In this document: positions 1 to 29,599 of the stretch, one piece after another
How positions within the stretch are numbered: position 1 is the stretch's first letter
Layout of the letters: each line of letters starts with the position of its first letter
Source: a virus
Strand: one strand, 5' to 3'
Virus record (IMG/VR): IMGVR_UViG_3300048919_000253
Span: 1-29,599 of that record
Length of the DNA: 29,599 nt
Made by a program: the position numbers and the translations under genes
Notes under the pieces: generated by a model
What the model saw: only the letters and a program-made list of their open reading frames with translations
The model's database searches: none
Told to the model about the DNA's origin: nothing

Positions 1-118
1 CCGCAAACCCATCAAGGTCCACGAAGGCAAGTCCAGTTTCGCCAAATTCATGGATAGCGACCGCCCCGCCATCCTCCGCCTTATCGCCAAGCGTCACGGC
101 TTCAACGAAGTCTGGTGA
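1..118 (+). CDS. C-terminal end of an unidentified protein (5' partial)
   Basis: An open frame enters from the left edge and ends at the TGA at 116-118, giving 38 visible residues rich in Lys, Arg and His and ending in Glu-Val-Trp. The following gene has its own ribosome binding site 45 to 60 bases downstream, which fits a real gene end here. Nothing in the fragment identifies a family. Confidence 0.5.
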   Translation, partial: RKPIKVHEGKSSFAKFMDSDRPAILRLIAKRHGFNEVW

Positions 119-177
119 CGTCCCTTCAACCCTAGCAGGGGGCAATGAGGCCCCCACACCTCCAGGAGAACGGAAAA

Positions 178-1557
178 ATGAGCAATCAATCCACGCGCGC
201 GAGCGACCCCCAGGCCGATCCCCGGCAGCCCTTCGCGCTGTCCAAGGCAGAGGCCGAACGGCTCCAGGTCCTGGGGGCACGGGCCTATGTTGCCCCCGAC
301 GGGGTGGACGCGCTGAACGCCTATTGGGCCGAGCTGGGCACCACGCACGGCTTCGTCTGGACGACGGTGGAGGACCTGGCGTGGACCGGGCCGGACCAGA
401 AGCCGGAGCTTGGCGCGATGCGCGAGGTTGACGGTGCGACGTTCACGGCCTGGCCCCAGGTTGGCGAATGGCAGCCCGATCCCGACGCGGTGGCATGGCT
501 GAATAGCATGGTGATGGAAGGCAAGGCGGGCACGCTCAAGAACCGCGAGCTGATCCTCCGCGCGTTTGCTGCCGGCCGCGATCAGGGCTTTGCCATGGGC
601 ACGGCCACCCAGCCCCAGCTCCGGCTGGGATGGGATGGCATGGAGTTGATTCGTGAATGTGCAGTGATGCTGCGCGGTTACGAACAGCACCACCGCGACC
701 GCATGGCCCACGGCAAGACGGACGACGAAGCCCACGCCAGCTTCACGAAGGCGGAGCGCAATGGCACCATGGCCGACAAGCTGGAGGCGTTCCTGGCCGA
801 TCCCACCCGGTCGCACCTGGTCCACGATGCGCTGCGCGAGACGCGGCGCGACAATGAGACGGCAGCCCTGGCCGGCTGGAACGCCGCCATGCGCCAGGTC
901 CGCGAGCTGGTGGTAAGCGAACGCGCCCAGGCCGGCAGCGCGATCCCACCCCTGGTGCTGCTGGCGCGCCTGGACGAACTGCCCCCGCCAGAGGACATGG
1001 ACGAAGTGTTCCAGCGACTCCGCGATCCCATGGCCCAGGTCGATCGTCTGCGCGCCGCGTTGCGCGAGTGGCTGGAAAAGACGGACTGGGTAGATGAAGG
1101 CTTGCGCAATGGCACCTTCAACGAGCTGGGCCTTCCAACGCAATGGGGCCGCCATCGCGCGGACACAATGCGCGAGGTGGTGGGCTTGCTTGGCAAGCGC
1201 CTTGCCCAGTCCCTTGCCGATACGTTAGCCGGGTTGCGCGTCCAGGCGGCGGCCGACGTGCTCCAGGCCATGGGGATCACCGGCAAGCATTGCACATGCC
1301 CGAGCGGCTGGGGGATCGAAGTGGGTTGCCCCGTGCATGATGCGGAGGACCCGGCGGCAACGGTGCGCACGATCGAAGAAGCGGCAGCGGCTGGCTTGGT
1401 CCCCGGCCTGGACCAGGAGCGCCTGGACGCAATCCGCCTCGCGCGCGACACCGACGCGAATGGGCCGCATGGGGATGAAGAATCCACCCAGGTCCGCACC
1501 CGCTACCCGGCGGCGGAAGGCCTGAAGTGCATGGGCAAGCCGGAAGGGGAGGCCTAA
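178..1557 (+). CDS. Hypothetical phage protein with a CxC...CxxH cluster
   Basis: A 459-residue protein that I do not recognise. I start it at 178 rather than the in-frame ATG at 145 because a good ribosome binding site (CAGGAG) sits about 10 bases before 178. The body is hydrophilic and mostly helical, with no membrane segment or signal peptide. Near the C terminus there is a compact motif, Cys372-x-Cys374 followed by Cys384 and His387, in a Gly/Trp-rich loop, which looks like a small metal-binding knuckle. It is the first and largest gene of a run of small accessory genes that mostly overlap each other. No function can be assigned. Confidence 0.8.
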   Translation: MSNQSTRASDPQADPRQPFALSKAEAERLQVLGARAYVAPDGVDALNAYWAELGTTHGFVWTTVEDLAWTGPDQKPELGAMREVDGATFTAWPQVGEWQPDPDAVAWLNSMVMEGKAGTLKNRELILRAFAAGRDQGFAMGTATQPQLRLGWDGMELIRECAVMLRGYEQHHRDRMAHGKTDDEAHASFTKAERNGTMADKLEAFLADPTRSHLVHDALRETRRDNETAALAGWNAAMRQVRELVVSERAQAGSAIPPLVLLARLDELPPPEDMDEVFQRLRDPMAQVDRLRAALREWLEKTDWVDEGLRNGTFNELGLPTQWGRHRADTMREVVGLLGKRLAQSLADTLAGLRVQAAADVLQAMGITGKHCTCPSGWGIEVGCPVHDAEDPAATVRTIEEAAAAGLVPGLDQERLDAIRLARDTDANGPHGDEESTQVRTRYPAAEGLKCMGKPEGEA

Positions 1558-1560
1558 ACC

Positions 1561-1887
1561 ATGTGGATGGACGACAGCAACCGGGGCGGCGGGGAGCCGC
1601 CCCATGGGCATGGCCCGGTGATCAACGTGCTGAACACCAGCTTTGTGGACGTGAAGCTATCCCTGCCGGGGTTCCAGGGCCTGCCGGATCGCCACACCAA
1701 CGCCACATTCACCGTTGGCTTTTGCCGGCACGGCGCGATGGTGGTGGACGTGCGCGGGTGCGCTGTCCTACCATTGCCTTGCCATGCCAGCACATGGCGA
1801 CGCATAGTGATCGCGACCCGTTACCTATTCGGCCGGATCACCGCGCCGAACCCGGATGCCCCGGAGGCCTGCAACGATGGCGCTTGA
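1561..1887 (+). CDS. Hypothetical small protein
   Basis: A 108-residue protein starting three bases after the previous stop, with a purine-rich GGAAGGGGAGG stretch just upstream. The N terminus is Gly/Pro-rich, and the middle alternates hydrophobic and polar residues in a way suggesting beta strands. The start of the next gene overlaps its end by 11 bases. I do not recognise the family. An ATG two codons later could be used instead. Confidence 0.6.
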   Translation: MWMDDSNRGGGEPPHGHGPVINVLNTSFVDVKLSLPGFQGLPDRHTNATFTVGFCRHGAMVVDVRGCAVLPLPCHASTWRRIVIATRYLFGRITAPNPDAPEACNDGA

Positions 1888-2110
1888 GCAAGAACCGATG
1901 GCAGACACCCTGGCCCGCGCGGACAGCACCGTGCGCTTCACCGCCACCGGCGGGGAGGAGAACGGCCCATATCAGTGGGACCGCTTCTCCCTGGTGCGCG
2001 GTGCCGATCGCTGGCCTGGCACGGGCATGGGCGTGCTGGGCACCACGATCACCGTGCGCTTCCCCGTGCCGCTCCGTGACGGGGACCAGGTGGAGTTGCC
2101 GGGCGCATGA
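1877..2110 (+). CDS. Hypothetical small protein
   Basis: A 77-residue protein. I chose the ATG at 1877 over the upstream one at 1856 because GGAGG lies eight to ten bases before it. The second half (Trp, Val, Thr, Arg, Gly-rich) looks like a short beta-sheet protein. It overlaps the gene before by 11 bases and the gene after by four (ATGA). Function unknown. Confidence 0.6.
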   Translation: MALEQEPMADTLARADSTVRFTATGGEENGPYQWDRFSLVRGADRWPGTGMGVLGTTITVRFPVPLRDGDQVELPGA

Positions 2111-2385
2111 TCCAGGGCGACCTATTCGGCCCCGCGCCGATGGTGTCGCGCTGGCCCGGCGACGGCCCGTTCTCCTCCCAGGTGTGGAGGCAGGAGGAGA
2201 ACGGCACCGCTATCCGCCGGTGGTTCGATGGCACCGGCTGGTGCCAGGCTCTTTGCGCCCCATGCGAACGGTGCGGCCTATGGCACCCCCTGGATCACAA
2301 GAACGACCACCCCACCCACTACATGCCGACGGCTTATGCCGCTGCCATGCGGTGCCCAGGCGGAGCTGGATGGTGGCACGCATAG
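2107..2385 (+). CDS. Hypothetical small Cys/Trp-rich protein
   Basis: A 92-residue protein whose ATG overlaps the previous stop as ATGA, implying translational coupling. It carries Cys residues in the pattern CxxxCxxCxxC followed by Trp-His, which suggests a small zinc-binding fold, and it is rich in Trp. It shares the short stretch Glu-Glu-Asn-Gly with the protein just upstream, perhaps by chance. I do not recognise it. Confidence 0.6.
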   Translation: MIQGDLFGPAPMVSRWPGDGPFSSQVWRQEENGTAIRRWFDGTGWCQALCAPCERCGLWHPLDHKNDHPTHYMPTAYAAAMRCPGGAGWWHA

Positions 2386-2552
2386 AATGCACCCCGACCG
2401 CGATAGTTCAGCAGGCCGACCGCTTCGACCTGTTGCGCTGCCGCTGCCCTGTCTGCCTTCGCCTGGATGCGCTTCACCCAAGCGAGGGTTTCCAGCTCGC
2501 TCTTTTCCCATATCAACCTTTCCGACTTGTCCGGTTAGGCCGGAAGGTTTAA
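2370..2552 (+). CDS. Possible small CxCxxC protein
   Basis: A 60-residue frame beginning at an ATG that overlaps the previous gene by 16 bases, with GGAG a few bases upstream. It contains Arg-Cys-Arg-Cys-Pro-x-Cys, a metal-knuckle-like pattern similar to its neighbours. Support is weak in the last third, where the third-position GC preference typical of this genome fades. A minus-strand frame over the same bases (2334-2516, TTG start) has a plausible composition too, so the coding strand is not certain. Confidence 0.35.
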   Translation: MVARIECTPTAIVQQADRFDLLRCRCPVCLRLDALHPSEGFQLALFPYQPFRLVRLGRKV

Positions 2553-2556
2553 GGCT

Positions 2557-2580
2557 GCCCTTCCCAACCAGGAGAAGGGC
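2557..2580 (+). promoter_or_regulatory. Hairpin holding the ribosome binding site in its loop
   Basis: GCCCTTC at 2557-2563 pairs perfectly with GAAGGGC at 2574-2580. The ten-base loop contains AGGA, part of the AGGAGAAGG ribosome binding site of the gene starting at 2584. Such a stem can restrict or present a ribosome site. That it regulates anything is inference. Confidence 0.45.
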
Positions 2581-2583
2581 AAC

Positions 2584-3015
2584 ATGATCGACAACACCAC
2601 CATGACGGAGGAGCTGCTGGCTTGCTCCGCCTTCACCCAGGACGCGGAAGGGCTTGTCCGCGTCGATCCCGCCGTGCTGCAACGCGCGGCAGAACTCCTC
2701 GCCCAGTCCGCCAACAAGGACCTGTCCGCGCTCCAGCAGGAACGCGACGCCCTGGGCTGGGCCACCATGCGCATGTCCGTCGCGCTCCGCCTGCTGAACG
2801 CTTCCGGCATGAAGGGCGTGTCGATGCCGGGCAGCGGCATCCTGGTCCCCTGGCTGTCTGGCTGGATCGACGCGGGCATGGACGAACCGCTGCACTGGCC
2901 CAGCGCCGTGCCCTTCGCGTGCCAGCTCCTGACTTCCTGGGGGTTCCAGGACGTGGGCGGGTTCATCGGCAAGACGATGCCCACCGACGGCCGGGCTGGG
3001 CAGCGCACGCAATGA
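2584..3015 (+). CDS. Hypothetical protein
   Basis: A 143-residue protein with a good ribosome binding site (AGGAGAAGG) upstream of the ATG, partly inside a hairpin. The N-terminal half is predicted to be helical, including a possible short coiled coil around residues 35-60 (Leu, Gln, Glu-rich). The C-terminal half is richer in Gly, Pro and Trp. It is the first gene after a short gap, so it may start a new transcription or translation block. The next gene overlaps its stop as ATGA. No family recognised. Confidence 0.7.
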   Translation: MIDNTTMTEELLACSAFTQDAEGLVRVDPAVLQRAAELLAQSANKDLSALQQERDALGWATMRMSVALRLLNASGMKGVSMPGSGILVPWLSGWIDAGMDEPLHWPSAVPFACQLLTSWGFQDVGGFIGKTMPTDGRAGQRTQ

Positions 3016-3284
3016 GCGGCCACACCATCACCGCCGTGTTCGGCATGGAGCCGCAACGCGACCAGGAGAACGCCCAGGCGCATGTCGTGGGCAGCAAGTC
3101 CTACGTGGTGGGGCCTAACGTGCCTCGACCATTCACCGTCGGCCGGATCGAACGGCGCATGGAGAACTTCGGGGACCATGGCCTGTTGTGGTTCGACGTG
3201 TTCGACACCGACGGCCGGCTGGCCACGTCCATGCAGGCCCGCGCCGTTGCCGAGATTCACTACGGCCAGGAGAAAGACCAATGA
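3012..3284 (+). CDS. Hypothetical small protein
   Basis: A 90-residue protein whose ATG overlaps the previous stop as ATGA. The sequence reads as a compact alpha/beta protein: a beta-rich N-terminal half, then Leu-Leu-Trp-Phe-Asp-Val-Phe-Asp followed by Ala/Arg-rich residues. No cysteines, membrane segment or known motif. It overlaps the next gene in the same ATGA way, so three genes in a row appear coupled. Confidence 0.6.
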   Translation: MSGHTITAVFGMEPQRDQENAQAHVVGSKSYVVGPNVPRPFTVGRIERRMENFGDHGLLWFDVFDTDGRLATSMQARAVAEIHYGQEKDQ

Positions 3285-3412
3285 TCAAGCTGCTGCGCGG
3301 CCTTTTGGCCAAGATCATGGAGTCGACCAATATGCAGACGCCGTCGTGCGAAAGCTGCAAGAAGGCAGGGGGCGAATGCTATATTTGCTGGCTCGACCGG
3401 GCTTTGTGGTGA
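3281..3412 (+). CDS. Tiny CxxC protein
   Basis: A 43-residue protein with a good ribosome binding site (CAGGAGAAAG) seven bases before its ATG, which overlaps the previous stop as ATGA. It has an amphipathic basic N terminus and two Cys pairs, Cys-Glu-Ser-Cys and Cys-Tyr-Ile-Cys, about ten residues apart, so it is likely a single zinc-knuckle protein. Function unknown. Confidence 0.55.
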   Translation: MIKLLRGLLAKIMESTNMQTPSCESCKKAGGECYICWLDRALW

Positions 3413-3708
3413 GCGTTCGGGATACGCTTGCCCGCTGGGCTATCGCGAGAAGCTGGAGGTTGCGGAGTGCCGCGCGACAGCATGAGGACCAGCTCCAGCG
3501 CACGCGGGATTTCGAGGACAGCATTCGCACGATGCTCGAGTCACCGGAAACGATGCGCTGGGCCATTCGCGTATGGCACGCAGCCCCTGGCAACCAACCA
3601 GACTTCGCCAATACCCTTTTGGTGGACAAGGCCTGGGCAGTGATCCTGGGTCGCGACATAGCCGATGCAGTGGCCAAAGGTCCCTACAACCCGGAGGTGC
3701 GGTCATGA
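3376..3708 (+). CDS. Hypothetical basic helical protein
   Basis: A protein of 110 residues if it starts at the ATG at 3376, which has AGGGGG just upstream but overlaps the previous gene by 37 bases. A GTG at 3409 would give the usual four-base GTGA overlap and a 99-residue product but has a poor ribosome site. The N-terminal 40 residues are Arg-rich and the rest predicted helical. No recognised domain. Confidence 0.55.
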   Translation: MLYLLARPGFVVSVRDTLARWAIARSWRLRSAARQHEDQLQRTRDFEDSIRTMLESPETMRWAIRVWHAAPGNQPDFANTLLVDKAWAVILGRDIADAVAKGPYNPEVRS

Positions 3709-3914
3709 GCTACCGCTACGCCCAACAGCGCGCCAACCGCGCCCGACTCAAGGCCGATTGCGTCGTGCTCCTGGATCGCCTGGCCGCCGCCTATTCCGGC
3801 ACGCTGTCCGACCGCGAGGCCCGGCAGATCGCTGAAATGCGGATGCGCCTGGCCCCGCCCACTGGGGTTAAGGCCCCGATCATTCACACCGACTTCACCA
3901 GGGGGAAAGTATGA
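3705..3914 (+). CDS. Hypothetical small basic protein
   Basis: A 69-residue protein with GGAGG upstream and an ATGA overlap with the previous gene. The first 50 residues look like two charged helices rich in Arg, Ala and Leu. The tail is Pro/Thr-rich. It could bind nucleic acid or a partner protein, but no motif supports that specifically. Confidence 0.6.
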   Translation: MSYRYAQQRANRARLKADCVVLLDRLAAAYSGTLSDREARQIAEMRMRLAPPTGVKAPIIHTDFTRGKV

Positions 3915-4057
3915 AGCGCGAACGTGCCGAGCGCGAGGCCGCACAGCAGAACCGCAACGAACACACCGAAGCCTATCATGCCTGGCACGCTGGCCGGAAC
4001 CGCTGGCAAGTCCGGCGTCGGGAGGCCGATGGCAGCGCCACGGTGATCGCGTCGTGA
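3911..4057 (+). CDS. Tiny highly charged protein
   Basis: A 48-residue protein with a strong ribosome site (AGGGGGAAAG) and an ATGA overlap with the preceding stop. It is almost entirely Arg, Glu, His, Gln and Ala with two Trp. Function unknown. Confidence 0.5.
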   Translation: MKRERAEREAAQQNRNEHTEAYHAWHAGRNRWQVRRREADGSATVIAS

Positions 4058-4758
4058 TCGGCGCGCCCACCCCCGTGGCCTGGATGCTGCGCGAAACGAC
4101 TGCGCAGGATGGCCCCCTTACCTCGCGCAACACCCGCACCATGTGCGGCGAGGTGTTCATGTCGGAGGAGACAGCCACCGCTGCCGCCACGCGCAAGTCC
4201 GGGCGCTGGCGCACCGTCTCCGCGTTCCCGGTGTTCGCTGATCCCCTGCCAGAGGCCGAGCCGGCGAAGGAGTGGCGGTGCTTCCACTGCGATGCCCTGT
4301 TCACCAACGTGGCTGCCGCCGCTGCCCACTTCGGCACGCGCGAGGACCAGACGCCCGCCTGCCAGCTCAAGGCCAGCGAAGGCGGCCTGGTCCGCGCGCT
4401 GCGCGAGGCCGAGGACGAATGCGAGCGCGTCCACACCCAGCTCCATGCGGAAAGCGCGGACGGACTGCGCGCACTCCAGAACAACCTGGGCCGGCACCGC
4501 ACGGCGCTGATCGCCCAGGAGGAGCTGGGCTATGAACGCGGAATCCGCGACCAGGCCCGCACGGTGGAAGTGCTCCGCCGCGCGCTGGTGTGGCACGGCG
4601 ATCCCGCGCGCATGGCCACCACGCGCGAGGACTGGCAGCAGGAGGTGGACGAAGCCATACGCTTCGTGCGCGACAACCCGGAGGAGGGGCGGCCATCGTC
4701 GCCCACGCTCACCAACTGGACCGGCTGGGATGCCGAAATGCGGGAGGCTGGAGAATGA
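4054..4758 (+). CDS. Zinc-finger-like phage protein
   Basis: Up to 234 residues from the GTG at 4054, which overlaps the previous stop as GTGA. An ATG at 4159 with GAGGT upstream would give a 199-residue form and is a serious alternative. Cys76-x-x-Cys79 followed by His92 in a Phe/Ala-rich context matches the half of a C2H2-type finger common in small phage proteins, and an extra Cys follows about ten residues later. The remainder (about 105-200) is long and helical, rich in Glu, Arg and Leu, perhaps a coiled coil. A nucleic-acid or protein-binding role is inferred only from the finger. Confidence 0.65.
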   Translation: MIGAPTPVAWMLRETTAQDGPLTSRNTRTMCGEVFMSEETATAAATRKSGRWRTVSAFPVFADPLPEAEPAKEWRCFHCDALFTNVAAAAAHFGTREDQTPACQLKASEGGLVRALREAEDECERVHTQLHAESADGLRALQNNLGRHRTALIAQEELGYERGIRDQARTVEVLRRALVWHGDPARMATTREDWQQEVDEAIRFVRDNPEEGRPSSPTLTNWTGWDAEMREAGE

Positions 4759-5405
4759 GCCGTCGCCCCAAGCATTACGATCGCCCAGGCAAGCGCCCTG
4801 GCCCGCCGCGCGTTCGCTCCAATGACACGGGCGGGTCTATCACCGACCAGCGCGCGCCGGAGGGCTACCGCTGGGAGCACGTCAACGATCCCCGGCCACG
4901 TGCCAGTCACTACGTCGGCCTGGGCAACTGCCGCTGCCACGTCGTGCCGATCATTCCGCTGAACTGGTCCCTGCCGGTGGAGACGGACGAACCAAACCCC
5001 CGCCGCGTGCGCGTGATCGAGCCGCCGTATGTATATGGGCCGGACGATACCCATGCAGTGGTGGAGTGGGCCAGCTCCTGGGGGGAGACGGCGACGTTCG
5101 AGCACGACGGCACGCCTTGCCCAGGCGATCCCACCATGCCCAAGCTCCGCAATGTGCGAGGGCTATGGCCCTTGGGCGTGACGGTGCCACCCGCGCCTAT
5201 GCGCGGCCGGATCACCGCCGTGGTGTGGCCGCCCGCGCCGGAACCCCCCGCCCCGCCGGAGCTGCCCGAGGGCGTCTGGCCGCGCGGCGACGTGCTCATG
5301 TGCGAGTGCCGCGTATGCGAGCGCGCCATGCCGATCGAATGCGAACCGGAGGAGTTCGACCCCGACATGGCCTATTGCGGCGGCTCGCCCAGGTGCTGCC
5401 CATGA
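4755..5405 (+). CDS. Hypothetical protein with Cys-rich C terminus
   Basis: A 216-residue protein with an ATGA overlap and GGAGG-like purines upstream. The N terminus is basic and Pro/Arg-rich. The middle is rich in Pro, Val and Trp, suggesting extended or beta structure. The last 40 residues hold a cluster of Cys residues (CxCxxC, then single Cys, then CC near the end), probably one or two metal sites. I do not recognise a family. Confidence 0.65.
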   Translation: MSRRPKHYDRPGKRPGPPRVRSNDTGGSITDQRAPEGYRWEHVNDPRPRASHYVGLGNCRCHVVPIIPLNWSLPVETDEPNPRRVRVIEPPYVYGPDDTHAVVEWASSWGETATFEHDGTPCPGDPTMPKLRNVRGLWPLGVTVPPAPMRGRITAVVWPPAPEPPAPPELPEGVWPRGDVLMCECRVCERAMPIECEPEEFDPDMAYCGGSPRCCP

Positions 5406-5842
5406 GCATGATCGTGATGGCGTGTAGCGCCACGAAGCGCGACGATCCGGGCGAGCTGCCCGCAATCGACCGCTACGACGGCCCCATGTGGCGCACCCTC
5501 CGCGCTTCCCTGGCCGAGCTGGGAGAGAGGCCCTTGCCCGAGGTATGGTTCCTATCCGCGCGCTATGGCTTTCATCCCGCCACCTTGCCGATTGTCCACT
5601 ACGACGGGGTGTTGACGGAGGCACGCGCGCGAGACCTGTTGCGGATGCCAAGCTCCAACCACGTGGCCTTTGCGGAGGAGGTGCGCCGGCACGATCGCGT
5701 GCTATTCGCGGGCGGGGCCATATACCGCGACACCATGCTTCGGGCCGCCCCTATGGTCCGGCTGCTATCTGAAACCGATGGCGAAGGGATTGGGCACCAC
5801 CGCGCCCAGCTCCGCGCCTGGATTGCAAGGACATGCGCATGA
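5402..5842 (+). CDS. DUF6884-like protein
   Basis: A 146-residue protein with ATGA overlap to the previous gene. The N terminus reads as a hydrophobic strand ending in Ala-Cys-Ser-x-Thr-Lys. A central Trp-Phe-Leu-Ser-Ala-Arg-Tyr-Gly stretch and a nearby His-Tyr-Asp-Gly follow. This order of motifs is what I associate with the DUF6884 family found in phages and bacteria, whose activity is not established. The Cys at residue 8 and the Ser-Ala-Arg-Tyr-Gly segment are the likely functional spots. The family match is from memory of the pattern. Confidence 0.6.
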   Translation: MSMIVMACSATKRDDPGELPAIDRYDGPMWRTLRASLAELGERPLPEVWFLSARYGFHPATLPIVHYDGVLTEARARDLLRMPSSNHVAFAEEVRRHDRVLFAGGAIYRDTMLRAAPMVRLLSETDGEGIGHHRAQLRAWIARTCA

Positions 5843-6180
5843 ATCGACGTGATCCCGAACGGGAGCAACAGGGCAGCGAGCCTGCCAACCTGGCCGTGCA
5901 TGATCCCGTTCGGGAGCAATATGCCCGCGCGCTGGTGTTCGTCTTCCTGGCGATCCTGGCCGTGCTGCTGACTGGGTGCGGCGAGGACACCAGCGGCGAC
6001 GCCCTGGAACGCTACAGCATCCTCATGGACACGGACACCACCACGCCGGCAGAGCGGTGCAAGGCCAGCGGAGAGGTGGCCGACGCCTTCCTGCACGAAG
6101 GCAACCGCGAGGCCTACCAGCGGTGGCACGCAATCCACACGATCCAGTGCATGGACGACGGCCCCATGGTGATCGGCTAA
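5839..6180 (+). CDS. Predicted membrane lipoprotein
   Basis: A 113-residue protein if the ATG overlapping the previous stop (ATGA) is used. An ATG two codons earlier is also possible. About 30 charged residues precede a hydrophobic segment (roughly residues 32-47) ending in Leu-Thr-Gly-Cys, a good lipobox, followed by an acidic, soluble C-terminal domain. The long charged lead before the lipobox is unusual for a lipoprotein, so it could instead be a type II membrane anchor. The charged lead is encoded by a repeated palindromic DNA element. A role in superinfection exclusion or lysis is possible, but nothing in the sequence shows it. Confidence 0.6.
   Translation: MNRRDPEREQQGSEPANLAVHDPVREQYARALVFVFLAILAVLLTGCGEDTSGDALERYSILMDTDTTTPAERCKASGEVADAFLHEGNREAYQRWHAIHTIQCMDDGPMVIG
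5851..5919 (+). repeat. Paired palindromic repeat, 18 bp, 51 bp apart
   Basis: GATCCCGAACGGGAGCAA (5851-5868) recurs as GATCCCGTTCGGGAGCAA (5902-5919). The copies are direct repeats 51 bases apart, each with a palindromic core, and the cores are exact reverse complements of each other. The two arms could form one long stem around a smaller hairpin (GGCAG/CTGCC). The spacing is 17 codons, so the protein repeats Asp-Pro-x-Arg-Glu-Gln. Confidence 0.6.
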
Positions 6181-6194
6181 CCCAGGAGAACGAA

Positions 6195-6452
6195 ATGCCC
6201 GACACGATCCACGCCCCCTTTGACGACGCCACCCGCGAGGCACTGCGCGCCTGGCAGGATTGCGGCTGGGCGCACCCCCTCACATGCGGGAGCTGCAACA
6301 GCGCCCTGCCCATGATCCCGGAGAAGCGCGGCCTGGTGTGCCCGTCGTGCTTCCACACCCAGGACTGGGTGCCCACCGCCTGCCTCACCCTTCCCGACAA
6401 CCCTGCCGCGACCCTTGCGGCCAACGCGAAAGCCCAAGATGCGACAGATTGA
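6195..6452 (+). CDS. Zinc-ribbon protein
   Basis: An 85-residue protein with an excellent ribosome site (AGGAGAACG) five bases before the ATG. It contains Cys-Gly-Ser-Cys, then about 14 residues later Cys-Pro-Ser-Cys, the classic spacing of a zinc ribbon, with a further Cys downstream. Such ribbons bind nucleic acid or protein. The partner is unknown. It is one of several Cys-pair proteins in this gene run. Confidence 0.65.
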   Translation: MPDTIHAPFDDATREALRAWQDCGWAHPLTCGSCNSALPMIPEKRGLVCPSCFHTQDWVPTACLTLPDNPAATLAANAKAQDATD

Positions 6453-6675
6453 CACCGCCCTGCCGATGGCAGGCCCCGCCGTTCCCGAAGTGACGATAGC
6501 GCCGCAGCAACCCGCCTCGCGGGCCGAGCTGCTGGAACTTGTCACCAGGCTCACCCAAGAGGCGAAGATGCCCCCAAGCGTCAAGAATGCCCGATTTGTC
6601 CGCGTTCCGGCCCACCTCTACCTGGTCGCGGCGGACGTGGTGCGGCGCGAGCTGGCGAGCCTGGCCGAGCAATGA
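6439..6675 (+). CDS. Hypothetical small protein
   Basis: A 78-residue protein. The ATG at 6439 overlaps the previous gene by 14 bases but has no convincing ribosome site, so the start is uncertain. The N-terminal third is Pro/Ala-rich and the rest suggests two or three helices (Ala, Glu, Leu, Val, Arg). It ends in an ATGA overlap with the next gene. No family recognised. Confidence 0.5.
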   Translation: MRQIDTALPMAGPAVPEVTIAPQQPASRAELLELVTRLTQEAKMPPSVKNARFVRVPAHLYLVAADVVRRELASLAEQ

Positions 6676-6866
6676 CGACACTTCGGGAACAGGCCCGCGA
6701 ACTCTACGCCAAGGCCCTGGAAGCCAACGGGGCAGGCTGGAAGAACGCAGCCAACAGCATCCGCGCCGGCCATGGCAATCTTTGGGTGCAAGCGGGTATC
6801 GCCGCGCTCGAGCGGGTGCTACGCACAGTGCCCGATGAAGCGGACGACGAAGGCGCGTCCGGGTAG
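6672..6866 (+). CDS. Hypothetical small helical protein
   Basis: A 64-residue protein coupled to the previous gene by ATGA. It is predicted helical with an acidic C terminus. Its stop codon lies at the loop edge of a strong hairpin (6853-6883), so this is probably the last gene of the coupled run. Function unknown. Confidence 0.6.
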   Translation: MTTLREQARELYAKALEANGAGWKNAANSIRAGHGNLWVQAGIAALERVLRTVPDEADDEGASG

Positions 6867-6883
6867 TATTGCCCCGGACGCGC
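6853..6883 (+). terminator. Terminator-like hairpin over a stop codon
   Basis: GCGCGTCCGGG (6853-6863) pairs perfectly with CCCGGACGCGC (6873-6883) over a nine-base loop that begins with the TAG stop of the preceding gene. Only a short, weak T-containing stretch follows (TGTTAT), so it may terminate inefficiently or serve as an mRNA 3' stabiliser. Confidence 0.5.
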
Positions 6884-6897
6884 TGTTATGCGGCGGT

Positions 6898-7251
6898 ATG
6901 GAGCATACACCAACACGCGACGCTTACTTCGCCGGCCTGCTGGATGGCGAGGCGGCTTTCATGCTTTTTCGCAAGCCTGGCAGGGCACCTATTCCCGCCA
7001 TCGAAATCAACATGACCTGCAAAGCGACACTGGACGCTCTCGCTGCCTATTTCGGTGGCAATGTGCGTTCGCGCAAAATATCCGCGATCAGCAAGAAGCC
7101 GCAATTTCGCTGGAGGGCAGAAGCTATGCGCGCGCGTGAAGTGGTGACAGCTATCCACCCCTATGTCATCACCAGGCGCGAAGCGGTGGAAAGGTTCATC
7201 GCGGTGTGGAGCGAGCTGGGGTTGTGGGAGAACGCAAGCATCAAGGATTGA
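6898..7251 (+). CDS. LAGLIDADG homing endonuclease, single motif
   Basis: A 117-residue protein. Residues 10-21 read Tyr-Phe-Ala-Gly-Leu-Leu-Asp-Gly-Glu-Ala-Ala-Phe, the LAGLIDADG helix with its catalytic acidic residue. It is followed by the expected alternating strands, a Phe-Gly-Gly turn, a basic strand with Phe-Arg-Trp and an Ile-x-Pro-Tyr segment. One motif means it should act as a homodimer cutting a long DNA site. The start at 6898 is chosen because the motif follows closely; an upstream in-frame ATG at 6834 overlaps the previous gene. AT content is higher than in neighbours, fitting a mobile gene. It stands alone with no visible intron and lies between hairpins at 6853-6883 and 7305-7338. 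Confidence 0.8.
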   Translation: MEHTPTRDAYFAGLLDGEAAFMLFRKPGRAPIPAIEINMTCKATLDALAAYFGGNVRSRKISAISKKPQFRWRAEAMRAREVVTAIHPYVITRREAVERFIAVWSELGLWENASIKD

Positions 7252-7484
7252 AGCCCAGGACAATCCCAAAGCGGGCCGCAAAGCCCAGGCCGCCCACGTG
7301 CATGAAGGGGCACCCCATCACGGAATGGGGTGCCCCTTGCCATGTGTGCGATGCAGAAGCCGCTGCTTTCGCCGCCCAGCTCGGCAATCCGCCCGAGGAG
7401 CTGGTGGTGCGCACCTATGACGGCAAAGCCACCTATTTCCGCATCCCCAAGCACCTCCGACCGCGCCTCAAATCCCGACGGTGA
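7248..7484 (+). CDS. Small basic CxxC protein
   Basis: A 78-residue protein if the TTG at 7248, overlapping the previous stop, is the start. The ATG at 7302 is possible but would cut off a Cys just before Met-Lys-Gly-His-Pro, which looks like part of the metal site Cys-x-Lys-Gly-His-Pro...Cys-x-x-Cys. The N terminus is Lys/Arg/Pro-rich, and the C terminus ends in a basic tail. A perfect 14-bp hairpin (7305-7338) is embedded in the coding sequence. Function unknown. Confidence 0.5.
   Translation: MKPRTIPKRAAKPRPPTCMKGHPITEWGAPCHVCDAEAAAFAAQLGNPPEELVVRTYDGKATYFRIPKHLRPRLKSRR
7305..7338 (+). terminator. Perfect 14-bp hairpin inside a small gene
   Basis: AAGGGGCACCCCAT (7305-7318) and ATGGGGTGCCCCTT (7325-7338) are exact reverse complements around a six-base loop. 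It resembles an intrinsic terminator without a long T run. It lies about 55 bases after the homing endonuclease stop and inside the next small reading frame, so it may end the endonuclease transcript or regulate the downstream gene. Confidence 0.5.
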
Positions 7485-7538
7485 CGGCCACCAGGTGACT
7501 GCGCTATGTGTCGCGCTCCAACTCTCCAGGAGCCGAAC

Positions 7539-8009
7539 ATGAAGCCAGCAGTGATAGAGGGCAGCACCCACGCCTTGGGCGCTCCCCACAAGTGGGACCA
7601 GGAGGCCAACGGACGTTGCACCGTCCTCCATGTGAAGGCGGAGGTGATCCAAGGCATTGGCTTTCTTCGCTCGGCCTGGGAACCGGAGGAAGCGGACCCT
7701 GGCCTGCTACTTGCCGGCGCGCGCATGGTTCTGGGCATCGCCGGAAGCCCGGACCAGAACAACCAGATTGCGCACCCCGTCGTTCACCTCGCGTTGACAG
7801 ACGTGCCGGAGGACATACCGCCCACGCTCACCGCTCGCCAGTTCGTTCAGCCCGACGGCAGCCAGGCCCTGCACGTGGAAATGATCTTTGGCCCTGGCAA
7901 ACGCGGCGTGGCCACCGTTTCCATGAACGCCTCGCCTTTCCACGAAGCCGTGGCGCTGGGTGCGGAGAACATCACCGAAATGGCCCGCCTTCGCGAGTGG
8001 ATTGCCTAA
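7539..8009 (+). CDS. Hypothetical protein upstream of the methyltransferase
   Basis: A 156-residue protein. I place the start at 7539 because CCAGGAG lies nine to ten bases upstream, rather than at the ATG at 7506. The sequence has strands and helices with no Cys motif beyond a single Cys, no membrane segment and a C-terminal helix. Its stop overlaps the ATG of the ParB-methyltransferase gene by one base (TAATG), so the two are probably translated together. Whether it affects the methyltransferase is unknown. Confidence 0.65.
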   Translation: MKPAVIEGSTHALGAPHKWDQEANGRCTVLHVKAEVIQGIGFLRSAWEPEEADPGLLLAGARMVLGIAGSPDQNNQIAHPVVHLALTDVPEDIPPTLTARQFVQPDGSQALHVEMIFGPGKRGVATVSMNASPFHEAVALGAENITEMARLREWIA

Positions 8010-9331
8010 TGGCTGCCCCGAAGATCACGCTGCGCAAGGCGGCCGAGCTGCGCGCCGATCCGCGCAACGCTCGCACGCACTCGCCCGACCAGGTGCGCCA
8101 GCTCGCCAACGCGCTCCTGGAGTTCGGCTTTACCAGCCCGATCCTGGTGGACGGCGCGGACAAGCTGGACATTGCCGCCGGCCACGGACGCACGGAGGCC
8201 GCCCTGCTGGTCTATGCCGAGGGCGGCACGCTCCGCTTCCCCAACGGCGACCCGCTCCCCGCCGGCACGGTGCCCACTCTGGACGTGTCCGGGTGGACGC
8301 CAGAACAGCGCCGCGCCTATGTGGTGGCAGACAACCGCCTGGCCGAGCTGGCCGGCTGGGATGAGGGTATGCTGCGCGAGGAGCTGGACGCCCTTGCCGG
8401 CGCGGACTTCTCCCTGGACACCATCGGGTTCGACACCGATGCCCTGGCCGCCCTGGCCGCGCCACCAACCACCGAACCCAGCGGCGACGCGGTGCCCGCC
8501 GGCACGATCAAGCCGGATACCGACCTGGACCTGGTGCCCGAACCCCCTGCCGATCCTGTCACGATCCGGGGTGACGTGTGGCAGCTCGACCAGCACCTGG
8601 TGGGATGCCTGGACAGCACCACCGACGCGGCACGCGAACTCTACGGCCAGGTGGACCTGGTGGCGACTGATCCGCCCTATTGCTCCGGCGGGTTCCAGGA
8701 ATCGGGCAAGTCCTCCGGCTCCGTCGGGGTGCGGAACGAACAGAAGAAGGTGGCGAACGATCGCCTTTCCACGCGCGGCTACCAGGCCCTCATGAAGGCG
8801 GCGGTGTTCGCGATCCCATCCCAGTTCTTCCTGGTGTTCACCGACTGGCGCATGTGGACTTACCTGTTCGACCTGGCGGAGGGCAGCGGCGCTGGCGTGC
8901 GCTCCATGATCGTCTGGAACAAGGGCAATGCCGGCATGGGGCGCGGCTGGCGCGCGCAACATGAGCTGATCCTATGGGGCTGCCGCGCGTCGCCGCCCTA
9001 TGAGGATGGGTTTGGCGGCCTGGGCAACGTGCGCACGATCGGCCGGCAGTCCAACGACCTCCACACTACCCAGAAGCCGGTGGAACTTATGCGCGAGCTG
9101 ATCCGCAACACGCCCTGGGCCAAGGTGGTGGCCGATCCGTTCGGCGGCTCCGGCACAACCCTGATCGCGTGCGAGGCCGAGGGCGTGGCGTGCCGCACCA
9201 CGGAGCTGGACCCGGCCTATGTGGACACGATCGTGCGCCGCTGGGAAGAAGCCACCGGCGGCCAGGCGATCCACAAGGCCACCGGCAAGACGTTCGCGGA
9301 GATTGCAGCGGAGCGGCTTGCATCCGCGTGA
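8009..9331 (+). CDS. ParB-like domain fused to N6/N4 DNA methyltransferase
   Basis: A 440-residue protein. Residues about 8-75 are a ParB/Srx-type domain (Asn-Ala-Arg-Thr-His, then Leu-x-x-Phe-Gly-Phe-x-x-Pro-Ile and Gly-His-Gly-Arg). The C-terminal part is a methyltransferase: the catalytic Asp-Pro-Pro-Tyr starts at residue 221, Thr-Thr-Gln-Lys-Pro-Val-Glu-Leu follows, and the AdoMet-binding Asp-Pro-Phe-Gly-Gly-Ser-Gly-Thr-Thr begins at residue 376. This order (DPPY before FxGxG) is the beta class, methylating adenine-N6 or cytosine-N4; DPPY favours adenine. No restriction enzyme is nearby, so it looks like an orphan phage methyltransferase, perhaps protecting phage DNA. The site is unknown. 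Confidence 0.9.
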   Translation: MAAPKITLRKAAELRADPRNARTHSPDQVRQLANALLEFGFTSPILVDGADKLDIAAGHGRTEAALLVYAEGGTLRFPNGDPLPAGTVPTLDVSGWTPEQRRAYVVADNRLAELAGWDEGMLREELDALAGADFSLDTIGFDTDALAALAAPPTTEPSGDAVPAGTIKPDTDLDLVPEPPADPVTIRGDVWQLDQHLVGCLDSTTDAARELYGQVDLVATDPPYCSGGFQESGKSSGSVGVRNEQKKVANDRLSTRGYQALMKAAVFAIPSQFFLVFTDWRMWTYLFDLAEGSGAGVRSMIVWNKGNAGMGRGWRAQHELILWGCRASPPYEDGFGGLGNVRTIGRQSNDLHTTQKPVELMRELIRNTPWAKVVADPFGGSGTTLIACEAEGVACRTTELDPAYVDTIVRRWEEATGGQAIHKATGKTFAEIAAERLASA

Positions 9332-9393
9332 ACCGGACGCTATGTGACGGACGGGGCGAAGACGACTGCCGGCCATGGTGGCAAGCCCTAGAA

Positions 9394-9799
9394 GGAACCT
9401 AGTTCCGAAGCGTAACGATGGCCGGGCTTTGCAACGCGGGTCACGTGTTGACGCTGACGTCTAGCGTAAAGCGCGTGACAGCCGGAGAGACGGCAGCCGA
9501 GCGGAGGACGTGGGCGGTAGGCGGCCCAGCACTGCATTGCGCAGACGATCCTCCGACCAGTTCCCGCAAGGGGCGATGGGGTCCGGTGGGTTATCCGCCA
9601 CCCGGATTAAACAAGAGGGAGCTGGCCAGCGGCACTGTCCGCACGGCTGATCGGAAGCGATCAATTCGCCCCCATCGAATGGATAGCCGGCCTGGGCAGC
9701 CGGAGGGCGCAAGTCCTGGGTAAAGGCGGCCGAAAGGCGCGGTGCGAAAACCCCGACTGCCACCCACGGGAGGCCCCACTGGAAACGGTGGGGCCTTTC
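9394..9799 (+). ncRNA. Candidate structured noncoding RNA, about 400 nt
   Basis: The 511 bases from 9332 to 9842 contain no credible gene but are dense in pairing. I see GGAAC/GTTCC (9394-9406) and GTCACG/CGTGAC (9440-9445, 9474-9479) enclosing ACGCT/AGCGT. CGGAGGA/TCCTCCG (9502-9508, 9549-9555) encloses two hairpins (9511-9528 and 9532-9544). Then come CCC-GCAA-GGG (9563-9572), a bulged eight-pair hairpin (9582-9606) and GCGG/CCGC (9629-9642). CGGCT/AGCCG (9644-9648, 9685-9689) encloses two hairpins (GATC/GATC and ATTCG/CGAAT). GCC-GAAA-GGC (9729-9738) and a terminator-like stem (9771-9796) complete it. It matches no tRNA, tmRNA or RNase P landmark I know. The 5' end is not defined, and strand is inferred from the terminator and neighbours. 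Confidence 0.45.
9771..9799 (+). terminator. Intrinsic terminator
   Basis: AGGCCCCAC (9771-9779) pairs perfectly with GTGGGGCCT (9788-9796) over an eight-base loop, followed by TT then CGCG. It closes the gene-free structured region and precedes a gene with its own ribosome site at 9843. The T run is short, as in the other hairpins here. Confidence 0.6.
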
Positions 9800-9842
9800 G
9801 CGTATCTGGGGAAAGCGCGCCAAGCGCACCAGGAGACGAACC

Positions 9843-10013
9843 ATGCCCGACACCTTCACCGACGACGAATTGCAAGCCGAGCGCATCCGGGCCGAGAAGC
9901 TGGCCCACCTCTGCCTGCTGCACGGCCAAATGGACGGCGGCAAGGCCATGCAATCGGTGGCCGATGCCATTTCCCATGAACAGGTGCTCCGTGCCCGCAA
10001 GCGCGGGGAATAA
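9843..10013 (+). CDS. Hypothetical tiny helical protein
   Basis: A 56-residue protein with a good ribosome site (CAGGAGACG) upstream. It is predicted to be almost wholly helical, with an acidic N terminus and basic C terminus. It overlaps the start of the ASCH gene. Its size and layout resemble many small phage helical proteins. Function unknown. Confidence 0.55.
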   Translation: MPDTFTDDELQAERIRAEKLAHLCLLHGQMDGGKAMQSVADAISHEQVLRARKRGE

Positions 10014-10434
10014 GCTGCCGCCGGTTCTCTCCGTCCGCCAGCCCTGGGCCTTCGCCATCATGCGCGGGGGCAAGGACGTGGAAAACCGGCCGCGCCGCCT
10101 GAACTATCGCGGCCCCCTGCTGATCCATGCAAGCGCCGGCATGACGGTGGACGAAGCGGAGGACTTCCGCGACTTCATCGTGGCCCAGGGCCTTCGTGGT
10201 CCATGGTGCGAAGGGGTGAAAGCCCTGGAGTTGCCGCGCGGCGTGATCGTGGGGGTGGTGGACATGGTGGATTGCTTGAACGACAGCCCCAGCCCATGGT
10301 TCATGGGCAAGTTCGGCTATGTCCTCGCCAACCCCAGGCCCTTCGCTTCCCCGATCGCGGCAAAGGGCCAGCTAGGCCTCTGGCGTGTTCCTCCGCAGCT
10401 ATCGGCAGCGGTGGCGCAGCAGATCACCGCATAA
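9976..10434 (+). CDS. ASCH-domain protein
   Basis: A 152-residue protein from the ATG at 9976; GTG at 9991 is an alternative, and neither has a strong ribosome site. Residues 19-53 carry the ASCH signature: Leu-Ser-Val-Arg-Gln-Pro-Trp-Ala, then Gly31-x-Lys33-x-x-Glu36-x-Arg38, then Tyr-Arg-Gly-Pro-Leu-Leu-Ile-His-Ala-Ser. Later there is a strand with Gly-Val-Ile-Val-Gly-Val-Val-Asp and a Gly-x-Leu-Gly-Leu-Trp end. ASCH folds are PUA-related and proposed to bind RNA or modified nucleosides; some members are nucleases or amidohydrolases. It lies directly after the candidate structured RNA and just before the terminase genes. Confidence 0.8.
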   Translation: MNRCSVPASAGNKLPPVLSVRQPWAFAIMRGGKDVENRPRRLNYRGPLLIHASAGMTVDEAEDFRDFIVAQGLRGPWCEGVKALELPRGVIVGVVDMVDCLNDSPSPWFMGKFGYVLANPRPFASPIAAKGQLGLWRVPPQLSAAVAQQITA

Positions 10435-10443
10435 CCCACAACA

Positions 10444-10498
10444 GGCCCCTGTCAGTTCTAGCCTAAGTCGAACAATGGCGATGGACTCGACGGGGGCC
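10444..10498 (+). promoter_or_regulatory. Long-armed hairpin upstream of terminase
   Basis: GGCCCCTGTC (10444-10453) pairs with GACGGGGGCC (10489-10498) with one G-T wobble, and GTTC/GAAC (10455-10458, 10470-10473) pairs inside. It fills the 88-base gap between the ASCH gene and the small terminase, so it is either a terminator-type element or a leader structure. No T run follows. Confidence 0.4.
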
Positions 10499-10522
10499 GC
10501 TTCAAGGCATAGATTTCCGGCC

Positions 10523-11047
10523 ATGACGGATGGACGCGCAAACAACGGTGGGCCACGCCCGAAGACTCGCGACAACGACGCGCGCGGCGCGCCCAAGGGA
10601 GCTATGGGCCAGCCGCCCTTTGAACCTACCCAGGAACAGCGCGACCGCGTGCGCACGCTGGCCAAGGCCTTTCCCGCCCATGCCCGCCACTACATCGCCC
10701 GCCTGCTGTCGATCAGCGTGGCGACCCTGGACCGCCATTTCCATGACGACATGGAGCTGGGCCGCGCCGAAATGCTTGCGAGCGTCGCCGCCCAGGTGGT
10801 GAACCGCGCCATGAACGCCGCGCACGAAACCGCGAAGGGCGACCTGGACGCGCAGAAGTTCATCCTGGCGCGCCTGGGTGGCTGGTCCACAAAGCTGGAG
10901 GTGACGGGCAAAGATGGTGGCCCGGTCCAGTTCAAGGACTTTGACCTGTCCAGCCTGACGGAGGAGGAGAAGCGCCTCCTGCTGGGCACAGTGGACAAGC
11001 TGCTGGACGGCCCGGCCGAGGGCGAGGACGATGCGCCTACCGCCTAA
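10523..11047 (+). CDS. Terminase small subunit
   Basis: A 174-residue protein from the ATG at 10523; an in-frame ATG at 10475 is an alternative, and neither has a strong ribosome site. The N terminus is Gly/Arg-rich and flexible. A helix-turn-helix-like stretch follows (Tyr-Ile-Ala-Arg-Leu-Leu-Ser-Ile-Ser-Val-Ala-Thr-Leu-x-Arg-His-Phe), then a helical oligomerisation part and an acidic C terminus. In the family this subunit recognises the packaging site on phage DNA and loads the large subunit. The call rests on the DNA-binding pattern and on its position directly before the large terminase, which it overlaps by 17 bases. Confidence 0.75.
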   Translation: MTDGRANNGGPRPKTRDNDARGAPKGAMGQPPFEPTQEQRDRVRTLAKAFPAHARHYIARLLSISVATLDRHFHDDMELGRAEMLASVAAQVVNRAMNAAHETAKGDLDAQKFILARLGGWSTKLEVTGKDGGPVQFKDFDLSSLTEEEKRLLLGTVDKLLDGPAEGEDDAPTA

Positions 11048-12665
11048 CCTGGTGACGATGGACGCGGCCCAGCTCCGTCACCTACGCGAACAGATCAAGC
11101 GGGAGTTGGAAGCGGCCGAGCTGGAGCGCACCAGGCAGAACGCAGAGGCCATCCGCAACCGTTGCCGCGATTCATTCGCGGAGTTCGTCAAGGCCGCCTG
11201 GCATGTGATCGAACCGGGCACAAAGCTCCGCTGGAATTGGCACCTCCAGGCCATGTGCGATCACCTCCAGGCGATCACCGAAGGCCGGTTGACGCCCTGG
11301 CTTATCATCAACGTGCCCCCCGGCAGCTCCAAGTCCACCATTGTCACTGTCATGTGGCAGGCTTGGGAGTGGGGGCCGAAAGGCTTGCGCCACCGCCGCT
11401 TTGTTTCGTCCTCATTTGAGGATGGCAACGTCACGCGCGACACGCGCAAGACGCGCGACCTGGTGCAATCGGAGTGGTTCGGCACGCTATGGCCAGAGGT
11501 GCTGGAGGCAAACGGCAAGCTGCTGCGCTCCGGCGAAACCAGCTTCGCCAACAGCGCCACCGGATCGCGCGAGGGTGTGGCATTCGGCAGCATTACCGGC
11601 AAGCGCGGCGACGTGGTTATCATTGACGACCCGCACTCGCTCAAAGGCGCGGAGTCGGAGGCCCAGCGCAATGAGACGGTGCGCCTGTTCCTGGAAGGTG
11701 GTTTGAACCGATCGAACGACGCGCTCACCTCCGCCATGGTGATCGTCATGCAGCGGTTGCACCAGGACGACCTAACCGGCGCGGTGCTCGCACGCGACCT
11801 GGGCTTTGTCCACCTCATGATTCCCATGGAGTTCGAGCCGTCGCGTCGCTGCCGCACCCCGCTCCAGGTAGACGACGGCGCGGGCGGAAAGCGCGACTGG
11901 ACGGACCCGCGCTCCTACCTGGGCGAACTCATGGACCCCACCCGCTTCCCCAAGGAAGCCGTGGAGCGCCAGAAGAAGGCCGGCCCCTATGCCTGGTCCG
12001 GCCAGTATCAGCAGAACCCCGTGCCGCGCGAGGGCGGCCTGTTTGACGTGGACAAGCTCGGCCCCGACAATATCGTGGCGGCAGCTCCAGGCGGCGGCCA
12101 GGTGGTGGCAGGCTGGGACATTGCCGGCAGCAAGCGCAAGACTTCGCCCTACACCGTGCGCGTGCTGTTCAAGCGCATTGGCGGGGACATTTACGTCCTG
12201 GACGTGAAGCGCCGCCGCACCAACCCCACCGAACTGAACGCCATGGTGGAGGAGGTGTCGAAACAAGATGCCTTGGACTATCCCGGCCTCCTCATTTCGC
12301 TACCGCAGGACCCTGGAGCCACGGGCAAGGTGGTGAAGTGGAACTGGGCCGAGAAGCTCATGGGGCTGCGCTACAAGATCACGCCGGAGACGGGCGACAA
12401 GGAGACGCGCGCCGGCCTGTTCGCTGCCCATGTGGGTGTCGGCCGCGTGTTCCTGGTCCGCGCGGCCTGGAACAGCGAATATATCGAGGAGCTGCGCAAC
12501 TTCCCCAGCGGCACCTACAAGGACCAGGTGGACGCCAGCTCGCGCGCGTTTGGTGAGCTGGTGGGAATGCCTGCCCCGCCCCAGAATGCCGCGCCGGAAA
12601 CGGTGGACGCGGAGGTGGAAGCGGCTACACCTCAAACGGCCGAAACAATCGCGGACCCCTGGTGA
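11031..12665 (+). CDS. terL: Terminase large subunit
   Basis: A 544-residue packaging ATPase-nuclease. Walker A is Pro-Pro-Gly-Ser-Ser-Lys101-Ser-Thr (residues 96-103). Walker B is Val-Val-Ile-Ile-Asp199-Asp200-Pro-His. The C-terminal RNase H-like nuclease shows three acidic positions: Gly-Trp-Asp363 on the first strand, Asp391-Val-Lys, and Asp498-Gln-Val-Asp501 near the end. It pumps DNA into the prohead and makes the packaging cut. The Walker A has Ser-Ser-Lys in place of the more common Gly-Lys-Ser variants, as seen in a subset of phage terminases. Its start overlaps the small subunit; an ATG at 11058 is a less likely start. Confidence 0.93.
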   Translation: MRLPPNLVTMDAAQLRHLREQIKRELEAAELERTRQNAEAIRNRCRDSFAEFVKAAWHVIEPGTKLRWNWHLQAMCDHLQAITEGRLTPWLIINVPPGSSKSTIVTVMWQAWEWGPKGLRHRRFVSSSFEDGNVTRDTRKTRDLVQSEWFGTLWPEVLEANGKLLRSGETSFANSATGSREGVAFGSITGKRGDVVIIDDPHSLKGAESEAQRNETVRLFLEGGLNRSNDALTSAMVIVMQRLHQDDLTGAVLARDLGFVHLMIPMEFEPSRRCRTPLQVDDGAGGKRDWTDPRSYLGELMDPTRFPKEAVERQKKAGPYAWSGQYQQNPVPREGGLFDVDKLGPDNIVAAAPGGGQVVAGWDIAGSKRKTSPYTVRVLFKRIGGDIYVLDVKRRRTNPTELNAMVEEVSKQDALDYPGLLISLPQDPGATGKVVKWNWAEKLMGLRYKITPETGDKETRAGLFAAHVGVGRVFLVRAAWNSEYIEELRNFPSGTYKDQVDASSRAFGELVGMPAPPQNAAPETVDAEVEAATPQTAETIADPW

Positions 12666-12991
12666 TGGACCTGTTCGACAATTTCCCTGAACCAAAGCGC
12701 CAGGCCGCGCCGATCCCGCCACCTGTCAAGCAATCCTTGACGGCTGAACTTGTAAGTGAAGCTGAAGGGTTGCCACCGCCGCCACCCGCCGCGCGCCCTG
12801 CCATAGTCCAGACGGTGGCCAGCTTCGCTTGTCATTGTGGTTGCCGGGACGAAGTGCTGGAGCCAGCCCCAGAAACGGTAGAGTGCTGGTCGAAGGATTG
12901 CGGCCGGACAATGCACCGTTGGTCCCCGAACTATTTGGTGCCAGATCGCAATGCACGCCAGTTGACGGGGACCGAACAGGCGCGGATATAG
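12665..12991 (+). CDS. Small zinc-ribbon-like protein
   Basis: A 108-residue protein whose ATG overlaps the terminase stop by one base (TGATG). A GTG one codon earlier is possible. The N-terminal half is Pro-rich and probably unstructured. The C-terminal half has Cys-His-Cys-Gly-Cys followed by Cys-Trp-x-x-x-Cys-Gly and His-Arg-Trp, a compact metal-site pattern. Its position between terminase and portal suggests a packaging or head role, but nothing shows that directly. Confidence 0.6.
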   Translation: MDLFDNFPEPKRQAAPIPPPVKQSLTAELVSEAEGLPPPPPAARPAIVQTVASFACHCGCRDEVLEPAPETVECWSKDCGRTMHRWSPNYLVPDRNARQLTGTEQARI

Positions 12992-13013
12992 GGGCCTCCT
13001 CTCCTGGACGGCT

Positions 13014-13047
13014 GGACCTGGTGGCCACCTCTCTGTCCTCCAGGTCC
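13014..13047 (+). promoter_or_regulatory. Inverted repeat in leader
   Basis: GGACCTGG (13014-13021) and CCAGGTCC (13040-13047) are exact reverse complements 18 bases apart. They lie in the 101-base gap before a small gene with a strong ribosome site. It may be a leader hairpin or an operator. No T run follows, which argues against a simple terminator. Confidence 0.4.
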
Positions 13048-13092
13048 ACTGTCCTGGAGAGTTGCGCACCACCGATCCAAGGAGACGCTATT

Positions 13093-13401
13093 GTGTCGTT
13101 TTCCGTCAATGCACGCGCTGCCGATAAGGGCGAGCTGCGCGACTCCATCAACGACAAACTGGATGGCGTTGCCCTCCAGCAGTCCGCCCACAAGGCCGAC
13201 AACGAGCTGGCAAAGGACGTTGCCGGCAAGGCGATCGACATGCTGGACGACCTCCCCGAAGGCGATGCGCACGAATACAGCATCACGATCGCCGGATCGC
13301 TTGGCTGGAATCATCCCATCAAGGATGGCGAGACGCCCGATAAGTTCACTACCGTGAACCTGAATGTTTACGCTGGTGTGCTCGCCAAGCCTGCCGAATA
13401 A
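13093..13401 (+). CDS. Hypothetical small acidic protein
   Basis: A 102-residue protein starting at a GTG with AAGGAG nine bases before it. It is helical in the first half (Lys/Asp/Ala-rich, with Asp-Asn-Glu-Leu-Ala-Lys-Asp-Val) and beta-rich in the second, ending in Val-Asn-Leu-Asn-Val-Tyr. It stands alone between gaps rich in hairpins, with a terminator-like stem downstream, so it may be a separately controlled transcript. I do not recognise it; its position before the portal suggests a head-related or DNA-binding role. Confidence 0.65.
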   Translation: MSFSVNARAADKGELRDSINDKLDGVALQQSAHKADNELAKDVAGKAIDMLDDLPEGDAHEYSITIAGSLGWNHPIKDGETPDKFTTVNLNVYAGVLAKPAE

Positions 13402-13403
13402 CG

Positions 13404-13437
13404 GGCCTTCGGGCCTATATGGAGCTGGGCAACCAGC
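13404..13437 (+). other. Two tetraloop hairpins after a small gene
   Basis: GGCC-TTCG-GGCC (13404-13415) and GCTGG-GCAA-CCAGC (13424-13437) are adjacent stems capped by the stable UUCG and GNRA tetraloops. They lie directly before the terminator-like stem at 13440. They may stabilise the 3' end of the upstream message. Confidence 0.45.
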
Positions 13438-13439
13438 GG

Positions 13440-13468
13440 GGGCCGTCGGAGCGATCCGGCGGCCCTTT
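13440..13468 (+). terminator. Intrinsic terminator before portal
   Basis: GGGCCGTCGG (13440-13449) pairs with CCGGCGGCCC (13456-13465), one G-T wobble, over a six-base loop, followed by TTTCC. It would end the transcript of the preceding small gene. The portal gene starts 62 bases later. Confidence 0.6.
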
Positions 13469-13530
13469 CCATTCGCGTGGACCGGACGGCGGCAAAGCGA
13501 TATGCAGTGACGCGAAGGAGCACCCTAACC

Positions 13531-15159
13531 TTGGCCGACAACAGCAACATTTGGACGAAGGTGGGCAGCGCGCTAGGCTTCTTGGCCGACGCTGCCGACA
13601 TGCCGCCCGAGACGATCGACCAGAGCGCCATGGACACGGCCAGCAGCGACGCGGCCGAGCTGATCCAGAAGGTTGCCCCCACCCAGACGATCGGCAGCGC
13701 CGCCGTGCAGCAGGTGGGCGGCATGGTGTTCACCGTGGAGCGCAACCCGCTCCTGGTGGGCGAAAAGCGATTCGATACCTACGACTTGATGCTGCGCAAC
13801 ACCACGATTGTGGCTGCCGGCGTCCGTCTGTTCCTGAACCTCCTCGCCCGCGCGGAATGGACCATCAACCCGGCCGAGGGCGAGGAGGACAACCCACGCG
13901 CCCAGGAGATTGCCGACCTCGCCTACGAAATGATGTTCGACATGAGCACGCCGTGGAGCACGGTGGTGCGAAAGCAGGCCATGTATCGATTCCAGGGCTT
14001 TGCCGTCCAGGAATGGACCGCGAAGAAGCGGGCCGATGGCGCGATCGGAATGCTGGACGTGGAAAATCGGCCCCAGCGCAGCATTTCCCGGTGGGACCTG
14101 GACCAATCCCAAACCGTCCAGGGCGTCTACCAGCGTGGCACCGACATGAAGGAGGTGCTGCTGCCGCGCGGCAAGATCATCTACAGCGTGGACGACACCC
14201 TCACCGACAACCCGGAGGGCCTGGGCCTCTACCGCCACCTGGCCGACACGGCGCATCGGCTCAAGAACTACCTGGACCTGGAGGAAATCGCCTACGAAAC
14301 CGACCTCCGGGGCATCCCTGTCGCGCGCGCACCGCTTGAGGAGCTGCGCCAAGAGGTGGACCAGGCCGGGCCAGCCGGATCGGACGCGCACGCGAAGGCG
14401 GAGGCCACGCGATCGGCCAAGCTCCAGCCGCTCAAAGACTTCATCACGCGCCACATTCGCAACAAGAAAATGGGCCTGCTGTTGCCGTCCGCCACCTACG
14501 TGTCCCAAGGCAACGACACCCAGACGCCCTCCTCCGTGCAGAAGTGGGGCCTGGAACTTCTCCAGGGCGACAGTCAGTCGATCGAAGCTATCGCCCAGGC
14601 CATCAACCGCCTGAACGCGGAAATGGCGCGGGTCCTGGGGTGTGAGCACCTTCTCTTGGGTGCCGACGGCTCCGGCAGCCTTGCCCTGGCCAAGTCCAAG
14701 GTGGGCACGTTCTACCTCACCGTGACTTCCACCCTGTCGGAGCTGGTAGAGGTGTTCGAGCGCGATTGGTTGATGCCACTGGCCGAGCTGAACGGATGGC
14801 CGCCGGAGCTGATCCCCTCGCTGGGCGTCCAGGACATTACCGACCAGGACGTGGCAGAGGTTGCCGACGTGCTGGCCAAGCTCGCCCAGGCCGGCGCGAC
14901 GATCCTGCCCAGCGATCCTGCCGTGGGCGAACTCTACGACAAGCTGGGCCTTACCCGGCCGCCCGAGGACGCCATGCAAATGGATGCCTCGTTGAACCCG
15001 CGCCGCAACGACCCGGTGGACCCGGAGAACGCCCAGGTGGCGAACCCCGACGAACAGGCCCAGGTGCAGAAGCGCCGCATGATTTGGTCTACCCGGTCGA
15101 AGGCGCGCCGGATCAAGGCCGACATTCGCAAGCGCGCCGAACTGCGAAAGGCGGCATGA
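13531..15159 (+). CDS. Portal protein (DUF935/Mu gp29-like)
   Basis: A 542-residue protein. I start it at the TTG at 13531 because AAGGAG lies ten bases upstream; the GTG at 13477 has no ribosome site. The portal forms the dodecameric ring at the capsid vertex through which DNA passes. The middle shows features of the DUF935 type: Phe-Asp-Thr-Tyr-Asp-Leu-Met-Leu-Arg, then Ala-Glu-Trp-Thr-Ile, a Pro-Arg-Gly-Lys-Ile-Ile-Tyr segment, and near residue 380 Leu-Leu-Leu-Gly-Ala-Asp-Gly-Ser-Gly-Ser followed by a long helix. The C terminus is highly basic. Its place between terminase and head morphogenesis genes fits. Confidence 0.85.
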   Translation: MADNSNIWTKVGSALGFLADAADMPPETIDQSAMDTASSDAAELIQKVAPTQTIGSAAVQQVGGMVFTVERNPLLVGEKRFDTYDLMLRNTTIVAAGVRLFLNLLARAEWTINPAEGEEDNPRAQEIADLAYEMMFDMSTPWSTVVRKQAMYRFQGFAVQEWTAKKRADGAIGMLDVENRPQRSISRWDLDQSQTVQGVYQRGTDMKEVLLPRGKIIYSVDDTLTDNPEGLGLYRHLADTAHRLKNYLDLEEIAYETDLRGIPVARAPLEELRQEVDQAGPAGSDAHAKAEATRSAKLQPLKDFITRHIRNKKMGLLLPSATYVSQGNDTQTPSSVQKWGLELLQGDSQSIEAIAQAINRLNAEMARVLGCEHLLLGADGSGSLALAKSKVGTFYLTVTSTLSELVEVFERDWLMPLAELNGWPPELIPSLGVQDITDQDVAEVADVLAKLAQAGATILPSDPAVGELYDKLGLTRPPEDAMQMDASLNPRRNDPVDPENAQVANPDEQAQVQKRRMIWSTRSKARRIKADIRKRAELRKAA

Positions 15160-15160
15160 C

Positions 15161-15709
15161 ATGGCCAGCGTGACGATCGGCACCCGCACCTATGACAGCT
15201 ACAGCAACGTGGATGACGCCGACGCCTATCTGGCGGCCGATGCCGTCCGCGCCGCCGCCTGGGCATTGCGCAATGCCGACGCCAAGGCGCGCGGCCTGGT
15301 GACGGCAACCCGCATCCTCCAGGGCTTGGCCTGGTGCGGCGAAGCCCCCAGCTTCACCGACACGCCTGGCGTGGTGGTGGACGTAACTGCGCTCCTGGCC
15401 GCCGATGGCCTGGCCAATCCGCGCGTGTTCCAGAATCCGGCAGGCACCCTGCCCAAAGGGGTGAAGACGGCCCAGGCCGGCAAAGCGTCGGTGGAGTTCT
15501 TTGGGCTGGTTGGCCAGGCAGCAACCCCCGCCATGGGCCTGCCCGAGGCGCTCTGGGCGATGCTCAAGAATGCCGGACTGGTGGGTTGCACGGCTGCTGT
15601 CACTCCCAACGACGGGCCGTTCGTGTCCGGGATCAGCAGCGGGGAATGCGACCGCTACCCCTATGGCGGCGTATTCTGGGACGATGATTGCCGGCGGGGG
15701 GGCTGCTAA
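15161..15709 (+). CDS. DnaT-like / head-tail connector-type protein
   Basis: A 182-residue protein starting two bases after the portal stop. The N terminus (Thr-Tyr-Asp-Ser-Tyr-x-x-Val-Asp-Asp-Ala-Asp-Ala-Tyr-Leu) and the following Ala/Arg-rich helices match the family usually annotated in phages as a putative DnaT-like ssDNA-binding protein, which in structural clusters is thought to act as a head-completion or adaptor protein. The C-terminal 30 residues are Cys/Gly/Asp-rich and unusual, with three Cys. The connector role is inferred from position. Confidence 0.6.
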   Translation: MASVTIGTRTYDSYSNVDDADAYLAADAVRAAAWALRNADAKARGLVTATRILQGLAWCGEAPSFTDTPGVVVDVTALLAADGLANPRVFQNPAGTLPKGVKTAQAGKASVEFFGLVGQAATPAMGLPEALWAMLKNAGLVGCTAAVTPNDGPFVSGISSGECDRYPYGGVFWDDDCRRGGC

Positions 15710-16111
15710 GTGGGCAATCCCATCATGGGCGTGGACATTGCCGGCATCATTGCCGACGTGTTCGGGGGCCAGCTCGCGGACGTGATCGTGACAAAGCGCA
15801 CGCGCGGCGCACGCGATCCCCAGGCTCTCACCGCCGGCCGCCCCGTCGTCCCCCAGGTGTTCGACGGCATCACGGGGTTCTGGGACGATTACACTGGCCT
15901 GCCGCCTGCTGGCATCGAGCTCAAGCTGGGCGATCGGCGCGCGGTTCTGATCGGTGACACTATCCCCGCCGGCCTTGTGGTGGAAAAGGACGACGCCATC
16001 ACAATCGAAGGGCAAACGCTGTTCATGGTGCAGCTCGAATCGCGGGACCCGGCTGCCGCTGTCTACGTCTACCAGTGCCGCGATCGGGGACCGGCCCAGC
16101 CGGGAGCGTAA
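15710..16111 (+). CDS. Putative neck/head-completion protein
   Basis: A 133-residue protein starting with GTG directly after the previous stop (TAAGTG), with a G-rich stretch about nine bases upstream; ATG at 15725 is an alternative. The second half is clearly beta-rich (alternating Val, Ile and Leu around Gly-Asp turns). In other phages a protein of this size and shape between the adaptor and the Mu F-like protein is a minor head or neck component. No motif proves this. Confidence 0.5.
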   Translation: MGNPIMGVDIAGIIADVFGGQLADVIVTKRTRGARDPQALTAGRPVVPQVFDGITGFWDDYTGLPPAGIELKLGDRRAVLIGDTIPAGLVVEKDDAITIEGQTLFMVQLESRDPAAAVYVYQCRDRGPAQPGA

Positions 16112-16114
16112 GAC

Positions 16115-17086
16115 GTGGCCGACTATGTGGACGATCCCGCCAAGCGACTGAACGACTTGCTGGACCAGCAGGAGGTGCGTATTGCCACCGTGTTCCGCAC
16201 GGCGATAGCTGCGCTCAAAGACGAAGTGGACCTGGACGAACTCGCGGACCTGATCCAGCAAGGCCGCCTGGAGGAAGCCTTGGGCCGGCTCCAGGAGGCA
16301 GCCGACAAGGTGAGCATTGCGACCAATGTGGCCTTTGTCACTGCCGGCCAGTCCACTGCGCAGCTTCTCGCCACCGCCAATGTTGGTCGACTCGTGTTCG
16401 ACCAGGTGAATGTGCGCGCCGTTGCCGCAATGCAGGCGAACCGCCTGGAGACGGTGCGCGAGTTCACGGCCGAACAGCGCCGCGCGACCAGCGCCGCCCT
16501 GGTGTCTGGGGTAGAAGCCGGGATCAACCCACGCGACCAGGCCCGCAACTTTCGCGACAGCATCGGCTTGACGGAGAACCAATGGCGCGCCGTCGCCAAC
16601 TATCGCACTGCCCTGGAGCGTGTCGGATCAGACCCGGAAGCCCAAGCGGTGGCGCTCGGCCGCGCGCTGCGCGATCGGCGCGGGGACGCTCAAGTGAACC
16701 GCGCGATTCGCGATGGCAAGCCGATCCCCAAGGAAAAGGTGGACTGGCTGGTAGAGCGTTATACCGCCCGCTACGTGAAATATCGTGCGGAGGTGATCGG
16801 CCGGACAGAGGCGCTGCGCGCTGTCCACCAGGGCACGGAGGAAATGTATGCCCAGGCGATCGAAAACGGGGAGCTGCGCGCCGAACAGATCGAGCGCAAA
16901 TGGGTGACGCGCCTGGATGGCCGGGAGCGGCGAACCCATAAATTCCTGTCTGGGCAAAAGCGGGGTTGGGGTGAGCCGTTCGTGACGGAGCATGGCACCA
17001 TTCGCTACCCCGGCGATCCCGACGCCCCAGCCTCCGAAGTCATCCAGTGCCGTTGCGCCCTCGCCACGCGGATTAAACTGCGCTGA
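16115..17086 (+). CDS. Phage Mu F-like head morphogenesis protein
   Basis: A 323-residue protein starting at GTG with GGAG upstream. The N-terminal two thirds are helical. The C terminus carries the conserved end of the Mu F/SPP1 gp7 family: Arg-Thr-Glu-Ala around residues 229-232, Trp-Val-Thr-Arg-Leu-Asp-Gly-Arg-Glu-Arg-x-x-His, then Tyr-Pro-Gly-Asp-Pro...Ala and Gln-Cys-Arg-Cys before the end. Family members are minor capsid proteins, bound to the portal, needed for head assembly and in some phages for DNA exit. There is no extra ADP-ribosyltransferase or peptidase domain. Confidence 0.88.
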   Translation: MADYVDDPAKRLNDLLDQQEVRIATVFRTAIAALKDEVDLDELADLIQQGRLEEALGRLQEAADKVSIATNVAFVTAGQSTAQLLATANVGRLVFDQVNVRAVAAMQANRLETVREFTAEQRRATSAALVSGVEAGINPRDQARNFRDSIGLTENQWRAVANYRTALERVGSDPEAQAVALGRALRDRRGDAQVNRAIRDGKPIPKEKVDWLVERYTARYVKYRAEVIGRTEALRAVHQGTEEMYAQAIENGELRAEQIERKWVTRLDGRERRTHKFLSGQKRGWGEPFVTEHGTIRYPGDPDAPASEVIQCRCALATRIKLR

Positions 17087-17214
17087 AACGCGCCCACTAT
17101 CCCCCGTGCGCAACTCGCGATATATGGATGGACAAGCGGTCCAGACGCACAAGCGCAGACAGCCCTCCGCCAAGTCGAAAACAATGGCCTGGAAACAGGC
17201 GCGGAGACTGAACC

Positions 17215-17673
17215 TTGGCGACTGTTGCAACCTCGCAAATCCTCAAAGTGGACGTGTCGCACGGCCTGGTGTTCGGCTTTGCCATCGTGTCGAAAGTCAA
17301 GAATGACGCGGGCGAGCTGGAGGACTATTACGACCTGAACGTGGACCATGCCGGCCCGCACGCCGGCAAGCGCGTGCCCGAGAACATCACGGAGGAGGCC
17401 ATGTTCAAGGCTGCCGTGGATGCGGCCAGCCAGGGCGTGCAAATGGCCGGCAACGACATGCACCAGGGGGACGACACCGGCACGTTCTACTTCATGTTCC
17501 CCCTCACCACCGAAATTGCCAAGGCCCTGGAAATCGACACGCCGCGCACGGGGTTGCTGGTGGCCTACAAGCCGGAGCCGGACGTGCTCGCGAAGTTCCA
17601 GGATGGAACCTACACCGGGTTCAGCATGGAGGGCGCGCGGGTGACTTTTGAGGAGGACGACGATGGCAATTAA
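17215..17673 (+). CDS. XkdF-like prohead serine protease
   Basis: A 152-residue protein starting at TTG, with GGAG nine bases upstream. It matches the XkdF/Peptidase S78_2 layout: an opening hydrophobic strand (Gly-Leu-Val-Phe-Gly-Phe-Ala-Ile-Val), a helix leading to Met-His83 (likely catalytic His), then Gly-Leu-Leu-Val-Ala-Tyr-Lys and finally Thr-Gly-Phe-Ser137-Met-Glu-Gly (likely catalytic Ser). Such proteases mature the prohead by cutting scaffold and capsid N termini. It overlaps the scaffold gene by 11 bases. A 128-base gap with an ATATATGGA element precedes it. Confidence 0.75.
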   Translation: MATVATSQILKVDVSHGLVFGFAIVSKVKNDAGELEDYYDLNVDHAGPHAGKRVPENITEEAMFKAAVDAASQGVQMAGNDMHQGDDTGTFYFMFPLTTEIAKALEIDTPRTGLLVAYKPEPDVLAKFQDGTYTGFSMEGARVTFEEDDDGN

Positions 17674-18916
17674 GCGCCGCCTTACCGCGATCCGCCTGGA
17701 CAAGATTGCCGCCGTCGATCGGCCATGCCAGCAGCACGCCACCGTGGCGATTATCAAGCGAGCGCCCCAGGGCGAGGTGCCGCCGGCTATTGCCAAAAAG
17801 ACGTTCCAGGAGGCACTGCAAGCCCAGCTCGTAAGCGAGAAAATCAGCGAAACATTCTGGCGCGCTTTCGAGAACCAATGGGCCGTGCGGGATGCTTTCC
17901 GGTGCGCCCTCACCGATGAAATTGCCGAAGGTGGCGACGGTTCGGAAGCCGTGAGTGGCTTCACCGACGCCATGCAACAGATTGCCTCGCTGGCTGCCGG
18001 TGCAGCCCGCGAAGCTGCCAACACTGACGACGCCACGCTGGAAGCTGCCGTCGAAAGTGCCGTGTCCAAATGGCTACAGCAGGAGAAGCCGACCATGAAG
18101 AAGTTCACCACCCTGGCGGCCCTCTCGGCTGCCGTTTCGTCGTTCGCTGTCGCGAAGTCCACCGCCCAGGACGCGCAGGACATTCTCGATTCGGCCGAGG
18201 GCCTGGGCGAAGCCGGCCTGGCGCTTCTGCCGGCCGATGGCCCGATCGCCAAGCGTGGGCCGGTCGCCAACACCGAAGTGGACTTGCTCAAGCGCCAGGT
18301 CGCCGTGCTGTCCATGCCGTCCGACGTGCGCAAGCACTTCGACGGCCTGGGCGCGGACGCCCAGACGGCCTTCCTGGCGAAGTCGGCCGATGCCCAGAAG
18401 GCCGAGGTGGAGGCTGCCAACGCCACCGATCCCGTGGTCTACAAGTGCGCCGATGGCACCGAAATCCGCAAGTCGGATGGTGCAGCGGCGCTCATGTTCG
18501 CCAAGAAGTTCGACGCCCAGGAAGGCAAGATCGCCAAGCTGGAAAGCCAGGTGGGCGAGGACAGCATCAAGAAGCGCGCGGCCGAGTTCACCAATCTGCC
18601 GAACGCGGAAGGGATCGTGAAGGCGGCCGACCTCATGCCGGAGGGCGAACGCGCCGGCTACCTGGATGCGATGCGCGCCGCGAACAAGGCGGCGACTCCG
18701 CGCTTCCAGCGCCTGGGCAATGCTGGCGGCGGCGCGTCGATCGAAAAGGGCGCGGACGATCCCGAAACCCGCATGGGCGCGATCGTCAAGCGGTTCCGCG
18801 ATGCCGACCCGGCGCTTTCGGAAGCCGCTGCCGTCGTGAAGGCGGCAGCGACGGCCGAATACCAGGAGGCCTACCGCGAATCGGTGGCCCACCAGCTCCC
18901 CGGCGAGGCCCAGTAA
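17663..18916 (+). CDS. Capsid assembly scaffold with XkdF-type N terminus
   Basis: A 417-residue protein whose ATG has GGAGG seven bases upstream, within the end of the protease gene. Residues 9-33 (Ala-Ile-Arg-Leu-Asp-x-Ile-Ala-Ala-Val-Asp-Arg-Pro...Val-Ala-Ile-Ile-Lys-Arg) match the segment commonly next to XkdF-type proteases. The rest is charged, Ala/Glu/Lys-rich and probably coiled coil, with many long helices, as expected for an internal scaffold removed before packaging. An in-frame ATG at 18095 with its own ribosome site may give a shorter scaffold-only product. Confidence 0.7.
   Translation: MAIKRRLTAIRLDKIAAVDRPCQQHATVAIIKRAPQGEVPPAIAKKTFQEALQAQLVSEKISETFWRAFENQWAVRDAFRCALTDEIAEGGDGSEAVSGFTDAMQQIASLAAGAAREAANTDDATLEAAVESAVSKWLQQEKPTMKKFTTLAALSAAVSSFAVAKSTAQDAQDILDSAEGLGEAGLALLPADGPIAKRGPVANTEVDLLKRQVAVLSMPSDVRKHFDGLGADAQTAFLAKSADAQKAEVEAANATDPVVYKCADGTEIRKSDGAAALMFAKKFDAQEGKIAKLESQVGEDSIKKRAAEFTNLPNAEGIVKAADLMPEGERAGYLDAMRAANKAATPRFQRLGNAGGGASIEKGADDPETRMGAIVKRFRDADPALSEAAAVVKAAATAEYQEAYRESVAHQLPGEAQ
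18095..18916 (+). CDS. Possible nested scaffold from internal start
   Basis: An in-frame ATG at 18095 inside the 417-residue scaffold gene is preceded nine bases earlier by AGGAG (18081-18085). It would give a 273-residue protein identical to the C-terminal two thirds, without the XkdF-type N terminus. The lambda C/Nu3 pair is the classic precedent for a nested scaffold. The product's first 20 residues resemble a signal peptide by chance (Lys-Lys, then hydrophobic), which I do not think is meaningful in this position. Confidence 0.5.
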   Translation: MKKFTTLAALSAAVSSFAVAKSTAQDAQDILDSAEGLGEAGLALLPADGPIAKRGPVANTEVDLLKRQVAVLSMPSDVRKHFDGLGADAQTAFLAKSADAQKAEVEAANATDPVVYKCADGTEIRKSDGAAALMFAKKFDAQEGKIAKLESQVGEDSIKKRAAEFTNLPNAEGIVKAADLMPEGERAGYLDAMRAANKAATPRFQRLGNAGGGASIEKGADDPETRMGAIVKRFRDADPALSEAAAVVKAAATAEYQEAYRESVAHQLPGEAQ

Positions 18917-18954
18917 GCCGACCCACGTTCCCGGCCTCAACAGGAGTTTGACCA

Positions 18955-19404
18955 ATGGCCATGTTCGAATCGATCAAGCCCCAGAGCTGCCGCGTCCAGG
19001 TGACCAACGGTGTCGCCGCAGCTCTGCCCAACCGCTTCTGCCGCGCTGTCGTGAATGGCGCGGTGGACGACCTCGTGGAAACTCACGTGCCGGGCGCTGC
19101 CGGCGCACCGGCCCAGGGTGTCCTGGCCATGCGCGCCACCAGCATCAACACCCGCGCGGACGAAACCTTCCTGGCCACCACCAGCTATGTGCGCCCCGAT
19201 GGGTGCGAAGCGACGATCGAACTGGGCGAGGCTGTCACCCAGCGCGGTGCCGCGCTGCGCATCGGTGGCAACAGCACCGAAGTGGACGGCGCGGCCTATC
19301 TGGCGGACGCATCGGGCGATTACATCGTCGGCTATGCCAAGGAAGTCGGTGTCGTCGGCCAGATTATCCGGTTCGAGTTCATCAACGCCGGCCTGGTGCC
19401 GTAA
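18955..19404 (+). CDS. Capsid decoration protein (DUF2190-like)
   Basis: A 149-residue protein with CAGGAG upstream; the second Met at 18961 is also possible. It is beta-rich with many Gly, Val, Ala and Thr. The stretches Ala-Val-Thr-Gln-Arg-Gly, Asp-Tyr-Ile-Val-Gly-Tyr-Ala and Ile-Arg-Phe-Glu-Phe-Ile-Asn match the DUF2190 type of head decoration protein, which sits on the capsid surface and stabilises it after expansion. Its position between scaffold and major capsid protein is standard. Confidence 0.7.
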   Translation: MAMFESIKPQSCRVQVTNGVAAALPNRFCRAVVNGAVDDLVETHVPGAAGAPAQGVLAMRATSINTRADETFLATTSYVRPDGCEATIELGEAVTQRGAALRIGGNSTEVDGAAYLADASGDYIVGYAKEVGVVGQIIRFEFINAGLVP

Positions 19405-19463
19405 CCCACCCAACCCTTTCCCGAAGTCGCGCCGGGCGCGCGCCAAATTGAGGAGTCAAGACA

Positions 19464-20492
19464 ATGCCCATGATTAGCCCGACGCCCGGCGACGTTCACG
19501 TCAATGGCACCCTGACCAACCTGTCGCTGGCCTACATGCAGAGCGAGGCCAATTTCGTCGCTGATCGCGTTTTCCCGAACGTGCCGGTGACAAAGCAGAG
19601 CGACATTTACTGGGTGTGGCCGCGTGACGCCTGGAACCGCGACGAAATGAAGCACCGCGCACCCGGTGCGGAATCGGCCGGCACCAATTTCGAGGTGGCG
19701 CAGGCCCCGTATTATGCGCCGGTGCAGGCGATCCACCACGACATCCCCGACCAGGTGATGGCGAACGCGGACAACCCTCTGGCCTATGACACGGCAGCCA
19801 CCAACCTGGTGAGCCGCAAGGCGCTCATTCGCCGCGAATCGTCCTGGATCAGCAACTATTTCGTGCTGGCCAAGTGGACACTGGGCAGCATCGGCGGCTC
19901 GGCCCGCTCCTCCAGCTACAACCCGGCCGACAGCTCCAGCTCGAACGCCAACCGCACGTTGCTCTACTGGAACAACGCCGCATCCACGCCGATCGAAGAC
20001 ATGCGCCGCGCAATGACCTATGTGCAGCTTCGCTCGGGCGGCTTCCGCCCCAACAAGCTCACCCTGGCCCGCCCGGTTGCAGACGTGCTGTTCGATCACC
20101 CGGCGGTGATCTCGCGCCTGCCCACCGGCACCGCAGACCAGCCCGTGACCGCAAACGAGCGCACGCTTGCCGCAATCCTGGGCCTGGATGAGGTGCTCAT
20201 CATGGACGGGATCGTGAACGCGGCGAAGGAAGGGCTGGCCGAAAGCAACCAGTTCTATGGTGGCAAGTCGGCCCTGCTGACCTATTCGCCGGCCCAGCCC
20301 ACGCTCATGACGCCCAGCGCCGGCTACACGTTTTCGTGGACTGGCTACCTGGGGATGACCCAGAACGGCACCCGCATCAAGCGGTTCTACCTGTCCAAGG
20401 AAGCCAGCACGCGCGTCGAAGCGGAGGTGGCGTTCGATCAGAAGTTGACCGGCACCGACCTGGGCTTCTTCTTCGACAACATCATTCAGTAA
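19464..20492 (+). CDS. Major capsid protein
   Basis: A 342-residue protein with a strong ribosome site (TTGAGGAG). It follows scaffold and decoration genes and is followed by tandem hairpins, as expected for a highly expressed major capsid gene. It has the expected mixed alpha/beta composition (Phe-Val-Ala-Asp-Arg-Val-Phe-Pro near the N terminus; Tyr-Leu-Gly and Gly-Phe-Phe-Phe-Asp near the C terminus) typical of the Mu-type/GTA-related branch of HK97-fold capsids. The HK97 fold is inferred from family knowledge, not shown directly. Confidence 0.85.
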   Translation: MPMISPTPGDVHVNGTLTNLSLAYMQSEANFVADRVFPNVPVTKQSDIYWVWPRDAWNRDEMKHRAPGAESAGTNFEVAQAPYYAPVQAIHHDIPDQVMANADNPLAYDTAATNLVSRKALIRRESSWISNYFVLAKWTLGSIGGSARSSSYNPADSSSSNANRTLLYWNNAASTPIEDMRRAMTYVQLRSGGFRPNKLTLARPVADVLFDHPAVISRLPTGTADQPVTANERTLAAILGLDEVLIMDGIVNAAKEGLAESNQFYGGKSALLTYSPAQPTLMTPSAGYTFSWTGYLGMTQNGTRIKRFYLSKEASTRVEAEVAFDQKLTGTDLGFFFDNIIQ

Positions 20493-20508
20493 CCGGGCGT
20501 CCCCCGGT
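20492..20508 (+). other. First hairpin after major capsid gene
   Basis: ACCGGG (20492-20497) pairs with CCCGGT (20503-20508) over a five-base loop, starting on the last base of the capsid stop codon. No strong T run follows. It lies ten bases before the stronger stem at 20519. Confidence 0.4.
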
Positions 20509-20518
20509 AGTTTGTAGG

Positions 20519-20547
20519 CGGCCCGGCTTGAAAGAGCCGGGCCGTTT
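20519..20547 (+). terminator. Intrinsic terminator after major capsid gene
   Basis: CGGCCCGGCT (20519-20528) pairs perfectly with AGCCGGGCCG (20535-20544) over a six-base loop, followed by TTT. This is the strongest terminator-like stem in the window and would separate the head genes from the HNH gene and neck/tail genes. Confidence 0.7.
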
Positions 20548-20562
20548 GCGCATCAAGCGGAT

Positions 20563-20973
20563 ATGGAAAAGCAGAGATACCGCCGCGTTGAACCAGACAC
20601 CGTTCAAGGGCTTTGCCTGAAATGTGGGGAACGGCCACAACGCAAAAAGGGAATGACCGCCCGTGGCCAGGCATATAGCAACCTATGCGGAAGGTGCAGC
20701 CATGAGCGCAACCCGATGCCGCCAGATCGCGCTAAAAGGCGGTGGGCTAAGGAAGGCCGTCACGCCTCCGATTATAGAGCCACAAAAGGGCCAGTGTGTG
20801 AAAGATGCGGCTTTGTCCCAGAAGATGCCTGCCAGCTCGACGTGGACCATAAGGACGGCAATTCTGCGAACCACGATCGCCAAAATTTGCAAACTCTATG
20901 CGCCAACTGTCACCGCCTGAAAACCAAGCGTAACCGCGACGGCTATTATGCTATAGATCGCCGCAAGAAATAG
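20563..20973 (+). CDS. Free-standing HNH endonuclease
   Basis: A 136-residue protein. Cys18-x-x-Cys21 with Cys42-x-x-Cys45 form a likely N-terminal zinc finger. Cys79-x-x-Cys82 and Cys113-x-x-Cys116 form the second metal site bracketing the HNH core: Asp95-His96, Asn108 and His117 in Cys-x-x-Cys-His-Arg-Leu-Lys. It is more AT-rich than its neighbours and sits between the capsid terminator and the next gene, as mobile homing-type HNH genes often do. It could instead be a packaging HNH, but those usually lie beside terminase. Confidence 0.85.
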   Translation: MEKQRYRRVEPDTVQGLCLKCGERPQRKKGMTARGQAYSNLCGRCSHERNPMPPDRAKRRWAKEGRHASDYRATKGPVCERCGFVPEDACQLDVDHKDGNSANHDRQNLQTLCANCHRLKTKRNRDGYYAIDRRKK

Positions 20974-20983
20974 GAGACTTCCA

Positions 20984-22069
20984 ATGCCAATCAAGCGCCT
21001 CCCTTCCCAGTTCGATTCCAGCCGCCCCCTGGTGGCCACTCGCTTCTTCCCCGCCCATGACATGGATTTTCAGCCTGGCCAGGCGGTGAACCTCACCCCC
21101 CTGGGGGACGAACGCCAGGACGGCACGCTGGAGACGGACACGGCTCTGCGCCTGTGGCTGGTGGGATATATCGACTATGAGTCGAACTATCTGCCCACCC
21201 CTGCCGAGACGGCGGAGGAGGAAGCCGCCCGCGTCGTTGTCCTGGAGGAGCTGGGCGGCGGCTGGTATCTGATCACCACGCCCTGGGGGCCGGAAGGCGA
21301 GCGCATCCAGGGCAAGGATGCGGCCGAGAAGCGCCGTGCAGAGCTGATCGCCAAGGGCAACACCAAGGGCGTGACGATCACCGGCGGCGACGGCGGTTGG
21401 TATGAAGTCAATGCACCCTGGCTGTCCGAACCGATCAAGGTGCAGGGCAGCGAGGCAGCCGCCGTCGAGGAAGCCATGCTGATCCAGGATGGCCCGCCGG
21501 CAGGCTGGAAGCCGGAAACGGAGGAGGAGAAGGCCGCGCGCCTCCAGGCCGATGCCGATCGCCAGGCGGCGGCGGAGGAAGCCGAGCGCAAGGCCGAGCA
21601 AGACGCGATCGACGCGGCCGAGCGCGATCGTGCCGCCGCGTTGGAGGCTGCCGGCATCACTGTCACCGCGAAGGGTGGCGGCTATTACGAGGTGGCCTCG
21701 CCCGCCCTGGAGGAGCCGGCCAAGGTGCGCGGCAAGGACGCGGTTGACGCCAAGGTGGCCGAGCTGCTGGCAGCGTATCAGGCGACCCTGGGCGACAGCG
21801 GCAACCAGCAGGAAGCCGCCAAGCTGGAACCGGTGGAAGGCGATGCCGCTCTGGTGCTGGTGACGGTGGGCGACAACGATTGGACCGTCACCGCTCCCTG
21901 GCTGGACGCACCGGAAGTCTTCTCCACCGTGGAAGCGGCAGAGGCCCGCCAGGCCGAGCTGCGCGCCGCCGGTGCCCCGGAGGGATGGACGCCGCCGGCT
22001 GGTGAAGGTGCCACCGCCGAAGCGCCGGCCGAAGGCGTTGCCCAGGCAAAGGCCGAAGGCGAGGCGTAA
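20984..22069 (+). CDS. Four-repeat protein of unknown role
   Basis: A 361-residue protein with an AGGAGA ribosome site. After an N-terminal domain (1-75) it has four copies of a 38-42 residue module, at about 84-125, 130-167, 225-266 and 290-330. Each reads hydrophobic strand, Gly-rich turn with Gly-Trp/Tyr-Tyr, second strand ending near Pro-Trp-Leu-x-x-Pro, then a Lys/Gly-x-x-Ala-x-x-x-Ala-Glu-Leu helix. Between the second and third copies lies a Glu/Ala/Arg helix (about 176-222), probably coiled coil. The C terminus is Ala/Pro/Glu-rich. Its position after the major capsid gene and before the gp10-like gene suggests a neck, head-fibre or virion-surface role. I do not recognise the family. 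Confidence 0.8.
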   Translation: MPIKRLPSQFDSSRPLVATRFFPAHDMDFQPGQAVNLTPLGDERQDGTLETDTALRLWLVGYIDYESNYLPTPAETAEEEAARVVVLEELGGGWYLITTPWGPEGERIQGKDAAEKRRAELIAKGNTKGVTITGGDGGWYEVNAPWLSEPIKVQGSEAAAVEEAMLIQDGPPAGWKPETEEEKAARLQADADRQAAAEEAERKAEQDAIDAAERDRAAALEAAGITVTAKGGGYYEVASPALEEPAKVRGKDAVDAKVAELLAAYQATLGDSGNQQEAAKLEPVEGDAALVLVTVGDNDWTVTAPWLDAPEVFSTVEAAEARQAELRAAGAPEGWTPPAGEGATAEAPAEGVAQAKAEGEA

Positions 22070-22581
22070 TGGCTTCTGGGTCCGCCATTATTGTCGATGG
22101 GCAGATCGACATCATTATCGCGGACCTGGAGGAATACACGCGCCTGGAGGTTGTCGCCCTGTCGTTGAACATGGTGGCCAACCTCCAGGAGGAGCCGCCT
22201 CTGGGCACGCCAGTGGATACGGGCTGGGCGCGTGCGAACTGGCTGCCCAGCGTTGGACAGCCGAAGGAAATGGATGCGAAAGCGGAAGAACCCACCCCTG
22301 CCCAGGTGGCCGCCCGCGCCAAGGTTGCCCAGGACGGATTGAACGAAGTGCTGGCCTGGAAACTGGAAGATGGCCCGATCTTCGCCACCAACAATGTGCC
22401 CTATATCGGCGCGCTGAATGCGGGCCATAGCAAGCAATCGCCGCGCGGCTTTGTGCAGTTCGCCTTGGAAAAGGCCGTGAAAGACACCGATGCCGCTGCC
22501 GCGCGGAAAGGATCACGTAATCGCCGCGCCGCCGCATTCCGCGAGCGCACCGGCAAGCCACCCAGAAAGCCCGGCCGATGA
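22069..22581 (+). CDS. HK97 gp10-like neck/tail-completion protein
   Basis: A 170-residue protein starting in a TAATG overlap. Thr-Pro-Val-Asp-Thr-Gly-Trp-Ala-Arg-Ala-Asn-Trp and later Tyr-Ile-Gly-Ala-Leu-Asn-x-Gly-x-Ser-x-Gln-Ser-Pro with Gly-Phe-Val are the hallmarks of the HK97 gp10 family, which joins head and tail. The C terminus is strongly basic. The next gene overlaps its stop as ATGA. Confidence 0.85.
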   Translation: MASGSAIIVDGQIDIIIADLEEYTRLEVVALSLNMVANLQEEPPLGTPVDTGWARANWLPSVGQPKEMDAKAEEPTPAQVAARAKVAQDGLNEVLAWKLEDGPIFATNNVPYIGALNAGHSKQSPRGFVQFALEKAVKDTDAAAARKGSRNRRAAAFRERTGKPPRKPGR

Positions 22582-23072
22582 TACTGCCCACCACGAACGG
22601 CACCACGATCAACCAGGCGCGCGAGGCGCTCTATGCTCATTTCCTGGCCAACTGGAATGAGTTGGTAATGGTGCTGCTGGAGGCCTGGGGGCTATCCCTG
22701 CCGGTGCTCACCGGCCAGCCTCTGGTGCCCTATGCCTTGGGGGATGAAACCATGGAGCCGCCCAACGGCCCCTGGGTGCGCCTCACCGTCCGCCATGGCC
22801 CCACGTCCCAGGAGACGCTTGGAACATGCGGGAACCGCAATTTTGAGCGCCTGGGGCGTGTGTTCGTCCAGGGTTTCGACGTGCCAGGCGGTGACGAACG
22901 GACGCTGGACCTGGTAATGGAGGCCGTGCGCCAGGTGTTTGAGGGGCGCACGATCCAGCCCCTGGCCATCCGCTTCAATGCGGTAGAAGTTTCGGAGCTG
23001 GGCGTGATAGAAGGTGGCCGGTGGCAGGCGGCTCTTGCGGAAGCTCCGTTCGATTACACCACCAGAAAATAG
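22578..23072 (+). CDS. Tail terminator protein (DUF4128-like)
   Basis: A 164-residue protein coupled to the previous gene by ATGA. The order Ala-Arg-Glu-Ala-Leu-Tyr-Ala-His-Phe, then Pro-Trp-Val-Arg-Leu-Thr-Val, Arg-x-Gly-Arg-Val-Phe-Val-Gln and a C-terminal Trp-Gln-Ala-Ala-Leu strand is typical of tail terminator proteins, which cap the tail tube when its length is complete. Its place between gp10-like and tail tube genes agrees. Confidence 0.75.
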   Translation: MILPTTNGTTINQAREALYAHFLANWNELVMVLLEAWGLSLPVLTGQPLVPYALGDETMEPPNGPWVRLTVRHGPTSQETLGTCGNRNFERLGRVFVQGFDVPGGDERTLDLVMEAVRQVFEGRTIQPLAIRFNAVEVSELGVIEGGRWQAALAEAPFDYTTRK

Positions 23073-23081
23073 GAGGACGGC

Positions 23082-24545
23082 ATGGGCCGCGTTACGACCA
23101 ACAGCACGACGATCAATGTAACCCGCGAGGCCAGCCTTGGCGTCCTCGCTGCAACCCCGGCCTGGTATGAGCTGGAGCCGAACACCATCAACAAGTTCGG
23201 CACCACGATTGCCAAGACGGAACGCACCCCGATCAGCCGCGCGCGCACGCGCCGCAAGGGCGTGGTGACGGACCTGGATTCGGGTGTCGAAATGGAAGCC
23301 GACGTGACGCTGGAAATGCTCCGCTATTTCGTGGAGGGCTTCCTGTTTGCGCGTGCCGTCGGTGGCGACGTGTTCTTTCCCACGGCTTCCACCTCCAGCG
23401 GCTTCACGGTGCCGGCGCTCACCAGCACCCAGGCGGGAAAGCTGATTTACAACGCGAGCGGGGCCAAGTCCCTGATCTACTCGCGCGGCTTCGTGAACGA
23501 CGTGAACAACGGCCTGGAGCTGCTGTCCGCTGCCGTCACTGCCGGTGGCACGAATATCCCGGTGACCGGCAATGTGGCCGAAACCCCTGGCGCAAACACG
23601 CTGGTGTCCGCATCGGTGGCCGGTATTCGTGCGGCGGCCGGTGATCTCAAGATCGACGCCCAGGGCAACATCACCAGCACCGCCCTGGATTTCACCACCA
23701 CCGGGATCACCGCCAACCAGGTGATCCACGTGGGTGGCGTCTCCGTCACCAACCAGTTCTTCAACACGGCCAATATCGGCTTCGCGCGCGTTGTGAGCGT
23801 TGCGCCCAACAAGCTCACCCTGGCCAAGCGCGACCAGGCGTTCGTGGCCGACGATGGCACCAGCACCGGCAGCGGCGGCACGCCAATCTCGGTAGACCTC
23901 CTGTTTGGCAGCTTCGTGCGCAATGTGCGCGTGGGCGATGCCGACTATCAGGAAACGCCCTACCAGTTCGAGAACGTCTCCCCGAACCTCATGGCCGGCG
24001 GCCTCACCGGCTACGAATACGCCATTGGCAACTGGGCAGATGCGCTTTCCATGACGATCCCGCTTACCGGCAAGGCCACCATGTCCATGGGCTTCGTCGG
24101 CCTGGACACCACCAGGCCCACCAGCACGCGCGCGGCCCAGGCGGCCAATGCAAAGGCCGGGGGACGCACAACGGCATTCGGCACGGCATCCGACATTGCC
24201 CGGCTGCGCGTCCAGGACGTGGACGAAACCGGCCTTACCACCGATTTCAAGTCCGTTACCTTCACCCTCACCAACAACGTGGCCGGTGAAAAGGTGATCG
24301 CCAAGCTGGGGCCGAAGTATCTGAACGCCGGCAACATCGAAGTGGACGTGGAAACCCAGCTCATCTTCTCGAACCCGGACGTAATCGAGCGCATCCGCTG
24401 CAACCGCACGGTGGGCCTCGACTGGGTGCTGCGCAATGGCGACGGCGGGGCGGCGTTCGACCTTCCCACCGGCACCCTTGGCGGCGGTGGGCGCGAATAT
24501 CCGGCCAACCAGTCGGTGTTGATCAACACCACATTTGCCGCATAA
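23082..24545 (+). CDS. Major tail tube protein
   Basis: A 487-residue protein with an AGGAGG ribosome site. The Thr/Val/Asn-rich, beta-rich sequence, with Gly-Val-Glu-Met-Glu-Ala-Asp-Val-Thr-Leu near residue 70 and Ser-Met-Thr-Ile-Pro-Leu-Thr-Gly-Lys-Ala-Thr about residues 323-333, fits the tail tube family that polymerises into the siphovirus tail. It is long for a tube protein, so it probably carries an inserted or second domain in the middle (roughly residues 120-280). A terminator-like stem follows in the downstream gap. Confidence 0.8.
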   Translation: MGRVTTNSTTINVTREASLGVLAATPAWYELEPNTINKFGTTIAKTERTPISRARTRRKGVVTDLDSGVEMEADVTLEMLRYFVEGFLFARAVGGDVFFPTASTSSGFTVPALTSTQAGKLIYNASGAKSLIYSRGFVNDVNNGLELLSAAVTAGGTNIPVTGNVAETPGANTLVSASVAGIRAAAGDLKIDAQGNITSTALDFTTTGITANQVIHVGGVSVTNQFFNTANIGFARVVSVAPNKLTLAKRDQAFVADDGTSTGSGGTPISVDLLFGSFVRNVRVGDADYQETPYQFENVSPNLMAGGLTGYEYAIGNWADALSMTIPLTGKATMSMGFVGLDTTRPTSTRAAQAANAKAGGRTTAFGTASDIARLRVQDVDETGLTTDFKSVTFTLTNNVAGEKVIAKLGPKYLNAGNIEVDVETQLIFSNPDVIERIRCNRTVGLDWVLRNGDGGAAFDLPTGTLGGGGREYPANQSVLINTTFAA

Positions 24546-24546
24546 C

Positions 24547-24588
24547 AGAACGACCCCGCCCAGGGCTTCACGTGCGGCGTATCGTTCT
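24547..24588 (+). other. Inverted repeat after tail tube gene
   Basis: AGAACGA (24547-24553) and TCGTTCT (24582-24588) are exact reverse complements, with CCGC/GCGG able to pair inside. It lies at the start of the 157-base gap between tail tube and chaperone genes, and may be a 3' stabilising stem. Confidence 0.4.
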
Positions 24589-24653
24589 TCCCCGTGCTCC
24601 CGCCGGTGGCGTGCGCATAGGCTGACAGCGACACCAGCGTAGGATAAAGAGGC

Positions 24654-24681
24654 AGGGCCAGGGGGAAACCTCTGGCCCTTT
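24654..24681 (+). terminator. Intrinsic terminator after tail tube gene
   Basis: AGGGCCAG (24654-24661) pairs perfectly with CTGGCCCT (24672-24679), loop of ten bases with extra G-C pairing possible, and the stem ends in TTT followed by CAC. It lies 21 bases before the chaperone gene. Partial readthrough would lower chaperone and tape-measure levels relative to tube protein. Confidence 0.6.
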
Positions 24682-24702
24682 CACTATCCAGGAGCGCAAC
24701 GC

Positions 24703-25173
24703 ATGGCCGACTTCTCAAACCTCAAGCCGCTGCACATTTCGGCGGAAACACTGGCCGAATACACCTTTGACGACATTCCGGGCGAGCCGAGCATCTGGCT
24801 TGCTCCGGCGACCGATGCCAACCCACAATACCAGTCGGAACGGCTGCGTGTGTCGATCGAACGCGCCGAAGCGGCCGAGAAGGCCCCGCGTAACCGCAAG
24901 CGCAAGGTGGTCCTGACAAACGAAGATATTGAAGCCGATCGCGAGCTGGACCGCGAGCTGCTGGCCCGCTGCTGCGCGAAGAAGTGGGGCACCCCGCCGG
25001 TGGACGCCAATGGGCAAACGCCGGGGTTCAGCGAGGCAAACTGCTATGATTTCTTCAAGGCGTTGCCCAACTATATGTTCGACCCGCTCCGCAATTTCGT
25101 GGCCAATCCGTTCAATTTCGTGCCGCGCACCGGGATCAGCGAGGAACAGGCGCGCGAGCTGGGAAACGCCTAG
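24703..25173 (+). CDS. Tail assembly chaperone, short form (G-like)
   Basis: A 156-residue protein with CAGGAGCG upstream, between the tail tube and tape measure genes, the standard place for the tail assembly chaperone. It ends at the TAG at 25171, just after the slippery heptamer GGGAAAC at 25161-25167. Most ribosomes should stop here and make the short form; a minority should shift into the following frame. Confidence 0.85.
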   Translation: MADFSNLKPLHISAETLAEYTFDDIPGEPSIWLAPATDANPQYQSERLRVSIERAEAAEKAPRNRKRKVVLTNEDIEADRELDRELLARCCAKKWGTPPVDANGQTPGFSEANCYDFFKALPNYMFDPLRNFVANPFNFVPRTGISEEQARELGNA

Positions 25174-25200
25174 CCGAGCGCCTGGCCTGGGAGCTGCGCT
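25161..25200 (+). promoter_or_regulatory. -1 programmed frameshift site (GGGAAAC)
   Basis: The heptamer G-GGA-AAC sits in the correct zero-frame phase four codons from the end of the short chaperone, two codons (GCC, TAG) before stop. A -1 slip gives continuing reading from 25167. AGCGC (25177-25181) can pair with GCGCT (25196-25200), a possible stimulatory stem nine bases downstream. Lambda G/GT is the known model. Confidence 0.85.
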
Positions 25201-25496
25201 ATGAACGCGACGGCTTCCAGGTCGAAGCTGCCCGCAAGAAAAAGCGCGCTCTGCCGGACTGGTATAAGGATCAGCCGGCAGAGGTGCGGGGGGTAGATTT
25301 CTTCTATGATGCCTTCCGCGACCTGGCGACATGCCGCGCACCAGACGGCCCTATCCCGTGGACGGCTGCTATGGCATATGCCGACAGGAAGGAGTTGCCC
25401 CGCGACCTGGCCGACACCTTGTGGACTGTGGTGCGATTGATGGACAACGCGGAGCGCCGCTGGCGGCTGGAGCAACTGGAGGAAGGCAGTGGCTGA
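25167..25496 (+). CDS. Tail assembly chaperone, frameshift extension (T-like)
   Basis: An open frame of 109 codons with no good start of its own before 25284, continuing the G-like protein after a -1 shift at GGGAAAC. The joined GT product is 264 residues (155 codons from 24703, then 109). The extension starts Arg-Leu-Ala-Glu-Arg-Leu-Ala-Trp-Glu-Leu and includes Asp-Trp-Tyr-Lys and Ala-Tyr-Ala-Asp-Arg-Lys-Glu. In lambda the T part binds tail tube protein while the G part binds the tape measure. The end overlaps the tape measure start by eight bases. Confidence 0.8.
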   Translation, partial: RLAERLAWELRYERDGFQVEAARKKKRALPDWYKDQPAEVRGVDFFYDAFRDLATCRAPDGPIPWTAAMAYADRKELPRDLADTLWTVVRLMDNAERRWRLEQLEEGSG

Positions 25497-28400
25497 ATAT
25501 CGGATCGTCGCCAAGGTGGACCCCTCCGGGGCGACGGCCGGAGCCTCCAAGGTTAAGCAGGAGTTGGCCGGGATCAGCTCGGCCGCTGCCGCCACAAAAA
25601 CCGCCATTGACCGCAGCTTCGACCAGGCTGCCTTTGACAAGTCGATCGGGGCGCTAATCACGCGCCTGGACGGCCTGGAAAAGGGCCTGGGCGAGGTTGT
25701 CACCAGCAATGGCCAGATTGTCGCGTCCAACAACGCCGTGGTCAAATCCATGGATGCCGTGGCGTCCTCCGCTGGCCGCGCCGCAAGTGCCACGAACAGC
25801 CAGGACTCCGCAAATAAGAAGGCTGCCCAGTCCGCCCGCGACCAGGATGCCGCACTCCGCCGCGTCCTCCAGGCCACCGATGCGGAGGCCTTAGCCCTCC
25901 AGCGCATGAATCAGCTGCTGGCCGATGCCAAGCGCCTGTTCGACGCCGGCAAGATCAGCCAAGAACAATTCACCCGCGTGCAGAAAATGGGCGCGGATAT
26001 GGCCAACAACGTCACGGAAAAAACCGGGGCGCAACGTATGGGGATGCAGCAGCTCGGCTATCAGTTGGGCGACGTGGCCACCATGTGGAGTTTGGGGGCA
26101 AAGCCCGCCCAGATTTTTGGTAGCCAGATTGGGCAGATTACCCAGGCCGTTCAGCTCATGTCCGGCGGCACCAGCAAGTTTGCGGCCTTCCTGGGCGGCC
26201 CTTGGGGGATCGCCCTGTCGGTTGCGCTGATTGTCCTAGCCCCGTTCATCGGCAAGCTCCTGGAGGGCAACGACGCCCTGGACGATGCGGTGCAAAAGCT
26301 GCGCAAGGATGCGGAGGAGACGGAGACAAACCGCAAGGCCAAAGAGGCGTTCATCCGCACGACGGAAGGCCAAATTGACACCATCCGCCGGCTGAACGAT
26401 GAACTGGACAAGTCCATCCGCACCCAGCGCCAGCAGCAGCAAATGACGGTGGTGCAGGCGCAGAACGCGGTGGATGGCCTCCGTAATGGTCGAGCTGGCC
26501 AGGTGTCCGCGATTGATCGCCAGCGCGAGCTGGTGCGCGGATATAACGAGCAAATTATGCACCCTGGCGCGATGCAGTCAGAGGCCATGCTGGGCCTGGT
26601 GATGGCTGCCGCCCAGGCGGAAAAGAAGCTCAAAGAGATGGAGGACCAGCTCCGCAAGACGGACAAGGCGATTATTGACGGCGAGGAGGCCGTGCGCAAA
26701 GCCCAGATTCCGCTGATCCAGTCAGACGTGGAGGCTAGTCTAGACAAGAAGGCGGCGGCAGCGCGTCGCTACACCATCGAACTGGGCCGCTTGAACCTCC
26801 AGCTTTCGATTGGTGCAGGACGCCAGCGCACCATCAATTTCCAGCAGAACGACGGCACGTTCAAAGAGGGCACGCTGCGCGGGATCGACCGCAACACTTA
26901 TCAGCGCGAGTTTTCCCGGATCACAGCCGCCAAGGAGAAGGCGGAAAAGGACGCGGCCGAGGAGGAGCGCAAGCGCAATGCCGCATCTCGCGCAACCGAT
27001 GGCGTGGCCCGCTTCCGCACGCGCCAGCAGGCTATCGGGATCGCCGGCAATGAACTCCAGCGGTATGGCTTGAACGTCGGGGAAAATGAGCAGTTCGGGG
27101 GCGTGAAGGGCCAACACCCCGGCATGGGAGCGGACCATGCCAAATATGCTATCGACGTGAATAGCGGCACGGGCGTGGTGGAAGCCAATGCGCCGGACCT
27201 TCGCGCCAAGTTCGACCAGCTCGCCAAGTCCTATCAGCGGCGCGGCTATCGCGTCCTGTGGAACGGCTGGGTGTATGAGGCGAACGGCAACGGTCCGACG
27301 CGCCGCATTCCGGCAGGCCAGAATCAGCACCACGATCACATGCACGTGGAGGCTCCCCAGTCGATCGTGGGCAAGGCCACCCAGGCGGGTGCGGCCTCCG
27401 ACGAAATTCGCGACGAAAACGCGGCCCAGCGCACGGCCGAACAACAGCGCGACTTCGTGTCTGGGATCGTGGACGCTGCCGCCGCGCGAGGCCAGCCGAA
27501 CCGCGCGGACAATGTGCAAGCCCAGGTGAAGAAGGCCCAGGACGACTATAAACGCCGCTTCAACGCGGCCATGTCGCCGGAGGACACCAAACGCATCACT
27601 GGCGCGCTCACCGACGCCGAAGCGCGCGAGACGGCCAAGCATTTCGATGACGCCTATGTGCAGCCCCTGGAGCGGCTGCGCGCGCTCCAGGGCAAGGTTG
27701 GCCTGGACCGCGAGGTGTTGAACCGCCAGCTTGAGGAAAGCACCCGCCTGGGCCGCGAATTGACGCCCGTGGAGGCCCAGCAGATCGAGAACAGCGTGCG
27801 CCAGGGGGATGCCCTCCAGCGACAGGCACAGGTGCTGAACGATTTGCTGGCGTCGGGTGCGATCACCCAGACCACCTATAATTCCCGGATCGCGGACCTG
27901 GGCGGCGCGGCGCGCGGCCTGTTGAGCAACATGCCTGGTGTCGATCCCGGCACCGGCAAGGAATACAGCCGGATCGGCGCGGAATCGGAGGAGGATGCCC
28001 GCTACGCCAAGGAGCAAGAAGCCACCGCCAACAACCGCGAGGAGCTGTTGCGGATTGGCATAGACTACGACGCCCTGGTGGAAGCCCAGGCGAAGCGCCA
28101 CGCTGAAAACATGAAGAAGATTGCCGATGCAGAGCGCCTGGCGCGCATCGGCGCGGCCCAGTCGATCGCGGACAGCCTCCTGGATATTGCGCGCAACAGC
28201 GTCGGGGAACAGTCCGGCATCTACAAGGCGCTGTTCGTCGCCAGCAAGGCCTTTGCCATTGCAGACGCCAGCATCAAGGGCGGCCAGGCCCTCGCCCAGG
28301 CGCTGTCGCTGCCATTCCCGGCCAACCTGGGGGCTATCGCCACGGTGGCCGCGTCGGTGGCGACGATCGTGCAGAACATCCAGGGCATTGCCCTGAACCT

Positions 28401-28806
28401 GGCCGACGGTGGATACGTGTCTGGGCCGGGTGGCCCGCGTTCCGACAGCATCCCCGCCAACCTTTCCAATGGGGAGTTCGTCGTCAACGCTGCCGGGACG
28501 GCGCGCAACCGCGCGCTGCTGGAGGCGATCAACAGCGGCGGCATGATCCGCCGCACTCGCCAGGCATCAAACGACACCGCTGCACTGTCCGCTGGCAATT
28601 CCAGGCCGCGCGTCACCGTGCAGCAGCATCCTGGCGTGGCCGTGGAGACGCGGGAGAACGTCACCACGGGCGACGTGGAAATCATTGCCCAGCGCGTCCT
28701 GGAACAGCATGGTGACCGCGTGTTCGCTTCCGCCCTGGATCGGCCAAACTCGCGCAGCAGCAAGTCGATTCGCCGCAACACGACTGCCCGGAACCGCAAG
28801 ACATGA
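25489..28806 (+). CDS. Tape measure protein with embedded peptidase-like domain
   Basis: An 1105-residue protein starting at GTG, overlapping the chaperone end. The N-terminal part is coiled coil. Residues about 180-245 (Met-Gln-Gln-Leu-Gly-Tyr-Gln-Leu-Gly-Asp-Val...Gly-Gln-Ile) resemble the prophage tape-measure domain, followed by a membrane-like segment about 235-258. Residues about 535-625 resemble a zinc peptidase of the M15-like type: His550-x5-Asp556, then Tyr-Arg-Val-Leu-Trp-Asn-Gly-Trp, then His-His-Asp-His617-Met-His619-Val-Glu. A second hydrophobic stretch (about 941-969) precedes Gly-Gly-Tyr-Val...Ser-Asp-Ser-Ile-Pro-Ala...Gly-Glu-Phe-Val-Val-Asn-Ala, the usual tape-measure end. 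The protein sets tail length and may open peptidoglycan during entry. Confidence 0.93.
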   Translation: MAEYRIVAKVDPSGATAGASKVKQELAGISSAAAATKTAIDRSFDQAAFDKSIGALITRLDGLEKGLGEVVTSNGQIVASNNAVVKSMDAVASSAGRAASATNSQDSANKKAAQSARDQDAALRRVLQATDAEALALQRMNQLLADAKRLFDAGKISQEQFTRVQKMGADMANNVTEKTGAQRMGMQQLGYQLGDVATMWSLGAKPAQIFGSQIGQITQAVQLMSGGTSKFAAFLGGPWGIALSVALIVLAPFIGKLLEGNDALDDAVQKLRKDAEETETNRKAKEAFIRTTEGQIDTIRRLNDELDKSIRTQRQQQQMTVVQAQNAVDGLRNGRAGQVSAIDRQRELVRGYNEQIMHPGAMQSEAMLGLVMAAAQAEKKLKEMEDQLRKTDKAIIDGEEAVRKAQIPLIQSDVEASLDKKAAAARRYTIELGRLNLQLSIGAGRQRTINFQQNDGTFKEGTLRGIDRNTYQREFSRITAAKEKAEKDAAEEERKRNAASRATDGVARFRTRQQAIGIAGNELQRYGLNVGENEQFGGVKGQHPGMGADHAKYAIDVNSGTGVVEANAPDLRAKFDQLAKSYQRRGYRVLWNGWVYEANGNGPTRRIPAGQNQHHDHMHVEAPQSIVGKATQAGAASDEIRDENAAQRTAEQQRDFVSGIVDAAAARGQPNRADNVQAQVKKAQDDYKRRFNAAMSPEDTKRITGALTDAEARETAKHFDDAYVQPLERLRALQGKVGLDREVLNRQLEESTRLGRELTPVEAQQIENSVRQGDALQRQAQVLNDLLASGAITQTTYNSRIADLGGAARGLLSNMPGVDPGTGKEYSRIGAESEEDARYAKEQEATANNREELLRIGIDYDALVEAQAKRHAENMKKIADAERLARIGAAQSIADSLLDIARNSVGEQSGIYKALFVASKAFAIADASIKGGQALAQALSLPFPANLGAIATVAASVATIVQNIQGIALNLADGGYVSGPGGPRSDSIPANLSNGEFVVNAAGTARNRALLEAINSGGMIRRTRQASNDTAALSAGNSRPRVTVQQHPGVAVETRENVTTGDVEIIAQRVLEQHGDRVFASALDRPNSRSSKSIRRNTTARNRKT

Positions 28807-29285
28807 CGCTGCCAAAGCTCAACCTCCTGCCAGCACAGGACAGCTACAGCATGGACGATGCGGACGACGCGGTGTTGCGCGCCAAGGTATCGGCTGGCCC
28901 CTCTCGCACGCGCCTGGATATGCTGGGGGCCACGGCTTCCGTGAACGCCACGCTCCAGCTTGATCCCGGCGAATATCAGTATTGGCGGGCGTTCTTTCGC
29001 ACCACGATCGCGGAAGGCTCCTTGCCTTTCACAATGGGGTTGCTGCTGGATTATCCAGACGTGGTAGATCACGAAGTGAAACTGGCTGCTGCGCCCCGCC
29101 TGTCTGGCCAGCGTGGCTTGCTCTACGTTGTCCAGCTCCGACTGGAGGTTAAGCCTATGCCTCAAGACGAAGATTCCGACGGGGCGATTGCCATGCTCTA
29201 TGAAGAATATGGCGATACGGCCTACGCGATGCTGGTGGACCTGGAACACCTGGTGAATGTCGATTTGCCCGCTGCAATGGGGTAG
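28803..29285 (+). CDS. Putative minor/distal tail protein
   Basis: A 160-residue protein coupled to the tape measure by ATGA. It starts Leu-Pro-Lys-Leu-Asn, then has Tyr-Trp-Arg-Ala-Phe-Phe-Arg-Thr and Gly-Ser-Leu-Pro-Phe and a beta-rich tail ending in an acidic stretch. Proteins of this size between tape measure and a DUF1833 gene form part of the tail tip. I do not recognise the exact family. Confidence 0.65.
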   Translation: MTLPKLNLLPAQDSYSMDDADDAVLRAKVSAGPSRTRLDMLGATASVNATLQLDPGEYQYWRAFFRTTIAEGSLPFTMGLLLDYPDVVDHEVKLAAAPRLSGQRGLLYVVQLRLEVKPMPQDEDSDGAIAMLYEEYGDTAYAMLVDLEHLVNVDLPAAMG

Positions 29286-29294
29286 TGTGCCCCG

Positions 29295-29599
29295 ATGGGC
29301 ACCTATAGCGAATATTTCCTGAACAGCCGGTCCAACGTCGTCCAGCTTGAGCTGGTGGAGTTGACGCACCCGAATTTTACCCAGGCTTATCGGATCGTGC
29401 GCAATGCCGCCGATGGGGTGACGGTGGACCTGTCGCCGGCAGAGCAGGACGTGGAGTTCGTCTACTATCCCGCGAAGATCGAACAGCAGGGCGCGCGGGA
29501 CGACCTGGACAGCTCCATCCGCATGGACCTGGGCGACCTGGGCGAGGTGGTGCCCACGGAGATTGATGCGGTTTCCGAAGCTGGGGGTTTCATGACGAA
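29295..29599 (+). CDS. DUF1833-like tail protein (3' partial)
   Basis: The first 101 codons of a gene cut by the right edge. The sequence Tyr-Ser-Glu-Tyr-Phe-Leu-Asn-Ser, then Val-Val-Gln-Leu-Glu-Leu-Val-Glu-Leu-Thr-His-Pro-Asn-Phe, Tyr-Arg-Ile-Val-Arg-Asn and Val-Glu-Phe-Val-Tyr-Tyr-Pro-Ala matches the DUF1833 family found downstream of tape measure genes. Members are distal tail or baseplate components of uncertain detail. The ATG lies nine bases after the previous stop. Confidence 0.7.
   Translation, partial: MGTYSEYFLNSRSNVVQLELVELTHPNFTQAYRIVRNAADGVTVDLSPAEQDVEFVYYPAKIEQQGARDDLDSSIRMDLGDLGEVVPTEIDAVSEAGGFMT

Follow-up and report, generated by a model that had tools for sequence, protein, structure and literature searches.

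A probable modular structured RNA upstream of the terminase genes of a virus, with a hairpin that recurs in many phages

A non-coding block in a phage head and packaging region

The DNA analysed here is a 29.6-kb virus record (the window), in which a ParB-like/methyltransferase gene is followed by the block at 9332–9842, a 56-aa ORF, further small genes, and the genes for the terminase small subunit, the terminase large subunit (TerL), and the portal (Table 1). The 56-aa ORF and small genes thus separate the block from the terminase, and its scanned neighbours are methyltransferase, terminase, and head genes. The methyltransferase gene carries its ParB-like nuclease/partition domain at the N-terminus. 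The small gene after the 56-aa ORF (approximately 10020–10434) matches phrog_3193 and appears ASCH-like by eye, and Pfam gave no match for the frame scanned.

A codon-usage score trained on the window's own genes is negative or about zero in all six frames from approximately 9335 to 9830, and becomes positive on either side, within the methyltransferase gene that ends at 9331 and within the ORF that begins at 9843. The block contains no conserved protein and is the window's only non-coding stretch of at least 260 nt; the statement in the earlier note that it has no credible reading frame is therefore borne out. ARAGORN finds no tRNA gene in the window, and no promoter was found there. Read-through from the methyltransferase gene into the block is possible.

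Table 1 Features of the block and its flanking genes
Feature	Position	Strand	Description
ParB-like domain and DNA methyltransferase gene, flanking	7508–9331	+	phrog_498, phrog_620, PF01555
Non-coding region, probable structured RNA	9332–9800	+	No coding signal; homologous modules elsewhere among phages; limits inferred from where the methyltransferase gene and the 3′ hairpin end
Module A	9477–9562	+	GARAGA hairpin, three-way junction, conserved flank
GARAGA hairpin	9477–9494	+	GACA 9477–9480, stem GCCG 9481–9484, loop GAGAGA 9485–9490, stem CGGC 9491–9494; starts module A
Module A three-way junction	Outer stem 9502–9508/9549–9555; hairpins 9512–9515/9524–9527 and 9532–9535/9541–9544	+	4 + 2 double compensatory pairs
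Conserved flank CGACCAGTT	9554–9562	+	3′ side of module A outer stem; kept in L004 and L072 behind different stem sequences
Module B	9582–9667	+	Stem 9582–9586/9602–9606 with TGG/CCA 9587–9589/9598–9600; hairpins 9629–9632/9639–9642 and 9648–9653/9658–9663
Module C	9717–9766	+	TGGGT 9717–9721/ACCCA 9762–9766 enclosing conserved AAGGCGG..GGCGCGGTGCGAAAACCCC..ACTG; common to L004 and L072
3′ hairpin GGCCCCAC-TGGAAACG-GTGGGGCC	9772–9795	+	Terminator-like, without U run
56-aa ORF, flanking	9843–10013	+	Coding signal from 9843; similar protein after the RNA in L004, same place
Terminase small subunit (10385–11047) and large subunit (11031–12665)	10385–12665	+	phrog_309, phrog_38, PF17289

Compared with shuffled sequences, the whole block folds with a z score of −3.89 on the + strand and −1.43 on the − strand. 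The + strand value stems largely from the 3′ hairpin, without which (9332–9768) it drops to only −0.97, so that folding energy provides no evidence here and the case rests on comparison. The count of at least ten stems in the earlier note likewise means little in such GC-rich DNA. That note also described a terminator-like stem closing the block. The hairpin is indeed strong, but its 8-bp stem is followed only by TTTC instead of the U run of a standard terminator, and no intrinsic terminator is called in the window. Two related loci, L004 and L084, likewise carry a GC hairpin in this position, ahead of the following ORF.

Modules shared with other phages

A sensitive DNA search of phage records yielded two relatives, both Erythrobacter phages, in which the matching sequence occupies an unannotated gap between TerL and the portal gene. 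Among loci fetched by terminase, L004 shows window-like surroundings and two matching stretches split by different sequence. L064, L084, L086, and L066/L072, the last a Mu-like prophage of Sphingomonas soli, came from pattern scans, and L099 from a covariance search. Module A is common to the window, L004, and L084, where a small ORF follows it, and its outer stem and CGACCAGTT flank are also present in L072. Module C is common to the window, L004, and L072. Module B, found outside the window only in Erythrobacter-type phages, shows 77–79% identity to Erythrobacter phages ZS04 and R6L and to L064; tRNAs adjoin it in L002 and L064. An additional domain, D-E (AGCGAAA-stem...stem′-GAGUAGG), occurs in L004, L072, L084, and L086 and is absent from the window. 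Its stem changes freely (GCCCG/CGGGC, GCUCG/CGAGC, GGAUC/GAUCC, GCAUC/GAUGC, and GGCUC/GAGCU, the last three being weak matches with E 0.01–0.8). A small lipoprotein-like ORF at L084:1125–1555 separates module A from domain D-E and looks like an insertion into the RNA region.

Related phages show compensatory changes in the stems of all three modules, amounting to ten double compensatory base-pair positions with three to four homologues per module. In module A, L004/L084 carry double changes at four of the seven outer-stem pairs and at two of the four pairs in the second inner hairpin. Across its three sequences, 96.5% of pair cells are standard and 6 pairs change on both sides, giving a covariation score that none of 500 shuffles reaches and that is destroyed when the partner is slid by 1–3 columns. 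These compensatory changes indicate that the junction CGGAGGA/TCCTCCG around two hairpins, first described from the window alone, is real. Module B contributes two compensatory positions in its stem and one in a hairpin, and the module C stem contributes a single pair (U-A/A-U).

Other elements of the original description are less well conserved. For the second proposed junction, the inner hairpin is kept in L002, but the closing helix CGGCT/AGCCG (9644–9648/9685–9689) has no partner there. At 9732, the GAAA loop is replaced by CTCA in L004 and by GATCAC in L072, and L004 offers nothing equivalent to the GCAA loop at 9566. GGAAAGACC may resemble the 23S peptidyl-transferase loop.

Placement varies among the relatives: some precede or follow the terminase gene, others are elsewhere in the head cluster, and the prophage copy is opposite the head genes. 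The location between methyltransferase and terminase genes thus holds for the window and L004 but not for relatives that come after TerL, adjoin a MuF-type head gene, or, in the prophage, occupy the other strand. Modules differ even between phages whose TerL proteins are 60–67% identical. In S. soli, a sigma70-like promoter-like sequence (TTGACA..TATTCT, as read from the DNA) precedes the RNA on the strand opposite the head genes, an arrangement that fits an independent unit. Upstream of the RNA in L072/L111 and L099, shared repeats (TGCCACCA..) overlap this promoter-like sequence, in what looks like a repressed stand-alone unit. In L064, a sub-threshold match to YrlA (Y RNA-like; 45 bits, E 3e-7) on the − strand at 5394–5502 adjoins three phage tRNAs and module B.

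The module C pattern scan of genomes returned one true relative (S. soli); most other matches fell in a single Pseudomonas protein gene in which the word occurs fortuitously. The pattern-scan matches L067, L068, L085, L087, and L088 were likewise false. Model R1 produced one weak match over 401 Sphingomonadales genomes, and model R2 retrieved only the known copy over the class. Over the order, R2 retrieved the known copy and L099, plus ten matches at E 0.006–0.05 that, with one of them looked at, are probably due to chance. Searching phage DNA with the RNAs of L004 and L084 returned no matches, and the non-coding gaps near terminase in L014, L012, L007, and L047 contain no clear module.

The GARAGA hairpin and its tRNA neighbourhood

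The hairpin at the start of module A (GACA-stem-GARAGA-stem′), a single copy of which is present in the window, also occurs in L004, L084, L082, L083, L086, and many phages. Its stem varies (GCCGG, GUCCG, UGCGG, GCCCG, CCCCG, GAGCG, and GCAG were all seen) while its loop is fixed, a pattern that indicates conservation at the RNA level. At least 120 IMG/VR stretches contain CAGCCGGGARAGACCGGCA, almost invariably preceded by (T)GA; by our own rough estimate, chance would yield a handful at most. Among the loci collected, GAAAGA and GAGAGA are the second and fourth commonest of the 4096 hexaloops behind a G[AG]C[AG]-stem (11 and 9 occurrences versus a mean of 0.74), in a ranking that left out CAGCCGGGARAGACCGGCA itself and whose other leading hexaloops are plain GC words; this ranking is not fully independent, since many of the loci were fetched because they carry CAGCCGGGARAGACCGGCA. 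A second hairpin with a perfect 5-bp arm lies just upstream of the GARAGA hairpin in 31 of 128 cases, versus 11.3 ± 3.2 in permuted sequences.

Across 374 genomes of the phylum, CAGCCGGGARAGACCGGCA appears four times, one of these being the known S. soli copy, compared with zero for loop-permuted and reversed controls; the three new places all adjoin tRNAs. A same-strand tRNA lies within 400 nt of 24 of 123 GARAGA hairpins, as against 3.2% of random positions, and none is found on the opposite strand. The tRNA often begins right after the hairpin or sits about 130–340 nt upstream. Some of the hairpins have no tRNA nearby, and open frames of at least 200 aa enclose 35 of 118. Within 60 nt of the hairpin, starts are absent from the opposite side (0/110) and present downstream in 23/110 cases versus 73/550 random positions. 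The hairpin loci comprise L117–L236, L116, L127, L215, and L248–L250, some of them with several copies. In the loci scanned, the hairpin drew no match from any Rfam family, and the motif did not turn up in literature searches. The block thus includes a hairpin that is a widespread, tRNA-associated phage RNA module, which the earlier note was not in a position to see.

Three loci with GARAGA hairpins have further features. L116:2290–2690, an intergenic RNA candidate in a Klebsiella prophage, holds several GARAGA-type hairpins within approximately 400 nt and adjoins CI/Cro-type genes; similar DNA is present in 453 of 5,426 E. coli genomes and in two Stenotrophomonas phages. In Xanthomonas phage Rb1 (L115, 15.3–18.0 kb), 2.6 kb without annotated genes contain a permuted tmRNA match (103 bits), a tRNA-Phe, and a GARAGA hairpin. 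Phage contig L133 encodes a HEARO RNA, the IscB omega-RNA (RF02033; − strand, 657–896, 119.9 bits), close upstream of a terminase-like gene and with a GARAGA hairpin 54 nt downstream; inspection by eye revealed no adjoining IscB-type frame of any length. The idea that the window itself holds a HEARO/omega-RNA was rejected, as it has no RF02033 match.

Relation to known RNAs and possible roles

No Rfam family matches the block above cut-off (cmscan, E-values up to 10), and SAM_alpha and Molybdenum give weak matches in it or across its edge, far below cut-off. With no ARAGORN or Rfam match in the block, its exclusion from the tRNA, tmRNA, RNase P, group I, and group II classes, as originally proposed, stands. 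GOLLD RNA (RF02032) is a large, structured RNA of phages and prophages whose function is unknown, and ROOL RNA (RF03087) is a large phage/prophage RNA with no known partner; both often lie near tRNA islands (PMC12286853). Covariance-model checks that included both gave nothing above cut-off: GOLLD had no match in the window or 17 related records and ROOL likewise had none, in model searches whose positive control was silent, and cmscan of the block found neither. The window RNA is likewise large, non-coding, and phage-borne, with a covarying multi-stem structure, and resembles GOLLD and ROOL in context but not in sequence; it is shorter than GOLLD and has other modules. The window has no tRNA gene; tRNAs do adjoin module B in L002/L064 and a fifth of the GARAGA hairpins. 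Because this GOLLD/ROOL-like context comes with no match to known classes, we file it as an undescribed family of modular phage RNAs. Mu-gpT-DE (RF03012) is a small RNA of Mu-like phages, and GARAGA hairpins also occur in the Mu-like head-gene region (L086, L134, and L166), but neither these loci nor the window gave a match over cut-off. The put antiterminator RNA of HK022 consists of two neighbouring hairpins in the phage transcript and requires no phage protein (PMC9378689); the GARAGA motif in its GACA context is absent from the HK022 stretch examined (24000–40751).

We conclude that the block very probably corresponds to a real, undescribed, modular structured RNA. It is non-coding, its stems covary, its parts recur in different phages and places, and it has no Rfam match. 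The original proposal of a multi-junction RNA of about 400 nt in no known class is supported at about 400–470 nt by the covariation and by the lack of an Rfam match or a conserved protein. The + strand RNA would measure about 440–470 nt and comprise the GARAGA hairpin and three-way junction (A), the B domain, the C domain, and the closing 3′ hairpin; we infer that it is transcribed and released as a discrete RNA, a reading prompted by the S. soli prophage copy with its promoter-like sequence on the strand opposite the head genes. It would belong to a group of phage-borne RNAs built from recurring structural modules and sited in the head/packaging region or beside phage tRNA genes. The ordinary folding energy without the 3′ hairpin would also suit fortuitous structure in a GC-rich spacer, or a gene or tRNA region that has decayed. 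The ten compensatory positions, with their slide and shuffle controls, largely refute this explanation, and the long conserved words at unequal places in unrelated contexts and the lack of any tRNA or Rfam match in the block further argue against it, making it highly improbable.

The combination of an invariant loop and a freely varying stem suggests a docking site for a bound partner, and the same-strand tRNAs adjoining related elements suggest that this partner most likely belongs to the translation machinery. The RNA could act in trans as a scaffold or decoy, with GARAGA hairpins serving as docking sites for a widespread partner, and we advance such a trans-acting, translation-linked role tentatively. 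It might instead be a cis-acting element of the packaging-operon mRNA, namely a long structured leader or intergenic stretch governing elongation, processing, or translation of the genes from 9843 through the terminase, with GARAGA as a processing or antitermination signal. In both the window and L004, the RNA immediately precedes the operon on the same strand, and in the window it lacks a promoter of its own. GARAGA hairpins generally follow the strand of neighbouring genes, as the distribution of starts indicates, and often immediately precede a tRNA or ORF. The S. soli copy, however, opposes the head genes and has its own promoter-like sequence, modules move between places around different genes, and downstream starts are only moderately more frequent than at random positions; we consider a cis-acting role plausible, if short of likely.

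An RNA sponge or decoy, for example in counter-defence, would use the GARAGA hairpin to titrate a host RNA-binding protein or nuclease. The clustered hairpins of the Klebsiella prophage, with their relatives in E. coli and Stenotrophomonas phages, and the partner implied by the fixed loop are compatible with this function, but the window has one copy only and no partner or defence link was found, rendering it unlikely. For the anti-defence decoy raised in the earlier note, the results speak neither for nor against. The proximity to terminase genes in the window, L004, L002, and L064 recalls a packaging RNA of the phi29 pRNA type acting on the terminase; a packaging RNA was among the options in the earlier note. 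The varied siting of the relatives, on either side of the terminase gene, next to other head genes, or on the other strand, argues against an RNA fixed to the terminase, as do the differing modules of phages with similar TerL proteins, and we judge this role extremely improbable. There is a small chance that the function lies outside translation in trans, a cis leader or processing element, and a sponge or counter-defence RNA.

More speculatively, the GARAGA hairpin, alone or with the AGCGAAA..GAGUAGG domain and modules A, B, and C, may be a building block reused in phage non-coding RNAs, tRNA arrays, and intergenic mRNA. One widespread host factor would recognise GARAGA, marking a common but unnoticed RNA pathway of which the window RNA would be a composite member. 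GOLLD and ROOL are large phage RNAs without known function. The present case offers a modular family with no Rfam match, whose parts are shuffled between phages and from which one small, fixed-loop hairpin present in very many phages can be isolated. As this hairpin is short enough to be synthesised and used as bait, the binding partners of such phage RNAs become directly testable.
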